From contig NZ_CP007451.1 of assembly GCF_000626635.1 (NCBI RefSeq), positions 2,542,001 to 2,606,000 on the forward strand: DNA of 64,000 nt, given 5' to 3'. A program made the translations under genes and the position numbers. Below, piece after piece: positions 1 through 64,000 of this stretch. Origin of the DNA: Draconibacterium orientale (GTDB taxonomy: Bacteria; Bacteroidota; Bacteroidia; Bacteroidales; Prolixibacteraceae). Within the stretch, counting starts at the first letter, position 1, and every line of letters begins with the position of its first letter. The notes beneath the pieces are model-generated. The model was not told the DNA's origin and made no database searches. It saw nothing but the letters and a program-made list of their open reading frames with translations.

Positions 1-1
1 A

Positions 2-592
2 GGTGCAGGAATTGGAGTAGCCGCAGGAGCTGCTTTAGGCGCGTTAATCGGCGGAAAAGATAACCGTGCGGCAGGCGCTTTGGTTGGCGCTGCCGTTGGT
101 GGTGGGGCCGGTGCAATTATTGGAAAACAAATGGATAAACAGGCCGAAGAAATTGAAACCACAATGCCCGGTGCCGAAGTAGTACGTAGCGAAGAAGGAA
201 TTCAGTTAATTCTGGACGAAAATGCCGATGTGCGTTTCGAGTTCGACAGCTCAGCGCTTACAAGTGCTTCGCAAACCAACCTGGGAAAACTGGTTGAGGT
301 TTTTAATAGATACCCTGATACTGACATTTTGGTAATCGGGCATACCGACAGCGATGGCGCAGAATCATACAACCAAACCTTATCCGAAAAACGGGCCGCA
401 TCGGTTGTTGGTTTCCTAAAATCAAATGGTATTCAGGCTGCAAGATTAAGTTCGGTTGGAATGGGCGAATCGCAGCCACGGGCAACAAACGACACCAAAG
501 CGGGTAAAGCCCAAAACCGCAGGGTGGAATTTACCATTACAGCCAACGAAGACATGGTAAATGCTGCAAAAGCACAGGCCGGCGAGCAATAA
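2..592 (+). CDS. OmpA-family outer-membrane protein with glycine-zipper segment (5' end outside window)
   Basis: The gene is already open at the left edge, so the start and any signal peptide lie upstream. The first 40 or so visible residues are rich in Gly and Ala in a glycine-zipper pattern (GALIGGKDNRAAGALVGAAVGGGAGA), written here only as a composition: repeated GxxxG over about 45 residues, usually membrane-associated. After a short linker comes a C-terminal OmpA/MotB peptidoglycan-binding domain with VIGHTDSDG and LSEKRAASVVGFL, ending in NRRVEFTI. Such proteins tie the outer membrane to peptidoglycan. Family assignment is firm; the specific role is not known. It is followed by a hairpin pair at 615-687. 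Confidence 0.88.
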   Translation, partial: GAGIGVAAGAALGALIGGKDNRAAGALVGAAVGGGAGAIIGKQMDKQAEEIETTMPGAEVVRSEEGIQLILDENADVRFEFDSSALTSASQTNLGKLVEVFNRYPDTDILVIGHTDSDGAESYNQTLSEKRAASVVGFLKSNGIQAARLSSVGMGESQPRATNDTKAGKAQNRRVEFTITANEDMVNAAKAQAGEQ

Positions 593-614
593 TAAACGTA
601 AACTACTACAAAAT

Positions 615-643
615 TGATAGTCTCACTTTAAGTGAGGCTATCA
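615..643 (+). terminator. 29-nt near-perfect hairpin after the OmpA-like gene
   Basis: Arms 615-628 and 630-643 are complementary except for one T/G wobble. It lies 22 nt after the OmpA-like stop codon. There is no strong T-tract on the + strand, so termination is plausible but not certain. A diverged second copy of the same 29-nt unit follows at 659-687 (22 of 29 identical). Confidence 0.5.
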
Positions 644-658
644 ATAATTTATGTCTAA

Positions 659-687
659 TGATAAACTTACTCTGAAAGAGGCTATCA
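659..687 (+). repeat. Second, diverged copy of the 29-nt hairpin unit
   Basis: Shares TGATA at the left and GAGGCTATCA at the right with the unit at 615-643 and has the same length, but the middle pairs less well (short CTCT/AGAG stem). It lies upstream of the rpsP promoter element, so it is probably not in that promoter's mRNA. Confidence 0.45.
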
Positions 688-736
688 TTAAATCGAAAAA
701 TACTATTTCAAAACTTTCAGGAACAGAAATTTATAC

Positions 737-744
737 TATCTTTG
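737..744 (+). promoter_or_regulatory. rpsP -7 promoter element TATCTTTG
   Basis: Perfect match to the Bacteroidota -7 consensus TAnnTTTG, 32 nt before the ATG at 777. No clear -33 element was seen. Its position decides that rpsP starts at 777 and not at the upstream in-frame ATG at 651. Confidence 0.7.
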
Positions 745-776
745 CGCCACATTTTTCAAAATTAAAAAATAGAATT

Positions 777-1376
777 ATGCCAGTAAAAATGAGATTAGCG
801 CGACACGGTCGCAAACGCTACGCATACTACCACATTGTAGTAGCTGATAGCAGGGCGCCACGAGATGGCAGGTACATTGAGAGAATTGGCACGTACAATC
901 CTAACACTGATCCTGCTACTATCGATCTCGATTTTGACAAAGCTTACGACTGGCTTGTTAAAGGCGCACAACCAACCGACACTGTAAGAGCAATTTTGTC
1001 TTACAAAGGTGTATTGTACAAAAAACACCTGATGGGTGGAGTTAAAAAAGGAGCTTTCGATGAAGCTGAAGCTGAGAAACGTTTAGAAAACTGGATTGCA
1101 GCAAAAGAAGCTAAAATTCAGGCAAAAATCGACCGTTTGGCCGGTGATGCCGCTGCAGAAGCTGATAAACAACTGGAAGCTGAGAAGAAAGTCAACGAAG
1201 AAAGAGCTGCCGCTATTGCTGCAAGAGAAGCAGAATTAGCTGCCGAAGCCGAAGCTGCTGCTAAAGAAACTGAAGCTGAAGCCGCTGCTGAAGAAGTAGA
1301 AGAAGAGGCAACTGCTGAAGTTGAAGAAACTCCTGAAGCTAACGCTTCGGAAGAAGAAAAAGGTGCGGAATCTTAA
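777..1376 (+). CDS. rpsP: 30S ribosomal protein S16
   Basis: Small-subunit ribosomal protein needed for 30S assembly. The start [20 protein letters not shown] is the conserved S16 N-terminus, so the 42 codons open upstream of it are not taken as coding. S16 proper occupies about residues 1-85 ([15 protein letters not shown]). The remaining ~110 residues are a low-complexity Ala/Glu/Lys tail predicted to be helical or coiled, then acidic; this makes the protein 199 aa, about twice the length of proteobacterial S16. Long tails of this kind are usual in Bacteroidota. A terminator follows directly, so the gene is transcribed apart from rimM even though the two are neighbours. Confidence 0.96.
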
Positions 1377-1404
1377 GAAAGACAACTCATCTTATTATAG
1401 AAAA

Positions 1405-1434
1405 CCACTTGCCGTTGGGCAGGTGGTTTTTTTT
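1405..1434 (+). terminator. rho-independent terminator of rpsP
   Basis: Stem CCACTTGCC / GGCAGGTGG with a 4-nt loop (one T/G wobble), followed by eight T residues, 28 nt after the rpsP stop. Confidence 0.9.
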
Positions 1435-1489
1435 CTGAAAGTCCCCATCATTCTTATCTGTATTGCCTTTTGTGTTTCGTCCGGAAGAA

Positions 1490-1725
1490 CCATCTGGCTT
1501 CGATCTGCTTTCTTCGCCGGACGATTCGCTTTGGTCATTTCATCCCAGCGCTACGCACCGGGTTACCTGCCTGTCGGCAGACAGGTTCATATTAGACGCT
1601 TCCAGCGTCATGTAAAATTTGCAATTCCGACATAGCTGGCCAATAAAGTCGTTTTAACTTTGTCATCCAATTCAATATCCCGAAGGGATAAAATAGGATT
1701 AACCTCGGGTGAAACCCGGGGTTGA
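1490..1725. repeat. Gene-free stretch with several small palindromes (dispersed-repeat look)
   Basis: No convincing gene lies between 1435 and 2162. This part holds hairpins: CCTG-CTG/CAG-CAGG around 1572-1592, TATCCCGAAGGGATA at 1676-1690, and an AACCTCGGGT/ACCCGGGGTT arm pair at 1701-1723. Inverted-repeat blocks of this style are common between genes of this phylum; whether this block is repeated elsewhere in the genome cannot be seen here. Confidence 0.45.
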
Positions 1726-1858
1726 TGTGAAAGTAAATCAAAGGCGCAAATAATCAGTTATTCAACGCACAACTGCTGTATGCGCCTTGTAATCTGAATG
1801 TTTTTATGAAATGCTGTCGTTAGGCCTCACTTTCATCACTGTTGGTGATTCCCGGGAA

Positions 1859-2067
1859 TCATGAATGTTTTTTGTAAGTCTCCGCCTGATAATAAAAACA
1901 AAGGTTCACGCAAAGCTCGCTAAGTTTTTCGCAAAGCGAACGAAGCAGATTATCCGGATTGCTAAAAGCCTTTGCATACTTTGCGCTTCTTTGTTTCTTT
2001 GCGTGAAACGATATTCATATCCCTTTGTTCCTGTTGATTATTCGCGAAAATCACGAATGTTTTTTGT
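1859..2067. repeat. Nested repeat: 17-bp direct repeats around an 11-bp inverted repeat
   Basis: Direct repeats at 1859-1875 and 2051-2067 (TCATGAATGTTTTTTGT and TCACGAATGTTTTTTGT, one mismatch) enclose a 103-bp segment bounded by perfect inverted repeats TTCACGCAAAG (1905-1915) and CTTTGCGTGAA (1997-2007). The interior is rich in GCAAAG/CTTTGC words. The layout is that of a small non-autonomous element, without a transposase; the 73-aa frame across it is taken as chance. Confidence 0.45.
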
Positions 2068-2162
2068 GTTGATATACTTCGTATAACCTCTTTCGAAAAA
2101 AAATTATGTTGCAATTTTTTGGAACTTTCTACTTATAACTACCGTTTCAAGTGAAAATGCTT

Positions 2163-2170
2163 TACTTTTG
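2163..2170 (+). promoter_or_regulatory. rimM -7 promoter element TACTTTTG
   Basis: Matches TAnnTTTG but ends only 4 nt before the rimM ATG at 2175, which would put the transcript start at or next to the start codon (leaderless or nearly so). Confidence 0.5.
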
Positions 2171-2174
2171 AAGT

Positions 2175-2702
2175 ATGGAAACAATACCAAAAACCGATTG
2201 CCAAAAAGTTGGATTCTTCAGAAAAACGCATGGCGTGCATGGCGAAGTAGTCCTGGAGTTTGACGAACAGTTTGAATATTCAGTGGAAGAAAGCGACCGC
2301 TTTTTTGTTGAACTGGATGGTTTACTGGTGCCTTTTTTTGTCGAAAAAGATGGGTTCCGTTTCCGTTCATCCAAAACAGCAATTGTAAAGTTTGATTGGG
2401 TTGACGACGAAAAATACGCCAAACGCCTGATTGGCGCCAGCGCATACCTGTTTCATACCGAGATTATTGATGAGCAGGATGAAAACGAATCGACTTTTGA
2501 AGGCCTGATGCTAATCGATAGCAAACTGGGTGAAATTGGTGTAATCGATCATGTTGACGACTACTCCGGGAATATTGTTTTTACTGTTTCGTACCGGGGC
2601 GAGGAGTTGTTAATTCCATTTCACGAAGAAATGCTGGTTTCGTACAGCGAAAGTGAAGGTACGCTCACTTTAAATTTACCCGACGGACTGATTGACGCCT
2701 AA
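2175..2702 (+). CDS. rimM: Ribosome maturation factor RimM
   Basis: RimM helps mature the 30S head by acting with S19 during 16S rRNA processing. The 175-aa protein has the N-terminal RimM beta-barrel (KVGFFRKTHGVHGEVVLEF, residues ~11-30) and a C-terminal PRC-barrel-like domain with VDDYSGNIVF and the LIPFHEEMLVSY block usual near the end. The length is normal. Neighbourhood with rpsP is the conserved order in bacteria. The 3' end overlaps the convergent thioesterase gene by 27 bp, and no terminator separates the two. Confidence 0.93.
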   Translation: METIPKTDCQKVGFFRKTHGVHGEVVLEFDEQFEYSVEESDRFFVELDGLLVPFFVEKDGFRFRSSKTAIVKFDWVDDEKYAKRLIGASAYLFHTEIIDEQDENESTFEGLMLIDSKLGEIGVIDHVDDYSGNIVFTVSYRGEELLIPFHEEMLVSYSESEGTLTLNLPDGLIDA

Positions 2703-3110
2703 TCCGGGCTCAAAATCTGTAAATTTCTTTCTCCAAACCTCGGGAATCGGTTCCGAAACTCTGGCTTTCATATCAAAACAAACCATTACCGATTTACATA
2801 TTGCTACCGGTTCCGGGTTGTGGTTTTTGTAAACCGCCTGTGTCATCTCCAGGCTCTTTTCTCCCAACGACGATACCGATGTTTCCACATGAATTTCATC
2901 CTCCAGAAAAGTTGGTTGCAGGTAATCCACCTTCACCGAGGCAATAATCAATCCTTTGTGTGTCCAGCTAATCAGTTCGCCCAAAACCGTTTTGAAATAG
3001 TTCAGACGGGCCAGATCAAAAAATTCCTGGTATTTGGCATTGTAAACATGGCCCATCAGGTCGATATCGTTAAACCGAATCTGCACCGGTACGCTGTGTT
3101 TCTGTTTCAT
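2676..3110 (-). CDS. Acyl-CoA thioesterase, hot-dog fold (4HBT type)
   Basis: A 144-aa single hot-dog-domain protein. Near the N-terminus it has RFNDIDLMGHVYNAKYQEFFD, written with the key residues D15, G19, H20 and N23, which is the 4-hydroxybenzoyl-CoA-thioesterase signature (D-x-x-G-H-V-x-N). Members hydrolyse acyl-CoA or acyl-ACP thioesters; the substrate cannot be told from sequence. It converges on rimM, and the last 27 bases are coding on both strands. No promoter element of the TAnnTTTG type was found upstream. Confidence 0.85.
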   Translation of the reverse strand: MKQKHSVPVQIRFNDIDLMGHVYNAKYQEFFDLARLNYFKTVLGELISWTHKGLIIASVKVDYLQPTFLEDEIHVETSVSSLGEKSLEMTQAVYKNHNPEPVAICKSVMVCFDMKARVSEPIPEVWRKKFTDFEPGLGVNQSVG

Positions 3111-3296
3111 AAATTGCTTTTTTATCCGTTTAAAAGTGCAATTAATTCTGATTTGTGTGCAACTTTATTACAATTGTCGCGTCATTAAAACGTAATAATA
3201 ATATTGGCCGGAAAGATCACCGGCTTTGGCTAAATTTAAAGCCAACATCATTACAGATTTTGAAAATTTGGAATTAGAAATTTAAATAGTAAAAAC

Positions 3297-4001
3297 ATGA
3301 AAACCAGAATTTTAGTGTTAAGCCTTTTGGTAATAGGTTTATTTATGACCTCAACCGTTCAGGCACAGGAAGAAACACGTGATGTTTCCAGTTTCTCGGA
3401 GATAAGTTTGCGCATTCCGGCAACTGTACACCTTAAACAGGGGAGTCCGCAAAGTGTGCGGATTGAAGCCAAACAATCGACACTGGAAGACATTATTACC
3501 GAAGTAAACGGGAGTAAGTTGATCATTCGTTTTCCGGGGAAAAGCATCTTTCAACGCAATTACAAGCCCGGCAAAATTGAGATTTACATCACTGTGCCTG
3601 ATGTAAACGGATTGGGCGTTTCAGGCTCGGGAGATATTTTAGCCAATGAAATTAATGCACGTATTATCGACCTGGCGGTGAGTGGCAGCGGAAATATTGA
3701 AATTGATGACCTGAAATCGGACAAAGTAAAAGGTGCCATTTCGGGGTCGGGGAATATTAAAATTGAAAGCGATGGTGTTGCCGACGAATTATCCGTTTCA
3801 ATTTCGGGCTCAGGGAACTTTAAAGGCGATGGTTTTGAAGCCGACGATGTGGCCGTAAGCACATCAGGATCAGGCAATAGTAGCGTGAGATCCAATGGCT
3901 CGTTAAAAGCACGAATCGCCGGGTCGGGAAGCGTTTATTACAAAGGCAATCCAACGGTTGATGCATCGGTTGCCGGATCAGGACGCGTAAAAAGTATGTA
4001 A
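3297..4001 (+). CDS. DUF2807 (head GIN domain) secreted beta-helix-like protein
   Basis: Signal peptide at residues 1-23 (basic start, hydrophobic core, VQAQ cleavage region). The mature part matches the DUF2807 'putative auto-transporter adhesin, head GIN' family: an N-terminal RDVSSFSEISLRIPATVHL block and then many short strands punctuated by SGSGN/SGSGD turns (about every 20-25 residues from residue 105 on), which suggests a right-handed beta-helix or roll. Probably periplasmic or surface exposed; the function of the family is unknown. It has its own terminator at 4027. Confidence 0.85.
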   Translation: MKTRILVLSLLVIGLFMTSTVQAQEETRDVSSFSEISLRIPATVHLKQGSPQSVRIEAKQSTLEDIITEVNGSKLIIRFPGKSIFQRNYKPGKIEIYITVPDVNGLGVSGSGDILANEINARIIDLAVSGSGNIEIDDLKSDKVKGAISGSGNIKIESDGVADELSVSISGSGNFKGDGFEADDVAVSTSGSGNSSVRSNGSLKARIAGSGSVYYKGNPTVDASVAGSGRVKSM

Positions 4002-4026
4002 TCCAGGCGGATTTAAAATATTGCAG

Positions 4027-4058
4027 GCCATCTGTTTTTCAGGTGGCTTTTTTATTTT
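4027..4058 (+). terminator. Terminator after the DUF2807 gene
   Basis: Stem GCCATCTG / CAGGTGGC with a 5-nt loop, then T-tract; the T-tract runs into the 3' end of the convergent tsaC-like gene. Confidence 0.85.
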
Positions 4059-4615
4059 CTGAGAATTTCGATTTGCCCGCCCGGCCCCAGTTTTATTACG
4101 CTTGATGGTTCCGATGGAATGCGATCATCCTGCCGGTATTCCACAATATAATCGACCGCTTCTTTTATTTCCTCCGAAATTTCATCAAAAAATACCGACG
4201 ATTTTTCGCCACTTTTATTGGCCGAGGTAGAAACGATAGGCCGGCGAAAACGTTGGAGCAACCGACGCGTAAATTCTTCTTTGGTAAAACGAATACCGAT
4301 ACTTCCGTCTTCGGCAATTAAATTGGCAGCCAGGTTTTTTGCTCCGGGATAAATTACAGTAAGTGGGGTTGTGCTTACTTCAACCAAATCCCAGGCTACC
4401 TCCGGAACTTCAGCGATATAACGATCGAGCAAAGCCGGGTTTTCCATTAAAACCAGCATACTTTTCGAGTCTTCGCGTTCTTTTATATCATAAATACGTT
4501 TAACTGCTTCAGCATTGGTGGCATCGCAGCCAATGCCCCAAATGGTATCAGTAGGGTACAGGATTATCCCCCCGCTTTTTAAAACTTCAACTGCCTTTTT
4601 TATATCGTCGTGCAT
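4052..4615 (-). CDS. tsaC: Threonylcarbamoyl-AMP synthase (TsaC/YrdC/Sua5 family)
   Basis: Makes L-threonylcarbamoyladenylate from threonine, bicarbonate and ATP, the first step of t6A37 tRNA modification. The 187-aa protein is a lone YrdC domain: GGIILYPTDTIWGIGCDATN at residues 15-34 (KxR and substrate pocket region), KEREDSKSMLVL, and RRPIVSTSANKSGE. Length fits TsaC rather than the longer Sua5, which has an extra C-terminal domain. It is flanked by terminator structures on the left and by a palindromic repeat (4634-4715) on the upstream side. Confidence 0.9.
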   Translation of the reverse strand: MHDDIKKAVEVLKSGGIILYPTDTIWGIGCDATNAEAVKRIYDIKEREDSKSMLVLMENPALLDRYIAEVPEVAWDLVEVSTTPLTVIYPGAKNLAANLIAEDGSIGIRFTKEEFTRRLLQRFRRPIVSTSANKSGEKSSVFFDEISEEIKEAVDYIVEYRQDDRIPSEPSSVIKLGPGGQIEILRK

Positions 4616-4633
4616 AGTCCTCTTGTTGTGTAG

Positions 4634-4715
4634 CTTTTTACCCCCTGTCGCTTCTTCGGCGCTCCTGTCCTCCGTCAGCTGACGGAGACAATCGGAACGA
4701 AGTGACGATAGGGGG
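4634..4715. repeat. Palindromic dispersed repeat, copy 1
   Basis: An imperfect inverted repeat centred on the perfect 18-bp palindrome CTCCGTCAGCTGACGGAG (about 4671-4688), with arms ending in CCCCCTGTCG and CGATAGGGGG. Bases 4634-4699 recur almost exactly, in reverse orientation, at 12536-12602. REP-like. Confidence 0.75.
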
Positions 4716-4723
4716 GATTTATT

Positions 4724-5833
4724 CTATCCTATTAATTCCGCGTACAAAGAAATCAATTTTTCAACATAATTTTTGGGTTGAAATTCATTGGCTCTCACGC
4801 GTCCTTTCATTATCAATTCTTTCCGGAAATTGGTGTCGGTAAGTATTTTTTCAATATTGTTTCCCAGCTCTTCAATGTTTTGTGGCGAACAAAGCACAGC
4901 TGCATTGCCGGCCGTTTCAGGTAAACACGAAGCGTTGGACGTAATTACCGGACAACCGCAAGCCATCGACTCGATTACCGGCAATCCAAAACCTTCGAAT
5001 ACCGAAATGTAAATGGATAATTGCGCCAGTTGATAAATACCTGCCAGATCGGTTTCCGGAATGTTTCTTAGAAAAATTACCCGGTTGTGAAGCTGTTTTT
5101 CTGCTATGTACTTATGAATGTCGTTACAATACGATGTTGGATTGCCAACCAAAACCAATGGCAGTTGGATGTTTTTTTCAACCAGTGCTTTAATGATCGA
5201 AAGCTGGTTTTTTCGCTCTTCAACTGTACCAACGGCCAAAATAAAATCGTTGGGCAGTTTATATTTTTCTTTGATCTTTCCGGTATTGGCATTCTCGAAA
5301 AACAGGGGTGAAATGGCCTGATGAAGAATCTCAATTTTTTCCGGGTCAACATCCACAAAATCGATAATATCGTCTTTGGTTTGCTGGCTGATGGCCAAAA
5401 TTTTGGTAGCAGCATTGCAGGCATATTTTGTTTTTCGGAAATAAATAGCGCGGTCGAGTGTTTTGTAAAATTCGGGATAACGAATAAATATGAGATCGTG
5501 AATGGTTACCAGCGTAGGGATAGCGGTTTTGTGGATCCCTTTTGGAAGTTCGTTACTCAATCCATGAAACAGATCGAGTTTGTGATCCTTAACTTCGTCA
5601 CTCAGTTGTATCGAACGCCAAATGGCTTTTTTAAATCCGGAGTGCGCATGCTCAGGGGCCACAATATCAAACTTGTCCTGTTCCTCCAACATTGCTGCTT
5701 TTTCCTCGGGAGTAAAAAGTGTATAGTGATGACCGGGGAAATATTTCTGAAGGGCGTTCAAGGTATTCCGGCTGTAGTTGCCTAACCCCGAGGTGTTCAG
5801 AAATGCTCGTTTTGCGTCGTATCCTATCTTCAT
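4724..5833 (-). CDS. Glycosyltransferase family 4 (GT-B fold)
   Basis: A 369-aa GT-B glycosyltransferase. The N-terminal Rossmann half begins MKIGYDAKRAFLNTSGLGNY, with the glycine loop that contacts the acceptor/donor; the C-terminal half has AVGTVEERKNQ and the E-x7-E signature EGFGLPVIESMACGCPVI, the donor-nucleotide-sugar site of retaining GT4 enzymes. No membrane segment or signal, so cytosolic or peripheral. It stands alone between the tsaC-like gene and lysA-like gene, so the acceptor (LPS, exopolysaccharide, other glycan) is unknown. Confidence 0.88.
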   Translation of the reverse strand: MKIGYDAKRAFLNTSGLGNYSRNTLNALQKYFPGHHYTLFTPEEKAAMLEEQDKFDIVAPEHAHSGFKKAIWRSIQLSDEVKDHKLDLFHGLSNELPKGIHKTAIPTLVTIHDLIFIRYPEFYKTLDRAIYFRKTKYACNAATKILAISQQTKDDIIDFVDVDPEKIEILHQAISPLFFENANTGKIKEKYKLPNDFILAVGTVEERKNQLSIIKALVEKNIQLPLVLVGNPTSYCNDIHKYIAEKQLHNRVIFLRNIPETDLAGIYQLAQLSIYISVFEGFGLPVIESMACGCPVITSNASCLPETAGNAAVLCSPQNIEELGNNIEKILTDTNFRKELIMKGRVRANEFQPKNYVEKLISLYAELIG

Positions 5834-5863
5834 AGTTAGTTGTTTTGTGTGCTTTTAAAAATA

Positions 5864-5894
5864 CAAAAAAGGCCGGGTTTTGTAGCCCGGCCTC
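5864..5894 (-). terminator. Terminator of the LysA-like gene
   Basis: On the minus strand, AGGCCGGG and CCCGGCCT pair around an 8-nt loop and are followed by a T-tract. It lies between the LysA-like stop (5922) and the glycosyltransferase start. Confidence 0.88.
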
Positions 5895-5921
5895 ATTAAT
5901 TTATTGTGAAGTATAAATTTC

Positions 5922-7181
5922 TTAAAAGTCTTTAACACCTTCGAAGTCGAGTGTTGCAAAATAATCGTCGAGTGTTTCTGCACGTCGGATTTCAACCACA
6001 TCGCCATTCTCACGAAGCAGCAATTCGGCCGATTTAAGTTTTCCGTTGTAGTTAAATCCCATTGAATGGCCGTGTGCTCCGGTGTCGTGAATTACCACAA
6101 TATCGTCCGGATCAATTTCGGGCAGCATGCGGTCGATAGCAAATTTGTCGTTGTTTTCGCACAACGATCCGGTAACGTCGTATTTCACATTCGCCTCATC
6201 GTTTTCTTTTCCCATAACTGTAATGTGATGGTAGGCACCGTAAAGCGCAGGACGCATCAGGTCGGTCATGCAGGCATCCAGGCCGGCGTAGGTTTTATAG
6301 GTTTTTTTAATGTGGCGAACTTTGGTTACCAAATAACCGTATGGCCCGGTAATGGCACGGCCCGATTCGAAAAATATTTTCAACGGAGCAAGTCCGGCTT
6401 TCATAAGTATGTTATCATAGTGTTTTTTCACACCGGCGCTAACCGATTCCATGTTAACCGGTTTTTCGCCCGGTTTGTAAGGAATTCCAATTCCGCCGCC
6501 CATATTGGCAAATTCAATTTTTACGCCTGTTTTTTCGTAAACCTCAACGATTAAATTAAACAGCAGCTCGGCAGTTTCAACAAAATAGGCCGGTTCAAGT
6601 TCGTTTGAAGCTACCATGGTGTGAATGCCAAAATGTTTTACCCCTTTTTCTTTCAGGATTTTATAACCTTCAATTATTTGCTCGCGGGTAAAACCGTATT
6701 TCGCTTCTTCCGGATGTCCGATTATCACATTTCCTTCTTTCAAACTTCCGGGATTGTAACGCATACAAATCGTATCGGGCAATCCTACATGCTTGTCAAC
6801 AAAGTGGATGTGCGAAATGTCGTCGAGATTAATGATGGCGCCCAAATCTTTAGCCAGCTGAAATTCGTAAGCCGGCGTATCGTTCGAGGTCAGCATAATT
6901 TCGTTGCCGCTCATTCCAATACGTTTGGCCAGTTCCAACTCAGCAACAGAACTACAGTCAATTCCAAAACCTTCCGCTCTAAGAATCTTCATCAGGTATG
7001 GATTTGGCGCGGCTTTAATTGCATAATATTCTTTAAAGCCTTCGTTCCACGAAAATGCTTTATTGAAATTGCGTGCATTCTCAATCATTGCCTTCTCATC
7101 GTAAATATGAAACGGAGTAGGGTGGTTCTCAATAATGCTTTCAAGCTGTTCTTTGCTAAAAGGTAGATTTTTTTCTGCCAT
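5922..7181 (-). CDS. lysA: Diaminopimelate decarboxylase-like PLP enzyme
   Basis: Fold-type III (alanine racemase-like) PLP decarboxylase of the Orn/Lys/DAP group, 419 aa. The PLP lysine is K56 in EYYAIKAAPNP; the glycine-rich phosphate loop is NMGGGIGIP; FFESGRAI is the conserved GR region; the second-subunit cysteine motif is GSLCENNDKFA. The best guess is meso-DAP to lysine, the last step of lysine synthesis, but related enzymes acting on ornithine, arginine or carboxynorspermidine share these motifs, so substrate specificity is inferred. It has its own promoter element (7208) and terminator (5864), so it is a single-gene unit. Confidence 0.8.
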   Translation of the reverse strand: MAEKNLPFSKEQLESIIENHPTPFHIYDEKAMIENARNFNKAFSWNEGFKEYYAIKAAPNPYLMKILRAEGFGIDCSSVAELELAKRIGMSGNEIMLTSNDTPAYEFQLAKDLGAIINLDDISHIHFVDKHVGLPDTICMRYNPGSLKEGNVIIGHPEEAKYGFTREQIIEGYKILKEKGVKHFGIHTMVASNELEPAYFVETAELLFNLIVEVYEKTGVKIEFANMGGGIGIPYKPGEKPVNMESVSAGVKKHYDNILMKAGLAPLKIFFESGRAITGPYGYLVTKVRHIKKTYKTYAGLDACMTDLMRPALYGAYHHITVMGKENDEANVKYDVTGSLCENNDKFAIDRMLPEIDPDDIVVIHDTGAHGHSMGFNYNGKLKSAELLLRENGDVVEIRRAETLDDYFATLDFEGVKDF

Positions 7182-7207
7182 ATTTTCTCGTCTTATTTTA
7201 TGCTTTA

Positions 7208-7215
7208 CAAAGCTA
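7208..7215 (-). promoter_or_regulatory. -7 promoter element TAGCTTTG for the LysA-like gene
   Basis: Minus-strand match to TAnnTTTG, 26 nt upstream of the ATG at 7181. Confidence 0.6.
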
Positions 7216-7285
7216 ATTCTTTTCTTTCATCTAGTAGAATTAGTCTAAATAAAGAACAATCTAATTAACCGGAAGTTTACAATTA

Positions 7286-8818
7286 TTAGGATTCAATATA
7301 ATGCATGGCCGCTTTTATGCCATCGGCAGCACTTGAAATAATTCCGCCGGCATATCCGCTGCCTTCGCCAACGATGTAAATATTTTCGAATCCTTCGCAC
7401 AAACTACTTTGGTCGCGAATTACCTGAACGGGCGATGATGTTTTGCTTTCGAAACCCAGCAAATGGCCATTTTCAAAACCGCGCATTTTACGAATAAAAT
7501 CCTGCAAGCCAACCTGCATCGATTCTACAACCGGTTTGGGTAACAGGTCCCATAGCGGAGCCGGTTTTAAACCCAGCGGGTAACTGGTTTCAAACTGCGA
7601 TCCTTTGCCCTTTTGTTTTAAGAAGTCATTAATGGAGCATGCCGGAGCTGCATAGCCTTCAGTAAATTGATAAAAACTCTCCTCCAGCTTTTGCAGGTTA
7701 TCGAGTGCTTCAACGGGCGAAACGGTTTTACCTGCTAGCTCATCGGGATGAATGGCAGCAACACAGGCTGCATTGGCAAAGTTGCCGTTGCGTTTGTAGT
7801 AGCTCATTCCGTTAACGATGTTGGTGTGTTCGTAAGCTGCTGCCGGAACGACCATGCCGCCCGGGCACATGCAAAACGAAAATACCGAATGTTTGCCGTC
7901 GGCTTGCGAAGTGAGGCGGTATTCGGCGGCTTTCACTCCTGGAAGTTGCGGCTTTCCCCATTGTGCCCGATTGATGGTTTCCTGTGTGTGTTCCATGCGG
8001 CTGCCAATGGCAAAATTCTTAGTGCGAAAAGGAATGCCTCTTCTGATTAGCATTTTATAGGACTCGAAAGCCGAATGGCCGGGAGCAACAAAAAGCGCAT
8101 CAGCCGGAAGATTACCTTTTGAGGTAACTACTTCTTTCACTTTTGAATTGACGATTACCACATCTTCCAGCATTGTCTCAAAAAGAAATTTGCCTCCGAG
8201 ATTTTCAAAAGCTTCGCGTAGGTTTTGCACTATTTTACGCAGGTTGTCAGTTCCCAAATGTGGGTGAGTCATGTATAAAATTTCTTCCGGCGCACCGGCT
8301 TCTACATAACTTTCAAGAATAAACTGTTTTTCTTTCGAAATGCGTTTCGAGCGCGATGTCAGTTTCCCGTCCGAGAAGGTTCCGGCGCCACCTTCGCCAA
8401 AAGCGTAATTATTTTGGGCGTTGAAAGTTCCGGTTCGCTCGAAGTTTGAAATGGCTTTTCCACGCGTTGATACATCTGATCCGCGTTCAATCAGCGTAAC
8501 ATCAAAACCGGCTTTTTGCAGCACAAAAGCGTTAAAAAAACCGGCCGGGCCGCTACCCACAACCACAATTTTTTTATTGCTTTTTTTATAGGGAATTTCC
8601 AGTTTCTCTTTTTCAACTTGTTCATCTCCTTTCAATTCCGGCGATGTTACAACAGCTTTTACCAACCAGTGGATATTCGATTTATTCCGTGCATCCAGAC
8701 TTTTCGTTTCCAATTCGTACGAAAAGTTTTTAATCCTCAGAGTTTTGGCAATTCGGCTCTGCAGCAAATCTGCACTATAATTGGTAGGTAGTTTTAGCGA
8801 AACTGATTTTGTTCCCAT
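7286..8818 (-). CDS. FAD-dependent oxidoreductase, COG2509-type
   Basis: A 510-aa flavoprotein. After an N-terminal ~90-residue domain (SVSLKLPTNYSADLLQSRIA), the dinucleotide-binding motif VVVGSGPAGFFNAFVLQKAG binds FAD, and the family blocks YAFGEGGAGTFSDGKLTSR and GEGSGYAGGIISSAADG (second FAD contact, near the C-terminus) follow. These belong to a widespread but uncharacterised family of predicted NAD(P)/FAD-dependent dehydrogenases. The frame is open for 19 more codons upstream, but the ATG at 8818 is preferred because the family starts there and a promoter element sits 20 nt before it. Substrate unknown. Confidence 0.85.
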   Translation of the reverse strand: MGTKSVSLKLPTNYSADLLQSRIAKTLRIKNFSYELETKSLDARNKSNIHWLVKAVVTSPELKGDEQVEKEKLEIPYKKSNKKIVVVGSGPAGFFNAFVLQKAGFDVTLIERGSDVSTRGKAISNFERTGTFNAQNNYAFGEGGAGTFSDGKLTSRSKRISKEKQFILESYVEAGAPEEILYMTHPHLGTDNLRKIVQNLREAFENLGGKFLFETMLEDVVIVNSKVKEVVTSKGNLPADALFVAPGHSAFESYKMLIRRGIPFRTKNFAIGSRMEHTQETINRAQWGKPQLPGVKAAEYRLTSQADGKHSVFSFCMCPGGMVVPAAAYEHTNIVNGMSYYKRNGNFANAACVAAIHPDELAGKTVSPVEALDNLQKLEESFYQFTEGYAAPACSINDFLKQKGKGSQFETSYPLGLKPAPLWDLLPKPVVESMQVGLQDFIRKMRGFENGHLLGFESKTSSPVQVIRDQSSLCEGFENIYIVGEGSGYAGGIISSAADGIKAAMHYIES

Positions 8819-8837
8819 GTACTGAAATATTAGAAGC

Positions 8838-8845
8838 CAAAAATA
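8838..8845 (-). promoter_or_regulatory. -7 promoter element TATTTTTG for the FAD oxidoreductase
   Basis: Minus-strand TAnnTTTG match 20 nt upstream of the chosen ATG at 8818; supports that start. Confidence 0.5.
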
Positions 8846-9114
8846 CGGAAAGATTACAGGTTTCTGAACAGCCATTTCAAAAAAACAAAAATTCGTTGTA
8901 ACGTATCATAAAGTTGTGCGTCACATAATCGAAACAAAGCAGGCGAGCTTCATCGTCAGAAAACAAAAAACGTACAGAACTATTTTTTTACATGCGAAAA
9001 AGGGTTGTTCATCGAAAAAAAACTGAGGGTAAACCTTTTTTTCATCAACTTTAAATTGAAAACAAAAAATCGACGGCTTTTAATAGCCGGATAAACAGAA
9101 AACAAGTTCAAGCC

Positions 9115-9840
9115 ATGATTAGTCTAAACAATGTTCACAAGTCGTATGTAACGGGCAGTAACTCGTTGCATGTATTAAAAGGAATCGACCTTGAAATTAA
9201 CACCGGAGAGTTCGTCTCCATTATGGGGTCATCAGGTTCCGGGAAATCAACTTTGCTAAATATCCTTGGAATTTTGGATAATTACGATGAAGGATCGTAT
9301 TATCTGAACGGATCGCTGGTAAAAGACATGTCGGAAAAGAAGGCAGCCAAACTTCGAAATGAATTGGTAGGTTTTGTATTTCAGTCGTTTAACCTGATTT
9401 CATTTAAAAATGCTTTGGAAAATGTGGCGCTTCCGCTGTATTACCAGGGCGTAAGTCGTAAAAAGCGAAACAAAATTGCAGAGGAATACCTCGATAAAGT
9501 TGGTTTGCTGGATTGGGCAACACACTTGCCCAGCGAAATGTCGGGCGGACAAAAGCAACGTGTTGCAATCGCTCGTTCGCTCATTTCTCAGCCAAAAATT
9601 ATTTTTGCCGACGAGCCAACCGGTGCACTCGACACCAGCACTTCGTACGAGGTAATGGATATTCTGAAAGAAATTAACAACGATGGTATTACAGTTATTC
9701 TGGTAACACACGAGCATGATATTGCTTCGATGACCCAGAAAATTGTGCGATTGAAAGATGGCCATATTGATGAGATCATTAAAAACGGCGAATTGAAAAA
9801 CTTTCAGCATCAGTACGCCAAAGAACTGGAAACAGCCTGA
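9115..9840 (+). CDS. ABC transporter ATP-binding protein (MacB/LolD type)
   Basis: A 241-aa nucleotide-binding subunit: Walker A GSSGSGKST (residues 38-46), Q-loop FVFQSFNL, signature MSGGQKQR, Walker B IIFADEPTGALD and switch histidine in VTHEHD. The family powers MacB- or LolCDE-like mechanotransmission transporters that do not move substrate through the membrane core but drive periplasmic export. It is the first gene of a five-gene run: ATPase, two MacB-type permeases, HlyD-type adaptor, TolC-type channel. Upstream of it are 240 bp with no clear TAnnTTTG element. Confidence 0.93.
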   Translation: MISLNNVHKSYVTGSNSLHVLKGIDLEINTGEFVSIMGSSGSGKSTLLNILGILDNYDEGSYYLNGSLVKDMSEKKAAKLRNELVGFVFQSFNLISFKNALENVALPLYYQGVSRKKRNKIAEEYLDKVGLLDWATHLPSEMSGGQKQRVAIARSLISQPKIIFADEPTGALDTSTSYEVMDILKEINNDGITVILVTHEHDIASMTQKIVRLKDGHIDEIIKNGELKNFQHQYAKELETA

Positions 9841-9876
9841 TTCAGTTAACAGTCTCAGTTTTCAGTCGCAGCAGGC

Positions 9877-9914
9877 ACTTTTGCCTTTTTACTTTTCACT
9901 TTTCACTTTTAACT
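9877..9914 (+). repeat. Short ACTTTT-type tandem tract
   Basis: Between the ATPase and first permease genes, CTTTT words recur every 7-9 nt (TTGCC, ACTTTTC, ACTTTTC, ACTTTTA). A similar tract precedes the ThDP gene near 54951-54980. Role unknown; no hairpin is formed. Confidence 0.35.
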
Positions 9915-9924
9915 TGAAATTATC

Positions 9925-11187
9925 ATGTTCGATATTGATAAATGGCAGGAGATCTTTGCCACCATCAAAAAAAATAAAATGCGCACTTTCCTTACCGGAT
10001 TTAGCGTAGCCTGGGGAATTTTCATGTTAATGATTCTTTTGGGAGCCGGTAATGGATTAAGCAACGGCGTGTCGGAAAATTTTATGCGCGATGCCGTTAA
10101 TGCCATGTGGTTGTGGAGTGGCCGCACCAGTATTCCGTACAAAGGCATGCAGGAAAACAGGGAAATCCGCTTTACCAATGCCGATTACGATATCCTGAAA
10201 GACCTGGAAGGAATTGAGCACACCTCGGGCCGTTATTATATTGGCGGAAATCTCTTCTCGTATGGAAATGAATACGGCGAGTATTCAGCTATAACCTGTC
10301 ATCCTGATTTAAAAGATGTGGAGTCGATTGAAATTGTAGAAGGTCGTTTTGTGAACCAGGTTGATATCGATCAGACCCGAAAATCGGTAGTGCTGGGAAA
10401 AGACATTTACGATGCGCTTTTTAACGGAAAAGAGGCCATTGGCGAATATGTTCGTGTAAATAACATTCCGTTTAAAGTGGTTGGAATTTGCACTGAGGGC
10501 GGTGGCACTCGTCACCGAAATGCCTACATTCCGGTTACTACCGGGCAAAAAGTATTTAACGGATCAAATCGCCTGCACAACTTTGCCTTAACCATTAACG
10601 CCGAAACACTGGAAGAAAGCCAGGCCATTGAAAACCGTGTTCGGGAGAGACTGGCCCGTAAACATAAATTTGATGCTACCGATGAATCGGCCATGGGATC
10701 GTACAATAAACTGGAGGATGTTATTCAAACCATGAAGCTGTTCCAGGCTATCGATATTTTTATCTGGATAATTGGTATCGGAACCCTGATTGCCGGAGTG
10801 GTTGGAGTAAGCAATATTATGCTGATTGTGGTAAAAGAACGTACCAAGGAAATTGGTATCCGTAAAGCCATTGGTGCCAGTCCTGCCTCAGTAATCGGAC
10901 TGATTCTTTTGGAAGCTGTAATGATCACAACCATCGCCGGATACATCGGCCTTGTGTTGGGAACCGGGCTGATGGAAGGCCTGAACTTTATTGTGGAGAA
11001 ACAATTTGAAGCCTCGGCAGCAACCAACGGCGGCAACGGCGAAACCTTGTTCCGCAACCCTACGGTTGATTTGGGAATTGCCCTATTGGCCACATTATTA
11101 CTGGTGGTTGCCGGTGCCATTGCCGGGTATATTCCGGCAAAGCGAGCTGCAAAAATCAAACCTATTGAAGCCTTGCGCGACGAATAA
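9925..11187 (+). CDS. MacB-type ABC permease (first of two)
   Basis: A 420-aa permease with the MacB layout: N-terminal amphipathic/TM segment (RTFLTGFSVAWGIFMLMILL, residues ~20-40), a large periplasmic MacB_PCD domain (~45-265), then three TM helices of the FtsX domain (IWIIGIGTLIAGVVGVSNIM, and the last two near residues 330-410) ending in PAKRAAKIKPIEALRDE, the typical FtsX C-terminus. Its closest relative in the window is the next gene, with the same start MFD-D-W and same end, so the pair probably arose by duplication and works as a heterodimer with the ATPase. Confidence 0.92.
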   Translation: MFDIDKWQEIFATIKKNKMRTFLTGFSVAWGIFMLMILLGAGNGLSNGVSENFMRDAVNAMWLWSGRTSIPYKGMQENREIRFTNADYDILKDLEGIEHTSGRYYIGGNLFSYGNEYGEYSAITCHPDLKDVESIEIVEGRFVNQVDIDQTRKSVVLGKDIYDALFNGKEAIGEYVRVNNIPFKVVGICTEGGGTRHRNAYIPVTTGQKVFNGSNRLHNFALTINAETLEESQAIENRVRERLARKHKFDATDESAMGSYNKLEDVIQTMKLFQAIDIFIWIIGIGTLIAGVVGVSNIMLIVVKERTKEIGIRKAIGASPASVIGLILLEAVMITTIAGYIGLVLGTGLMEGLNFIVEKQFEASAATNGGNGETLFRNPTVDLGIALLATLLLVVAGAIAGYIPAKRAAKIKPIEALRDE

Positions 11188-11220
11188 CTCTGAACTTTAA
11201 ACTTTAAACTCGAAACTAAA

Positions 11221-12492
11221 ATGTTCGACTTAGACCTTTGGAAAGAAATATTAAGCGCTTTAAAGAAAAACCGGATGCGCAGTTTTATGACCGCTTTCGG
11301 TGTGTTCTGGGGAATATTTATGCTGATAATTATGTCGGGAGCCGGCCGTGCCCTTGAAAACGGGGTGATGGACGGAATTAAAGCTTTCGCATCCAATTCA
11401 GCATTCTTCTGGACCGAGCGCACCAGCAAACCCTATAAAGGATTTCAACGCGGGCGACGCTGGAACTACAAAAACACAGATATTGAATACATAAAAGCCA
11501 ACATCAGCGATATTGAATACTTGTCGCCACGATTGTTCGGACCAAGCAGCGGAGGTGGTGATAATGTAATTCGCGGTAAAAAAACAGGCGCCTTTAATAT
11601 TTATGGCGATTATCCCGAGTTTTTCAAAATCGATCCGTGGACACCGCTGCAGGGACGACTGATCAATACCATCGATATCCAGCATTCGCGAAAAGTGGTG
11701 AATATTGGTGAACGCGTAGTGGAAGTGATGTTCGATACGGATGAAGATCCGATTGGCGAATACCTGAAAATTAACGGCGTTTACTTTCAGGTGGTTGGTG
11801 TGGTAAAAGGCGAAACCCGCGTAAATATTGGCGGAGGCCGGAAAAATGAAACCATAATAATGCCGTTCACTACCATGCAAAAAACCTTTAATATGGGCGA
11901 CGATGTGCATTTCTTCTCGGTAACCTCGCAACCCGGTATTCCTGTAAGTAAAGTTGAGGCCCGCTTAATGGAGCTGTTGAAAGAACGCCACAGTGTAGCA
12001 CCCGACGATCAACAGGCTGTTGGTTCATTCAATATTGAAGTGGAATGGAAAAAGTACATGGGCCTTTTTACCGGCATTCAGCTATTAACCTGGATTGTGG
12101 GAATTGGAACCTTGCTGGCCGGAGTAATTGGCGTAAGTAATATTATGCTGGTAATTATTAAAGAACGCACACAGGAAATTGGTATTCAGCGGGCCATTGG
12201 CGCCACACCCGGAAAAGTGATTCTGCACATTGTTGCCGAAAGTGTTTTCCTTACAGTTATTGCCGGATACATTGGGCTGGCGCTGGGAGTAGGATTGCTC
12301 GAACTGCTGAATATGGTACTGGAAATGAATGCCGGAAGTGGCGATGATATTTTCTTCCGCCATCCGGAGATCAGTTTTAAAATGGCCGTTGGAGCGCTTT
12401 CAGTACTGGTAGTTTCCGGAATATTTGCAGGGTTAATCCCGGCACGTCGGGCGGTAAGTATTAAACCTATTGATGCGTTGCGCGACGAGTAA
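11221..12492 (+). CDS. MacB-type ABC permease (second of two)
   Basis: A 423-aa paralogue of the preceding permease: N-terminal TM (RSFMTAFGVFWGIFMLIIM), periplasmic domain to about residue 270, FtsX domain with LLTWIVGIGTLLAGVIGVSN and C-terminus IPARRAVSIKPIDALRDE. The 33-nt gap to the first permease has a short ACTTTAA-rich tract. The two subunits would form the membrane dimer that couples ATP hydrolysis to the adaptor and outer-membrane channel encoded next. The exported compound (drug, lipoprotein, peptide) cannot be told from sequence. Confidence 0.92.
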   Translation: MFDLDLWKEILSALKKNRMRSFMTAFGVFWGIFMLIIMSGAGRALENGVMDGIKAFASNSAFFWTERTSKPYKGFQRGRRWNYKNTDIEYIKANISDIEYLSPRLFGPSSGGGDNVIRGKKTGAFNIYGDYPEFFKIDPWTPLQGRLINTIDIQHSRKVVNIGERVVEVMFDTDEDPIGEYLKINGVYFQVVGVVKGETRVNIGGGRKNETIIMPFTTMQKTFNMGDDVHFFSVTSQPGIPVSKVEARLMELLKERHSVAPDDQQAVGSFNIEVEWKKYMGLFTGIQLLTWIVGIGTLLAGVIGVSNIMLVIIKERTQEIGIQRAIGATPGKVILHIVAESVFLTVIAGYIGLALGVGLLELLNMVLEMNAGSGDDIFFRHPEISFKMAVGALSVLVVSGIFAGLIPARRAVSIKPIDALRDE

Positions 12493-12535
12493 AAAATGCG
12501 GGATTGGGAGTTGAATTCACCGCCTATCTCCACTG

Positions 12536-12602
12536 CGTTCCGATTGTCTCCGTCAGCTGACGGAGGACAGGAGCGACGAAGAAGCGACAGGGGGTAAAAA
12601 AG
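12536..12602. repeat. Palindromic dispersed repeat, copy 2
   Basis: Reverse-orientation copy of 4634-4699 with one clear substitution in the right arm and a one-base length change in the terminal A/T run. It contains the same 18-bp palindrome. It sits in the gap between the permease and adaptor genes and may fold in the operon mRNA. Confidence 0.75.
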
Positions 12603-12798
12603 TTGAGTCTGAAAAAGAAAAATAAAATTGAATCAAAACAATAACAAAAAACAATGAAAAAACGCTCTGCACTTTGCGCTTTGCGTTTTGCAAAAACAAA
12701 CTAGCCATGAAACGAGCCAACCGAAAAAGTAAGCTAAAAACTGGTAATTAATTTGGCGAGTTACATCGAGTGCAATTGAAAACAAAAAACATAACGAG

Positions 12799-13929
12799 AT
12801 GAAAAAAGTATTTAGAATTTTAGGAGTTGTAGTATTGGTAGCAATATTTGGAGGAACACTTTTCTTCCTGTACAACAAATCGAAAAAGAAAACTGATTAT
12901 TTCGAGAACAAGAATCCGTTTTATAGCGATGTAGTAATGAAAACGGTTGCTACCGGTTCGGTGGTGCCGCGTTTTGAAATTGAGATCGTTCCGCAGGTTT
13001 CAGGAATTATTGATGAATTGTTTGTTGAAGCCGGCGATAAAATTACAAAAGGCCAGGTGGTTGCACGCATCAAAATTATTCCTGACATGGTAACACTGAA
13101 CTCGGCTGAAACCCGTGTTAACCGTGCGAAGATTGGTTTTGAAGATGCCCAGATTGATTACGATCGTCAGCAGAAATTATTTGATAAAGAAGTGATCTCG
13201 TACGAAGAATTTAAAGCGGCAAAAGTGGCCTACGATTCAGCAAGGGAAGAACTGACTGCTGCCGAAAATAATCTGGAATTAATTAAAAATGGTGTAACAA
13301 AAAAGGCTGCAACGGCTACTAATACGCTGGTGCGCTCAACCATTAATGGAATGGTGCTGGATGTTCCGGTTGAAGAAGGTAATTCGGTAATTCAGGCCAA
13401 CACCTTTAACGCAGGAACTACCATTGCATCGGTTGCCGATATGAGCGATATGATATTTGAAGGAAATGTGGATGAAACCGAAGTTGGGAAAATTCGCGAA
13501 GGAATGCCAATTGAACTGGAAATTGGTGCTATCGATAAAGAAAAATTTGCTGCCGTTCTTGAATATATTTCACCCAAAGGAGTGGAGGAGAACGGTGCCA
13601 TTCAGTTTGAAATTAAAGCAAATGTAAAACTGAAAGAAGGCCAGTTTATCCGCGCCGGATACAGTGCAAATGCCAATATCGTTCTGGAGCGCAAAGATAA
13701 TGTGATGGTTATTTCCGAAGGATTGCTTCAGTTTGAAAACGACTCGTCGTTTGTGGAGGTGAATGTAGGTTCGGCCGAAGAGCCAAACTACGAAAAACGT
13801 TGGGTACACACTGGCTTGTCTGATGGGATAAATATTGAAATTACTGAAGGATTGAAAGCCGACGATAAAGTAAAAGGCGAAAAGATCGATCCGAAGAAAG
13901 TTCAGGAAACACAAGCCAATAATGGTTAA
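12799..13929 (+). CDS. Periplasmic adaptor protein (HlyD/MacA family)
   Basis: A 376-aa membrane-fusion protein. One N-terminal TM anchor (residues ~4-26), then the split lipoyl domain (VVPRFEIEIVPQVSGIIDEL and, after the hairpin, STINGMVLDVPVEEGNSV), an alpha-helical coiled hairpin (~95-165) and beta-barrel/membrane-proximal domains. It links the inner-membrane permeases to the TolC-like channel encoded next. A 306-bp gap separates it from the second permease, so it might also have its own promoter, although none of the TAnnTTTG type was seen. MacA-like in length and order. Confidence 0.9.
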   Translation: MKKVFRILGVVVLVAIFGGTLFFLYNKSKKKTDYFENKNPFYSDVVMKTVATGSVVPRFEIEIVPQVSGIIDELFVEAGDKITKGQVVARIKIIPDMVTLNSAETRVNRAKIGFEDAQIDYDRQQKLFDKEVISYEEFKAAKVAYDSAREELTAAENNLELIKNGVTKKAATATNTLVRSTINGMVLDVPVEEGNSVIQANTFNAGTTIASVADMSDMIFEGNVDETEVGKIREGMPIELEIGAIDKEKFAAVLEYISPKGVEENGAIQFEIKANVKLKEGQFIRAGYSANANIVLERKDNVMVISEGLLQFENDSSFVEVNVGSAEEPNYEKRWVHTGLSDGINIEITEGLKADDKVKGEKIDPKKVQETQANNG

Positions 13930-13984
13930 CAATAGGTAATTCACATTGCTTTATGTAAATTAGTGGCAAAACAAAAAACAATAC

Positions 13985-15343
13985 ATGATGAAGAATCTTT
14001 TAACCTTATTTTTAGGAATAGTACTGTCGGCAGGAGCCGTTAACCTGCAGGCGCAAAACGTCTGGGATTTGCAATCCTGTTTCGATTACGCCATCGAAAA
14101 CAACCTTCAGGTAAAACGACAGGAGATAAATACACGATACAACGAAACGCTGGTTAAGCAGGCAAAAGATGATAAGCTGCCGAACCTGAACGGCCAGGTG
14201 AATAATAACTATAATTATGGGCGTTCGCTTACCAATGAGAATGTTTATACAAATAGTAATTCGGTAGGGATATCGGGGAGTTTGTCGACCAATATGACAT
14301 TGTTCAACGGTATGATTTTAACCAACACGGTAAAAATGCGAGAGCTTGACTTACAAGCAACAATGGCCGATCTGCAAAAAACAAAAGACGATATCATGTT
14401 GGGGATTGCAGCCGAATATCTCGAAATTCTTTTTGCGCAGGAAGTGCAACTGGTTGCCGAAGCTACCATTGAAGTTACCAAACAGCAGATTGAGCGTACT
14501 CGTCAGCTTGTTGATGCGGGAAGTGAAGCACGAGGCGCCTTGTTGGAAATTGAGGCGCAGCTGGCGCGCGAAGAGTTAGATTTGGTAAATGCACAAAACC
14601 GGGTTCAGTTGGCTTATCTTAATTTATACCAGTTTTTGGAGTTGCCCATGGCCGAAAGTTTTACCATTGAAAAGCCATCGTTACCCGAAATTAAGGCCAA
14701 TCTAACCATGATAAATGCCTACGACGTGTTTAGCACTGCCATTAACGTGCGTCCCGAAATAAAAGCGGCTCAGTTGCGCGTTGAAAGTGCCATGAAACAG
14801 TTGGAAATAACAAAAGGTAACCGTTATCCGACTCTATCGCTTGGTGGCAATTATTACACCGACTATAGTGATGCGAACAAGATCTATGATTTTAGTACAG
14901 GGCAAAGTTTTGGTAAGGTGCCATTTGGAGATCAGATTAAGAATAATAGAAGATATGGATTTGGTTTTTCTTTAAACATTCCGATATTCAATCGTTTCCA
15001 GGTGAAGAACAATATTTCGAATTCGGAGTTGCAAATAGCCGATTACGAGTATCAGTTGCAACAAAGCCGCAATGTTTTACGCCGAGACATTGAGCAGGTA
15101 TATACCAATGCACTGGCTGCTTTTAACCGTTACATTTCTACCGATAAAGCAGTGGCTTCAATGAAAGAAGCTTTTCGTTACACCGAAGAAAAGTTTAATG
15201 TGGGAATGATCAACTCGGTAGAATACAACCAGAGTAAAACAAACCTGACCAATGCTCAGTCGGATTTAATACAGGCAAAATACGAATATATTTTCCGCAC
15301 GAAAATACTTGATTTCTACAACGGTGTACCAATCACCTTGTAG
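13985..15343 (+). CDS. TolC-family outer-membrane efflux protein
   Basis: A 452-aa protein with a signal peptide (residues 1-23, cleavage after LQAQ) and two OEP repeats of long coiled-coil helices with short beta strands (VWDLQSCFDYAIENNLQVKR in the first; SLGGNYYTDYSD opening the second). It forms the trimeric outer-membrane and periplasmic tunnel of a tripartite exporter. Last gene of the export operon, closed by a strong terminator at 15372. Confidence 0.92.
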   Translation: MMKNLLTLFLGIVLSAGAVNLQAQNVWDLQSCFDYAIENNLQVKRQEINTRYNETLVKQAKDDKLPNLNGQVNNNYNYGRSLTNENVYTNSNSVGISGSLSTNMTLFNGMILTNTVKMRELDLQATMADLQKTKDDIMLGIAAEYLEILFAQEVQLVAEATIEVTKQQIERTRQLVDAGSEARGALLEIEAQLAREELDLVNAQNRVQLAYLNLYQFLELPMAESFTIEKPSLPEIKANLTMINAYDVFSTAINVRPEIKAAQLRVESAMKQLEITKGNRYPTLSLGGNYYTDYSDANKIYDFSTGQSFGKVPFGDQIKNNRRYGFGFSLNIPIFNRFQVKNNISNSELQIADYEYQLQQSRNVLRRDIEQVYTNALAAFNRYISTDKAVASMKEAFRYTEEKFNVGMINSVEYNQSKTNLTNAQSDLIQAKYEYIFRTKILDFYNGVPITL

Positions 15344-15371
15344 CAAATCTTGCTTGAACATTGTTTTTTGT

Positions 15372-15402
15372 GCCCCTGACTGAAAAGTCAGGGGCTTTTT
15401 AT
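15372..15402 (+). terminator. Terminator of the export operon
   Basis: Perfect 10-bp stem GCCCCTGACT / AGTCAGGGGC with a GAAA tetraloop and T-tract, 29 nt after the TolC-like stop. Confidence 0.95.
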
Positions 15403-15650
15403 TTGTTCGCTAACACAGAAATACCCAAAGTTTTTGAACCACATTAGGAACATAGAACACATTAGACTTTCCTTCTCTGTGGCGCTCGGTGTTTTCTCTG
15501 TGGTATATTATCCCGCAAAGGCGCGAACCCGTCATTTGAATGCTCTTTCTAAAATCAGAAATCGTTAATCATCATTCGAAATTCATCATTCATCCAGTTG
15601 TATTTATTCTTTTGCTCAAACGCATTGCAGTCACTTTGTGGTTCTAACAA
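15403..15650. other. Gene-free gap with low-complexity intergenic words
   Basis: No gene seen. The text contains near-repeats such as CTCTGTGG twice (15475-15505), AACACATTAG/AACATAGAAC words and TCATCATTC words, an intergenic style seen elsewhere in the window. No hairpin or promoter was found before 15657. Confidence 0.4.
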
Positions 15651-15656
15651 TTTAAA

Positions 15657-15664
15657 TATCTTTG
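15657..15664 (+). promoter_or_regulatory. -7 promoter element TATCTTTG for the DUF5916 gene
   Basis: Perfect TAnnTTTG match 41 nt before the ATG at 15706. It lies inside the open frame upstream of that ATG and so argues for the later start. Confidence 0.65.
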
Positions 15665-15705
15665 TCTTTAACTTATTATACCTAAATCAATTAAAGCTGT
15701 TTCTT

Positions 15706-17880
15706 ATGAAGTTGACTTTGACCGTCTTATTTTGTGTTCTCTTCTCAATGGCCGGGGTAGCCAATGGTTTTGATTTAAAATCGGATACAACCATAAATAC
15801 CTTCAATAAAGACTATGTTTATCATGTAAAAAAATTACAAGGGCTAATAAATATCGATGGAGTAATTGACGAAATAGATTGGGAACGAGCTCAAAAAGCA
15901 GATAAGTTTTACCGGGTGCTGCCTGTTGATACGGGGTTTGCAAAGCAGCCTTCAACCATGATGATGGCCTACGACGATAAAGCTTTGTATGTAGCACAAA
16001 TATTTTACGATACCATTCCCGGCAAACGTGTAATGGAATCGTTCCGTCGCGATTTTAGCTTTGGAAATAACGATAACCTGCTTATATTTTTCGATACATT
16101 TTTAGATCAAACGAACGGTTTTTCGTTTGGCGTTTCGGCCTCGGGAGCAAAATGGGATGGAACCATGAGCAACGGAAGCAGTGTTTCGCTCGACTGGGAT
16201 TGCAAATGGGAAATTGAGACAAAACATTACGACGATCGTTGGGTAAGCGAAATGCGTATTCCTTTTAAATCGGTGCGGTACCCAAAGGATAGCAAGGAGT
16301 GGAATGTAAACTTTAGCCGACTCGATTTGAAATCAAATGAGAAGTCGGCATGGGCTCCAGTTCCCCGGCAGTTCCCAACAGCGTCGCTGGCTTATACCGG
16401 TCGCATGAAATTTGAGGAGCCGTTGCCAAAATCGAAAATGCAGTTTTCGGTTATCCCATATTTGCTGGGCGGAGCGGCAAAAGATTTCGAGGCCGGAACA
16501 AGTACCGATTATCGTACCGATGTTGGTTTTGACGCAAAAGTTGGTATTTCATCGTCGATGACACTCGACCTGACCTACAATCCTGATTTCGCACAGGTTG
16601 AAGTCGATCAGCAGGTAACGAATATCGATCGTTTCGAATTGTTTTTTCCTGAAAAACGACAGTTCTTTCTCGAGAATAGCGACTTGTTTTCCAGCTACGG
16701 ATACGAGCATAGTCTTACCCCGTTTTTCTCGCGCAGAATTGGTTTGGATGCTCCGGTACTGGTCGGTGGCCGACTGAGCGGGAAAATTGGTAACGACTGG
16801 CGGGTAGGTTTTATGAATATGGCCACCGAAGAAACCAGCGAAAACCTGGCGCGGAATTTTACGGTGGCTTCTGTTCAAAAGAAAATGTTTACGCGATCGA
16901 GCCTGGGATTTATTGCCGTTAATAAAGAATATTTTGATGTGCCATCGGACACAAGTATGTATAACCGTGTGATTGGTTTGGATTATAACCTGGCCAGCAA
17001 AGACAATGTGTGGGATGGGAAGTTCTTTTACCACCGCTCGTTTCAACCCGGTAACCCCGGCAAACAATATGCACAGGGAGCTATGCTAGAGTACAGCACT
17101 TCGCATCTTCAACTTGGTATTTTCGAAACTTCGGTAGGCGAGAATTACCGTGCAGAGGCCGGATATGTGCGCCGAACCGGGTACAATTTTATTGGTGCTT
17201 CGGCTGGTTATACTTTTGTGCCCAATAAAAAAGTGGTGAATCACGGGCCAAGTATAAAACTCGATAATTATTTCAATCCTGATAATGACCTAATTGAACA
17301 TGAATACGAGTTTGAATACGAATTAACCTTTGCAAACAGGGCCGAGCTGAGTTTTGAATATAGTGATCAGTTTGTAAAGTTGCGTGGTGATTTTAATCCA
17401 ACACAAGACCCCGATCATTATTTGCCTGAAGGATCGGAATACGACTTCGGACTTTTCTCGGTGTCTTATCAATCAACACGTAAATCGTTATTTACCTGGG
17501 AAGCTGAAGCCTCAAAAGGGAGTTTCTATAGTGGCGATATTCAGTACATTCAGGGAGAGATCGGTTACCGCTTTCAACCCTATGTAAATCTGACTATGAA
17601 TATTAACTACACCGATATGGATTTGGGCGATCCGTTTAGCCGCGAAAAATTCTGGCTGGTTGCCCCGAAAATGGATATCACTTTTACCGATAAAATATTC
17701 TGGTCCACGTTTGTGCAGTACAACGAGCAAATTGATAACCTGAACATCAACTCGCGTTTCCAGTGGCGTTACCAACCTGTTTCGGATATTTACCTGGTTT
17801 ATACCGATAATTATTTTACCGGAAACTGGAACTCCAGAAACAGGGCCGTGGTTTTAAAAATGACTTATTGGTTTAATTAA
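15706..17880 (+). CDS. DUF5916 outer-membrane protein with CBM9-like N-terminal domain
   Basis: A 724-aa secreted protein; signal peptide at residues 1-20 (MKLTLTVLFCVLFSMAGVAN). Residues ~35-220 form a carbohydrate-binding-module-9-like beta-sandwich (LINIDGVIDEIDWERAQKAD, IPFKSVRYP). The rest matches DUF5916: the block VEVDQQVTNIDRFELFFPEK followed by RQFFLENSDLF, then amphipathic strands to a final aromatic residue in KMTYWFN, which suggests an outer-membrane beta-barrel. The start was chosen at 15706 because it gives a proper signal peptide and follows the promoter element. Function unknown. Confidence 0.85.
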   Translation: MKLTLTVLFCVLFSMAGVANGFDLKSDTTINTFNKDYVYHVKKLQGLINIDGVIDEIDWERAQKADKFYRVLPVDTGFAKQPSTMMMAYDDKALYVAQIFYDTIPGKRVMESFRRDFSFGNNDNLLIFFDTFLDQTNGFSFGVSASGAKWDGTMSNGSSVSLDWDCKWEIETKHYDDRWVSEMRIPFKSVRYPKDSKEWNVNFSRLDLKSNEKSAWAPVPRQFPTASLAYTGRMKFEEPLPKSKMQFSVIPYLLGGAAKDFEAGTSTDYRTDVGFDAKVGISSSMTLDLTYNPDFAQVEVDQQVTNIDRFELFFPEKRQFFLENSDLFSSYGYEHSLTPFFSRRIGLDAPVLVGGRLSGKIGNDWRVGFMNMATEETSENLARNFTVASVQKKMFTRSSLGFIAVNKEYFDVPSDTSMYNRVIGLDYNLASKDNVWDGKFFYHRSFQPGNPGKQYAQGAMLEYSTSHLQLGIFETSVGENYRAEAGYVRRTGYNFIGASAGYTFVPNKKVVNHGPSIKLDNYFNPDNDLIEHEYEFEYELTFANRAELSFEYSDQFVKLRGDFNPTQDPDHYLPEGSEYDFGLFSVSYQSTRKSLFTWEAEASKGSFYSGDIQYIQGEIGYRFQPYVNLTMNINYTDMDLGDPFSREKFWLVAPKMDITFTDKIFWSTFVQYNEQIDNLNINSRFQWRYQPVSDIYLVYTDNYFTGNWNSRNRAVVLKMTYWFN

Positions 17881-18051
17881 GTGATTTTACCGGTTTCCAT
17901 TATTAGCTGAACTATTCCGCCTCACATTCGTAAAAAAACCAACATAACTGACAAAAATCACTTCGGATTGAAGTCGCAGATTGTATGTTTTACCAATTTG
18001 TTAAACCGATTTTGGGGGCTTCAAATTATTTCAAACATCGCGAAAAAAAAT

Positions 18052-18059
18052 TAACTTTG
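18052..18059 (+). promoter_or_regulatory. mdh -7 promoter element TAACTTTG
   Basis: TAnnTTTG match 74 nt upstream of the mdh ATG; predicts a 5' UTR of about 65-70 nt. Confidence 0.65.
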
Positions 18060-18133
18060 CGTGCCTTAAAACAATTTGACAGACAATTGTTTAAGTTAAA
18101 AACGATTTTATAATAATAAAACTCACTAGTAAA

Positions 18134-19054
18134 ATGAAAGTAACAGTAGTTGGAGCAGGTGCGGTAGGTGCAAGTTGTGCCGAGTATATTGCAATTAAAG
18201 ATTTTGCAGAAGAAATTGTATTGGTTGATATCAAAGAAGGTTTTGCTGAAGGTAAAGCAATGGATTTGATGCAAACTGCTTCGTTAAACGGTTTTGACTC
18301 AACTATCGTTGGTGCCACTAACGATTACACTAAAACAGCTGGTAGCGATGTTGCAGTTATTACAAGTGGAATTCCACGTAAACCGGGAATGACTCGTGAA
18401 GAGCTGATTGGTATTAATGCCGGAATTGTAAAAGACGTTGCTGAAAAGTTGATCGCTGAGTCGCCAAACGTAATCATTATTGTGGTTAGTAACCCAATGG
18501 ATACAATGGCTTACCTGGCACACAAAGCTACAGGTCTTCCTAAAAACCGCATTATCGGTATGGGTGGTGCATTAGATAGCGCTCGTTTTAAATACAGATT
18601 GGCTGAAGCATTGGAATGTGCACAGTCAGACATCTCAGCTATGGTAATTGGTGGACACAGCGATACCGGTATGGTTCCGTTAATCGACAAAGCTGTTCGT
18701 AACAGTGTTCCTGTTACTGAATTTTTAAGTGAAGAAAAACAAACTGAAGTTGTTGAAGCAACTAAAGTTGGTGGTGCTACTTTAACAAAATTACTGGGAA
18801 CCAGTGCATGGTATGCTCCTGGTGCAGCAGTATCAGAATTGGTTCGCGCCATTGCATTGGATTCTAAAAAATTGTTCCCATGTTCAGCTCTTCTTGAAGG
18901 TGAGTATGGTTTAAGCGACATTTCAATCGGTGTTCCTTGTATCATCGGTAAAAACGGTATCGAGAAAATCGTTGAAATCGAACTTTCAGCTGCTGAAAAA
19001 GAAAAACTGGCTGCAAGTGCAGAGGGTGTTTCAAAAGTGAACGATTTACTATAG
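18134..19054 (+). CDS. mdh: Malate dehydrogenase
   Basis: NAD-dependent interconversion of malate and oxaloacetate (TCA cycle). The 306-aa protein has the Rossmann motif VVGAGAVGASCAEYI (residues 5-19), an Asp at 32 for NAD specificity, PRKPGMTREEL (mobile loop with substrate arginines), VVSNPMDTM and the catalytic histidine in IGGHSDTGMVPL. Length and motifs fit the LDH-like MDH group found in Bacteroidota and Chlorobi; the GMTRE loop argues for malate rather than lactate. Codon choice is notably regular, as in highly expressed genes. Own promoter and terminator. Confidence 0.95.
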   Translation: MKVTVVGAGAVGASCAEYIAIKDFAEEIVLVDIKEGFAEGKAMDLMQTASLNGFDSTIVGATNDYTKTAGSDVAVITSGIPRKPGMTREELIGINAGIVKDVAEKLIAESPNVIIIVVSNPMDTMAYLAHKATGLPKNRIIGMGGALDSARFKYRLAEALECAQSDISAMVIGGHSDTGMVPLIDKAVRNSVPVTEFLSEEKQTEVVEATKVGGATLTKLLGTSAWYAPGAAVSELVRAIALDSKKLFPCSALLEGEYGLSDISIGVPCIIGKNGIEKIVEIELSAAEKEKLAASAEGVSKVNDLL

Positions 19055-19081
19055 TTCATAAGAATAATAACAGCATACAGA

Positions 19082-19108
19082 GGCTCGCAATTTTGCGGGC
19101 CTTTTTTA
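19082..19108 (+). terminator. mdh terminator
   Basis: Stem GGCTCGC / GCGGGCC (one T/G wobble), 6-nt loop, six T residues. Confidence 0.88.
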
Positions 19109-19121
19109 TGCCAATTTGTTT

Positions 19122-19129
19122 TAAATTTG
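19122..19129 (+). promoter_or_regulatory. -7 promoter element TAAATTTG for the retropepsin-like gene
   Basis: Ends 5 nt before the ATG at 19135, the same very short spacing as at rimM; suggests leaderless or near-leaderless mRNA. Confidence 0.45.
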
Positions 19130-19134
19130 AAGCC

Positions 19135-19569
19135 ATGCGAACGAAAATACCAATCGACATAATAGAGCTTGAATCCTTGAACTATCATTTAATTTTGCCA
19201 ACGCAGCCTGACGAAGGCGAAACCGCTTATTGGGTGATTGATACCGGGGCCTCAAAATCGGTATTTGATAAAAACCAGGCTGATTTTATTTTGTCGGAAG
19301 AGGAAGGCACCGAAGATCTTCATGCAGCAAATATGAGCGAAGAACCTTTAAAAACATCGCTGGGTATTTTAAAACCATTGTTTTTTGGAAAGCTGAAAGT
19401 AGAGGCTATGAAAGTTGCTTTGCTCGATATGGATCACATTAACGAACTGTACCAAAAAGTTAGCGACTATAAAATCTGTGGTTTGCTGGGAAGCGATTTC
19501 CTGCTGAAATATAATGCTGTTATTGATTATAAACGAAAGCGAATAGTACTTTCAAAACCAAAAGTATAA
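19135..19569 (+). CDS. Retropepsin-like aspartic protease family protein
   Basis: A 144-aa protein with VIDTGASKSVFDK at residues ~36-48, the D-T/S-G active-site triad of retropepsin-like aspartic proteases, and a second hydrophobic-hydrophobic-G block CGLLGSDFLLKYNAVIDY near residues 117-134, the family's other hallmark. One active-site copy means it would act as a homodimer. No signal peptide is seen with this start. The frame is open 14 codons further upstream but that region is the mdh terminator. Target unknown. Confidence 0.75.
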   Translation: MRTKIPIDIIELESLNYHLILPTQPDEGETAYWVIDTGASKSVFDKNQADFILSEEEGTEDLHAANMSEEPLKTSLGILKPLFFGKLKVEAMKVALLDMDHINELYQKVSDYKICGLLGSDFLLKYNAVIDYKRKRIVLSKPKV

Positions 19570-19591
19570 ATCTAAGTTGATTGCTTGAGAT

Positions 19592-20227
19592 CTAATTCAA
19601 CGTTAACGAATTTACAATAGCTTTCAATTCTTCTCTTTGCGTGTCCGATTGATATGTGATAGTGATGTCTATATAGTAGTCATCCCTTTTTGTCGCAAAA
19701 TGAGTTTGTCGCATTGTCATGTCCTGAATTGTCATTGCCAGATCAAAAGTATAACATTCAATATTGTTGGTCAGTACTGGCTTTTCAATTTTTGAAGTGA
19801 TGGGGTTTAAATTTGCATATTGTTTCCGGACATGCACTAAATACTCGCTTTCGTCTTTTAGTTTAGGATAAAGCGTACAACTTTCTGCTATCACGGCCAG
19901 GTTAGGTTTAAAATCTGCCTTTTCTCCTTCTCTGTATATTGTGAGTAAGTTGGCAACTAAAACAGTGTCCTTTTTATCCGGTTCGGCTGCAGCTGCTTCT
20001 TTTTCAATTTTACCCAAAGTATCCACATTCCAGCTTTCCGGGACATTCAAACTCATTTTGAAATAGGTACTCGTGTAAACACCATTTTCCAGCTCACCTT
20101 CTTCAACCGAACTACGATTTATATCCTTACAACTCATCGAAACAAGAAAGGTTAACAAAACGAAGGTAAAACCTAATTTTTTTTCATGGTATATTTTTAG
20201 AATGATTTTGTGCAGTAATCGAATCAA
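19592..20227 (-). CDS. Putative lipoprotein of unknown function
   Basis: A 211-aa protein beginning with a basic stretch, a hydrophobic segment (LGFTFVLLTFLVSMSC) and a cysteine at about residue 33 that fits a lipoprotein signal. The mature part (YFKMSLNVPESWNVDTLG ... DDYYIDITITYQSDTQREEL ... IVNSL) has the feel of the PsbP/Mog1-like or DUF1795 fold, often seen in bacterial lipoproteins, but this is a guess from pattern only. The start lies 7 nt after the stop of the beta-propeller gene upstream of it, so both are probably one operon. Confidence 0.65.
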   Translation of the reverse strand: MIRLLHKIILKIYHEKKLGFTFVLLTFLVSMSCKDINRSSVEEGELENGVYTSTYFKMSLNVPESWNVDTLGKIEKEAAAAEPDKKDTVLVANLLTIYREGEKADFKPNLAVIAESCTLYPKLKDESEYLVHVRKQYANLNPITSKIEKPVLTNNIECYTFDLAMTIQDMTMRQTHFATKRDDYYIDITITYQSDTQREELKAIVNSLTLN

Positions 20228-20234
20228 CTATTGT

Positions 20235-21749
20235 TTAATCGCTATTCGAAACAAACGCGATTTTCTTACTGTCGGGCGACCAGCTCGGAACATTCATTGA
20301 TCCCTGTCCGCCATAAATGTAGGCTATAATTCGTGGTTCGCCACCTTCGTACGGCATTAAACGAATAAGACAATGTTTGTAAAACGGATGATCAGCAGGA
20401 TCAATATCTTCAGGAAATGAAATAAATACGATCCACTTTTTATCAGGGCTAACATGCGGAAACCAGTCGTTGTATTTATCATCGGTCAGCTGTACCGGAT
20501 TTTTGCCATCGGCATCCATGCGCCACAATTGCATTTTTCCGCTTCTGGCCGAGTTGAAAAATATGTATTTCCCATCGGGGCTGAATTCAGGTCCGTCATC
20601 AAGTGTTTTTTCGTTGGTCAGTTGTGTTTCTTCGCCAGTAGCAACATTAACACCGTAAATGTCGAATTGACCGTTTCGCTGGCCGGTAAATATCATCGTT
20701 TTTTTATCGGGCGACCAACCATGAAAATACGAGGCGCCAAGTCCTGTTTTTGTTACCTTGACTGGGGTAGAATCGCCTTTTGCCGGCAAATAATAAATGG
20801 TGGAATTTCCGTCGTTATCAGCGCTGTGGTGCGAAATACCCAACAGACTTCCATCGAAAGTTAAAACATGGTCGTTGTTGTTGTTTGTGGCAAAGCCGGT
20901 ATTTAACGGTTTGATTTCGCCGTTAGCCAGTTTGTAGGTGAATAAATGCCCTTTTGAATTGTAGATCAGCTTTTCATTATCAGTTGTCCAGTTTGGTGCC
21001 TGAATAGAATGTGCCGAATGGTGTATTTTTTTGCGCAAACCACTTTCAATATCCAGTATTTCAAGGTCGCTGCCAATATAATCGGTGTAAGGCACGTAAT
21101 CTTCTTTTTCGGGACGGATAATTCGCACGTTTCGGTAAACAGCACTTTCCATCACATCTGCATTGTGGGCACAAACATAAATACCCACGTAAACTTCGTT
21201 GTCGAGCGACAGGTTTTCGAGTTGAGCCACTTTGAATGGTTCACCAAACTTTGCAGTCGACATGATGAAAGTGGAGCCTTTTCTTTCCAGCTGAATTACA
21301 TCCGGCGACTGATCTTCGGACGTTACTTCTTCCGTATCGGCGCCTGCAGTTTTGCGGTATTGTAACGATGTAAGCCCGTCGCCATGAACAGTTGCATTGG
21401 CGTGTGGCGAGTTACTGTCAAGATTATTCCGAACCATCCAGCCCACTTTGCGGTGCGGATCAACGCCATCGCCCAAAAGTTTTACTTCGGCGCGTAGAAT
21501 AAAATCGCCCTGAAGTGTTGTCCACAGGTAATGAAACTGGTCGTCGGCAAACCACATATTAAACCCTGAACCGCCAATTGTGTAGCTTTGGTTGTTCGAA
21601 TTATACGAAGCAAAACCCGGGTGTTTGCAGTCACCAATATCGGTGTGGTTATCAAAAATCCCTGTTTTATTTTGTGCCATGGCAAAATTTAAACCGATTA
21701 ATAAAATACAAAGTACGGTGATTAAACGAAAGAAAGCAGATTTGATCAT
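20235..21749 (-). CDS. Secreted TolB-like PD40 beta-propeller protein with DUF1349-like N-terminal domain
   Basis: A 504-aa protein with a signal peptide (residues 1-25, cleavage after AMAQ). Residues ~30-215 look like a DUF1349/concanavalin-like sandwich (FNMWFADDQFHYLWTTLQGD, VGWMVRNNL). Residues ~225-504 carry WD40-like PD40 repeats, with the hallmark SPDGKYIFFNSARSG and LWRMDADGKNPVQLTDD, repeated four to five times. Proteins of this type are periplasmic or surface exposed and have no assigned enzyme activity. Followed after 7 nt by the lipoprotein gene. Confidence 0.82.
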   Translation of the reverse strand: MIKSAFFRLITVLCILLIGLNFAMAQNKTGIFDNHTDIGDCKHPGFASYNSNNQSYTIGGSGFNMWFADDQFHYLWTTLQGDFILRAEVKLLGDGVDPHRKVGWMVRNNLDSNSPHANATVHGDGLTSLQYRKTAGADTEEVTSEDQSPDVIQLERKGSTFIMSTAKFGEPFKVAQLENLSLDNEVYVGIYVCAHNADVMESAVYRNVRIIRPEKEDYVPYTDYIGSDLEILDIESGLRKKIHHSAHSIQAPNWTTDNEKLIYNSKGHLFTYKLANGEIKPLNTGFATNNNNDHVLTFDGSLLGISHHSADNDGNSTIYYLPAKGDSTPVKVTKTGLGASYFHGWSPDKKTMIFTGQRNGQFDIYGVNVATGEETQLTNEKTLDDGPEFSPDGKYIFFNSARSGKMQLWRMDADGKNPVQLTDDKYNDWFPHVSPDKKWIVFISFPEDIDPADHPFYKHCLIRLMPYEGGEPRIIAYIYGGQGSMNVPSWSPDSKKIAFVSNSD

Positions 21750-21852
21750 TACGTTTTAATTTAGTTGGTTAGCGTTGTGAGAAAGGTAAAAATAAGGAGT
21801 TTTCAAACAATTAAAAGAATTCAGGACCTATTATTGAACACATTCTGCCAAA

Positions 21853-22278
21853 CTAATTTCGTTTGTAATATTCTGCCCGTGTTGCCGGAACAACTTCGTC
21901 GCGGTAAAATGCCAGCGATTCCGATTCAAATTGTTCTTCGCTCCAGTCGTAATTTTCCAGAAATTCATTCCCGGCTATCCAAACAAAAGCAAGCGCATTT
22001 ATCGTTCCTGAAACGGTTTCAACCTTAACCGCTGCCATCTTGTATTCATCACCTTCGTAAAAAGTTAGCAGGTCAATCGCATTTTTGTCGAGGTTAAGTA
22101 GTACTTTGCCCTTAACTGTGGAGTTGTTTTTTTTGATAATTGCCGGGTAATCGGCTCCTTTTAATGCTAAGCGCGAGTAGCCGTTAAGCGTTGCATCCTG
22201 CCATTCTAACTTCTGCCTGCTTAAACCCTCAGCAATTTCAGGAAACAGCAGCGAGCCATATACAAATACATTCATCAT
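21853..22278 (-). CDS. Gamma-glutamylcyclotransferase-like (AIG2/GGCT) protein
   Basis: A 141-aa protein with the GGCT fold signature VFVYGSLLFPEI at residues ~4-15 (Y-G-S-L) and, further on, LTFYEGDEYKMAAVKVET, which holds the acidic catalytic position (E in FYEGDEY). Family members cleave gamma-glutamyl amines or peptides to 5-oxoproline; bacterial members mostly have unknown substrates. Two adjacent ATG codons are possible; which one is used cannot be told. A -7 element lies at 22306 on the same strand. Confidence 0.82.
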   Translation of the reverse strand: MMNVFVYGSLLFPEIAEGLSRQKLEWQDATLNGYSRLALKGADYPAIIKKNNSTVKGKVLLNLDKNAIDLLTFYEGDEYKMAAVKVETVSGTINALAFVWIAGNEFLENYDWSEEQFESESLAFYRDEVVPATRAEYYKRN

Positions 22279-22305
22279 AAATTGTTGGCGTTAAACGAAA
22301 TACTT

Positions 22306-22313
22306 CAAAATTA
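22306..22313 (-). promoter_or_regulatory. -7 promoter element TAATTTTG for the GGCT-like gene
   Basis: Minus-strand TAnnTTTG match 27 nt upstream of the gene start; divergent from the element at 22348. Confidence 0.55.
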
Positions 22314-22347
22314 GCGCTGGCATCTTTGGAAAGCTAGAGTATTTCGG

Positions 22348-22355
22348 TATATTTG
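22348..22355 (+). promoter_or_regulatory. -7 promoter element TATATTTG for the small membrane protein gene
   Basis: TAnnTTTG match 89 nt upstream of the ATG at 22445; forms a divergent pair with the element at 22306. Confidence 0.5.
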
Positions 22356-22444
22356 CTCCGCTTAAAAATAAGGTGTAAAAACCAGTGTAAAAAGTTTTTT
22401 GCACAACAAATGTTTTAAGTTGTTGCAGGCAAGAAGTTTAAAGT

Positions 22445-22846
22445 ATGATTTCTAAAATAAAAATAACCAGGAAAATTGTAGTGCGCGCAGCCATGTTTGT
22501 GGCAATTATTGCGGCTGCTTTGGTTTTGGATAATTATTTTGGGAATAATCCTGAGGAGGTGAAAAAGATTCAGGCCGAATCGCAGGAGCAGAGTAATGAG
22601 CAGGGCGCAGTTTACCTGATTACTCAAAGCTCGTCGAATACAATTAAAACCTTCGAAGATCGTGTACATTCACGTCATTCAAAACCTCAGTTGCACGACA
22701 AATTTTTACGCAATTATCACTCCATTCGAAATTATCAGGTTTTTAAAGCAGAGGTAGTTAAACAAACCACCCCGCTTATTTTATCCTATCATTACCTGGT
22801 TTTTCAAAATCACGTCTTTTCTCCCGAAGAAGACTCTATGGCTTAA
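22445..22846 (+). CDS. Small single-TM protein of unknown function
   Basis: A 133-aa protein not recognised. It has a basic N-terminus, one hydrophobic segment (VVRAAMFVAIIAAALVLDNY, residues ~12-31) and a soluble C-terminal part rich in Gln, Ser and His, including VHSRHSKPQLHDKFLRNYHS. Coding is supported by the promoter element at 22348, a hydrophobic start segment and typical codon use. It lies 107 nt before secDF but without sign of shared function; co-transcription is possible since no terminator with a T-tract was found. Confidence 0.65.
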   Translation: MISKIKITRKIVVRAAMFVAIIAAALVLDNYFGNNPEEVKKIQAESQEQSNEQGAVYLITQSSSNTIKTFEDRVHSRHSKPQLHDKFLRNYHSIRNYQVFKAEVVKQTTPLILSYHYLVFQNHVFSPEEDSMA

Positions 22847-22953
22847 TCGTAATTCTTTTATTCGTTTAAAAGAATAGCAGGTGCGAAGTGTGCCTGAATG
22901 GGCTGGAATTCAATCAAATAAAAATATCAATAAACATTTAAATTCAAATTAAA

Positions 22954-25953
22954 ATGCAAAACAAAGGTGCAATTTTAACATTTGCAATTCTGTTGGCAGC
23001 GGTATGTTTTTACCAGCTATCTTTTACCTGGGTTTCGAACAAGGTGAAAGATGATGCCATTGAATATGCACAAGGTGATGAAATGAAAGAGTTTCAATAC
23101 CTTGATTCAATGAAAAGTGAAGTGGTTTACAACTTCCTGGGCTTGAAAAAATTTACTTTTAAAGATGTTCAGGAACTGGAAATTAACCTGGGCCTTGACC
23201 TTAAAGGAGGTATGAACGTAACACTTCAGGTTGAAGTGCAGGATATCATCCGTGCCATGTCGAATTACAGCGACGATGAAACTTTTAACGCTGCACTGGC
23301 ACTGGCAACAAAAAACCAGCAAAACAGTACAAAAGACTACGTAACGCTGTTTGGCGAGGCTTTCGAAGAAATTGACCCGAACGCAAAACTAGCGTCGGTT
23401 TTTAATACGCTGGAATTGCGCGACCAGGTAAACTTTAACACCAGTAATGCTGATGTATTAAAAATTATCGATGAGCAAACCAAGGCTGCAATTGCCAATG
23501 CTTTTAATATCATCCGCACACGTATCGACCGTTTTGGTGTAGCACAACCTAATATTCAGAACCTGCAAACAAGCGGTAGAATTTTGGTTGAATTGCCGGG
23601 TGTTAAAGATCAGAACCGTGTGCGCAGCCTGTTACAGGGAACTGCAAACCTGGAGTTCTGGGAAACTTACGAGAACCAGGAAGTTTACCAATATATGCTT
23701 CAGGCCAACGAGCGCATTAAAGAAATGCAGGTGCTTGAATCGGAAAAAAGTGTGGAAGATACCACTCCCGAAACGACAGAGGCCGAAGCAACTGCTGACA
23801 CCACTGAAGAGAACTCTTTGCTTTCGGAACTGGAAGCCGGAGCAGCCGGTGATACAACAGCAACACCTGATAATTTAGCTGCTTTCAAAGAGCAGTATCC
23901 ATTGTTTGCATTACTGAATCCAAGTACCGATCAAACCGGTCAGCTATACGCCGGACCGATTGTTGGTATCGCACATGCAAAAGATACAGCAGAGATTAAT
24001 ACTTATCTGCACAATCCACAAATTAAAAGCATATTTCCACGCGACTTGAAATTTGCCTGGACAGCTAAATCGATGGATGAAGCGGGCAATTATTACCGCT
24101 TAATTGCATTAAAAGTTACTACCCGCGACGGAAAGGCACCTCTTGATGGTGGTGTAATTACCGATGCCCGTCAGGATTTCGACCAGTTTGGTTCAAACCC
24201 TGAAGTAGCCATGCAAATGAATGCTGAAGGTGCAAAAGTTTGGCAACGAATGACCAAAGAAAACGTTGGTAAATCAATTGCCATTGTTCTGGATGGTTAT
24301 GTTCGTTCATTCCCGAATGTTAACCAGGAAATTGCCGGTGGACGTTCAAGCATTAGCGGACTGGAAAGTATTGAAGAGGCGCAAGACCTTGCAAACGTAC
24401 TGAAGTCGGGTAAAATGCCGGCTCCTGCACGTATCATTCAGGAAGATATTGTTGGTCCTTCGCTGGGTCAGAAAGCTATTAACAGCGGTTTACTTTCATT
24501 CGTAATCGCTTTTGCGCTTGTACTTCTTTACATGTTGTTCTTCTACAGTAAAAATGCAGGTTTGGCAGCAAACATTGCCCTGATTGCCAACATGTTCTTC
24601 ATCTTTGGTATCCTGGCTTCGTTAGGTGCTGTGCTTACACTGCCTGGTATTGCGGGTATCGTGCTTACAATCGGTATGTCGGTTGATGCCAACGTGCTGA
24701 TTTACGAACGTATTCAGGAAGAGATGCGTGCCGGAAAAGGTGTGAAGCTGGCCATTACCGATGGTTATAAAAATGCGTATTCTGCAATTATCGACGGTCA
24801 GGTTACTACATTATTAACCGGTATTGTACTTTACATGTTTGGTTCAGGCCCGATTAAAGGTTTCGCTACTACGCTTATTATTGGTATCCTGACTTCACTG
24901 TTCTCGGCAATTTTCTTAACCCGTTTGATTTTCGAATGGCAGTTGAAAAAAGGTGGCCGTATCCTGTTTGCTTCTACAGCAACCGAAGGCTGGTTGCGTA
25001 ACATGAAAATTAAATTCCTCGAGAAAAGAAAAATGTTCTATGTGATTTCAGGGCTATTTATTCTGATTTCTATCGGTTCTTTCTTTGTTCGCGGGTTGAA
25101 TTACGGTATCGACTTTAAAGGTGGTCGCTCGTACATTGTAGAATTCCAGAAAGATGTTGAAGTTGGTGAAGTTCGTGCTGCTTTGGCCGATGTTTTCGGT
25201 GCAGCTCCTGAGGTAAAGACTTCGGGCGAAGACATTAAAATTACTACCGACTACCGAATTGAAGACCGCAGTGAAGATGTTGATAACGAAGTGGAGGCTT
25301 TGTTAATGCAAGGCTTGAAAGATGCCGATCTGATCGACCAATCGGTAACACTTGAGGAATTTACGCAGGATTATCAGCAGAGTTCGCAAAAAGTTGGGCC
25401 TACTATTTCGGATGATATTCGTAAGGATGCAGCTATTGCAATCGGTTTTTCGCTCATCATTATTTTCTTGTACATTCTTGTTCGTTTCCGCGACTGGCAA
25501 TATGGTTTGGGAGCTGTTGCTGCCCTGGCGCACGACTCGTTAATCGTATTGGGTATCTTCTCATTACTGTCAGGAGTACTGCCATTCTCGTTGGAAATCG
25601 ACCAGGCGTTTATCGCAGCTATTCTAACCGTGTTGGGTTACTCGATTAACGACACCGTGGTTGTATTCGACCGTATCAGGGAGTACCTGGGCTTGCACCC
25701 AAAACGCGACCGTGAAGAAAACGTTGATGCTGCATTAAACAGCACATTGCGTCGTACTTTCAGTACATCGCTGTCAACTTTCGTGGTACTGTTAGCAATC
25801 TTCCTGTTTGGTGGAGCTACCATCCGCGGCTTTACGTTCGCCTTGTTGATAGGTGTAGTTGTGGGTACTTACTCATCGCTTTTCATTGCAACACCAATTG
25901 CACACGACACACGTAACCGTGTTGCTAAAGCCGTTGCAAAACGTAAAAAATAG
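22954..25953 (+). CDS. secDF: Fused protein translocase subunit SecDF
   Basis: Proton-driven accessory of the SecYEG translocon that pulls proteins across the inner membrane. The 999-aa chain is a SecD-SecF fusion. SecD half: TM1 (residues ~5-25), LGLDLKGGMNVTLQVEV, a large periplasmic P1 domain with an acidic low-complexity insert (~250-305: many E, T, A), then five TMs with VLTIGMSVDANVLIYERI, the proton-path Asp. SecF half: TM7, YGIDFKGGRSYIVEF, and TMs 8-12 with TVLGYSINDTVVVFDRIRE. Length is normal for Bacteroidota, where the fusion is the rule. A strong terminator and then a group II intron follow. Confidence 0.95.
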   Translation: MQNKGAILTFAILLAAVCFYQLSFTWVSNKVKDDAIEYAQGDEMKEFQYLDSMKSEVVYNFLGLKKFTFKDVQELEINLGLDLKGGMNVTLQVEVQDIIRAMSNYSDDETFNAALALATKNQQNSTKDYVTLFGEAFEEIDPNAKLASVFNTLELRDQVNFNTSNADVLKIIDEQTKAAIANAFNIIRTRIDRFGVAQPNIQNLQTSGRILVELPGVKDQNRVRSLLQGTANLEFWETYENQEVYQYMLQANERIKEMQVLESEKSVEDTTPETTEAEATADTTEENSLLSELEAGAAGDTTATPDNLAAFKEQYPLFALLNPSTDQTGQLYAGPIVGIAHAKDTAEINTYLHNPQIKSIFPRDLKFAWTAKSMDEAGNYYRLIALKVTTRDGKAPLDGGVITDARQDFDQFGSNPEVAMQMNAEGAKVWQRMTKENVGKSIAIVLDGYVRSFPNVNQEIAGGRSSISGLESIEEAQDLANVLKSGKMPAPARIIQEDIVGPSLGQKAINSGLLSFVIAFALVLLYMLFFYSKNAGLAANIALIANMFFIFGILASLGAVLTLPGIAGIVLTIGMSVDANVLIYERIQEEMRAGKGVKLAITDGYKNAYSAIIDGQVTTLLTGIVLYMFGSGPIKGFATTLIIGILTSLFSAIFLTRLIFEWQLKKGGRILFASTATEGWLRNMKIKFLEKRKMFYVISGLFILISIGSFFVRGLNYGIDFKGGRSYIVEFQKDVEVGEVRAALADVFGAAPEVKTSGEDIKITTDYRIEDRSEDVDNEVEALLMQGLKDADLIDQSVTLEEFTQDYQQSSQKVGPTISDDIRKDAAIAIGFSLIIIFLYILVRFRDWQYGLGAVAALAHDSLIVLGIFSLLSGVLPFSLEIDQAFIAAILTVLGYSINDTVVVFDRIREYLGLHPKRDREENVDAALNSTLRRTFSTSLSTFVVLLAIFLFGGATIRGFTFALLIGVVVGTYSSLFIATPIAHDTRNRVAKAVAKRKK

Positions 25954-26003
25954 ATTGAAGAAAGAAGTCGGAAGTCGTTAGACGGAAGACCGGACTTTAT
26001 ACG

Positions 26004-26042
26004 AAGGATGTCATCGCTTAATTGGGGTGACATCCTTTTTTT
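26004..26042 (+). terminator. secDF terminator
   Basis: 12-bp stem AAGGATGTCATC / GGTGACATCCTT (one T/G wobble) with a 10-nt loop, followed by a T-tract. The group II intron begins two bases after the last T. Confidence 0.93.
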
Positions 26043-26454
26043 GGTGTGCCGTGCATGGTAAATAGCTATAGGGTGAAAGTCCTGAATGGGGGTTTGTAGT
26101 GCCAACCATTAGCCGAAGGCAAGGGTGTCCATCGTGAGGTGGAATCTGAAGGAAGCTGAAAGCAAATTTCTGACCCGAGGAACACGAACTTCATTAGGCA
26201 TTTCCAATGGGATAAGTTTGCCAAACAAAACGAAGTCCAAAACTACACGGACATTGGAGTGTAGATGGTGCGGGAGGATGGAATGAAAGTTATTTATCTT
26301 ACCGCGGGAGGTCTCACGGAGGTGTGGAAACAGAGTATGAAACACGGTTGGAAAAGATTTATCGTGAGAAGTCAGCCGAGGCCATAGTACCATAACCGAC
26401 AACTTATGGGAAGGGCCGAACCTTAATGAGTGAGAAGTAAATGAATGTTACTCA

Positions 26455-27873
26455 ATGAAAGGAACAATGCAGAAAATCTTTGATGATTCGAAGACCTGTC
26501 CGCAAAAGAATAGGACGGCATCCGAAGGCTATGCGGGAGGGCAGACTTTTATAGAGATAACAGAAAACAACCTCACTCCCAACTATCAGTCAGAGAATGG
26601 ATTGTTAGAACGTATCCTTTCATCCTCCAACCTAAACACAGCTTACAAACAAGTTAAGCGGAATAAAGGAGCAGGAGGTGTTGATAAGATGCAAGTTGAA
26701 TCCTTAAAGGATTATCTTGTCTGTCACAAGGATAAGTTACTGGCCTCTATTCATAAAGGTAAATACCGCCCCAATCCTGTGAGACGGGTGGATATACCTA
26801 AAGAAAACGGGAAGAAGCGTCAGTTGGGTATCCCCACAGTCGTAGACAGGGTTATCCAACAAAGTATCGCACAACAACTACAGTTGATCTTTGCCCCCGA
26901 GTTTTCGGATCACAGTTACGGTTTCCGTCCAAAACACAGTGCCCATCAGGCACTTCAAAAATGGCAGGCTTACATCACGCAAGGTTGTGGTTATGCAGTT
27001 GATTTAGACCTCGAACGTTTCTTTGACACAGTATGCCACAGCAAACACATTGAGGTATTATCCCGAAAGGTAAAAGATGGGCGGGTCATATCGCTTATCC
27101 ATAAATACCTTAATGCAGGAGTGATGAAGGACGGTAAGTTTGAAGAAAGCTATGAAGGGGTGGCGCAGGGAGGACCGTTAAGTCCATTATTGAGTAATAT
27201 TTTTCTTAATGAACTGGACAGGGAACTAGAGAAGCGGGGCCATAAGTTTGTTCGCTACGCCGACGATCTGGTCATCTTCTGCCGAAGCCAACGAAGTGCC
27301 GAACGGACAATGAAGAACATCGTTCCTTTTATTGAAAAGAAATTGTTTTTAATAGTCAATCGGGACAAGAGTAAGGTTGCATCAAACAGGAACATTAGGT
27401 TTCTTGGTTACTCTTTCTATAAATTTAGAGGGAAATTTAGAGGGAAAGGCAGGCTGCGCATTCACCCGAGAAGTGTGGATAAGATGAGAGCTAGAATCAG
27501 AGAACTTACATCCCGCAGTAACGGTTGGGGAAACGACCGAAGAAAGGTTGCGCTCCGGCAGTACGTCACTGGTTGGGTGCAATACTTCAAGCTGGCAGAT
27601 ATGCAGAAGCTTCTAATCAAAGTTGATGAATGGTATCGTCGAAGGTTGCGCATGGTTATTTGGAAACAATGGAAACGAATAAAGACCAAGGGTAAGAACC
27701 TGATTAAGTTGGGTGTAAATAAGTACAAGGCATGGGAGTGGGCGAATACAAGGAAAGGCTATTGGCGATTAGCGCATAGCTGGATCCTTTCTACCTCCAT
27801 TACCAATGAAAGGTTACGAATTACTGGCTACGTTTTCTTTTCGGATTGTTATCGTAAGGTAAGAAGTTGTTAA
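26455..27873 (+). CDS. ltrA: Group II intron reverse transcriptase/maturase
   Basis: A 472-aa intron-encoded protein. RT domains run from about residue 45 to 310: GAGGVDKMQVESL (RT0/1), VRRVDIPKENGKKRQLGIPT (RT1-2), YGFRPKHSAHQAL (RT2a-3), GGPLSPLLSNIFLNELD (RT4) and the catalytic YADD in FVRYADDLVIFC (RT5). The X/maturase domain follows (RQYVTGWVQYFKLADMQ, RMVIWKQWKRIKTKGKNL). No HNH endonuclease domain is present after residue ~410. The chain is intact, so the intron could be splicing-competent and mobile. The RT reverse-transcribes the intron RNA at the target and helps it splice. Confidence 0.95.
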   Translation: MKGTMQKIFDDSKTCPQKNRTASEGYAGGQTFIEITENNLTPNYQSENGLLERILSSSNLNTAYKQVKRNKGAGGVDKMQVESLKDYLVCHKDKLLASIHKGKYRPNPVRRVDIPKENGKKRQLGIPTVVDRVIQQSIAQQLQLIFAPEFSDHSYGFRPKHSAHQALQKWQAYITQGCGYAVDLDLERFFDTVCHSKHIEVLSRKVKDGRVISLIHKYLNAGVMKDGKFEESYEGVAQGGPLSPLLSNIFLNELDRELEKRGHKFVRYADDLVIFCRSQRSAERTMKNIVPFIEKKLFLIVNRDKSKVASNRNIRFLGYSFYKFRGKFRGKGRLRIHPRSVDKMRARIRELTSRSNGWGNDRRKVALRQYVTGWVQYFKLADMQKLLIKVDEWYRRRLRMVIWKQWKRIKTKGKNLIKLGVNKYKAWEWANTRKGYWRLAHSWILSTSITNERLRITGYVFFSDCYRKVRSC

Positions 27874-27879
27874 TTAAGG

Positions 27880-27970
27880 AACCGCCGTATACGAGAACCG
27901 TACGTACGGTGGTGTGAGAGGTCGGAAAATAAAGTAGGAGGAAAACTATTTTATTTTCCTCCTACCCGAT
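27880..27970 (+). ncRNA. Group II intron domains V and VI
   Basis: Domain V: ACCGCCGTA pairs with TACGGTGGT around an inner TACG/CGTA stem, with a two-base CG bulge on the 3' side, as in the catalytic domain V. Domain VI: a long stem GTAGGAGGAAAA / TTTTCCTCCTAC (27934-27965) that would carry the branch-point A. The intron 3' end is set at 27970. Confidence 0.85.
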
Positions 27971-28368
27971 TGAAAAAATGGGCCTTATCAGCAATGTTTC
28001 TGAAAAAGGCCCAAGTTTTATGTTGAGGAAAGCTTTGCGTTCAATACATATTTCGTTTGAAGGTAACCTAACCGTTTGGCATAAACAGAAGAGTTTGGCT
28101 ATCATTTGTCCCCGGGAGCACCCTTCTCATTATACAGTATTTCAACAACTAATTAAGGTTTACTGCGTCCATTGCGTAACAACGAAAATAAATTACATCT
28201 AATGCCGGAAAAGCTGAATTCAACATTGGTTTCTACAGTTGATATTTCCTGTCATGATGTAATATTATTCTATATACGTTGTATAGTAATATTCTAAAAA
28301 AGACGAAAAGGTAATCTTTTTGCACATTTTTTGCGTATAACTAATTGGCTTAACTGAAACGAAGTATT
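27971..28368. other. Gene-free stretch after the intron
   Basis: No gene is supported. A GGGCCTT / AAGGCCC inverted repeat (about 27980-28012) with a 19-nt loop could form a hairpin just after the intron. A 74-aa open frame across this area has no family features or ribosome-binding context and is not called. Confidence 0.4.
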
Positions 28369-28462
28369 ATGAAAGTAATATTTGACGGAGATTTGTTTAA
28401 AAGGCAAACTGCTTTGCTTTGGCAAACAAATGAAATAGTTAGTAATTTAAAAACCAGTTATT

Positions 28463-28549
28463 ATGGCAATTTTTGTATATGGAAGCGTCGTGATAGCTAT
28501 AGTCGTTGCAGTATTGATTTTATGCTATCGGGATTTAAAACATAGCTAA
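28463..28549 (+). CDS. Predicted 28-aa single-TM micropeptide (first of two)
   Basis: ATG at 28463, stop TAA at 28547-28549. The peptide starts MAIFVYG, continues with about 14 uninterrupted hydrophobic residues (VVIAIVVAVLIL) and ends in a polar, basic tail CYRDLKHS, a typical tiny inner-membrane peptide. A related 22-aa ORF at 28772 starts MAVIIYG and ends in MYRCY. Both are preceded by a similar AGTTAT(TAT)G start context, as is the PRC-barrel gene at 29302. Similarity of two neighbours supports translation, but no ribosome-binding site is obvious and the call is an inference. Confidence 0.5.
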   Translation: MAIFVYGSVVIAIVVAVLILCYRDLKHS

Positions 28550-28771
28550 AATATTTAGGTATGGGACTGCGCCCATAAAATACCACTGATTGAATGGAGT
28601 AAATGCCATAAGAGAGATGGTTTGTGCTTAATTAACCACTTTGTTTTAGTAGTCGCTAATCAACAAAATCCTGCTGCATATTAACAATGTATTTTTAATA
28701 ACTATTTCATTTAAAGCGAAACAAGCGCGGTTTTAAGCCGTAATTGAAATTGTACTTTAAAATAACGAGTT

Positions 28772-28840
28772 ATGGCAGTAATTATTTATGGTATATTGTT
28801 TCTGATGGCGATATCTGTAATAATGTACAGGTGTTACTAG
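28772..28840 (+). CDS. Predicted 22-aa single-TM micropeptide (second of two)
   Basis: ATG at 28772, stop TAG at 28838-28840. The peptide MAVIIYG is followed by a hydrophobic stretch (ILFLMAISVIM) and ends YRCY. It repeats the pattern of the ORF at 28463 (MA-[IV]-x-[IV]-YG, hydrophobic, YR) while the DNA in between is unrelated, which favours selection on the peptide. Possible roles are a small membrane regulator or type-I-toxin-like peptide; neither is shown. Confidence 0.45.
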   Translation: MAVIIYGILFLMAISVIMYRCY

Positions 28841-28877
28841 GATGCGAAGCAGAATCATTAATTTCTGTTTAATCTGC

Positions 28878-28885
28878 TATCTTTG
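28878..28885 (+). promoter_or_regulatory. Orphan -7 promoter element TATCTTTG
   Basis: Perfect TAnnTTTG match with no ORF within 400 nt downstream; the next gene starts at 29302. The 28841-29301 interval has no other recognised feature. Confidence 0.4.
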
Positions 28886-29301
28886 AAATACTTCCCCCGG
28901 CTTCAAAACGGTTTTGTAAAATATCGTTAGTTGGAATTCTGCCCTCTTTTTTAGCCTGCTTTTTTCAACTGGTTTCCTCTCATCCCTTTCTGTGCAAAGT
29001 TCAGGAAGCATTAATGTTCCCGATTAATCTGTACCACTTCTCCACACTTGTTGTGACTTTTTTCCACAGTATAGTCATTTTTCTTCTTGCTTCATAAAGC
29101 TAAATCAGTTGTTGTAAGTATCAGTAATTCAGTGTCGATAAGAAGGCTTGTTATATTGCAAGGTCTATTGTGGCACATCTTTGGAACTGGTAGTAAAAAC
29201 AAAAGCATTTTCGGATTGCAAAAAGTATAACGTGAAATAAAGTAGTACTGTACATGGAAATAGCGTGCAATAGTGCACATAAAAATATAAAATCAGTTAT
29301 T

Positions 29302-30048
29302 ATGAAACGTAGTTTAAGAGAGTTAATAGGATATTCCATTAAAGCAAAAAATGGAGAAGAGGGAAAAGTAAATGACTTTTTATTCGACGAAAAGAGTTGG
29401 ATAATACGTTATGTGGAAGTTGATTTGGGAAGTTTCTTTAAAGCGAACAGGGTATTGGTACCCTATAATTTTCTTGGAGAACCGGACTGGGATGAAAAAA
29501 CGTTTAAAATTAACTTAAGTATCGACAACATTAAACGGTCGCCAAACTTAAGTTTCGATATGCCGGTTTCGCGCATTTACGAACGAAAGCTGGCCGATTA
29601 TTACGGAATAAAATATCCGTACTGGATGGTCGATTCTGCCGCATTTGCCGGAAACGAGGTTGTTTTTTATCCGGGCGTAGCATTCAGAGCGCCGCGTAAA
29701 GTAATTAAGGAAGAAGACATTGACACAAGTTTGCGTAGTTTTAACGAGATTAAAGGTTATGGAATTAACGCTACCGATGATAAATTCGGGCATATTTCCG
29801 ACCTGATTATTGATGACTCCGACTGGCAGATACTGTACTTTGTAGTTGACACGAATAATTTATTCCCATGGAGTAAAAAAGTAATTCTTCCGATTGAAGT
29901 GATCGATAAGATCAGTTTCTCTGAGCGTGAAGCCCGTGTTGATATGACAAAAGAAGCCATTAAAGACTCGCCGGAATATAACCCGGATGAAGCTGTAAAT
30001 GCCGAGTTGGAAGAAGTTCTTTACGACTATCGAGGCAAAAGGAAATAG
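29302..30048 (+). CDS. PRC-barrel domain protein (two tandem domains)
   Basis: A 248-aa soluble protein with two PRC-barrel modules. The first begins LRELIGYSIKAKNGEEGKVNDFLFDEKSW (key residues: G-x-x-G-x-V-x-D-F-L) at residues ~4-32 and has YVEVDLG and RVLVPYNFLG; the second begins EIKGYGINATDDKFGHISDLIIDDSD at ~150 with LYFVVDTNNLFPWSKKVILP. PRC barrels bind RNA-processing factors, photosynthetic proteins or unknown partners; stand-alone double-PRC proteins in Bacteroidota have no assigned role. Start chosen at 29302 because the first module begins there; 16 further codons upstream look non-coding. Own terminator. Confidence 0.82.
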   Translation: MKRSLRELIGYSIKAKNGEEGKVNDFLFDEKSWIIRYVEVDLGSFFKANRVLVPYNFLGEPDWDEKTFKINLSIDNIKRSPNLSFDMPVSRIYERKLADYYGIKYPYWMVDSAAFAGNEVVFYPGVAFRAPRKVIKEEDIDTSLRSFNEIKGYGINATDDKFGHISDLIIDDSDWQILYFVVDTNNLFPWSKKVILPIEVIDKISFSEREARVDMTKEAIKDSPEYNPDEAVNAELEEVLYDYRGKRK

Positions 30049-30074
30049 TACGCGAAATAAATTGGAAAATAGGG

Positions 30075-30104
30075 AAACCGAAGGCAAAAGTCTTCGGTTT
30101 TTTT
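30075..30104 (+). terminator. Terminator of the PRC-barrel gene
   Basis: Stem AAACCGAAG / CTTCGGTTT with an 8-nt loop and T-tract, 26 nt after the stop. Confidence 0.9.
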
Positions 30105-30316
30105 ATGGGTTTAAATTTGCAAGGTGTAGAAAATCAAAGAATTAGTGTGGAAGGATTTCACAGGCAACATCAGTTTGGAAAGATGGTAGCACATTTATTT
30201 TTATCCGCTGTAAACGGACGACAATAAAAAATAAAAGCCGACTGCATTTTCTCTGAGTAATTTTCAATTTGGATTCATTCTAAATAGCCTGTGTTCAGTA
30301 CGATGGAGGAATTAAA

Positions 30317-30400
30317 ATGTTTGAGAATACAGTGTCTCTGAAAATGGTTAAACCTCTTTATTCAAACAGCGAAAACAGAAATAAAATGGCGGCGAATTAG
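30317..30400 (+). CDS. Possible 27-aa ORF in an otherwise gene-free gap
   Basis: ATG at 30317 with an unusually good Shine-Dalgarno-like GGAGG 6 nt upstream; peptide starts MFENTVSLKMVKPLYSN and ends at TAG 30398-30400. No hydrophobic segment or recognisable motif. The rest of the gap 30105-30557 shows nothing. Listed only because the GGAGG spacing is good; may be chance. Confidence 0.2.
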   Translation: MFENTVSLKMVKPLYSNSENRNKMAAN

Positions 30401-30557
30401 CTAATTGTTTCCGAATTGTGGCACGGTATTTTAACTGTTATAACAAAAGACTGAAGCAGGCAAACGAGCTACGAATAGCAGAATTAAACGTTCGTGAAAG
30501 CTGGCCTGTTTCAATTAACTTTTAACACATAATAACAGAAAAGGAGAAAATTTAGTT

Positions 30558-31256
30558 ATGAAACAATTTAGAAAACAATTTTATTTTAAAACATTTTTAG
30601 TAACGCTTGGATTCCTGATCTCGGTGGCGGTATTGCCATTGCAGGCGCAGGATAAAAAGGTAAAAACGGCTTTCACCACCAACGACATGCATAATCAGGA
30701 TATGGAATATACCAATCAGTTGAAGGAAATCGTTGAAAAATATCCGGCTTTTACATTTAAGTACGGTATTGAAGATGGTGAGGTGCAAGATGTGGTTGTA
30801 ACCGGAATTGATAACGAGATTGACAGAAAACGACTGGAAGTTGTGCTGTTCGACTTAAACAGTCATCGGAATATGGTAAAACAAACCAACGAACAAGTTG
30901 GCGTATTTTACGATATTGATAAAGAAGCGATGTACGAACATGGACAGGAAGCACTATCCGAAGAATTAGTGGACAATCTTGAGTATCCGGAAGGAGCAAA
31001 AGACTGGGGTGTAGAAGGAACCATTTTTGTGAAAATGATTGTTGATGATGATGGTACAATACCATTTATAACAACAAGTACAAATATCGAAACTCCGGTT
31101 GAGCGATATGTTGAGGATCTTGAAGAACAGGCAATTGATGCTGTGCATAAAACCTCTGGCGAATGGGAACCTGCCGAAGTGGAAGGAGTAGAAGTAGCTT
31201 CGCTGGCTGTAATTCCAATTACCTTCGAGCTGAGACACAACCCGTATTTGTACTAA
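30558..31256 (+). CDS. Exported protein with TonB C-terminal-like domain
   Basis: A 232-aa protein with a signal peptide (residues 1-31; hydrophobic VTLGFLISVAVLPLQAQ). Residues ~130-228 resemble the TonB C-terminal fold: LEYPEGAKDWGVEGTIFVKM followed by IVDDDGTI and a late IPITFEL strand, the pattern of TonB-like domains in Bacteroidota receptor/peptidase proteins. It lacks the N-terminal membrane anchor and proline-rich linker of energy-transducing TonB, so a coupling role to TonB-dependent receptors is doubtful. Middle region (~35-125) unrecognised. An AAGGAG ribosome-binding site lies about 15 nt before the ATG. Confidence 0.7.
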   Translation: MKQFRKQFYFKTFLVTLGFLISVAVLPLQAQDKKVKTAFTTNDMHNQDMEYTNQLKEIVEKYPAFTFKYGIEDGEVQDVVVTGIDNEIDRKRLEVVLFDLNSHRNMVKQTNEQVGVFYDIDKEAMYEHGQEALSEELVDNLEYPEGAKDWGVEGTIFVKMIVDDDGTIPFITTSTNIETPVERYVEDLEEQAIDAVHKTSGEWEPAEVEGVEVASLAVIPITFELRHNPYLY

Positions 31257-31320
31257 AATTAACATTAGTTTTTATTTGTGTTATTTCAACTTGTTGGAAA
31301 GCAAAACGAGAGATAATAAA

Positions 31321-31396
31321 AGAAAAGAGCCTCTCACGGGACTTGAATGCTGATGCTTCGATCAGCATCCTGACTGAAACGTCAGGGCCCGCGACC
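31321..31396 (-). pseudogene. tRNA-Thr 3' fragment split by a 40-nt hairpin pair
   Basis: 31321-31347 is identical to 31411-31437 (3' part and flank of the intact tRNA-Thr), and 31388-31396 is identical to 31438-31446. Between them lie 40 nt (31348-31387) holding two small hairpins, GCTGAT-gcttcg-ATCAGC and CCTGAC-tgaaac-GTCAGG. The fragment lacks the anticodon arm, D arm and 5' acceptor strand and cannot be functional. The intact neighbour serves as the empty site. Confidence 0.8.
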
Positions 31397-31417
31397 AGTA
31401 ATAAATAGTGAGAAAAG

Positions 31418-31490
31418 AGCCTCTCACGGGACTTGAACCCGCGACCTGCTCATTACGAATGAGCTGCTCTACCAACTGAGCTAAAGAGGC
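31418..31490 (-). tRNA. tRNA-Thr (anticodon CGT)
   Basis: Minus-strand cloverleaf: acceptor GCCTCTT / GAGAGGC, D arm GCTC-AGTTGGTA-GAGC, anticodon stem GCTCA / TGAGC with loop TTCGTAA (anticodon CGT, reads ACG), T arm with TTCAAGT in the loop. The CCA is not encoded. A short T-rich stretch follows the 3' end. No tRNA gene is adjacent except the broken fragment at 31321. Confidence 0.95.
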
Positions 31491-31560
31491 CTGGAATACA
31501 ATATTAGAAATTTTGGTTGAGAATAAATACAGTGGTTGGCAATATTTGGCAACGGAATTT

Positions 31561-31800
31561 TTATTTCCTGAGCGATGAGATAAATTCGTAGTTGTAGATG
31601 TCTAAATATAAGCTATAGCTTATATTTGATTTGGTGGACTTCCTTAATTTCCTCTTTCTTAAGTGTACTTTCATCTTATAATCTTTAGGCCAAAATATAA
31701 GATGGGTGACACGTACCAAAAGAAACGAATATGGTTTAGGACATGGATTTATATATTCTAACGGCGATGAAATAATTTGTAAATGATTAGTTCTAATCAT
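31561..31800 (-). CDS. Uncertain short ORF
   Basis: An 79-aa frame starting MIRTNHLQIISSP (ATG at 31798-31800; a GTG 13 codons earlier is also possible). It is basic (KMKVHLRKRKLRKSTKSN) and AT-rich, matches no family I recognise, and includes a perfect 24-bp palindrome within its coding frame. It lies just after the frameshifted gene at 31851 on the same strand, so it might be the tail of the same transcript. Confidence 0.25.
   Translation of the reverse strand: MIRTNHLQIISSPLEYINPCPKPYSFLLVRVTHLIFWPKDYKMKVHLRKRKLRKSTKSNISYSLYLDIYNYEFISSLRK
31604..31627. promoter_or_regulatory. Perfect 24-bp AT-rich palindrome
   Basis: Arms AAATATAAGCTA / TAGCTTATATTT meet without a loop. It may be an operator for a dimeric regulator or a cruciform; there is no T-tract for a terminator. 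Adjacent to tRNA-Thr and the uncertain ORF. Confidence 0.4.
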
Positions 31801-31850
31801 TTTATAGTTGCAGCAAATAACGATGTGTTTCAAACACAATAAATAATCTT

Positions 31851-32938
31851 TTATTTACTGTTTCCGTTCGTTACTTTTAAAAGGTTATCTATTCTTTCCT
31901 TTAAATATGTAGGTCGATTCAAAATTGGCCAATATTCATAAATACTTTTTGATTTAAAATTAGGTTTCTTTTTATAGCCATCGTAAGTATGTATTATTTC
32001 ATTTAGAAATCCTTTTTTTTCAATTTCATTAACGAAATCCCTATCATTTAATATTTCTAAGTTTACAGGGTCTATTTTTGTTGCATTTTCAATTTCGTGT
32101 ATAAACGAGAAGAAAACATGGTACTTCTGACCAGATCCATCATGTTTTATCTTAAATGCCTTATGTAGCTCATTTTTATATTTTATAGGATTATTGTTGC
32201 AATAATAATAAACAGCACCATGACAACCCAATGTATATGTTTTATTGTTCAAAAACCGTCCAAAAAACTCATCCAACATTTTATTGCTTCTTTCTTTTGA
32301 AAGTTTAGTAACCAATTCACTATAAAACGTGTTAAGATCGCTGACTACATCAGGTCTGTTTTCCTCTGTATAAACCAAGCATTCAATAATTTTTGATATC
32401 TCATCATCATTAAATCCCATAATTTCATAGTCCCTAATAACAATTCTTGCATGCTCCTGGGCCCTAAAATCCCCTTTTTTTAAGATTTCTATTGCAGAAT
32501 AAAATCTTTCTTTTGTAATCTGATCATACTTCTCTTCGAATACTTCTCTCATACCACCCTTTAGATCATTTAATATTTCCCGGCTTTCTTTCTGAAGCTC
32601 TTTTGCCTCTTCATGCAACTTATTAGCCGGTCTTATATACTGGAAATAAGTAAAAAATCCTGCTACTGCTATTATAATTCCCAGGATACCAATGAATAGC
32701 TGAAAATAACTATTCATTTTTTCCATATGAGCATTTTGCACTTCTATTATTGAGTTTGTGAATTCGAGCCTACTTTCCAAAATTTCATTTTTAGCCTTCA
32801 ATTTCTCAATCTCAACTATTTTTTTTCTTCTTCCATATTAAATACTTTAGGGTCTAGTTTTGCCTTTTCATATTCTTGTGCAAAGGTTAGTACACAGATC
32901 AATAGAAATGTACATATAGCAAATAGTTTGCTGTTCAT
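31851..32938 (-). pseudogene. Signal-peptide membrane protein interrupted by a frameshift in an A8 tract
   Basis: ATG at 32936-32938 opens MNSKLFAICTFLLICVLTFA, a signal peptide, then about 20 residues to MEEEKK and a stop. The stop is created in a run of eight A (32819-32826); adding one A joins it to the frame that runs to 31851 without a break. That frame has no ATG near its beginning, which supports a single ancestral gene of about 362 aa. Layout: signal peptide, charged coiled-coil region, one TM (SYFQLFIGILGIIIAVAGFF), coiled coil, then a ~220-residue cytosolic or periplasmic region with no known motif. It may be a pseudogene, a sequencing error, or a slippage-dependent gene. Confidence 0.7.
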
Positions 32939-33271
32939 ACTTTTATTGTTTTATTGAGTCTCAGTTTTATATTTTAAACTATGGCTCAACGGTTTTGAGT
33001 TGTTTTTGTGCTTCCGATGGAGCTCATTTTGTGTTATTTCTGCAAGAGTTATTCATAAAAGGATTGGATATATGTTTGGCACGACAAGTTAGTAATAAAT
33101 GTTTTATAATAATATAGATTTGAGAAGAAATGGTTCAAATAGTTCTGCAAATGAATGAATCCCAAGCAGGTGACACTTAGAACCACAAATCCAAAAAATA
33201 TCCAATGTAGAATTCCCAACTCCCAATTTTCAAAATTTGGATATTGGAAATTGAATATTGGGACTTTTCCA

Positions 33272-33306
33272 ACAAAAAAAAGCCCCTCCGAAAAACGAAG
33301 AGGCTT
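33272..33306 (-). terminator. lysS-side terminator
   Basis: On the minus strand, AGCCTCTTCG and CGGAGGGGCT pair across a 5-nt loop and end in eight T residues. It lies 138 nt past the lysS stop codon, beyond a set of small hairpins. Confidence 0.75.
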
Positions 33307-33314
33307 TGCTATCT

Positions 33315-33440
33315 TTTTATCCCCGATGCTTCGATCGGGATTTCGTCCGTTTTAACGGACTCAACTTTCTACTTTTGCCTTTTTCTCCCGACGCTACGGT
33401 CGGGATTTCGCTACGCTCAACTTTATACTTTTGCCTTGGT
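33315..33440. repeat. Two tandem hairpin-plus-tail units
   Basis: Two related units: CCCGAT-gcttcg-ATCGGG (33322-33339) and TCCCGAC-gctacg-GTCGGGA (33386-33405), each followed by ATTTCG and then CTCAACTTT.TACTTTTGCCTT. The first unit has an extra GTCCGTT/AACGGAC palindrome (33345-33360). The interval 32939-33271 before it shows no gene. Confidence 0.6.
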
Positions 33441-33443
33441 GTC

Positions 33444-35150
33444 CTACAACGCCGTCACCAACAAACCGGCATCGGTATTTTCAACTTTAGCCACTTTCTT
33501 TTTGGTGAGGCCTTTAATGGCTTTGTCCCATTTTTTGTTGCTGAGTCCGGCTTTGTCTTTTAGCGCAGTCAACTCAATTGGCGATTCAGCTTTCAATAAT
33601 TCGAAAACTGCTTTTTCGTCGTCAGTCAGTTCCACTGCTTTTTTCTCCGGTTTCATTTGCGGGAAGAACAGCACATCCTGAATCGACGGGCTATTGGTCA
33701 TAAACATGGTTAAGCGGTCCATTCCAATTCCCATCCCTGATGTAGGTGGCATTCCGTATTCCAGCGCACGCAGGAAATCCTGGTCGATAAACATCGCTTC
33801 GTCGTCACCTTTTTCCGATAGTTTCAACTGGTCTTCAAAACGCTCGCGTTGGTCGATCGGGTCGTTCAGCTCCGAGTAGGCGTTAGCCAGCTCTTTACCG
33901 TTCACCATTAACTCAAAACGCTCGGTCAGTTCCGGATTATCGCGGTGCATTTTTGTTAGCGGCGACATTTCTTTCGGGTAATCGGTAATAAAAGTTGGCT
34001 GAATGTAGTTGCCCTCACATTTTTCGCCAAATATTTCGTCAATCAGTTTTCCTTTACCCATGGTTTCGTCGATTTCAATATCGAGCTTTTTACAGATCTC
34101 GCGCAGCTCTTCTTCCGACTTGCCGTTAATATCGTAACCGGTGTGCTCCAAAATAGCTTCGGCCATGGTAACACGCGGGTAAGGTGCTTTGTAATCGATA
34201 ATGTTGTCGCCCAACTGAACTTTTGTGGTTCCGTGCAATGCCATGGCTACGCGCTCACAAATTTCTTCGGTAAAGCTCATCATCCATTTGTAGTCTTTGT
34301 AGGCCACGTAAATTTCCATCACCGTAAATTCCGGGTTGTGGGTGCGGTCCATTCCTTCGTTACGGAAGTCTTTCGCAAATTCGTAAACACCCTCAAAGCC
34401 ACCAACAATCAGTCGTTTCAGGTAAAGCTCGTTGGCAATACGCATATACAAAGGCATGTTCAGCGCATTGTGGTGCGTAATAAACGGACGCGCAGCTGCT
34501 CCTCCCGGAATAGGCTGCAAAATTGGCGTTTCTACCTCGTGATAACCATACTCGTTAAACATCTGGCGCATGGTGTTGTATATGATCGTACGTTTTTTGA
34601 AGGTCTCTTTCACTTCAGGGTTTACAATCAAATCGATGTAACGCTGGCGGTAACGCTGTTCCGGATCGGTAAACGCATCAAAGGTTTTACCGTCTTTTTC
34701 TTTTACAATCGGCAGTGGGCGCAACGATTTGTTCAGCACTGTAAATTCAGTAACGTGAATGGTTAATTCGCCCATTTGCGTAATAAAAGCATGTCCTTTT
34801 ACACCGATGATGTCGCCAATGTCGAGCAATTTCTTGAACACCTCATTGTACATCACTTTGTCTTCGCCGGTGCAAATCTCGTCGCGATTAACGTAAATCT
34901 GAATACGTCCTTCGTGGTCCTGAATTTCAGCAAACGCAGCTTTTCCCATAATTCTGCGGCTCATCAAACGGCCGGCAATTACTACATCCTGAAAATTCTT
35001 CTCCTCTTCCTTGAAGTTCTGTTTTATTTCTTTGGTGTTGGTATTTACGTGGTACTGTGCCGCCGGGTAGGGGTCGATGCCCAACTCGCGCATTTTTTGC
35101 AACGAATTTCGTCTGATGATCTCTTGTTCGCTTAATTCCTGATGACTCAT
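33444..35150 (-). CDS. lysS: Lysyl-tRNA synthetase, class II
   Basis: Charges tRNA-Lys. The 568-aa protein has the OB-fold anticodon-binding domain ([20 protein letters not shown]) at residues ~55-145, and the class II core with motif 1 ([13 protein letters not shown] region), motif 2 ([20 protein letters not shown]; written as its key RNE...HNPEFT) and motif 3 ([14 protein letters not shown]) at ~480-493. After residue ~505 there is a ~65-residue C-terminal extension ([15 protein letters not shown]) resembling a small winged-helix or helical add-on usual in Bacteroidota LysRS. A TATCTTTG promoter element lies 94 nt upstream. Confidence 0.95.
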
Positions 35151-35243
35151 TTCTTCTTCTCTTTTATTTTGCTGTCACTCTTTTGTTTAAATGACAATTG
35201 ATTGCCCGGGAAAAGTTTCCCGAATCTCTTTAAAAAATTTGGG

Positions 35244-35251
35244 CAAAGATA
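35244..35251 (-). promoter_or_regulatory. lysS -7 promoter element TATCTTTG
   Basis: Minus-strand match to TAnnTTTG, 94 nt upstream of the lysS ATG. Confidence 0.65.
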
Positions 35252-35348
35252 ATAAAACAGATCGGTTGTAATTGTTGTTGTTACACTGAATCAATTAAAA
35301 AATAATGTTGAGGTTGAATGTTTTATTTCCATATGCGATTGCATTTTG

Positions 35349-35356
35349 TATCTTTG
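35349..35356 (+). promoter_or_regulatory. recJ -7 promoter element TATCTTTG
   Basis: TAnnTTTG match 34 nt before the ATG at 35390. It lies within the upstream open frame and fixes the recJ start after it. Confidence 0.65.
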
Positions 35357-35389
35357 CTCATTCACATCAACAGAAACACAAAACGCAGC

Positions 35390-37117
35390 ATGGATAGAAT
35401 TTGGAACTTAAAAAAACAAGGCGACCAAAACGAGGTAAAGCACCTCTCAGCGGCGTTAAATGTGAACATGGTGATAGCGCGCTTGCTGGTACAGCGGGGA
35501 ATAAAAACCTACGCTGAAGCCAAAGCATTTTTCCGCCCCCGACTAAGCGACCTGCACGATCCTTTTCTGATGAAAGACATGGAGAAAGCGGTTGCCCGCT
35601 TGGATGAAGCCATTGAAAATAACGAAAAAGTTATCGTTTACGGCGATTACGATGTGGATGGAACAACATCGGTGGCGCTCGTGTATTCGTTTTTAAAACA
35701 GCGCATTAAAGATATTGAATATTACATACCCGACCGTTACAGCGAAGGTTATGGAATTTCGCCAAAAAGTATTGATTATGCCGTTGAAAAAGGAGTGACA
35801 CTGATTGTGGCGCTCGACTGCGGAATTAAAGCCGTTGAAAAGATTGCCAAAGCCAAGGAACGCGGACTCGATTTTATTATCTGCGATCACCATAATCCGG
35901 ATGCTGAAGTGCCGCCGGCCGTTGCAGTGCTCGACCCAAAACAGTCGGATTGTAAATATCCGTACAAAGAACTTTCGGGTTGCGGTGTAGGGTTCAAATT
36001 GCTGCAGGCTTACTGCAAACAACACGAAATTGACTACGAAGAAATATACGACCTGCTCGATTTGGTAGCAGTGAGTATTGCTGCCGATATTGTTCCGATA
36101 ACCGGCGAGAACCGGGTTTTGGCGTATTATGGCCTCAAGAAGCTGAACTCAAATCCGGGAATTGGGTTGCAAACCATCATCAATTTTGCCGGAATCTCAG
36201 GAACCGAAATTACCATTAGCGATATTGTGTTTAAAATCGGACCACGATTAAATGCATCGGGACGAATTGAACACGGTAAAAAATCGGTGCAGATATTGGT
36301 TTCAACCGACGAAGATAAATCGGATTTGTTGGGTGAAGAGATCGACTCGTTTAACGAAATACGAAAAACGCTCGACCGCGATATTACCCAGGATGCCCTG
36401 GATACCATTGAAAACAGTCCGGAATTTAAAAATAAAAACAGTACCGTGTTGTATAACCGCGATTGGCACAAAGGAGTGGTTGGAATTGTGGCATCGCGGG
36501 TTACCGAGCAGTATTATCGCCCAACGATAATTTTAACCGAATCGAATGGCTTGGCAACCGGATCGGCACGTTCGGTGCGCGATTTTGATTTGTACGAAGC
36601 CATTGGCCAGTGCAGCGATTTGCTGGAATCGTATGGCGGGCACATGTATGCTGCGGGTTTGACCATGAAAATTGAAAACATCCCGGAGTTCAGGCGTCGT
36701 TTTGAAGAGATCGTGACCAAACAAATTACCGACAAACAGCAAATACAAACCATTGAGGTGGATGCAAAAATCGCATTAAGCGAAATTACGCCACGCTTTT
36801 ACCGCATTCTGAAACAATTTGCACCGTTTGGTCCACACAATATGACTCCTGTTTTTGTTACCGAAGATGTTTTTGATGCCGGTACCAGCCGACTGGTTGG
36901 AAAAAATCAGGAGCACTTAAAATTGGATCTGGTTGAGCCCGATGTAAATTCCGGAATATTCCCGGGAATTGCGTTTAATCAGTCGGATGCTTACGATGTA
37001 ATTACTTCCGGTTCGCCTTTCGATGTTTGTTATTCGATTAACGAGAATGAATATCGCGGAAAAACCAATCTTCAATTGTTTATCCGGGACATTAAAAAAC
37101 GCGAGTTTCTGGATTAA
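35390..37117 (+). CDS. recJ: Single-stranded-DNA-specific exonuclease RecJ
   Basis: 5'-3' exonuclease on single-stranded DNA in RecFOR recombination and mismatch repair. The 575-aa protein has the DHH motifs: VIVYGDYDVDGTTSVAL (Asp 86, 88, 90), YYIPDRYSEGYGIS, IVALDCGIK, and the name-giving IICDHHNPD near residue 165; then DHHA1 with GSARSVRDFDLYEAI and GGHMYAAGLTM, and a C-terminal OB-fold. Length is normal. The stop TAA overlaps by two bases the stop of a duplicated 3' fragment of the HAD phosphatase gene that follows on the other strand, which shows that recJ and the HAD gene were once directly convergent. Confidence 0.94.
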   Translation: MDRIWNLKKQGDQNEVKHLSAALNVNMVIARLLVQRGIKTYAEAKAFFRPRLSDLHDPFLMKDMEKAVARLDEAIENNEKVIVYGDYDVDGTTSVALVYSFLKQRIKDIEYYIPDRYSEGYGISPKSIDYAVEKGVTLIVALDCGIKAVEKIAKAKERGLDFIICDHHNPDAEVPPAVAVLDPKQSDCKYPYKELSGCGVGFKLLQAYCKQHEIDYEEIYDLLDLVAVSIAADIVPITGENRVLAYYGLKKLNSNPGIGLQTIINFAGISGTEITISDIVFKIGPRLNASGRIEHGKKSVQILVSTDEDKSDLLGEEIDSFNEIRKTLDRDITQDALDTIENSPEFKNKNSTVLYNRDWHKGVVGIVASRVTEQYYRPTIILTESNGLATGSARSVRDFDLYEAIGQCSDLLESYGGHMYAAGLTMKIENIPEFRRRFEEIVTKQITDKQQIQTIEVDAKIALSEITPRFYRILKQFAPFGPHNMTPVFVTEDVFDAGTSRLVGKNQEHLKLDLVEPDVNSGIFPGIAFNQSDAYDVITSGSPFDVCYSINENEYRGKTNLQLFIRDIKKREFLD

Positions 37118-37272
37118 AGCGGAAGTGTTTTAAGCAGCTCTAATTCGTCAATAACTTTGGCTCCGGTTGCTTCCAGTCGCTCTTTCGACTGGTGCCCGTC
37201 GGCTACCAAAATACAATCAAGTTCCAGTTGTTGCGCTACCTCAAAATCGTGGTTCGTATCGCCAATAATGGT
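37105..37272 (-). pseudogene. Duplicated junction, copy A: 3' remnant of the HAD phosphatase gene
   Basis: 98% identical (3 mismatches) to 38627-38794. On the minus strand it encodes the last ~53 codons of the HAD phosphatase at 38636 and nothing more; upstream of 37272 the similarity stops abruptly. It begins inside the last codons of recJ (TTTCTGGAT), so the duplicated block spans the ancestral recJ/HAD junction. Confidence 0.9.
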
Positions 37273-37409
37273 GGGGTTTGGTGAAAATAAATTCCATTTT
37301 GCTCAAATGATATTTAGGGTTGGATCAGTTAATGTGTTGGCTTTGAGTACGCAATTGGTAGTGTGAAGTTTAAAAATGTTATTTTTACTATGAATAAAAT
37401 AACAACCAA

Positions 37410-37919
37410 ATGGCCGAAAAAAAGAAAGAGAGTTCAGTGCTTCCCGATGAAATTATTTTGAATAAGATTTATTTCATCAGGGAACAGAAAGTGATGCTTG
37501 ATAGTGATCTTGCAGAGTTGTATGGCGTGGAAACACGGCGTTTAAATGAGCAGGTAAAAAGAAATATCTCCAGATTTCCGGAGGATTTTATGTTTCAGTT
37601 ATCGGAATTTGAATTTGAAAGCTTGAAGTAGCAATTTGCGACATCAAGTTGGGGAGGACGTCGCAAATTACCCAATGTTTTTACCGAACATGGAGTTTTG
37701 ATGCTGTCGAGTGTTTTGAATAGCGAAAAGGCAATTAAAGTCAATATTCAAATTATGCGGATATTCACAAAAGTTCGCGAAACATTGATCGATAATCTGA
37801 GCATGAAACTTGATATTGAGGAAATCAAAAAAAAGCTTGCCAATCAGGATAAAAACATCGAATTGGTTTTTCAATATCTGGACGAATTAATTGAGATCAC
37901 CCGACATATCCGAGGGATT
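37410..37919 (+). pseudogene. ORF6N-domain protein broken by an in-frame TAG
   Basis: The first frame (37410-37631) encodes the ORF6N DNA-binding domain found in phage antirepressor-like proteins: LPDEIILNKIYFIREQKVML, DSDLAELYGVETRRLNEQVK, RFPEDFMFQL. A TAG at 37629-37631 stops it; the same frame then continues with the family's usual sequel, QFATSSWGGRRKLPNVFTEH and LMLSSVLNSEKAIKVNIQIM, through a coiled-coil tail. Family members normally have Ser or a similar residue at the stop position, so a single TCG-to-TAG change is likely. The 3' end runs into the dispersed element at ~37957 and is not natural. Foreign, phage-like cargo. Confidence 0.8.
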
Positions 37920-37956
37920 AAAAATTTTATAAACAGTATGAGAAGAACTGTAACTT

Positions 37957-38268
37957 TCTGCCTGCCGGCGGCTTTCATCTTTGCCCCCGACGAAATGTCG
38001 GGATTTACGCTTGGCTCCAACTTGAAGCAAAGACGAAACACGAGGAAGGCATTTCCGAGCTCAAGGCTGCTTTTGCTCTTTCCCCTACGTTTTCATAAAA
38101 CCTAAGTTCGGACGCCTGCCTGACGGTAGGCAGGGGTGATCTCCTCGCTTCCTCGGAGCTTCCCGCTCTCTCTAAGGTTTTATTTCAACTCCGGGCAACG
38201 ATCAAAAGAGGCCGTCTACTTATGCAACGTCGCTGCATCAAAGCTTGGCCTCGTCCGGTGAGCCGGAA
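37957..38268. repeat. Dispersed structured element, copy 1
   Basis: Matches 48664-48912 in reverse orientation over most of its length. Shared blocks include CCCCTACGTTTTCATAAAAC, GGTGATCTCCTCG, TCGGAGCTTCCCGCTCTC, TTCAACTCCGGGCAACGA, CAAAAGAGGCCGTC and TGGCCTCGTCCG. Copy 1 carries extra palindromes absent from copy 2: CCCGAC/GTCGGG at 37986-38002 and CCTGCC/GGCAGG at 38115-38134. No ORF is shared, so it is probably non-coding. From 38269 to 38626 no gene is supported. Confidence 0.8.
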
Positions 38269-38626
38269 AACAAGTGATGACGGCGTAATAAAATTACTGT
38301 TGTTTGAGGAGGTACGACGAGTTTCAGGAATTTTAGCCGGCATCGCGTAGCTTTTCCGAGTGAAGTGGGCGCAGCCTTGGGTTTTGTGTTTACTATTTGG
38401 ACCAAGCCAAATAGTAAAATCTGTCCGATAGGACAAAATCATGTTTCTTATGGTTGGTGGCTTATTTGACTTGATTCGGAAATTTTCCTCCATCAGAAAT
38501 TCCAGGTGATCCATTAATTGAGAAGCAGGAACAACCTGTTACCAGAAGACAAATAGGCTACAAAAGAAATAACTAAAGTTAATCTCGTTGTGAATTTGTC
38601 TTGCTTTGGTTAATCAAAAACTGAGT

Positions 38627-38794
38627 GTTTCTGGATTAAAGCGGAAGTGTTTTAAGCAGCTCTAATTCGTCAATAACTTTGGCTCCGGTTGCTTCCAGGC
38701 GCTCTTTCGACTGGTGCCCGTCGGCTACCAAAATACAATCAATTTCCAGTTGTTGCGCTACCTCAAAATCGTGGTTCGTATCGCCAATTATGGT
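38627..38794. repeat. Duplicated junction, copy B
   Basis: Direct repeat of 37105-37272 (offset 1522 bp). It includes the 3' end of the intact HAD phosphatase gene and, at its left edge, a vestige of the last recJ codons. Confidence 0.9.
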
Positions 38795-39268
38795 TGCCTG
38801 TGCTTTGTCAACGTTCAGTTCGCTGATAAACTGTTTCCCGCGTTCAACTTTCGACGCTGCATAAGGATTGTTCAATCCGGCTATTCCATCAAAATAATCA
38901 AAAATATTCTGGTGCTTTAAGGTGTGCGCCAACATGTCCTGTTGCATGGCCGAAAGCACAAATTGACGGAAGCCCCTGTTTTTGAAATGCTCCAGTGTGT
39001 CGATAACGCCGGAATGTAATTTGCAGTTGGTAACTCCCGCGTTGTAAATGTCCATATATTCCTGCGCTGCAACGGAAAAATCCTCTTTTGAAAAATCAAA
39101 ACCGATGGATTCATAATAATCCTTAACCGGAAACGAGAATGCCTCTTTGTACGAATAGTGATCGAGCAGATTGAGCTGCCGTTTTTTTAGCAGCACATTT
39201 ATCGTTGAAATGCAAAAGTCAAGATCGTTTAACAGCGTCCCGTTCCAGTCCCAGATAATTGTTTGCAT
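38636..39268 (-). CDS. HAD-superfamily phosphatase (phosphoglycolate-phosphatase-like)
   Basis: A 210-aa HAD hydrolase with motif I WDWNGTLLNDLDFC (nucleophile Asp near residue 7, second Asp replaced by N-G-T context: D-W-N-G-T), a helical cap, motif II FVLSAMQQDML (Ser), motif III K in AASKVERGKQF, and motif IV TIIGDTNHDFEVA. The WDWNGTL variant is typical of a subgroup of Gph-like enzymes. Substrate unknown. Start overlaps the stop of the acyltransferase gene by one base (39268), so the two are co-transcribed. Confidence 0.85.
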   Translation of the reverse strand: MQTIIWDWNGTLLNDLDFCISTINVLLKKRQLNLLDHYSYKEAFSFPVKDYYESIGFDFSKEDFSVAAQEYMDIYNAGVTNCKLHSGVIDTLEHFKNRGFRQFVLSAMQQDMLAHTLKHQNIFDYFDGIAGLNNPYAASKVERGKQFISELNVDKAQATIIGDTNHDFEVAQQLEIDCILVADGHQSKERLEATGAKVIDELELLKTLPL

Positions 39269-40413
39269 TATTGTTTTTTAGGTCGGTCGAATTTATTAAT
39301 TACCGGGTAGGCATACAGTTTCAGAAAACGTTCCTGGATATCGGTTATCGGGAAATCGATGTGTACCATGGCCTGCTCCACCATAATCTCGAATTTCTTT
39401 TGCTCTTCGGCGGTGTAACGGTCTTTAAAGCGGTGCTCCTGCATCAGCATATCGTAAGCCACAAAATTACTTGGCCACAGTTTGTAGTTTTTGTAAATCT
39501 GATCGTCGATCATTTCTGCCAGGCGGCGAATGTAATCGTTGCGCTGTTCGTTATTTTTTGCCAGTTCAAAATGCGTTTCAATCGGTGTTCCAAAAGCAAA
39601 ACGCATTCTTCCTTTTGGCGCAAACATTCCCATCGACATGGCTTTCAAATCGTCTTTGCTTTGTTTGGCGCGGCCGTAATGTTCTTTTTTTATCAGCTCG
39701 CGAAGTTTGGGCAAACCACATGGTTCAATCTCGTACGAAATGGATACCGGAACAATATTCAGTTCGTTAAAACCATCCGAAATGCCGCCTTTATTGCTCA
39801 TGTTCAGCATTTTTAAAACACTTTCCTGTGTTTTATCGTTGCCGTCTTTTGTGCGTCCTTCGCGTTGTGCAATCCACACCGAAAGATGGTCTTCGGTAAT
39901 TGATTTGCGAATAAAATGCGAAACCTTTTTCGAAGCCATCATTAGTTCGCGCGGTGGCAAATTTCGTCTGATTACAAACGAGCGGTTCAGTTTAACGGTA
40001 TGTTCTATCCACTCGTATTGCAGCAGGTTGTCGCCAATGGCAATCTGGGTGGTGTTCATGCCGTACTCGAAAATAAGGAAGTTCAGTAGCGCGGCATCCA
40101 GAATAATATCGCGGTGGTTCGAAATAAACAGGTAGGGTTTGGTTTTGTCCAGCTTGTCAATTCCGGTAACTTTTAGTCCGTCGGAAGTTTTGTCAACCAG
40201 CCAATGTAAAAGGTCGTAAATAAATACGCCTTGTAACTGTTTGATACTGCTTACCCGGCGCAACTGAAATTTTACCATTTCAACCTTTGGCCGGTTTTTA
40301 AACAGGTGAAGCAGAACATCGTCAAAGGTTTTGTCCTTAACTAATTTTCTGATCTTTGCTTTTACTTCTTTGTCGGTGTAGGGGCGAATGTCATCAAAAT
40401 TAATGTCTCGCAT
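39268..40413 (-). CDS. PlsC-like 1-acylglycerol-3-phosphate acyltransferase family protein
   Basis: A 381-aa acyltransferase. The catalytic block is FISNHRDIILDAALLNF at residues ~95-111 (an H-x4-D with NHRDIILD), followed by RNLPPRELMMASKKVS, WIAQREGRTKDGND (substrate-binding E-G-R motif) and VPVSISYEIEPCG. These match the LPLAT fold of glycerol-3-phosphate or lyso-lipid acyltransferases. No TM segment is obvious, so membrane association is peripheral. Probably phospholipid or ornithine/glycine-lipid synthesis; donor and acceptor are not determined. Confidence 0.82.
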   Translation of the reverse strand: MRDINFDDIRPYTDKEVKAKIRKLVKDKTFDDVLLHLFKNRPKVEMVKFQLRRVSSIKQLQGVFIYDLLHWLVDKTSDGLKVTGIDKLDKTKPYLFISNHRDIILDAALLNFLIFEYGMNTTQIAIGDNLLQYEWIEHTVKLNRSFVIRRNLPPRELMMASKKVSHFIRKSITEDHLSVWIAQREGRTKDGNDKTQESVLKMLNMSNKGGISDGFNELNIVPVSISYEIEPCGLPKLRELIKKEHYGRAKQSKDDLKAMSMGMFAPKGRMRFAFGTPIETHFELAKNNEQRNDYIRRLAEMIDDQIYKNYKLWPSNFVAYDMLMQEHRFKDRYTAEEQKKFEIMVEQAMVHIDFPITDIQERFLKLYAYPVINKFDRPKKQ

Positions 40414-40451
40414 TATTTAAATTTTAACCCGACAAAGTAAGGTATTCAAAA

Positions 40452-42494
40452 TCAAAATTTCAACCTTAACTGAAATTTTAGCTCCGTTTTGTGGTGTCCG
40501 GTTATCTCATTATAGCCCGAACTGATGGTTTCACGGTCGGTCCACCAGGTATTTGCCAGCTTTAACCAGCACTCAATTTTTTTAGCAGGCTGGTATTTTA
40601 AATTGAGATAAGTTCGGAGTCCTTCACCGTAATACGCCGGAATTGAAAAGGCATAAAGAATATCGTTTTCATAAGCGTAAATGCGGCTGTTGTAACTTTC
40701 TGTCTTGAACCAGGCCAGTCGTGCAGACAGGTTCAGCGGAAATTCCCCGGGCTTAAATTGGATATCCTGAAAAAGCATAAACCCATTTTCGCTTTCCTCG
40801 CCTTTGTAATAAACATGCTCAGCACGTGTTTTTAGCAGAATGTTTTCCGACAGCTGAAACTGAACGTGAAAGCGAAATTTTTGAATGCGTTCCGGAAGGT
40901 TGGTATAACGATTTTCGTTTTTGAATTTCTGATCTTTTTCCTCGTTTTTAAAGCGCAGGTAAGCATTTGTTTTTTCGCTGATCTGAAAATTGGCCTGCGT
41001 AAAAATATCCCACGAACGTGCCGGGCCGGCAGTGGAATAGTTAAACCACTCCGATTGGTAAACATCTGAATAAGCAGAAAACGTTACAAATCTGGCAGGT
41101 AAAAAGCGCACTCCAACATAAAGCCCCGATTCGTTGCTGATGTTACTGCCTTCGGCCATGGTGTTGGCCCAAAAAGCATGGTAGTCTCTATCGAAATGAC
41201 GGAACAGTGCCGAAAATCCCAGCTGGTCGTTTATATGAACGATCGCTCCCTGTGTTACCGCTTTTCCTTTCGATTTGGAGAAGGCCGCCTCACCAAAAAA
41301 TGTGTAGTTGTTTTTACTAAAAAGGTAATCGGCACCGGCGGTGTAATTGTCTGTGCCGCTGAATCGGAATTGGTTATAAAGCTGGTTGCTGCGGATAAAC
41401 GCCTTGTCGAATTGCTGATAAACAACCGTTACGCCCAGTTTTAGGTGGTTAAAACGATGGGTGAAGACACCACCCGCATTGGTGTATTTTATGGTTTTTT
41501 CATCGGCGATTTCGCTTTCTGTTCGGTGATACCCCGATGTTTGCAGGCTGGAAAAATAAGATGCGACAGAATCGTTGTAAACCAAATTCCCATCGGCATT
41601 TTTATGCGAATAAAATAGGCTTACTTTCGAGTTGCCCATTTTAGCAGTACCGGCTGCTCCCCTGAAATAATAATTCTCATCCACCGAAGTGAAGGCCCGA
41701 ACACCCTGCCCGGTTTTGTTGATACCCAAAACATTCTCCGATTTTCCGGTGGTGTAACCTTGCCACAGCACCAGGCCCTGGCCGGATCGAACAAGGTAAT
41801 CGCCAATAGAAATATTTTCGAAAGTTTCATTCAGTTTAAAGCTGATGTGCCCCGAGTAATAATCGAAACCATGTTTGTTGGACCCCTTGAAAAACGCTTC
41901 GCCCGGATCTTTCTCTGCCGTTATTCCCGCTGAAAGTCTATCGCCGGCCCTGAAATTATAGCGCGTGTAGTAGCGAAACCGGTTGCCTTCGTACGGAATG
42001 GTGCCATCGTCTTTTTCTTTATATCCGCGCGCTTTTTGCAAATTTCCAAGTGTGCGTAACAACAATTGATTGTCGGCGTATTTTAACTGTTCTTTTAATG
42101 GTTGTCGTTCCTGTTCTTCGGGGCCAAACGCGATAAAATAATTCAGTTTCTGCAGCAGATTGGGCGTAAATCCATCAATGGTTTTTAATTCGAAAATGGA
42201 ATAAACCGGGCCGTAAGTGGTAATGTATTCCAGTAATTTCTGAATTTGTATTTCATTCAACAAATAAAGCCGGGAAAGTTCAGTGGCACTTGTTGCGTTG
42301 ATATTTACAGGATGTTCGAGAAAATATTCAAGGTCCTGAATGATCAGTGCCATATCCGTACCTTCTTCAATTTTGTCGAGATGCGATTCCAGTATCGATT
42401 CAATCAGTTGTTCAGGGGAATCGTTTTGTGCTGATGCCGCCAAAATAATCAGCTGAAACAGGATGAAGATGATATGCCGGATCAGTTTTCTCAT
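40452..42494 (-). CDS. Outer-membrane barrel protein with N-terminal helix-hairpin-helix domain
   Basis: A 680-aa secreted protein: signal peptide (residues 1-22), then an HhH/ComEA-like segment at ~50-125 (NINATSATELSRLYLLNEIQ and LKTIDGFTPNLLQKL), a motif otherwise used for DNA binding, followed by about 500 residues of alternating amphipathic strands (GDRLSAGITAEKDPGEAF, LGVTVVYQQFDKAF) to the final aromatic LRLKF, which suggests a large beta-barrel. The start overlaps the stop of the upstream PorV/PorQ-like gene by 4 bases (ATGA), so they form a coupled pair. Function unknown. Confidence 0.78.
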   Translation of the reverse strand: MRKLIRHIIFILFQLIILAASAQNDSPEQLIESILESHLDKIEEGTDMALIIQDLEYFLEHPVNINATSATELSRLYLLNEIQIQKLLEYITTYGPVYSIFELKTIDGFTPNLLQKLNYFIAFGPEEQERQPLKEQLKYADNQLLLRTLGNLQKARGYKEKDDGTIPYEGNRFRYYTRYNFRAGDRLSAGITAEKDPGEAFFKGSNKHGFDYYSGHISFKLNETFENISIGDYLVRSGQGLVLWQGYTTGKSENVLGINKTGQGVRAFTSVDENYYFRGAAGTAKMGNSKVSLFYSHKNADGNLVYNDSVASYFSSLQTSGYHRTESEIADEKTIKYTNAGGVFTHRFNHLKLGVTVVYQQFDKAFIRSNQLYNQFRFSGTDNYTAGADYLFSKNNYTFFGEAAFSKSKGKAVTQGAIVHINDQLGFSALFRHFDRDYHAFWANTMAEGSNISNESGLYVGVRFLPARFVTFSAYSDVYQSEWFNYSTAGPARSWDIFTQANFQISEKTNAYLRFKNEEKDQKFKNENRYTNLPERIQKFRFHVQFQLSENILLKTRAEHVYYKGEESENGFMLFQDIQFKPGEFPLNLSARLAWFKTESYNSRIYAYENDILYAFSIPAYYGEGLRTYLNLKYQPAKKIECWLKLANTWWTDRETISSGYNEITGHHKTELKFQLRLKF

Positions 42495-43309
42495 TTTAGT
42501 TGGTATTGAATGGAAACTGATGGTGTAAATCCTAAATTACCGTGGTAGCTGAATGCGATGTCGGTGCTGATGTTTTTAAAACTATAGCCCAATCCGGCAG
42601 TGTATTGCACCGGCCTGCCCGAAATTCCAAAACGTAGTGCCAGGTTCTGAAGCGGCATAAATTCCAATCCGCTTTTAACCATAACATCATGGTCTGACTC
42701 TTTTTGTGTTTCCAGGCTCACCAGCACGTGTTCATCGAACGAATAATGCGCTCCCAGTCGGTAAACTGCCGGAAGTTTTATTTTCTCTTCCGGGTAATTA
42801 AAACCGTTTTTAACCGGATTGTAAGTGTGAGCACCCAGTATAATTTGTTGTGTCAGCTGATAAGTTGCACCAATTTCAAAAGTAACAAACGAAAAAGCAT
42901 CTGCATTTTCGGGCAAACGTTCTGAAAAAAAATCGAACTGAACGGAGGCATTAAAATGCTCAGAAAGTTGTTTGGCATAGCCAAAACCGATTTTATGTTC
43001 TTTAAAACTTCCTTTTCCGAACTGGTAAAAGCTTAAGCCAAAAGTTCCGGCACCGGTTGGCAGAACCACACTTGAGGCTGCCAGTGCAAATTCATCAATT
43101 CCGTACTTCGATTCGTAATAAACACCGGCAGAAAACCGGTTGATTTTTGCTAAAGTGGCCTGGTTATGAAAAGTGCTCCAGGTGTCGGAAATGGAAACAA
43201 CAGCATTTGACAGCGCAAGCGAGCGGGCACCTCCTGCGTAGGTCTGCGAGGAGGCGGCAAATGTAATTATGGTAAAGTATACCAACAGTATGTAGAAGGG
43301 TTTAAGCAT
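42491..43309 (-). CDS. PorV/PorQ-like outer-membrane protein
   Basis: A 272-aa exported barrel: signal peptide (residues 1-20; ITFAASSQ), then GGARSLALSNAVVSISDTWS, the family's conserved 'ARxxALGxA' start block, then WSTFHNQATLAKI and strands to the terminal SIQYQLK. PorV and PorQ take part in type IX secretion in other Bacteroidota; this one lacks enough distinctive sequence to say which role it has. It is translated just before, and coupled with, the HhH-barrel protein. Confidence 0.72.
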   Translation of the reverse strand: MLKPFYILLVYFTIITFAASSQTYAGGARSLALSNAVVSISDTWSTFHNQATLAKINRFSAGVYYESKYGIDEFALAASSVVLPTGAGTFGLSFYQFGKGSFKEHKIGFGYAKQLSEHFNASVQFDFFSERLPENADAFSFVTFEIGATYQLTQQIILGAHTYNPVKNGFNYPEEKIKLPAVYRLGAHYSFDEHVLVSLETQKESDHDVMVKSGLEFMPLQNLALRFGISGRPVQYTAGLGYSFKNISTDIAFSYHGNLGFTPSVSIQYQLK

Positions 43310-43341
43310 AAAAAAGAGGCATTGGTTAAATACCTCTTTAA
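43310..43341 (-). terminator. purE terminator
   Basis: Minus-strand stem AAGAGG / CCTCTT with a 13-nt loop and T-tract, between the purE stop and the PorV/PorQ-like start. Confidence 0.75.
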
Positions 43342-43368
43342 AATTAAGTAAAATATTTTAAACTACAA

Positions 43369-43875
43369 TTAATTTGTTTTAAATCTGTATTTTACCTCCG
43401 AGAGTTCCTGGTTGGCTTTTACAATTTTTTCTTTCAGGTTTTCTTTGTACTTAACCAGTTTGTTCATTAATTCTTCATCGCCGGTGGCCATCATTTGTGT
43501 GGCTAAAATGGCAGCATTCATCGCTCCGTTAACCGCAACTGTGGCAACCGGAATTCCGGGAGGCATTTGCAAAATAGCAAGAATCGAATCAAACCCCGAT
43601 AAGCTGGCGTTGATCGGAACACCAATTACCGGAATTGGAGTCATTGCAGCAATAACACCCGGTAGGTGAGCCGCCATTCCGGCACCCGCAATTATAACTT
43701 TAATACCACGGTCTTTGGCTCCTTTGGCAAAGCTTTCTACTTCTTCCGGAGTACGATGTGCCGACAAGGCATTGATCTCGAAAGGAATTTCAAACTCATC
43801 GAACAATTTGGCAGCTTTTTCCATCACCGTTAAATCCGATGTGCTGCCCATAATAATACTAACTTTTGGAGTCAT
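43369..43875 (-). CDS. purE: N5-carboxyaminoimidazole ribonucleotide mutase, class I PurE
   Basis: Converts N5-CAIR to 4-carboxyaminoimidazole ribonucleotide in purine synthesis. The 168-aa protein has IIMGSTSDLTVME (phosphate binding), NALSAHRTPEEVE (catalytic His), IIAGAGMAAHLPGVIAAMT and PVIGVPINASLSGFDS, LAILQMPPGIPVATVAV. The SAHRTP motif and length identify class I. Divergent from hpt, another purine gene, 88 bp away; separate transcription units for de novo synthesis and salvage. Confidence 0.95.
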   Translation of the reverse strand: MTPKVSIIMGSTSDLTVMEKAAKLFDEFEIPFEINALSAHRTPEEVESFAKGAKDRGIKVIIAGAGMAAHLPGVIAAMTPIPVIGVPINASLSGFDSILAILQMPPGIPVATVAVNGAMNAAILATQMMATGDEELMNKLVKYKENLKEKIVKANQELSEVKYRFKTN

Positions 43876-43963
43876 GTTTTATAATTTATTCGTTACTTTG
43901 TAGCTTTTTATTTTCAGCACGAAAATACAGCAAATTAGCAATTAATAAAAATCAAAACCACAT

Positions 43964-44503
43964 ATGAAGAAGGTTAAAATCCTGGATAAAGAATTTGAGT
44001 TATTTATTCCATATGAGAAGATTCGTTCAGTTGTTGAACAAATGGCTGAGACAATGAATAAGGAGTTGGCTGGCAAAGACCCGCTTTTTCTGTGCATCTT
44101 AAACGGTTCGTTTATGTTTGCCGCCGAAATATACAAGCGGATTGACTTTGTTGAGTCGGAGATTTCGTTTGTAAAACTGGCTTCGTATCAGGGCGATTCA
44201 ACAACCGGGAGAGTGAAACACCTGATCGGTTTAAATGAAGAAATGGAAGGACGAACCGTTGTTATTCTGGAAGATATTGTTGATACCGGAATTACTATCA
44301 ACAATATTTTGGAGCAACTGAAACAAATGAAACCCAAAGAAGTGCAGGTAGCAACCTTGTTGTTAAAACCGGATGCGCTTCAAAAAGAAGTTGATCTTAA
44401 ATATGTGGGAATAGAGATCCCGAATGATTTTATCGTAGGTTACGGACTTGACTACGACGGCTACGGTAGAAATCTGATCGATATTTACACGGTAGTAAAA
44501 TAA
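43964..44503 (+). CDS. hpt: Hypoxanthine(-guanine) phosphoribosyltransferase
   Basis: Purine salvage: hypoxanthine or guanine plus PRPP gives IMP or GMP. The 179-aa protein has LCILNGSFMFAAEIYKRI, the flexible-loop LASYQGDST, and the PRPP-binding motif VVILEDIVDTGITINN (residues ~100-115), followed by DFIVGYGLDYDGYGRNL, the C-terminal base-binding block. First gene of a same-strand run hpt-adk-obg-PAP2-mutS-like, with a 16-nt gap to adk. Confidence 0.94.
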   Translation: MKKVKILDKEFELFIPYEKIRSVVEQMAETMNKELAGKDPLFLCILNGSFMFAAEIYKRIDFVESEISFVKLASYQGDSTTGRVKHLIGLNEEMEGRTVVILEDIVDTGITINNILEQLKQMKPKEVQVATLLLKPDALQKEVDLKYVGIEIPNDFIVGYGLDYDGYGRNLIDIYTVVK

Positions 44504-44519
44504 AAAATAACCAAAAATT

Positions 44520-45092
44520 ATGTTGAATCTCGTATTGTTTGGCCCACCGGGGGCAGGAAAAGGAACCCAGGCCGAATTTCTTATTAAATCATTTGGATTG
44601 ATCCACTTGTCAACCGGCGATTTGCTGCGTAGCGAAATTGCCGGGGAAACAGCACTTGGAAATGAAGCAAAAAACTTCATGGATAAAGGAGAGTTGGTTC
44701 CTGATGAAGTAGTAATCGGAATGATTAAAAGTAAACTCGACGCAAACAAAGACGCGAAAGGTTTTATTTTCGACGGATTTCCCCGTACCGTTGACCAGGC
44801 AAAAGCTCTGGATGTTTTGTTGAACGAAAATGGTACGCCAATCTCGGGTATGCTTTGCCTGCAGGTGGAAAAACAGGAGTTGATCGATCGTTTGTTAAGC
44901 CGGGGAAAAGTTTCGGGCCGTTCCGACGATCAGAACCAGTCGATTATTGAAAACCGCATCACGGTTTACACCGAAAAAACACTTCCTCTAATCGAATACT
45001 ACAAGCCACAGGGTAAACATTTCGATATTAACGGAATGGGAACCATTGAGGAAATTGCAGGCAGATTGCAAGAAGTTGTTGAAAAACTATAA
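44520..45092 (+). CDS. adk: Adenylate kinase (short type)
   Basis: ATP + AMP to 2 ADP. The 190-aa protein has the P-loop [12 protein letters not shown] at residues 5-16, [11 protein letters not shown] and [17 protein letters not shown] (AMP binding), [20 protein letters not shown] (short LID: the zinc/long LID insertion is missing), and ends at residue 190. The short-LID form resembles AK1 of eukaryotes and is usual in Bacteroidota. Follows hpt by 16 nt, so the two purine enzymes are probably co-transcribed. A weak AGGTG/CACCT hairpin with T-run at about 45129-45145 may attenuate readthrough to obg. Confidence 0.95.
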
Positions 45093-45144
45093 GATTGACT
45101 TATAAGGGTGGGAAGCTTGTGTATTACAGGTGTCTCACCTTTTT

Positions 45145-45152
45145 TATATTTG
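45145..45152 (+). promoter_or_regulatory. obg -7 promoter element TATATTTG
   Basis: TAnnTTTG match 26 nt before the ATG at 45179. It lies inside the open frame upstream of that ATG and so supports the later start. Confidence 0.65.
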
Positions 45153-45178
45153 TACAGTTAACGAACAGGAAAAATCAG

Positions 45179-46168
45179 ATGGCAGAGACCAATTTTGTTG
45201 ATTACGTAAGAATTCATTGTCAGTCGGGTAACGGAGGTTCCGGCTCAGCGCATTTGCGCAGAGAGAAATTTGTGGCCAAAGGTGGCCCCGATGGTGGCGA
45301 TGGTGGTCGTGGTGGCCATATTATCCTTGTAGGTAATGAGCAGATGTGGACATTGCTGCATCTGAAATTTCGGAAACATATTAAAGCCGGACACGGCGAA
45401 CCGGGCGGAAAGCAGCGCAGTACCGGTGCCGATGGTGAAGATATTTACCTGGAGGTGCCGCTCGGAACCGTTGCCCGCGATGTGGAAACCGGTGAATTCC
45501 TGTTTGAAATTACGAAACACGGCGAAGAGCAAATTCTGCTAAAAGGTGGTCGTGGTGGTTTGGGAAACGATCATTTTAAAACATCTACCCATCAAACACC
45601 TCGTTTTGCGCAACCCGGCGAAGAAGGTGTTGAAGGTTGGAAAGTACTGGAGCTAAAAGTACTGGCCGATGTTGGCCTGGTGGGTTTCCCGAGTGCCGGA
45701 AAATCAACATTGTTGTCGGTGGTTTCGGCGGCAAAACCTAAAATTGCCGACTATCCGTTTACCACGCTTGTACCCAATTTGGGGATTGTGGGGCATCGCG
45801 AACAGCGTTCGTTTGTAATGGCCGATATTCCCGGAATTATTGAAGGTGCACACGAGGGTAAAGGCTTGGGACTTCGCTTTTTAAGGCACATCGAGCGTAA
45901 CTCGATGTTGTTGTTTATGGTGCCGGCCGATAGTAAAGATCACCTGAAAGAATACAAAATATTGCTCAACGAGCTGGAAAAATATAATCCTGAGCTGCTC
46001 GACAAGCAGCGGTTTTTAACCATCAGTAAAGCCGATATGCTTGACGAGGAACTGATGAAGGAAATCAGCCGGGAGCTGGGCGATATTCCGCACCTGTTTT
46101 TTTCGGCCGTTTCAGGGTTTAATATTCAACAATTAAAAGACCGAATCTGGGAAATTTTAAATAGTTAA
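45179..46168 (+). CDS. obg: Obg-family GTPase
   Basis: Essential GTPase of 50S assembly and stress control. The 329-aa protein has the N-terminal Obg glycine-rich domain ([20 protein letters not shown] to ~160, with [16 protein letters not shown]), then the GTPase: G1 [10 protein letters not shown]2 in [13 protein letters not shown]3 [17 protein letters not shown]4 SKAD (Ser in place of the usual Asn) and G5 FSAVSG. No C-terminal OCT domain is present. The stop codon overlaps the ATG of the next gene by one base. Confidence 0.94.
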
Positions 46169-46860
46169 TGGAATTATTTCAACGAATACTGGAGCTGGAT
46201 AAAGAGCTGTTTTTATTCCTCAATGGTTTTCACAACGACTTTTGGGATACCATTATTATAATGATAACGCGACAGGAAACGTGGATTCCGTTTTTTGCCA
46301 GCATCTTGTTTTATATTATTAAGAAATACCGTAGCAAATCAATATTGATATTAATTGCTATAGGGCTGTTAATCGCAGCAACTGATCAGTTCTCGAATGT
46401 GATCAAAGATTCGGTTCAGCGTTGGCGTCCAACACACGACCCGGCAATTTCGCACCTGGTTCATATTTTTTTCGGTAAAGGCGGATATTATGGTTTCGTA
46501 TCGGCACATGCTGCCAATTCGGTTGCCATTTTGGTATTAACATCCCGAATTTTCAAAAACCGGATTTATTATGCCTTAATGCTTACATGGGTATTGGTTT
46601 TTTGTTATTCGCGTATTTATGTAGGCGTGCACTATCCGCTCGATCTGATTTGCGGGGGGCTAATCGGCTGGCTGATCGGTTGGGGCTTGTTTAAACTGCT
46701 GATGTTTGTCGAGAATCATTTCTTTTTTGGCCGCTCGCCTAAAATTGAAAAAACGGCACTGTCGTTAAAAGATGTCGGAGTTATTTTTCTGGTATTTCTA
46801 GTGTCGTTTGTTACCGTTTTTCTTGTGGTTGGCCAGCTTCATTTCTTTAAAATTTTATAA
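46168..46860 (+). CDS. PAP2-family membrane phosphatase
   Basis: A 230-aa integral membrane protein with about five TM segments and the three phosphatase motifs: KDSVQRWRPTHDP (KxxxxxxRP, residues ~85-97), SAHAANS (variant of PSGH) and SRIYVGVHYPLDL (SRxxxxxHxxxD). Likely dephosphorylates undecaprenyl diphosphate or another lipid phosphate. SAHA replaces the usual PSGH, as in other UppP/LpxE-like Bacteroidota members. Its start overlaps the obg stop, and its stop is followed immediately by the start of the MutS-like gene, so all three are translated from one mRNA. Confidence 0.88.
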   Translation: MELFQRILELDKELFLFLNGFHNDFWDTIIIMITRQETWIPFFASILFYIIKKYRSKSILILIAIGLLIAATDQFSNVIKDSVQRWRPTHDPAISHLVHIFFGKGGYYGFVSAHAANSVAILVLTSRIFKNRIYYALMLTWVLVFCYSRIYVGVHYPLDLICGGLIGWLIGWGLFKLLMFVENHFFFGRSPKIEKTALSLKDVGVIFLVFLVSFVTVFLVVGQLHFFKIL

Positions 46861-48639
46861 ATGAGCGAACCGGCCCGGCTTTATTACGAAAGACTTTTGT
46901 TTTACACCGATGAATTACAGCGTGTATCGGCGAAAGTAAAACGTTTTGCCTGGTATCGGTTTTTAGCATTTGTTGGCATATTCGCCCCACTTATAATTCT
47001 TGGGTGGGAAATTACCACACTGTATTGCACACTTCCCTTAATTGTGCTTTTTTTCTGGCTGATCAAAAGAAATCTTCGGCTCGATAAAATAAAGCAAACC
47101 CTTATTGTTAAAACGAAATTGCTGGAAGACGAGCTAAAGGCTCTGGATCATTCCTTTTTGCATTTTGAAAATGGCGAACAGTTTCTTAACGTGGAGCATC
47201 CGTTTGCCTACGATTTGGATTTGTTTGGCGAAGGTTCCATGTTTCAGTACTTAAACCGCACGGCAACTGTTGAAGGCCGGCAACGCCTGGCCGATTGGTT
47301 GCAAAAGCCGCTAAAAGAAAAAGTGGAGATTGAAAAACGTCAGGAAGCTGTTAAAGAATTGGCTGGAATGCCTTTGTGGCGACTCGACTTTTTAACCGAA
47401 GGCAACCTGTTTCAGGAAACCGAAGTGCAGTACGATGAAATCCGAAACTGGTCGGAAATGGAGCTCGGCCTGGATCGCGCAAATTGGTTAAAATGGATGA
47501 TCCGTATTGTTCCGGCAATTACTGTTCTTGCCGCAATTCCTGCCGTTCTGGGGGTAAGTAATTTTTACCTGGTGGCAATGATATTTGTGCAGTTTCTGCT
47601 TTTGTTTGCCTTTACAAAACAGGTGAATTATTACTTCGGGTTTTTTGGCCGTAAGTCCGACCTGCTGGCAAAATACATGCAGTTGCTGAAGCTGATTGAG
47701 GAAAAAGAGTTTCGGTCTCCTTATCTCTGCGAGTTAAAGAGAAAAGTAACCGAACCATCGGCCGGAAAAATCTTTGGGGAGCTAAAAAGCCTGGTAAAAG
47801 AATTCGAGTACCGGCAGAATATTCTGGTTGGTGTGGTGTTGAACGGGCTTTTCACCTGGGATATTCGATGCGTTTACAAACTTTGGCTGTGGCACAAGCA
47901 AAATCACGACAGACTGGCCCGGTGGCTCGAAGTTATCGCCCAGGTGGATGCTTTTATAAGCCTGGCAAATTATGCCAATAATCACAGCGATTTTGTGTTC
48001 CCGGAAATCACAGATCAGGAATTTGCCTTATGTGCCACCGAACTGGGGCATCCGTTGCTGAAAAAGGACAAACGGGTGAATAATGATATTGAAATTGAAG
48101 GGTGGTCGAAAATAATGATCGTTACCGGGGCAAATATGGCCGGCAAAAGTACTTTCCTGCGTACCGTGGGAACAAATATTTTGTTGGCCGGAATGGGCGC
48201 GCCGGTTTGTGCTGCCTCAATGAAAATAAGGCCGGTTGATTTATATACCAACATGCGCACAACCGACTCGTTGCTTAAAGATGAATCGTATTTCTTTGCC
48301 GAGTTAAAACGGATAAAAGCAGTGCTCGATCGTTTGGCAGCGGGCGAGCAAATCTTTGTAATCCTCGACGAAATGCTGAAGGGAACCAATTCGATTGACA
48401 AGTTGAACGGTTCGAAAGAATTGGTGCGAAAACTGGCACAGCAGCCATGTGCGGCAATGATTGCCACGCACGATTTAAAGCTTAGCGATATGGAAAAAGA
48501 ACTTCCGCAGCAGGTATTTAACAAGTGTTTCGAGATTCGGATTGAAAACAACGAACTGATTTTCGACTACAAACTATCTGATGGTGTTACACAAACCATG
48601 AATGCCACTTTCCTGATGAAAAAAATGGGGATTATTTAG
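46861..48639 (+). CDS. Membrane-anchored MutS-family ATPase
   Basis: A 592-aa protein of the MutS superfamily that is not MutS or MutS2. It has two TM pairs: ~28-75 (FLAFVGIFAPLIILGWEI and LPLIVLFFWLI) and ~210-258 (IVPAITVLAAIPAVLGV and LVAMIFVQFLLLFAF). The core helical clamp follows (~270-400) and the C-terminal ATPase has Walker A TGANMAGKSTFLRTVG, the signature SYFFAELKRI, Walker B FVILDEMLKGTNS and ATHDLKLS. No mismatch-recognition domain or Smr endonuclease is present. Family proteins of this kind occur widely in Bacteroidota without known function. Directly abuts the PAP2 gene. Confidence 0.88.
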   Translation: MSEPARLYYERLLFYTDELQRVSAKVKRFAWYRFLAFVGIFAPLIILGWEITTLYCTLPLIVLFFWLIKRNLRLDKIKQTLIVKTKLLEDELKALDHSFLHFENGEQFLNVEHPFAYDLDLFGEGSMFQYLNRTATVEGRQRLADWLQKPLKEKVEIEKRQEAVKELAGMPLWRLDFLTEGNLFQETEVQYDEIRNWSEMELGLDRANWLKWMIRIVPAITVLAAIPAVLGVSNFYLVAMIFVQFLLLFAFTKQVNYYFGFFGRKSDLLAKYMQLLKLIEEKEFRSPYLCELKRKVTEPSAGKIFGELKSLVKEFEYRQNILVGVVLNGLFTWDIRCVYKLWLWHKQNHDRLARWLEVIAQVDAFISLANYANNHSDFVFPEITDQEFALCATELGHPLLKKDKRVNNDIEIEGWSKIMIVTGANMAGKSTFLRTVGTNILLAGMGAPVCAASMKIRPVDLYTNMRTTDSLLKDESYFFAELKRIKAVLDRLAAGEQIFVILDEMLKGTNSIDKLNGSKELVRKLAQQPCAAMIATHDLKLSDMEKELPQQVFNKCFEIRIENNELIFDYKLSDGVTQTMNATFLMKKMGII

Positions 48640-48663
48640 TCCCTGAGACTCTGATTTCAGAAG

Positions 48664-48912
48664 CCGTCAGCTAACGGACGAGGCCAGGCTGCGATGTTGC
48701 AGACGTTGCATTTGTGGACGGCCTCTTTTGGTCGTTGCCCGGAGTTGAAGTAGAACCTTAATGAGAGCGGGAAGCTCCGAGGGATCGAGGAGATCACCCG
48801 TCCGAATTTAGGTTTTATGAAAACGTAGGGGAAGGGTCAAAAGCAGCCTTGAATTTTCTGCTTCGTCTTTGCTTTAAGGCAAAGATGAAGGCCCCCGGCA
48901 GGGAAAAAGCGG
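48664..48912. repeat. Dispersed structured element, copy 2
   Basis: Reverse-orientation relative of 37957-38268, about 10 kb away, shorter by the hairpins that copy 1 carries. Contains CCGTCAGCTAACGG near its left edge. Not adjacent to a recognisable transposase. From 48913 to 49155 no gene or motif is seen. Confidence 0.8.
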
Positions 48913-49155
48913 AATAGATCCGGAGGCGTTTCAAAGTTAAATCCATCGATAATTTCGGGGAATCCAGTCTTTGTCTGAAGATCATCTTAATACCAATGAG
49001 GAATTAAAATGAGCCTTATTTCAGGGAAATCCTCCTTTTGATCGAAATTCCCACAATAATCTCATTGTCTTCCCTAAGGCTCACAACGAGATTCAATTGA
49101 TATTATATGGCACACGATTTTCCTTTTTATTCTCCCTTGTAACTAAAATAGCCTT

Positions 49156-49380
49156 GCGAGGTACTAATATTATGGCGCGAGGTATGAATAATAGTGCGCG
49201 AGGGGCTAAAAATATAGTGCGAGATAAAAATATTGTGGTGCGAGGTATAAAAAATAGTGTGCGAGGTAACCTCGCACATGAATAAAAGTACCTCGCAAGC
49301 ATATATTATTACCTCGCATATAAATATTATTACCTCGCGGGTGCATATTAGTCCCTCGCACGGTAATATTATTCCCTCGC
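49156..49380. repeat. Mirror-symmetric 21-bp-pitch array, 6 + 6 copies of GCGAGGTA
   Basis: Forward 8-mers begin at 49156, 49177, 49198, 49219, 49240 and 49261 (GCGAGGTA, with GCGAGGGG and GCGAGATA as variants). Reverse-complement 8-mers end at 49275, 49296, 49317, 49338, 49359 and 49380 (TACCTCGC, AACCTCGC or TCCCTCGC). The pitch is exactly 21 bp throughout both halves. The halves meet in GCGAGGTAACCTCGC (49261-49275). The 13-bp spacers are AT-rich and often contain TAATATTA. Transcribed, it could fold into one long hairpin. No gene is called here. Confidence 0.92.
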
Positions 49381-49650
49381 AGGCCTTTATTGTTAGCAGG
49401 GGTAACAAATACGCGGCAGATTATGATGTATTAGCCTTAAATCTTTTGTCTGTCAATAAATAATACCTGGTGTTTAACAGTAACAAATTGGCGCAACCAT
49501 CTCCGTAAAATGTTTTGCGAATTCACAGGTGCGAGCAGGGAGAATTGTGGTTCTTCGCCCGCTTATATCCCTAATTTTATCCACACTTTTTCAACGGACG
49601 ATTGTTAGTTATTGCCCCCGCGAACACCCTTGTAAAGCGGAGGATTTGAT

Positions 49651-49658
49651 TATATTTG
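49651..49658 (+). promoter_or_regulatory. parE -7 promoter element TATATTTG
   Basis: TAnnTTTG match 115 nt upstream of the parE ATG; predicts a ~110-nt leader. The 49381-49650 stretch between it and the array has no recognised gene. Confidence 0.6.
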
Positions 49659-49773
49659 TGACAATTGGGTGAATTCTGTGTTTCGTAAATAAAAAACCAA
49701 GTCCCGTAAGCACAAAACCATTGAAAACACAGGGTTTCTGATAAATTCGAAAGTTGATTCTGGAGATTAAAGT

Positions 49774-51609
49774 ATGAGCGCAAACTACGACGAAGGTGCA
49801 ATTAAAACGTTAGACTGGCAGGAGCACATCCGGCGACGTCCGGGTATGTACATTGGGAAACTCGGAGACGGAACTTCTGCCGACGATGGTATTTATGTTT
49901 TGTTGAAAGAGGTGATGGATAACTCGGTTGACGAATTTATGATGGGGCATGGAAAAAAGATCCTTGTAAAGGTCGATCAGGATTTGGTTACCATCCGCGA
50001 TTATGGCCGGGGAATTCCACTGGGGAAACTGGTGGATGTGGTCAGCAAAATGAATACCGGCGCAAAATACGATAACAAGGTTTTCAAAAAATCGGTAGGC
50101 TTAAATGGTGTTGGTATAAAAGCCGTGAATGCCCTTTCTTCCGATTTTACGATAAAAGCAGTGCGCGAAGGCGTGGCTAAAGAAGTATATTTTAGCCAGG
50201 GGGTTAAAACCGGCGAGAAAGATTATCAAAATCTCGACGAGGTAAATGGAACAGAGGTGAGGTTTGTCCCCGATGTGGAAGTGTTCAAGAAGTATCGTTA
50301 TATGAACGATTATATCGTGAATATGATGAAAAACTATACCTTCCTGAACGCGGGCTTAACCATTGAGTACAACGGCGAACGTTTTCACTCGCGCAACGGA
50401 TTACGTGATTTGCTCGAGGAAAATATGGATCACGACCCAATTTACCCAATTATACATCTCAGAGGCGAAGATATTGAAGTTGCCATAACACATGGTAATC
50501 AATACGGGGAAGATTATTATTCGTTTGTTAACGGTCAGCACACCACCCAGGGAGGGACTCACTTACAGGCTTTTCGCGAAGTTTTAGTGAAAACGATCAG
50601 GGACTTTTACAAAAAGGATTTCGACCCGTCGGATATACGGGCATCGATTGTGGCGGCTGTTAGCATTAAAGTAGAAGAGCCTGTATTTGAGTCGCAAACC
50701 AAAACCAAACTCGGATCGCGGGATATTGGCCCAAACGGTCCGTCGGTGCGTGCACATGTTGGTAATTTCCTGCAAACCGAGCTCGATAATTTCCTGCATA
50801 AAAACCATGAGGTTGCAGAAGTGCTCCTCAGACGTATTGTGGAGTCGGAGCGCGAAAGAAAAGCAATTTCGGGCGTGAAAAAACTGGCCCGGCAACGCGC
50901 TAAAAAGGCCAACCTGCATAACAAAAAACTGCGCGACTGCCGAATTCATTTCAACGAAAAACATGAACGCAAAGAAGAATCGAGCATTTTTATTACCGAG
51001 GGAGACTCGGCAAGCGGATCGATAACCAAATCGCGCGATGTAAATACACAGGCCGTTTTTAGCTTGAAAGGAAAACCGCTGAATACTTTTGGCCTCACCA
51101 AAAAAGTGGTTTACGAAAACGAGGAATTTAACCTCTTGCAGGCAGCATTGAACATTGAAGAAAGCATGGAAGACCTGCGGTACAATAAGGTAATTATCGC
51201 TACCGATGCCGACGTTGATGGAATGCACATCCGTTTGCTGCTCATTACTTTCTTTCTGCAGTTTTTCCCTGAATTGATAAAAAAAGGGCACGTTTATATT
51301 TTGCAAACACCGCTTTTCAGGGTGCGAAACAAGCAAAAAACGTTCTATTGTTATTCAGAAGAAGAGAGGGTGAAAGCCATAAATAAATTGCGTGGTAAAC
51401 CCGAAATAACCCGGTTTAAAGGATTGGGCGAAATATCGCCCGATGAATTCAAGCATTTTATCGGGAAAGATATCCGCCTCGATCCGGTGCAAATGAAAAA
51501 GCACGAATCGGTGGCAGAAATGTTATCCTACTACATGGGTAAAAATACCCCCGAACGCCAGGATTTCATCATCGAAAACCTGTATGTTGAAAAAGACAAA
51601 GTGGAATAA
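49774..51609 (+). CDS. parE: DNA topoisomerase IV subunit B (GyrB/ParE family)
   Basis: ATPase subunit of a type IIA topoisomerase. The 611-aa protein has the GHKL fold: [15 protein letters not shown] (ATP-Mg Asn), [22 protein letters not shown] and [10 protein letters not shown] (transducer lysine region), then TOPRIM with [12 protein letters not shown] and [19 protein letters not shown]. It is shorter than GyrB and lacks its insertion; together with the neighbouring ParC-like gene it fits topoisomerase IV, as typically annotated in Bacteroidota. 38 nt before the parC-like gene. Unusual repeat array upstream (49156-49380). Confidence 0.9.
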
Positions 51610-51647
51610 GAGCCTCAAATAAAGTACGATAAATTTCAGAGAGAAGA

Positions 51648-54299
51648 ATGTCAGAAGAGAATTTAAATCAGGAGGAAATTCAGGACGATAGTGTAAAAGA
51701 GGAAGTAATCTACCTTTCGGGCATGTACCGCGACTGGTTTTTGGATTATGCCTCGTACGTAATACTCGAACGGGCGGTGCCGTACATTAACGACGGGCTA
51801 AAACCCGTGCAGCGGCGTATTATGCATGCCATGCGCGAAATGGACGACGGGCGCTACAACAAAGTGGCCAACATTATCGGGCAAACCATGCAGTATCACC
51901 CGCACGGCGACGCTTCAATTGGCGATGCTATTGTGCAAATCGGGCAGAAAGAATTGCTGATCGACTCGCAGGGAAACTGGGGGAATATTCTTACCGGCGA
52001 CGGTGCAGCAGCACCTCGTTACATTGAAGCCCGGCTGACGAAGTTTGCTTTGGAGGTACTTTTCAACCCGAAAACTACCGAATGGAAACTGTCGTACGAT
52101 GGCCGTAAAAAAGAACCGGTTACACTTCCTGTAAAATTCCCGCTGCTGTTGGCGCAGGGAGTTGATGGTATTGCTGTTGGTTTGGCGTCAAAATTGTTTC
52201 CGCATAACTTTATCGAACTTATCGATGCCTCAATAAATTACCTTCGCGGAAAGGATTTTGAATTGTACCCCGATTTCCCAACCGGAGGATCGGCCGATTT
52301 TAGCAAATACAACGACGGTTTGCGCGGTGGTTCGGTAAAAGTTCGTGCCAAAATTGAAAAGCGCGACAATAAAACACTCGTGATTAACGAGGTGCCTTAC
52401 GGAAAAACAACCACAACGCTGATTGAATCGATTATTAAGGCTAACGACAAAGGAAAAATCAAAGTAAAAAAGATTGACGATAACACGGCCGAGCATGTTG
52501 AAATATTAGTTCATCTGGCAGCGGGTGTTTCGTCCGATAAAACCATCGATGCGCTTTATGCATTTACCGATTGCGAAGTTTCGTTGTCGCCAAATGCCTG
52601 TATCATCGAAAATGACAAGCCGCATTTTATTGGCGTTTCCGAAATTCTGAAACGTTCGGCCGATTCAACAAAGGCCTTGCTGAAACTCGAACTGGAAATC
52701 CGTAAATCGGAACTGGAAGAGCAGTGGCATTTTTCTTCGCTCGAAAAAATATTTATCGAAGAGCGCATTTACAAGGATAAAAAGTTTGAGGATTCGGAAA
52801 ACATGGACCAGGCGGTAGCGCATATCGACCACCGTTTAGAGCCATGGAAACCAAAATTAAAACGCGAAGTTACCCGCGAAGACATTCTGAAACTGATGGA
52901 AATTCGGATGGCGCGGATACTGAAATTTAACAAGGACAAAGCCAACGAACTATTGAAATCGATTGAAGATGAAATTGCAGAGATCGAGCATAACATCGAA
53001 AATATTATCGATTTCACCATTGAGTGGTTTAAACACCTGAAAAAGAAATACGGTAAGGGCAAGGAGCGCAAAACAGAGATACGCAGTTTCGAGAATATTG
53101 TAGCCTCGAAAGTGGTGGTGAAAAACGAAAAACTGTATGTTGATCGGAAGGAAGGATTTATGGGAACATCGCTTCGTAAAGAAGAATTTGTTTGCGACTG
53201 TTCGGATATCGACGACATTATTGTTTTCCGCCGCGATGGTTCGTATTTCATCACCAAAGTTTCGGATAAAGCTTTTATCGGCAAAAACATTTTGCACCTG
53301 GCCGTTTTCAAGAAAAACGATAAACGCACCATTTACAACGTGGTGTATAAAGACGGAGAATCGGGTAATTTCTACATGAAACGCTTTTTTGTTACGGGCG
53401 TTACCCGCGACAAAGAGTACAACCTTACAAAAGAAACGAAAGGCTCGCGCATTGTCTATTTCTCGGCCAACCCAAATGGCGAAGCAGAGATTTTACGCGT
53501 TGTTTTAAAGCCAAAGCCACGAATTAAAAAGCTTGTTTTTGAAGAAGATTTGGGCGAGTTGGCCATTAAAGGTCGCCAATCGATGGGGAATATCTTAAGT
53601 AAAAACGATATTCATAAAATCACCCTTAAAGAAAGAGGCGTTTCTACGCTTGGAGGTCGTAAAATCTGGTTCGATCCGGATGTATTACGACTGAATGCCG
53701 ATAGCCGCGGAACCTTCCTGGGTGAATTTTCGGGCGAAGATAAAATCCTGGTTATCTACAAAAATGGTGAGTTCCAGTTGTATAATTACGATTTGAGTAA
53801 CCACTTCCAGCAAGATATTCTGGTGATCGAAAAATTTGATCAACGTAAGATTTTGTCGGCGGTGTATTACGATGCCGACCAAAAATATTACTACGTAAAA
53901 CGTTTTGAAATTGATGAACCCGAAGGAAAACTGATACGTTTTATTGGCGAAAACACCGATAATAAACTCATTAGTTTAACCTGGGTGCATTATCCGCGTT
54001 TGGAGCTTACGTTTGGCGGAAAGAATGCCGAGCGCGAAAATGAGATCATCGAAGTGGCCGAGTTTATCAGTGTAAAATCGTGGAAGGCAAAAGGTAAGCG
54101 ACTGAGTAATTACGAAGTGGATAATATTAAAGAAATTGAGCCGGTAATTAAAGATGATTACGATCATCATGAAGAGGAAGTAGAAGAACCGGAAACGGAA
54201 CAGGATAGCAAACCGGACAAAAAAGAGGAGGTTGATGATATCCCGTTTGAAGTAACCCGGCCGAAAAGGGAAGATGACGGGCAAGGCTCTTTGTTTTAG
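51648..54299 (+). CDS. parC: DNA topoisomerase IV subunit A (GyrA/ParC family)
   Basis: Breakage-reunion subunit of the same enzyme. The 883-aa protein has the winged-helix QRDR region YHPHGDASIGDAIVQIGQ, the catalytic tyrosine Y125 in AAPRYIEARL, the tower and coiled-coil, and a C-terminal beta-pinwheel region (~500-800) of degenerate blades; the GyrA box QRRGGKG is not seen, which fits ParC. It ends in an acidic, charged tail (EEEVEEPETEQDSKPDKKEE region). Follows parE by 38 nt and precedes aroK by 20 nt. Confidence 0.9.
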   Translation: MSEENLNQEEIQDDSVKEEVIYLSGMYRDWFLDYASYVILERAVPYINDGLKPVQRRIMHAMREMDDGRYNKVANIIGQTMQYHPHGDASIGDAIVQIGQKELLIDSQGNWGNILTGDGAAAPRYIEARLTKFALEVLFNPKTTEWKLSYDGRKKEPVTLPVKFPLLLAQGVDGIAVGLASKLFPHNFIELIDASINYLRGKDFELYPDFPTGGSADFSKYNDGLRGGSVKVRAKIEKRDNKTLVINEVPYGKTTTTLIESIIKANDKGKIKVKKIDDNTAEHVEILVHLAAGVSSDKTIDALYAFTDCEVSLSPNACIIENDKPHFIGVSEILKRSADSTKALLKLELEIRKSELEEQWHFSSLEKIFIEERIYKDKKFEDSENMDQAVAHIDHRLEPWKPKLKREVTREDILKLMEIRMARILKFNKDKANELLKSIEDEIAEIEHNIENIIDFTIEWFKHLKKKYGKGKERKTEIRSFENIVASKVVVKNEKLYVDRKEGFMGTSLRKEEFVCDCSDIDDIIVFRRDGSYFITKVSDKAFIGKNILHLAVFKKNDKRTIYNVVYKDGESGNFYMKRFFVTGVTRDKEYNLTKETKGSRIVYFSANPNGEAEILRVVLKPKPRIKKLVFEEDLGELAIKGRQSMGNILSKNDIHKITLKERGVSTLGGRKIWFDPDVLRLNADSRGTFLGEFSGEDKILVIYKNGEFQLYNYDLSNHFQQDILVIEKFDQRKILSAVYYDADQKYYYVKRFEIDEPEGKLIRFIGENTDNKLISLTWVHYPRLELTFGGKNAERENEIIEVAEFISVKSWKAKGKRLSNYEVDNIKEIEPVIKDDYDHHEEEVEEPETEQDSKPDKKEEVDDIPFEVTRPKREDDGQGSLF

Positions 54300-54319
54300 C
54301 CAGTAACAGAAGAAAAAAG

Positions 54320-54817
54320 ATGCGAGTATATTTGATTGGATACATGGGGTGTGGAAAGTCGCGTATGGGGCGCCATTTGTCGGAGCATATGGGGCTGCAG
54401 TTTATCGACATGGACGATTACATTGAAGAAAGAAACTGCAAAACAGTGCCGCAGCTATTTGCCGATTACGGCGAAGATGGCTTTCGGCAAAGAGAGCGAA
54501 AGGCTTTGGAAGAACTAGCTGAATTCACCGACGTTATAATTGCTACCGGCGGCGGAGCTCCTTGTTTCTTTGATAATATCGACCTGATGAATAAAACTGG
54601 GAAGACCGTCTTTTTGAATATCGACCCGGCTATTCTTGCCGACCGTCTCATGAATTCGAAAACCGAACGGCCACTGATTAAAGGAAAATCGCGCGAAGAA
54701 TTGGTTGCCTTCATCGATGAAACACTAAAGAAACGGAAGCAATTTTATTCGCAGGCACAATTTGAAATTACTGAGCCCGATTTTAGCCTTGATCGTATTC
54801 AGGAAATGATTTCGTAA
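54320..54817 (+). CDS. aroK: Shikimate kinase
   Basis: Phosphorylates shikimate in aromatic amino acid synthesis. The 165-aa protein has the P-loop LIGYMGCGKSRMG (residues 5-17; the usual GxGKS/T is GCGKS), FIDMDDYIE (shikimate-binding DxD), FRQRERKALEEL and VIATGGGAPCF, then the LID arginine in KTERPLI. Length is normal. Placed in the parE-parC run with a 20-nt gap, so probably co-transcribed although functionally unrelated. Confidence 0.93.
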   Translation: MRVYLIGYMGCGKSRMGRHLSEHMGLQFIDMDDYIEERNCKTVPQLFADYGEDGFRQRERKALEELAEFTDVIIATGGGAPCFFDNIDLMNKTGKTVFLNIDPAILADRLMNSKTERPLIKGKSREELVAFIDETLKKRKQFYSQAQFEITEPDFSLDRIQEMIS

Positions 54818-54997
54818 TTCAGATAGTTCCTCCCCCTTAATTCATTTTGCTTTTGCATTCTCCTGAAATAGGCTTTAAATTAGCTAAGTCTTAGGTCAAA
54901 TACAATGTACAGGAGAATATTAGTCCACAAGTTTAAGTTGCTTGAAGGTCCTTTTGCCTTTTTCCTTTATACTTTTGACTTGATAAAATAAAGAAGC

Positions 54998-56629
54998 ATG
55001 TCAACAGTTGCAGAAGTTTTTGCGCATACGCTAAAAGAAATCGGGGTACGCTATGTTTTTGGAGTTCCCAGTGGAAACATGATCGATTATGTGGAAGCGT
55101 TGCGAAAAGAAGATGGCATCGATTTTATATTGGTTGGGCACGAAGCAACCGCTGCTTTTCTGGCCGGAGTTTGTGGCCGGTTAACCGGAGTTCCGGGCGC
55201 GTGTTTTGCTACATTTGGCCCGGGAGCAACCAATTTAAGCACAGGCGTTGGCGGCGCTCAGCTCGACCGATTCCCGCTGTTGGCTTTTACCGATGAAATG
55301 CCCGATGAGTTGTTAAAACGCACCGTGCAAATGAACATCAATCATCAGCAGCTTTTCTTTCCTTTAACAAAGTGGACAACCCGCCTGAACGAGAATAACG
55401 TTGAAGAAATTATTTTGAAAGGAGCGGGAATTGCAACTGACGATCAACCGGGTGCCGTGCATATAGGTATCCCTGCCGGAATTGGCGGAAATCAGGTGCA
55501 GAAAGTAAAAGCTGAAGTGGATTACCTGCGTTTGGAAAAGAAACGCTGGTCGCCCCTGGTTGCCGATCAGATTGCGAAAGTTGAAAAGCTCATCCAAAAA
55601 TGTAAAAAGCCTGTTTTAGCTGTCGGACTATCGGCGGTACACGTTAAAATAAATGAGCAGCTTGTTGCGCTGGCTGAAAAGTTGCAGGCTCCGGTGGTGC
55701 TTACGCCAATGGCAAAAGGCCTGTTCCCCGAAAATCATCCCTTGTATGCAGGAGTGCTTTTTCATGCCTTATCAAACCAGGTTGCCAAAGTTTATTCGCA
55801 GGCCGATCTGGTTATTGGAATAGGGTACGATCCCGTGGAGTTTAATTACGAAGACTGGATGCCTGAAGTGCCGCTGATTCATATCGACCAGCAGGAGGCC
55901 GATGTGGCAAACGGGAAAATTCCGGAAGTATTTAATGTGTTGGGAGCACTGGACCTTGCCTTGAATGAGTTGCAAAAACTGGATGTAAATCCTAAGGCAT
56001 GGGATCATCAGGTTTTAGAAGCAAACAAGCAGCATATATTACAAATGCTGACTCCAAAAGACGACAGTTTTGGCTCGCTGGCAGTGCTTGATGGATTGCG
56101 AAAGGTTTTGCCCGACGAAGGAATTCTAAACGTTGATGTAGGTGCCCATTTGCACCTGGTTGGGCAACAGTGGCGCACTCCAAAGCCAGAGAAACTACTA
56201 ATGACAAATGGCTGGTCGAGTATGGGTTTTGCCATCCCGGCAGCTTTGGCGGCAAAACTTTGCAATCCCGATTTGCCTGTTGCAGCACTAATGGGTGATT
56301 GCGGTTTCCTGATGATGGTTGGCGAATTGGCAACGGCAAAACGTCTTAACCTGAATATCGTTTTTGTGGTGATTTACGATGAGAGCCTGTCGCTGATAAG
56401 CATAAAACAGAATAAGAAGAATTTCGATAGCAGTTACGGAACGGATTTACATTTGTTGAGCGATGAGCCAACCAATCATTATTTTGGAGTTTCGGTAGTT
56501 CGGGTAACTAACAGCGAAGCCTACAAAATTGCCTTGGAAAAAGCTTTTGCCGGTGATGGCCCCGTTGTAATAGAGGCTGTGGTAAGCAACAACGAGTATG
56601 AGGATTTGGTGTTGCAGCCCAATAAATAA
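54998..56629 (+). CDS. Thiamine-diphosphate-dependent enzyme (acetolactate-synthase-like)
   Basis: A 543-aa ThDP enzyme with the three usual domains: Pyr domain with catalytic Glu in LVGHEATAAFLAGVCGRLTG (residues ~43-62) and ATFGPGATNLSTGVGGAQ; middle Rossmann-like domain (AVGLSAVHVKINEQLVALAE); and PP domain with NGWSSMGFAIPAALAAKL and MGDCGFLMMVGELATAKRLN, the ThDP-Mg motif (GDC...N). The family includes acetolactate synthase, indolepyruvate and benzoylformate decarboxylases and others; here neither a small regulatory subunit nor a biosynthetic neighbour is present, so the reaction is open. A T-rich ACTTTT tract precedes it. No -7 element of the usual type found. Confidence 0.83.
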   Translation: MSTVAEVFAHTLKEIGVRYVFGVPSGNMIDYVEALRKEDGIDFILVGHEATAAFLAGVCGRLTGVPGACFATFGPGATNLSTGVGGAQLDRFPLLAFTDEMPDELLKRTVQMNINHQQLFFPLTKWTTRLNENNVEEIILKGAGIATDDQPGAVHIGIPAGIGGNQVQKVKAEVDYLRLEKKRWSPLVADQIAKVEKLIQKCKKPVLAVGLSAVHVKINEQLVALAEKLQAPVVLTPMAKGLFPENHPLYAGVLFHALSNQVAKVYSQADLVIGIGYDPVEFNYEDWMPEVPLIHIDQQEADVANGKIPEVFNVLGALDLALNELQKLDVNPKAWDHQVLEANKQHILQMLTPKDDSFGSLAVLDGLRKVLPDEGILNVDVGAHLHLVGQQWRTPKPEKLLMTNGWSSMGFAIPAALAAKLCNPDLPVAALMGDCGFLMMVGELATAKRLNLNIVFVVIYDESLSLISIKQNKKNFDSSYGTDLHLLSDEPTNHYFGVSVVRVTNSEAYKIALEKAFAGDGPVVIEAVVSNNEYEDLVLQPNK

Positions 56630-56693
56630 ATTCTTATTATATTTATTCTTTAAATAAAACAAACCATATTTTCGAATTTCAGCTGAATAAAAA

Positions 56694-59147
56694 ATGAAAA
56701 CCAACAAACAACTCCAGTTAGCTTTTGATTTTGTACAATATACCGGGCAAAATATCTTTCTTACCGGCAAAGCCGGAACCGGAAAAACAACTTTTCTGAA
56801 AAGCCTGAAACAACGTTCGCCCAAACGCATGGTGGTGGTGGCGCCAACGGGTGTGGCGGCTATAAATGCCGCAGGCGTTACTATTCATTCGTTTTTCCAG
56901 CTGTCGTTTGCACCTCAGGTAGGGCACGAGAGCAAACACAGCAGCGAACAGCGGTTTACCAAAGAAAAGATAAATATTATGCGAAGCCTCGATCTGTTGG
57001 TAATCGATGAGGTAAGTATGGTTCGCGCCGACGTTTTGGATGCCATCGATCGCACACTTCGTCGCTTTAAAAACAAACGAAAGCCTTTTGGTGGTGCGCA
57101 GGTTTTAATGATTGGCGATTTGCAACAGTTGGCTCCGGTGGTGAAAAACGAAGAATGGGGCTTGTTGCGCCACGAATACGATACCCCTTATTTTTTCAGC
57201 AGTAAAGCACTGCGCGAATTTCCGCATGTAAGTATCGAACTCACCGAGGTATTTCGTCAGCAAGATGAAAAGTTTATTGCTTTGCTAAACAAGGTGCGCG
57301 AGAATAAATTGGATGAAGAAGCCCGTCAGTTGCTGAATACGCGTTATATCCCTGACTTTGTTCCGGGCGATGAGGACGGTTACATTACACTTTGTACGCA
57401 CAATATAAGTGCGCAGCGGATTAATGATTCGAAACTGAGTGTATTAACCGGCAAAAAGCAAGTTTTTACGGCCTCGGTTGAGGGAAAATTTCCTGAATAT
57501 TCGTACCCCACTGATTTTAAACTCGAACTGAAAGTTGGTGCGCAGGTGATGTTCGTAAAAAACGACTCCAATCCTGAAAAGCGCTTTTATAACGGTAAAA
57601 TAGGGCAGGTGCAGTCGATCGCCGATGATCGGGTGTACGTACTTTGCCCGGGCGAGGATGAGGAGATTGAAGTGGAACCGCAAAACTGGGAAAACTATAA
57701 ATATTCAATCGATAAAGAATCGGGCGAGATACGTGAAGAAATGGAAGGTATGTTCACCCAGATTCCGTTGAAGCTGGCCTGGGCCATTACCATTCACAAA
57801 AGCCAGGGATTAACCTTTGAGAAGGCCATTATTGATGCCGAAGCTTCGTTTGCGCACGGGCAGGTTTATGTGGCACTAAGTCGTTGTAAATCGCTGGAGG
57901 GCATGGTGCTTTCATCGCCAATTGCCGGCAAAAGCATTATTAACGATCAAAAAGTTAGTGGTTTTATTCGCAATGTGGAAGAAAATCAACCCGGCGAGCA
58001 GGAATTAAATGCTGCCAAACTGGCTTTTCAAAAAGAACAGTTAACCGAGATTTTTCGCTTTTACCGCTCGGAAAACTTACTGCGAAATATTGCCAGGCTG
58101 GTGAACGAAAATAAAGGTAGTTTCCCGGATGTTACGATTGCGCAGATTGAAAAAATGCGCAACGGTAATGATAACGAGATTGTAGCTGTGGCAGCAAAAT
58201 TTCATAAGCAGATTACTGATTTATTGCGGCAACAGCCCGATGTTTATCAAAACGATCCTTTACAGGAGCGCATAAAAAAAGCGGCGGCTTATTTTGGCGA
58301 AAAGGTGCAACATGTTCTGGCCGATGGAATTAAAAAAATCGACATGGATGTTGACAATAAGGAGATAAAGCGCCAGTTGAAACGTTATGTAACCGACCTG
58401 AAAGATGATGTGCAGTTAAAACTGACCGCATTTGAATCGTGCCTGGAAGGATTTGATGTAAAACGACTGATGGATTCGCGCGCCAAAACGCTGGTGAAAC
58501 AAAGCAAGTCTTCGGGGAAACAAAAGGCGAAAGAAATTACCGATTTCGAAAATATCCCGAATCCCGAATTGTTCGAACAATTACGCAATTACCGCACGGA
58601 AAAGGCCGGTGAACTGGAGATTCCACCGTTTATGATTTTTTCGCAAAAAGTTTTGTATGCACTGGTAAATTATCTTCCAACCGATGCCGCATCGCTGAAA
58701 CTGATTAATGGTTTGGGACCCCGAAAAGTAACGCAGTTTGGAGCTGATATTACAGCAATCATTCAGCATTATTGTAAAGAAAACAAGATTGAAAAAGGGG
58801 AGATTCCATTGCAGGAACCCCAAAAGGAAAAGAAGGAAAAAGTGGATACAAAGCTGCTTAGTTTTGATTTGTTTAAGTCCGGAAAATCCATTGAAGAGAT
58901 TGCAAAAGAACGTGCTCTTTCGGCAAATACCATCGAGGGGCATTTGGCGCATTACATTAAGCTGGGCGAACTGGAGGCCACCCGTTTGGTAGAAGAGGAG
59001 AAGCTGAAAAAAATAGCCGAATACTTCGAAAAAGCTGAGGACAAATCCTTTGGTGCCGCAAAATCGCATTTCGGAGAAGAGGTGAGTTATGGCGAGTTAC
59101 GGATTGGTTTGAGTTATTGGGAGCATGAAAATGAACAGAAAAATTAG
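56694..59147 (+). CDS. PIF1/RecD-like SF1 helicase with HRDC-like and C-terminal HTH domain
   Basis: An 817-aa helicase: Walker A FLTGKAGTGKTTFLKSL (residues ~22-38), VVVAPTGVAAINAAGVTIHS (motif Ia), LLVIDEVSMVRADVLDAID (motif II), MIGDLQQLAPV (III), FRQQDEKFIALLN (IV), and the UvrD_C_2/RecD-like WAITIHKSQGLTFEKAIID and YVALSRCKSLEG (V-VI). The central region (~430-600) is charged and helical; an HRDC-like segment (FEQLRNYRTEKAGELEIPPF, VLYALVNYLP) sits at ~640-690, and an HTH_40-like block at ~720-770 (KSIEEIAKERALSANTIEGH). Such helicases are usual in Bacteroidota; DNA-repair or R-loop roles are inferred. Confidence 0.9.
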   Translation: MKTNKQLQLAFDFVQYTGQNIFLTGKAGTGKTTFLKSLKQRSPKRMVVVAPTGVAAINAAGVTIHSFFQLSFAPQVGHESKHSSEQRFTKEKINIMRSLDLLVIDEVSMVRADVLDAIDRTLRRFKNKRKPFGGAQVLMIGDLQQLAPVVKNEEWGLLRHEYDTPYFFSSKALREFPHVSIELTEVFRQQDEKFIALLNKVRENKLDEEARQLLNTRYIPDFVPGDEDGYITLCTHNISAQRINDSKLSVLTGKKQVFTASVEGKFPEYSYPTDFKLELKVGAQVMFVKNDSNPEKRFYNGKIGQVQSIADDRVYVLCPGEDEEIEVEPQNWENYKYSIDKESGEIREEMEGMFTQIPLKLAWAITIHKSQGLTFEKAIIDAEASFAHGQVYVALSRCKSLEGMVLSSPIAGKSIINDQKVSGFIRNVEENQPGEQELNAAKLAFQKEQLTEIFRFYRSENLLRNIARLVNENKGSFPDVTIAQIEKMRNGNDNEIVAVAAKFHKQITDLLRQQPDVYQNDPLQERIKKAAAYFGEKVQHVLADGIKKIDMDVDNKEIKRQLKRYVTDLKDDVQLKLTAFESCLEGFDVKRLMDSRAKTLVKQSKSSGKQKAKEITDFENIPNPELFEQLRNYRTEKAGELEIPPFMIFSQKVLYALVNYLPTDAASLKLINGLGPRKVTQFGADITAIIQHYCKENKIEKGEIPLQEPQKEKKEKVDTKLLSFDLFKSGKSIEEIAKERALSANTIEGHLAHYIKLGELEATRLVEEEKLKKIAEYFEKAEDKSFGAAKSHFGEEVSYGELRIGLSYWEHENEQKN

Positions 59148-59238
59148 TTGCACTTTCCACCTCAATCCGAATTTTTGGAAATAACCCAACTTATCACGAA
59201 CTTCGCAGTGCGCTGGTTAACTAATACCTTTTTTTACC

Positions 59239-62200
59239 ATGAAACCATTGTGCTGTTTTCTGATTCTTAACTTTGCGCTGCAGATATTTGCTTTCCCCCG
59301 CGAACTTACTTTTTCCAATTATTCAATCAATGAAGGGCTGTCGCAAAGTGTTGTGAATTGTCTGTTTCAGGATTCGCAGGGTTTTATCTGGGTGGGTACC
59401 CAAAACGGATTGAACCGCTTCGATGGCGAAAATTTCAGGGTTTATCGCTACCTGCCGAACGATTCACTTTCCATTTCCAATAACTGGATTTATGCCCTTT
59501 CGGAAGACCGACAGGGAAATTTGTGGATCGGCACTAAAGGAGGATTGAACAAATACCTCCGCGAAAAAGATTGTTTTCAACGGATAAATTATCGCACCGG
59601 TTACAATCCCGAGGTGAGCACGCACAGTTATAATAACCAGCTTTTAAGCAACGGGCGATTACTTGTGCACACGCCGCCGGTAATTTCTGTTTTTAAGCCC
59701 GAAGCATTACAATTTTCACATTTTCAAAGCGATATTCCGTTCGATCCTGCCATAAAAGATGTAAAACTTCCGGTGTTGGAAGATCGCGATGGCACAGTTT
59801 GGACAGGATGCTCGGAAGGTATTGCAGTCTTTTCATTCGCAGATGAAGAATTTACTTGCTATCCGTTTTTATCCGGCAGCGGCGATACATTGCAACAAGC
59901 AAATGTTACCGAATTATTTCAGGATGCAAAATCCCGGATATGGGCCGGAACAACAGAAGGCTTGTATCTTTTTAACCGAGAAAGGAAAGGTTTTGAAGAG
60001 CGGGTTTTTGCACTTGCATCGGGCGAAGAATTTACTTTTAGCAACTGCGTTCGCAGCATCGTAGAAACAAATTCGGGGCAACTGATAGTGGGAACCGAAG
60101 GAAACGGAATTTACTTTCTGACAGAGGAGGCCGGAAAATACTCGATCGAAAATTTAACATCGGAAAACAGCGGGCTGGCGCATAATATTGTTCAGAGTTT
60201 GTTGATCGATAAATCGGAAAACCTGTGGGCAGGCACGCTGGCCGGTATCAGCAAAACCGATTTAAAAATGGATAAGTTCCGGCTTTTCCGCCGTAGTAAC
60301 TCGCCTACATCAATCGATTTGCTGGGAAATGTAATTGCCGGAATGCTAAAAAACGACGATGGCAAACTGTGGATCGGGAACTGGGGGCAGGGGCTAAATA
60401 TTGTTGATCAGGAAAACAATGAGGTAGAACATTTTTCATCGCAACACAGTGGAAATCAATTTCTGCCCAACGATTTTGTGCATGTGATTTTTAAAGACAA
60501 TGAAAGCAATATTTGGTTAGGTACCCGCGATGGAATTTTCATTTGGGATAAACAGAAAAGGCTTTTTGAAGATTGGCGGCAATATTTTGACCGCCCCGAT
60601 TGGCCGGCATTGGCGAATTCACGAATTTATCACATTATTCAGGATAAAAACGATCGATACTGGATCGGAACTTCAGTTGGAGTTTACCTGGTAAATAAAA
60701 ACTCGCACGAAACGATAAGGTTTGGTCAGCAGGAAAACGGTTCCCGAAAAATTAGTTCAAACCTCGTTTATACTCTTTTGGAAGATTCCGACGGATTGAT
60801 ATGGATGGCGACCATCGGTGGGCTGGATGTGTATAATCCGGCAACCGATAAACTAATTCATTATAACAAAGCAGAAGGTCAACTGAGCAGCGATTTTGTT
60901 ATTTCGTTGTGCGAAGACAAGCGCCAAAGGATATGGATTGGTACCAATGCGGCACTCAATATTTTTGATAAAAACACGCAGCAGTTTAGCTATCTGGATG
61001 AGAATGACGGTTTGCCCAGTAATTACATTTACGAAATTGTTGAAGACAAAAATCACGATTTATGGTTTGCCACCGGTAATGGTTTGTGCCGGTACAATTT
61101 GGATAAAAATGAGATTCAGGTTTTTACTCCCGAAGACGGATTGCAAAGTTCTGAATTTAACCTGCGCGCAGCCTACTGTGCTGATGATGGCGAACTGCTG
61201 TTTGGCGGAATGAATGGCTTCAATACTTTTTATCCCGACTCGTTGAAAGGAAATCCTTATGTGCCCGATATTGTGTTCACGGCTTTTACCATCACCCGTA
61301 ACAATCAGCAACACGAAATTAATATTACCCCTGATTCGAAAGTGGTTTTAAAGCACGATGTGCAATCGTTTACCATCGAATTTGCCGCCCTTGAGTTTAC
61401 CAACGCAAACAAAAACAGTTATGCCTATAAAATGGAAGGCATTTCAAGCGAATGGAATGAAATTGCCAACCGCAAGTTTGTCCCGTTTTTTGCTTTGCCG
61501 GCCGGTGAATATACTTTCTCGGTTAAGGGATCAAATAACGATGGTGTTTGGAATCAGGAAGGGGTGAGTTTGCAAATCGTTGTATTGCCTCCGTGGTGGC
61601 GCAGTAAAGTGGCTTACATGGCCTATTTTGTATGGATTGTTTTGGGTATTTGGGCGTATATAAAATTGCGCGAACGGCGACTTCTGCTCGAAAAAGTTAA
61701 GTTGGAGAAAAAAGTGCTGGAACGTACTATTCAAATTAAAGAGCAGAATGAAGTAATTACGGTTAAAAACAAAGAATTAAACGAGTTAAACCGCACAAAA
61801 GACAAATTTTTCTCCATAATCGGGCACGATTTGCGTAATCATTTTAATATCATTATTGGTTTCTCCGAAAATCTGCTGATGAGTTTCAAAAACATGGATG
61901 CAGCCAATCAGGAAAGACACATATCAAATATTTACAAATCGTCGATACAGGCGAACGACTTGTTGGGAAACTTATTAACCTGGGCACGCTTGCAGCGAAA
62001 TGCCATTGCTTTTAATCCTGAACGCGTAAAAGTTACCGAAAAAATCAGGGAGATATTGCGTTTTCATGAAGAGGCTGCTTTAAAAAAGAATATATTGATT
62101 GAGGTTTTTGCAAAAGAAGAGCTGGTTGCCAATGTGGATGTGAATATGTTTTCCACGATTATGCGTAACCTGCTTGCCAATGCCGTAAAGTTTACACATA

Positions 62201-62499
62201 ACGATGGCGAAATCGCGGTTTCCGTATCAAAACAAAACAGCTGGTGTGAAGTGAAAATCGCCGACAATGGTATCGGAATAGCCGCCGATAAACTGCAAAG
62301 TATTTTTAGTATTGAAAGTACTGAAGTTGTCCGCGGAACAAATGGTGAAAAAGGTACCGGACTGGGGTTGGTATTATGTAAAGAATTTGTTGAAAAACAT
62401 GGCGGCAAAATAAGTGTTAAAAGCCAGGTTGGAAAAGGAAGCGAATTTGTATTTTCCTTGCCTTTGCATGAATCAACAAAACCGCAATCCATCGTTTAG
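59239..62499 (+). CDS. Two-component-regulator-propeller sensor histidine kinase
   Basis: A 1086-aa membrane sensor. Signal peptide (residues 1-18), then two seven-bladed propellers of Reg_prop repeats (first DSQGFIWVGTQNGLNRFDGE, recurring with 'G-L-W-x-G-T' motifs) to ~residue 690, a Y_Y_Y domain (NSYAYKMEGISSEWNE) to ~780, one TM (VAYMAYFVWIVLGIWAYIKL), coiled coil, HisKA with H box FFSIIGHDLRNHFN, and HATPase_c with N box MRNLLANAVKFTH, G1 IADNGIGIAADK, G2 GTGLGLVLCKE. Unlike many Bacteroidota hybrid sensors (SusR-like HTCS), it lacks receiver and AraC domains, so a separate response regulator is needed. None is nearby. Confidence 0.92.
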   Translation: MKPLCCFLILNFALQIFAFPRELTFSNYSINEGLSQSVVNCLFQDSQGFIWVGTQNGLNRFDGENFRVYRYLPNDSLSISNNWIYALSEDRQGNLWIGTKGGLNKYLREKDCFQRINYRTGYNPEVSTHSYNNQLLSNGRLLVHTPPVISVFKPEALQFSHFQSDIPFDPAIKDVKLPVLEDRDGTVWTGCSEGIAVFSFADEEFTCYPFLSGSGDTLQQANVTELFQDAKSRIWAGTTEGLYLFNRERKGFEERVFALASGEEFTFSNCVRSIVETNSGQLIVGTEGNGIYFLTEEAGKYSIENLTSENSGLAHNIVQSLLIDKSENLWAGTLAGISKTDLKMDKFRLFRRSNSPTSIDLLGNVIAGMLKNDDGKLWIGNWGQGLNIVDQENNEVEHFSSQHSGNQFLPNDFVHVIFKDNESNIWLGTRDGIFIWDKQKRLFEDWRQYFDRPDWPALANSRIYHIIQDKNDRYWIGTSVGVYLVNKNSHETIRFGQQENGSRKISSNLVYTLLEDSDGLIWMATIGGLDVYNPATDKLIHYNKAEGQLSSDFVISLCEDKRQRIWIGTNAALNIFDKNTQQFSYLDENDGLPSNYIYEIVEDKNHDLWFATGNGLCRYNLDKNEIQVFTPEDGLQSSEFNLRAAYCADDGELLFGGMNGFNTFYPDSLKGNPYVPDIVFTAFTITRNNQQHEINITPDSKVVLKHDVQSFTIEFAALEFTNANKNSYAYKMEGISSEWNEIANRKFVPFFALPAGEYTFSVKGSNNDGVWNQEGVSLQIVVLPPWWRSKVAYMAYFVWIVLGIWAYIKLRERRLLLEKVKLEKKVLERTIQIKEQNEVITVKNKELNELNRTKDKFFSIIGHDLRNHFNIIIGFSENLLMSFKNMDAANQERHISNIYKSSIQANDLLGNLLTWARLQRNAIAFNPERVKVTEKIREILRFHEEAALKKNILIEVFAKEELVANVDVNMFSTIMRNLLANAVKFTHNDGEIAVSVSKQNSWCEVKIADNGIGIAADKLQSIFSIESTEVVRGTNGEKGTGLGLVLCKEFVEKHGGKISVKSQVGKGSEFVFSLPLHESTKPQSIV

Positions 62500-62631
62500 C
62501 CGCTTGTGCTTTTTAACGAAATGAGGGTGTTTTAAACAAGCCGGCTGGTTCTATCCCAAAAGCAATCCACACCTTATTACGGCAAATAAGTATGAATTCC
62601 TTTCAGGACTTAGCCGTTAATTCAATCTTCG

Positions 62632-63294
62632 TTAAAAGATATTGTATAAACCTTCGCCGTCTTTTTCAAACTGTGCAATGCTGATGTCGGTCATTGGGTG
62701 CTTTATCAGTTGGAAAAGCAACTCGGGGTTAATTGTAGCCGACTGTGCTCCGGCCATACTTACCCGGTGAATCTGGTCAACAGTTTTAAAACTGGCTGCC
62801 AGTACCTTGGTGTCAAGTTTAAATTCTTTGGTATTTTTAACAATGTCGCCAACAACTTCAATTCCATGCGACGAAATATTATCTAACCGGCTAACGTAAG
62901 GTGCAACAAAATCGGCTCCGGCACGCGATGCCACCAAGGCCTGTTGCTGCGTGAAAATAGCCGTTGCCGTTACATTAACACCTGCATCTTTTAGTATGCG
63001 CATGGCTTTGTAACCTTCTATCGATATCGGAATTTTAGCGTAAAAATTATCGCCCAGATTAAAGTAGCTTTTGTAGGTTTTCGCCTCCTTAACCATTTCT
63101 TCGGCTTTGTTGCTCATCACCTGAACGTGAACACTTCCCCGGCCCACAATATCGATAATATTCTGAATGGCTTCCGAAAGCTTTAACCCCGATTGTTTTA
63201 AGATGGTAGGATTTGTAGTTACCCCTGTTAACGGGAAAAAATCGTATAAATCTTTTAGTGCCTGAATGTCGGCGGTGTCTGCCAGATAAATCAT
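62632..63294 (-). CDS. tal: Transaldolase-like protein (fructose-6-phosphate aldolase type)
   Basis: A 220-aa single-domain (beta/alpha)8 transaldolase of the small TalC/FSA subfamily. MIYLADTADIQALKDLYDF, VTTNPTIL, the Schiff-base lysine in NFYAKIPIS (~K91), VTATAIFTQQQALVASRAG and SFKTVDQIHRVSMAGAQSAT all fit. Members are either transaldolases of the pentose phosphate pathway or fructose-6-phosphate aldolases; sequence alone does not decide. Own promoter element at 63358. Confidence 0.9.
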   Translation of the reverse strand: MIYLADTADIQALKDLYDFFPLTGVTTNPTILKQSGLKLSEAIQNIIDIVGRGSVHVQVMSNKAEEMVKEAKTYKSYFNLGDNFYAKIPISIEGYKAMRILKDAGVNVTATAIFTQQQALVASRAGADFVAPYVSRLDNISSHGIEVVGDIVKNTKEFKLDTKVLAASFKTVDQIHRVSMAGAQSATINPELLFQLIKHPMTDISIAQFEKDGEGLYNIF

Positions 63295-63357
63295 TTTTAT
63301 TTTTATTTTTTTGTTGAAATATAGTACAGGCGATCAGTTCTGTTTTAGTAAGTACTG

Positions 63358-63365
63358 CAAAGATA
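63358..63365 (-). promoter_or_regulatory. -7 promoter element TATCTTTG for the transaldolase gene
   Basis: Minus-strand TAnnTTTG match 64 nt upstream of the ATG. Confidence 0.65.
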
Positions 63366-63592
63366 GCTATGATTTTTCCGGAGGCACTTTTTTTCAGGCG
63401 CTTCAATATATTTGTTAACATGAAATGAGCACAAGTACAAAATTTATTTATCGGGAATCGATTGGAAAGCAGTGCGAATTTTACCTGTTGCCTGTGCACT
63501 TGCAATTTTAAACACATGAAATTTTTTGGCAAGGAAATATTCTTCCTGCTTTGTCGTTTCCGATTCCAGAAACTTTTGACTTTTTTTGTAGC

Positions 63593-64000
63593 ATGATAGT
63601 TAAACGAGTGGGGATTTTTTGTTTGCTGCTTTTGGCAGTGTCTGTGGCTTTCGGGCAAAGTAAAATGGTTACCGCGTTGGATGTGCCAAATATTGAACAA
63701 ACCATAAATATTGAAGGGTTCACAGCTGCACTGGATAGCTTTCCCCGGTCGGCACAAAAGGGCTACCTGGAGCAGTTTCTTGTTCCCGGAAACGATGGGT
63801 ATATCATCAGTCGTTTTGGACCGCGTTCGGGGCGCATGCACTATGGCACCGACATAAAAATGTATAAAGGCGACACGGTGGTGGCCACACAAAGCGGAGT
63901 TATTGCCCGCGCCAACTGGGGCCATGGTTTTGGTCGGTTGGTGGTTATTCAACATCGGAATAATATTGAAACGTATTACGCTCATCTCACCAAATTTCTG
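63593..64000 (+). CDS. M23-family metallopeptidase, N-terminal part (runs off the window)
   Basis: Starts at ATG 63593 and is open to the end of the window (136 codons visible). Signal peptide at residues 1-21 (KRVGIFCLLLLAVSVAFG, then Q). Visible M23/LytM features: VISRFGPRSGRMHYGTDIKM, with the zinc-binding H-x3-D, then VVATQSGVIARANWGHGFGR, VVIQH and ETYYAHL with its conserved His. The last H-x-H motif would lie beyond the edge. Members are DD-endopeptidases that cut peptidoglycan cross-links, or inactive activators of amidases. The opposite frame on the minus strand here is an artefact. Confidence 0.85.
   Translation, partial: MIVKRVGIFCLLLLAVSVAFGQSKMVTALDVPNIEQTINIEGFTAALDSFPRSAQKGYLEQFLVPGNDGYIISRFGPRSGRMHYGTDIKMYKGDTVVATQSGVIARANWGHGFGRLVVIQHRNNIETYYAHLTKFL

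What the first reader, a model, noticed from the sequence alone, without database searches (positions are those of the whole stretch)
49156..49380. Twelve-site, mirror-symmetric array with an exact 21-bp pitch upstream of topoisomerase IV
Seen: six GCGAGG-type 8-mers on the + strand at 49156, 49177, 49198, 49219, 49240 and 49261, then six reverse complements ending at 49275, 49296, 49317, 49338, 49359 and 49380, with no pitch error. The two halves meet in GCGAGGTAACCTCGC. Twenty-one bp is two helical turns, so all motifs of one half face the same side of the helix, as in plasmid iterons and phased operator arrays. The spacers are AT-rich and varied, so the 8-mers and the pitch look like what is kept. 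I know of no described element with a 6+6 inverted, strictly phased layout. Inference: a binding platform for a multimeric DNA-binding protein, perhaps tied to chromosome topology or segregation because parE-parC follow, or a long double-stranded RNA/cruciform source.
Basis: partly seen in the sequence, partly recalled or inferred. Interest (0 to 1): 0.92.

Follow-up and report, generated by a model that had tools for sequence, protein, structure and literature searches.

The report
Solo copy of a gene-linked DNA-site array
A strictly spaced, mirror-image row of twelve short DNA motifs turns out to be a gene-less copy of an array that is otherwise found right beside a gene for an unknown helical protein, and many related genes have their own arrays, which points to an undescribed kind of protein-DNA system.

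Summary
The array is real: twelve GCGAG cores, exact 21-bp pitch, 3-bp dyad junction, plus an unreported cap unit at each end (window 49135-49401). The genome (genus Draconibacterium, Bacteroidota) holds two more. One begins 8 bp after the stop codon of a 236-aa helical, internally duplicated protein without a Pfam match. Homologues of that gene occur in 48 of 140 family genomes. Of 49 gene loci examined (of 122 matches), 36 have six or more 20-22-bp phased units downstream and none upstream (control: 1 of 273 ORFs downstream). Core motifs differ among paralogues and follow the protein tree better than chance; the GCGAG genes in the tree form one clade. The window array is thus a solo copy of a gene-linked array type. 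Cores are conserved across species while spacers drift, and mirror spacers are not complementary, so a selected hairpin or dsRNA is not supported. Best reading: a DNA-level, helically phased binding platform for the linked protein; binding is untested. The parE link looks coincidental: the other copies lie beside unrelated genes, and most relatives lack the array at parE. PQLLE and DUF6261 genes also carry periodic arrays, upstream. My searches found no description; the cellular role is unknown.

The parts
49135..49155 (+). left cap unit, CCTTGT variant of the YCCTGY cap
   Evidence: CCTG-type caps recur in many relatives
49156..49176 (+). left unit 1, GCGAGG core + 15-bp AT spacer
49177..49197 (+). 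left unit 2, GCGAGG
49198..49218 (+). left unit 3, GCGAGG
49219..49239 (+). left unit 4, GCGAGA (sixth base differs)
49240..49260 (+). left unit 5, GCGAGG
49261..49275 (.). dyad junction GCGAGG-TAA-CCTCGC (innermost core of each half, 3 bp apart)
   Evidence: the same junction spacing is present in all 17 arrays located with half-array patterns, two of them with one core mismatch
49276..49296 (-). right unit 1, GCGAGG on the minus strand
49297..49317 (-). right unit 2, GCGAGG
49318..49338 (-). right unit 3, GCGAGG
49339..49359 (-). right unit 4, GCGAGG
49360..49380 (-). right unit 5, GCGAGG
49381..49401 (-). right cap unit, CCCTGC on the minus strand

Best explanation
The window array is a solo copy of a cis array that belongs to an undescribed, array-linked gene family. 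The cognate gene type of this array (GCGAG) lies elsewhere in the same genome (G000:C1:3608392-3609096); its own array of the same type begins 8 bp after its stop codon. Each 21-bp unit is a directional double-stranded DNA site: a core (GCGAG, positions 1-5) and an AT-rich stretch centred about one helical turn further on (A14), so that cores and AT contacts of all units, and the two central cores (10 bp apart), fall on one face of the helix. Inferred, not shown: the helical, internally duplicated 236-aa protein, or a paralogue, binds one unit per protomer, and twelve protomers assemble from both sides towards the dyad into one wrapped or bent nucleoprotein body that acts locally, for instance as an architectural or insulating element between genes. 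Shown: anatomy, conservation, gene linkage, and that array motif follows the protein tree better than chance. Inferred: binding, assembly, function.
For: The genome holds three such arrays (the profile search adds none). Six or more phased units lie downstream of the gene in 36 of 49 family loci and upstream in 0 of 49; control 1 of 273 ORFs downstream, probably array C itself, which lies in that sample. On a tree of 46 proteins the nine GCGAG-labelled genes form one clade (97/90), and all motif labels need 13 changes against 21.8 shuffled, 0 of 200 as low. In orthologous units, core positions differ in 3.6% of pairs, position 14 in 5%, spacer positions 7-21 in 28%, position 6 in 46% (units with more than one core mismatch and pairs with poor spacer identity had been left out). 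With a looser rule (up to 2 mismatches) 38 of 1390 core bases deviate. Same-slot spacers between species are 63% alike, other slots 51%, neighbours within an array 49%: units are individually old, not freshly duplicated. Left and right halves share one consensus. Imperfect cores: 13 of 61 units in genomes lacking the cognate gene, 21 of 217 in genomes having it (Fisher p 0.025). Protein: two-fold internal repeat (hhalign E 5e-5 over 93 columns), pI 9.6, all-helical model pLDDT 87.
Against: No binding data exist. The model has no PDB match at E 0.001 and no recognised DNA-binding fold among the listed ones. The four non-GCGAG paralogues checked are acidic overall (pI 4.7-5.1), though with a basic C-terminus. 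13 of 49 gene loci have fewer than six units. The motif-protein fit is imperfect: CCTGY needs 7 changes, GGAAAG is scattered, two loci are unclear, and the G001 C55 gene, close to the GCGAG genes but not in the tree, has an ACGAG-type array. Solo arrays persist in G026, which has no family match, and in G035 and G036, which lack the GCGAG-type gene. The units are not independent, and a few of its imperfect ones look like decayed caps. Gene and array may simply be co-inherited (B is syntenic).
Confidence: 0.55

Rival explanations
1. Gene plus array is an old mobile or selfish cassette, and solo arrays such as the window's are its non-autonomous relics (in the manner of RAYT/REP or MITEs).
For: Patchy distribution (48 of 140 family genomes, up to 9 matches per genome, several broken copies). 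Array present or absent between close relatives at parE. A 33-residue C-terminal relic of the gene beside an array in G127.
Against: The gene-linked array keeps synteny across species; solo loci A and C have the same neighbours in several species. Copies are not near-identical: random unit pairs share 7.0 of 15 spacer bases. The G000 protein has no hit on plasmids or phages, and the family alignment none in viral contigs. No transposase-like domain found in the gene.
Confidence: 0.2
2. RNA-level element: the transcribed inverted array forms a long clamp-and-loop hairpin (3' UTR, bidirectional terminator, or protein-bound RNA).
For: GCGAG arrays start just after the gene's stop codon. Cores of the two halves are complementary by construction. 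Solo arrays C and D lie between convergent genes; 24 of 47 family genes have a convergent next ORF, against 34 of 92 for own-genome gaps of at least 200 bp.
Against: Mirror spacers are no more complementary than non-mirror ones (6.55 against 6.71 of 15; 0.40 against 0.43 in CCTGY arrays). RNAalifold covariation term +0.17. 477 of 500 shuffles pair as well. Pitch patterns of the two CCTGY halves differ. Arrays of PQLLE and DUF6261 genes are upstream of the gene.
Confidence: 0.15
3. Topology or segregation element tied to topoisomerase IV because it lies upstream of parE.
For: It ends 373 bp before parE.
Against: Arrays B and C have other neighbours. 13 of 20 relatives examined show no array at parE, among them G033 (95% identity over a 209-aa ParE segment). 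Coarsely sampled GC skew (20 samples) puts all three arrays inside one arm, at neither switch point.
Confidence: 0.04
4. Functionless degenerate 21-bp minisatellite.
For: 21-bp tandem repeats with CGAG occur in many genomes of the phylum (55 of 392 match a five-unit pattern).
Against: Core and pitch conserved while spacers drift; units keep slot identity across species; neighbouring units are not more alike than others.
Confidence: 0.06

Closest known systems
ParR/parC and TubR/tubC plasmid centromere arrays (PMC5016525, passages read)
   Same: arrays of iterons beside the gene of the small protein that binds them; protein superhelix and DNA wrap; R1 parC is split into two regions
   Different: ParR is ribbon-helix-helix, TubR has an HTH; short (about 10-bp) repeats; a motor protein is part of the system; here a helical protein without a recognised motif, 20-21-bp pitch, chromosomal, array after the gene, no motor gene noticed beside it
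Iterons of Rep_3 plasmid initiators (recalled)
   Same: directional units of about 20 bp with a GC core plus AT tract, in phased arrays
   Different: no Rep_3 protein in any of the 11 array genomes; inverted halves; the linked protein has no plasmid hit
BrickBuilt MITE of Porphyromonas gingivalis (PMC4596501, abstract and passages read)
   Same: intergenic array of 23-nt units in Bacteroidota with inverted ends
   Different: tandem repeats without spacers, 19 copies in one strain, transposon-type ends, no linked protein gene mentioned in what I read
TAACTGA heptamer repeats (PMC4679880, abstract and Bacteroidetes section read)
   Same: intergenic repeats, also in some Bacteroidetes, unknown role
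   Different: direct repeats of one heptamer, in the main genome mostly near start codons; no cognate gene family described in what I read
NCBIfam NF052641 PQLLE family and Pfam PF19775 DUF6261 (uncharacterised)
   Same: PQLLE is a homologue (hhalign E 4e-8, 198 columns); genes of both families carry 20-21 or 41-42-bp periodic arrays
   Different: their arrays lie upstream of the gene; DUF6261 shows no detectable homology to the 236-aa protein

Membership tests
ParR/parC or TubR/tubC partition system | centromere-binding protein with ribbon-helix-helix or winged HTH | tested here: inconclusive
   no Pfam match at E 1 for the G000 protein; all-helical model, no fold match at E 0.001; absence from a fold list is not proof
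ParR/parC or TubR/tubC partition system | adjacent motor NTPase (ParM, TubZ) | tested here: inconclusive
   no conserved NTPase partner seen in the ORF lists and flank comparison, but no profile was run on the neighbours
Rep_3 iteron replicon | Rep_3 (PF01051) initiator in the genome | tested here: not met
   0 of 11 array genomes; 3 of 37 genus genomes, none with arrays
CRISPR array | near-identical repeats with acquired, unrelated spacers | tested here: not met
   5-bp core only; spacers inherited slot by slot across species
MITE / REP-RAYT | transposase-mobilised copies with TIR and target-site duplication | tested here: inconclusive
   array present/absent between species but no precise empty site seen; no transposase domain in the linked gene
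Structured RNA (Rfam) | match to a described family or covariation support | tested here: not met
   only a sub-threshold rli47 hit, 17.7 bits against a gathering score of 200; no covariation
PQLLE family (NF052641) | score over the curated cut-off of 80 bits | tested here: not met
   236-aa protein 33.1 bits, E 4e-8: relative, not member

The most novel reading that the evidence does not exclude
Bacteroidota chromosomes carry a large, undescribed set of private protein-array pairs: paralogous helical proteins (this family, PQLLE, perhaps DUF6261), each recognising its own helically phased array of 20-21-bp (or 42-bp) units next to its gene and at a few solo sites, a modular addressing code for chromosome architecture or local expression in which protein and site motif change together.
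Probability: 0.35. Interest if true: 0.92.

Novelty: categorically new. Interest (0 to 1): 0.82.

Why it matters
If the linked protein binds its array, this is an undescribed class of sequence-specific nucleoprotein system with several natural paralogue-motif pairs in one genome. It would give testable functions to uncharacterised protein families, explain a set of periodic intergenic repeats in Bacteroidota, and offer a natural series for studying how a DNA-binding protein and a twelve-site array change specificity together. The spacing rule makes direct phase-shift experiments possible.

Full report
Observation. The sequence holds what was described: six + strand and six - strand GCGAG cores at a pitch of 21 bp, meeting in GCGAGGTAACCTCGC. 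One core reads GCGAGA. Two cap units (CCTTGT, 49135; GCAGGG, ending 49401) extend the same pitch outward and were missed. Random placement of the same number of sites gave a longest exact-21 chain of 3, once in 2000 trials, against 6 and 6 observed.

Copies and relatives. The own genome (one contig, 5,132,075 bases) has three arrays: A (window), B (around G000:C1:3609131-3609376) and C (G000:C1:3345297-3345521). A junction pattern with up to 2 mismatches finds arrays in 11 of 37 genus genomes. In the family it finds 12 of 140, the twelfth (G127) being a divergent array in another genus. In a named scan of one genome per species the only AT-spaced array outside the genus was in Carboxylicivirga linearis. 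A sequence-only profile of 25 arrays extends this to 20 of 140 family genomes, with divergent CGAG-type arrays in other genera; four or five of the weaker regions did not convince me.

Anatomy. Over 221 units of 24 arrays the consensus is GCGAG-B-TAnTAATAtTnnnnT. Positions 1-5 are 95-100% conserved, position 6 is almost never A, A14 is 95%, and left and right halves give the same majority consensus. These units were accepted with at most one core mismatch, which flatters the core; with up to 2 mismatches allowed and looser pitch, 38 of 1390 core bases in 278 units deviate. Nearly all steps are 21 bp, but single units of 24 bp (G035, array A) and 22 bp (G005, array C) occur. In orthologous units, core positions differ in 3.6%, position 14 in 5%, spacer positions 7-21 in 28% and position 6 in 46% of 370 pairs, chosen for spacer identity of at least 9 of 15. 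Without that choice (but with the better of two orientations taken), same-slot spacers are 63% identical between species, against 51% for other slots and 49% for adjacent units of one array. So units are individually inherited and not a fresh satellite. CCTG-type caps recur at many array ends, but the gene-side cap of array B reads CATYGT-like and some ends have none. By simple geometry the cores (21 bp), the AT stretches (about 10.5 bp on) and the two central cores (10 bp apart) share one face of the helix; that is inference from the spacing.

RNA or DNA. If a hairpin were selected, spacers at mirror positions should be complementary beyond the common consensus. They are not: 6.55 of 15 for mirror pairs, 6.71 for non-mirror pairs. 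RNAalifold gives a covariation term of +0.17, and 477 of 500 shuffles of a full mirror structure pair at least as well. Rfam has no match near threshold.

The parE locus. I compared the region upstream of parE in G000 and 20 relatives (36 of 37 genus genomes have a parE match). G000 and G005, G030, G031, G034, G035 and G036 carry the array; G008 (98% identity over a 209-aa ParE segment) keeps both caps and two units; the other 13 show none. An alignment of 12 of these 21 shows the array and its immediate flanks missing together in the four array-less genomes included, while the parE-proximal segment is conserved. The array is thus not part of the conserved parE promoter region.

The gene partner. 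Array B begins 8 bp after the stop codon of a 236-aa gene. The same gene lies beside B-type arrays in G001, G005, G008, G030, G031, G032 and G034, a paralogue (47% identity) beside a divergent ACGAG-type array in G001, and a 48%-identical homologue beside the G127 array. Flanking genes show that B is one orthologous locus in the genus, with local differences. The G000 protein has no Pfam match at E 1 and a sub-threshold relation to NCBIfam PQLLE (hhalign E 4e-8 over 198 columns). Its two halves are homologous (E 5e-5). The AlphaFold model is all-helical (pLDDT 87, pTM 0.65) without a significant structural relative.

A family of gene-array pairs. A profile search found 122 matches in 48 of 140 family genomes and 9 of 23 genera, often several per genome, some broken. 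I inspected 50 of those loci, the 30 that the search returned and 20 that I chose; 49 entered the unit count (one fragment dropped). Of these, 36 have six or more phased units within 480 bp downstream; none has that many in the 420 bp scanned upstream; 13 have fewer than six on either side. Among 273 control ORFs of this genome one has six or more downstream, probably array C, which lies in that sample. Motifs differ by paralogue: GCGAG, CCTGY, GGAAAG, GTGAT, GTAGG, GATCCG and others. In many CCTGY arrays even the pitch pattern is regular (20,20,20,21 to the junction CCTGYNNNRCAGG, then mixtures of 20 and 21), again without mirror complementarity. On the protein tree of 46 members the nine GCGAG-labelled genes form one clade (97/90), and all labels together need 13 changes against 21.8 in shuffles (0 of 200 as low); CCTGY needs 7 changes, GGAAAG is scattered and two rows were unclear; related copies share labels by descent. 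The caps of GCGAG arrays resemble the CCTGY core of the sister arrays in register, which suggests descent from that type; this is inference.

Solo arrays. All 8 genus genomes with the GCGAG-type gene have arrays, against 3 of 29 without it (hypergeometric 4e-6; relatedness not removed, and the gene-linked array itself counts). On a ParE tree of 28 genomes the three states need 5 changes against 10.0 in shuffles. In genomes without the cognate gene 13 of 61 cores are imperfect, against 21 of 217 where it is present (p 0.025; units not independent, a few decayed caps counted). This is suggestive of relaxed constraint, not proof. Array A of the window is such a solo copy; no family gene was found in the window.

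Wider setting. Of 392 phylum genomes 10 match the PQLLE model at E 1e-5, 6 of them over its cut-off. Of 19 such loci (the 236-aa gene itself left out) 13 score 0.5 or more for a 20, 21, 41 or 42-bp period upstream and none downstream; some of the 13 are weak or of skewed composition. Control: 7 of 269 ORFs upstream. A scan of 400 kb of the own genome for these periods found 13 stretches: array C, three short-motif satellites and nine further arrays of about 300 bp. Three of the nine lie upstream of DUF6261 genes, overlapping the start or 38 and 210 bp away; these are the only DUF6261 genes found in the fetched loci. Repeats of other periods also occur near ORFs, so not every periodic stretch need belong to this system. 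Extrapolation gives of the order of a hundred such arrays in the genome; that is a rough estimate.

Verdict. Shown: a conserved, strictly phased DNA array, inherited at the same loci in several species, tied by linkage and motif to an uncharacterised helical protein family. Inferred: that the protein binds it and builds a dyad-symmetric complex. Unknown: the cellular role. parE proximity, dsRNA and satellite readings are not supported; a selfish cassette origin remains open. No description of the system was found in the searches named under Tried and rejected.

Noticed in passing
L316:11700-12030, L319:9120-9390, L320:3810-4110 (own genome): About 300-bp arrays with a 42-bp period lie upstream of DUF6261 genes, 3 of 3 such genes found in the fetched loci; several units look palindromic.
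   Followed up: partly
L322:1530-1890: A 42-bp-period array directly upstream of a 152-aa gene with an AraC-type HTH domain (PF12833).
   Followed up: partly
L294 and L304 (own genome): True PQLLE-family genes with 21-bp and 20-bp phased arrays upstream.
   Followed up: partly
window 49577-49585: TTATCCACA, identical to the recalled DnaA-box consensus, in the conserved parE-proximal segment; kept in 10 of 12 aligned genomes (not in G005 and G027).
   Followed up: no
window 49127-49408, minus strand: A 93-aa open frame with a 7-residue period runs through the array because 21 bp is seven codons; probably spurious, not tested.
   Followed up: no
G127:C35:115215-115313: A 33-residue C-terminal relic of the gene family lies just before a divergent CGAG array.
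   Followed up: partly
L203:4776-5231 (G130): A run of about ten CGAGTAAG-type 21-bp units followed by a terminator-like hairpin in place of the usual junction.
   Followed up: no
L316:10523-11401: An Abi_2 (PF07751) gene neighbours a DUF6261 gene-array pair.
   Followed up: no
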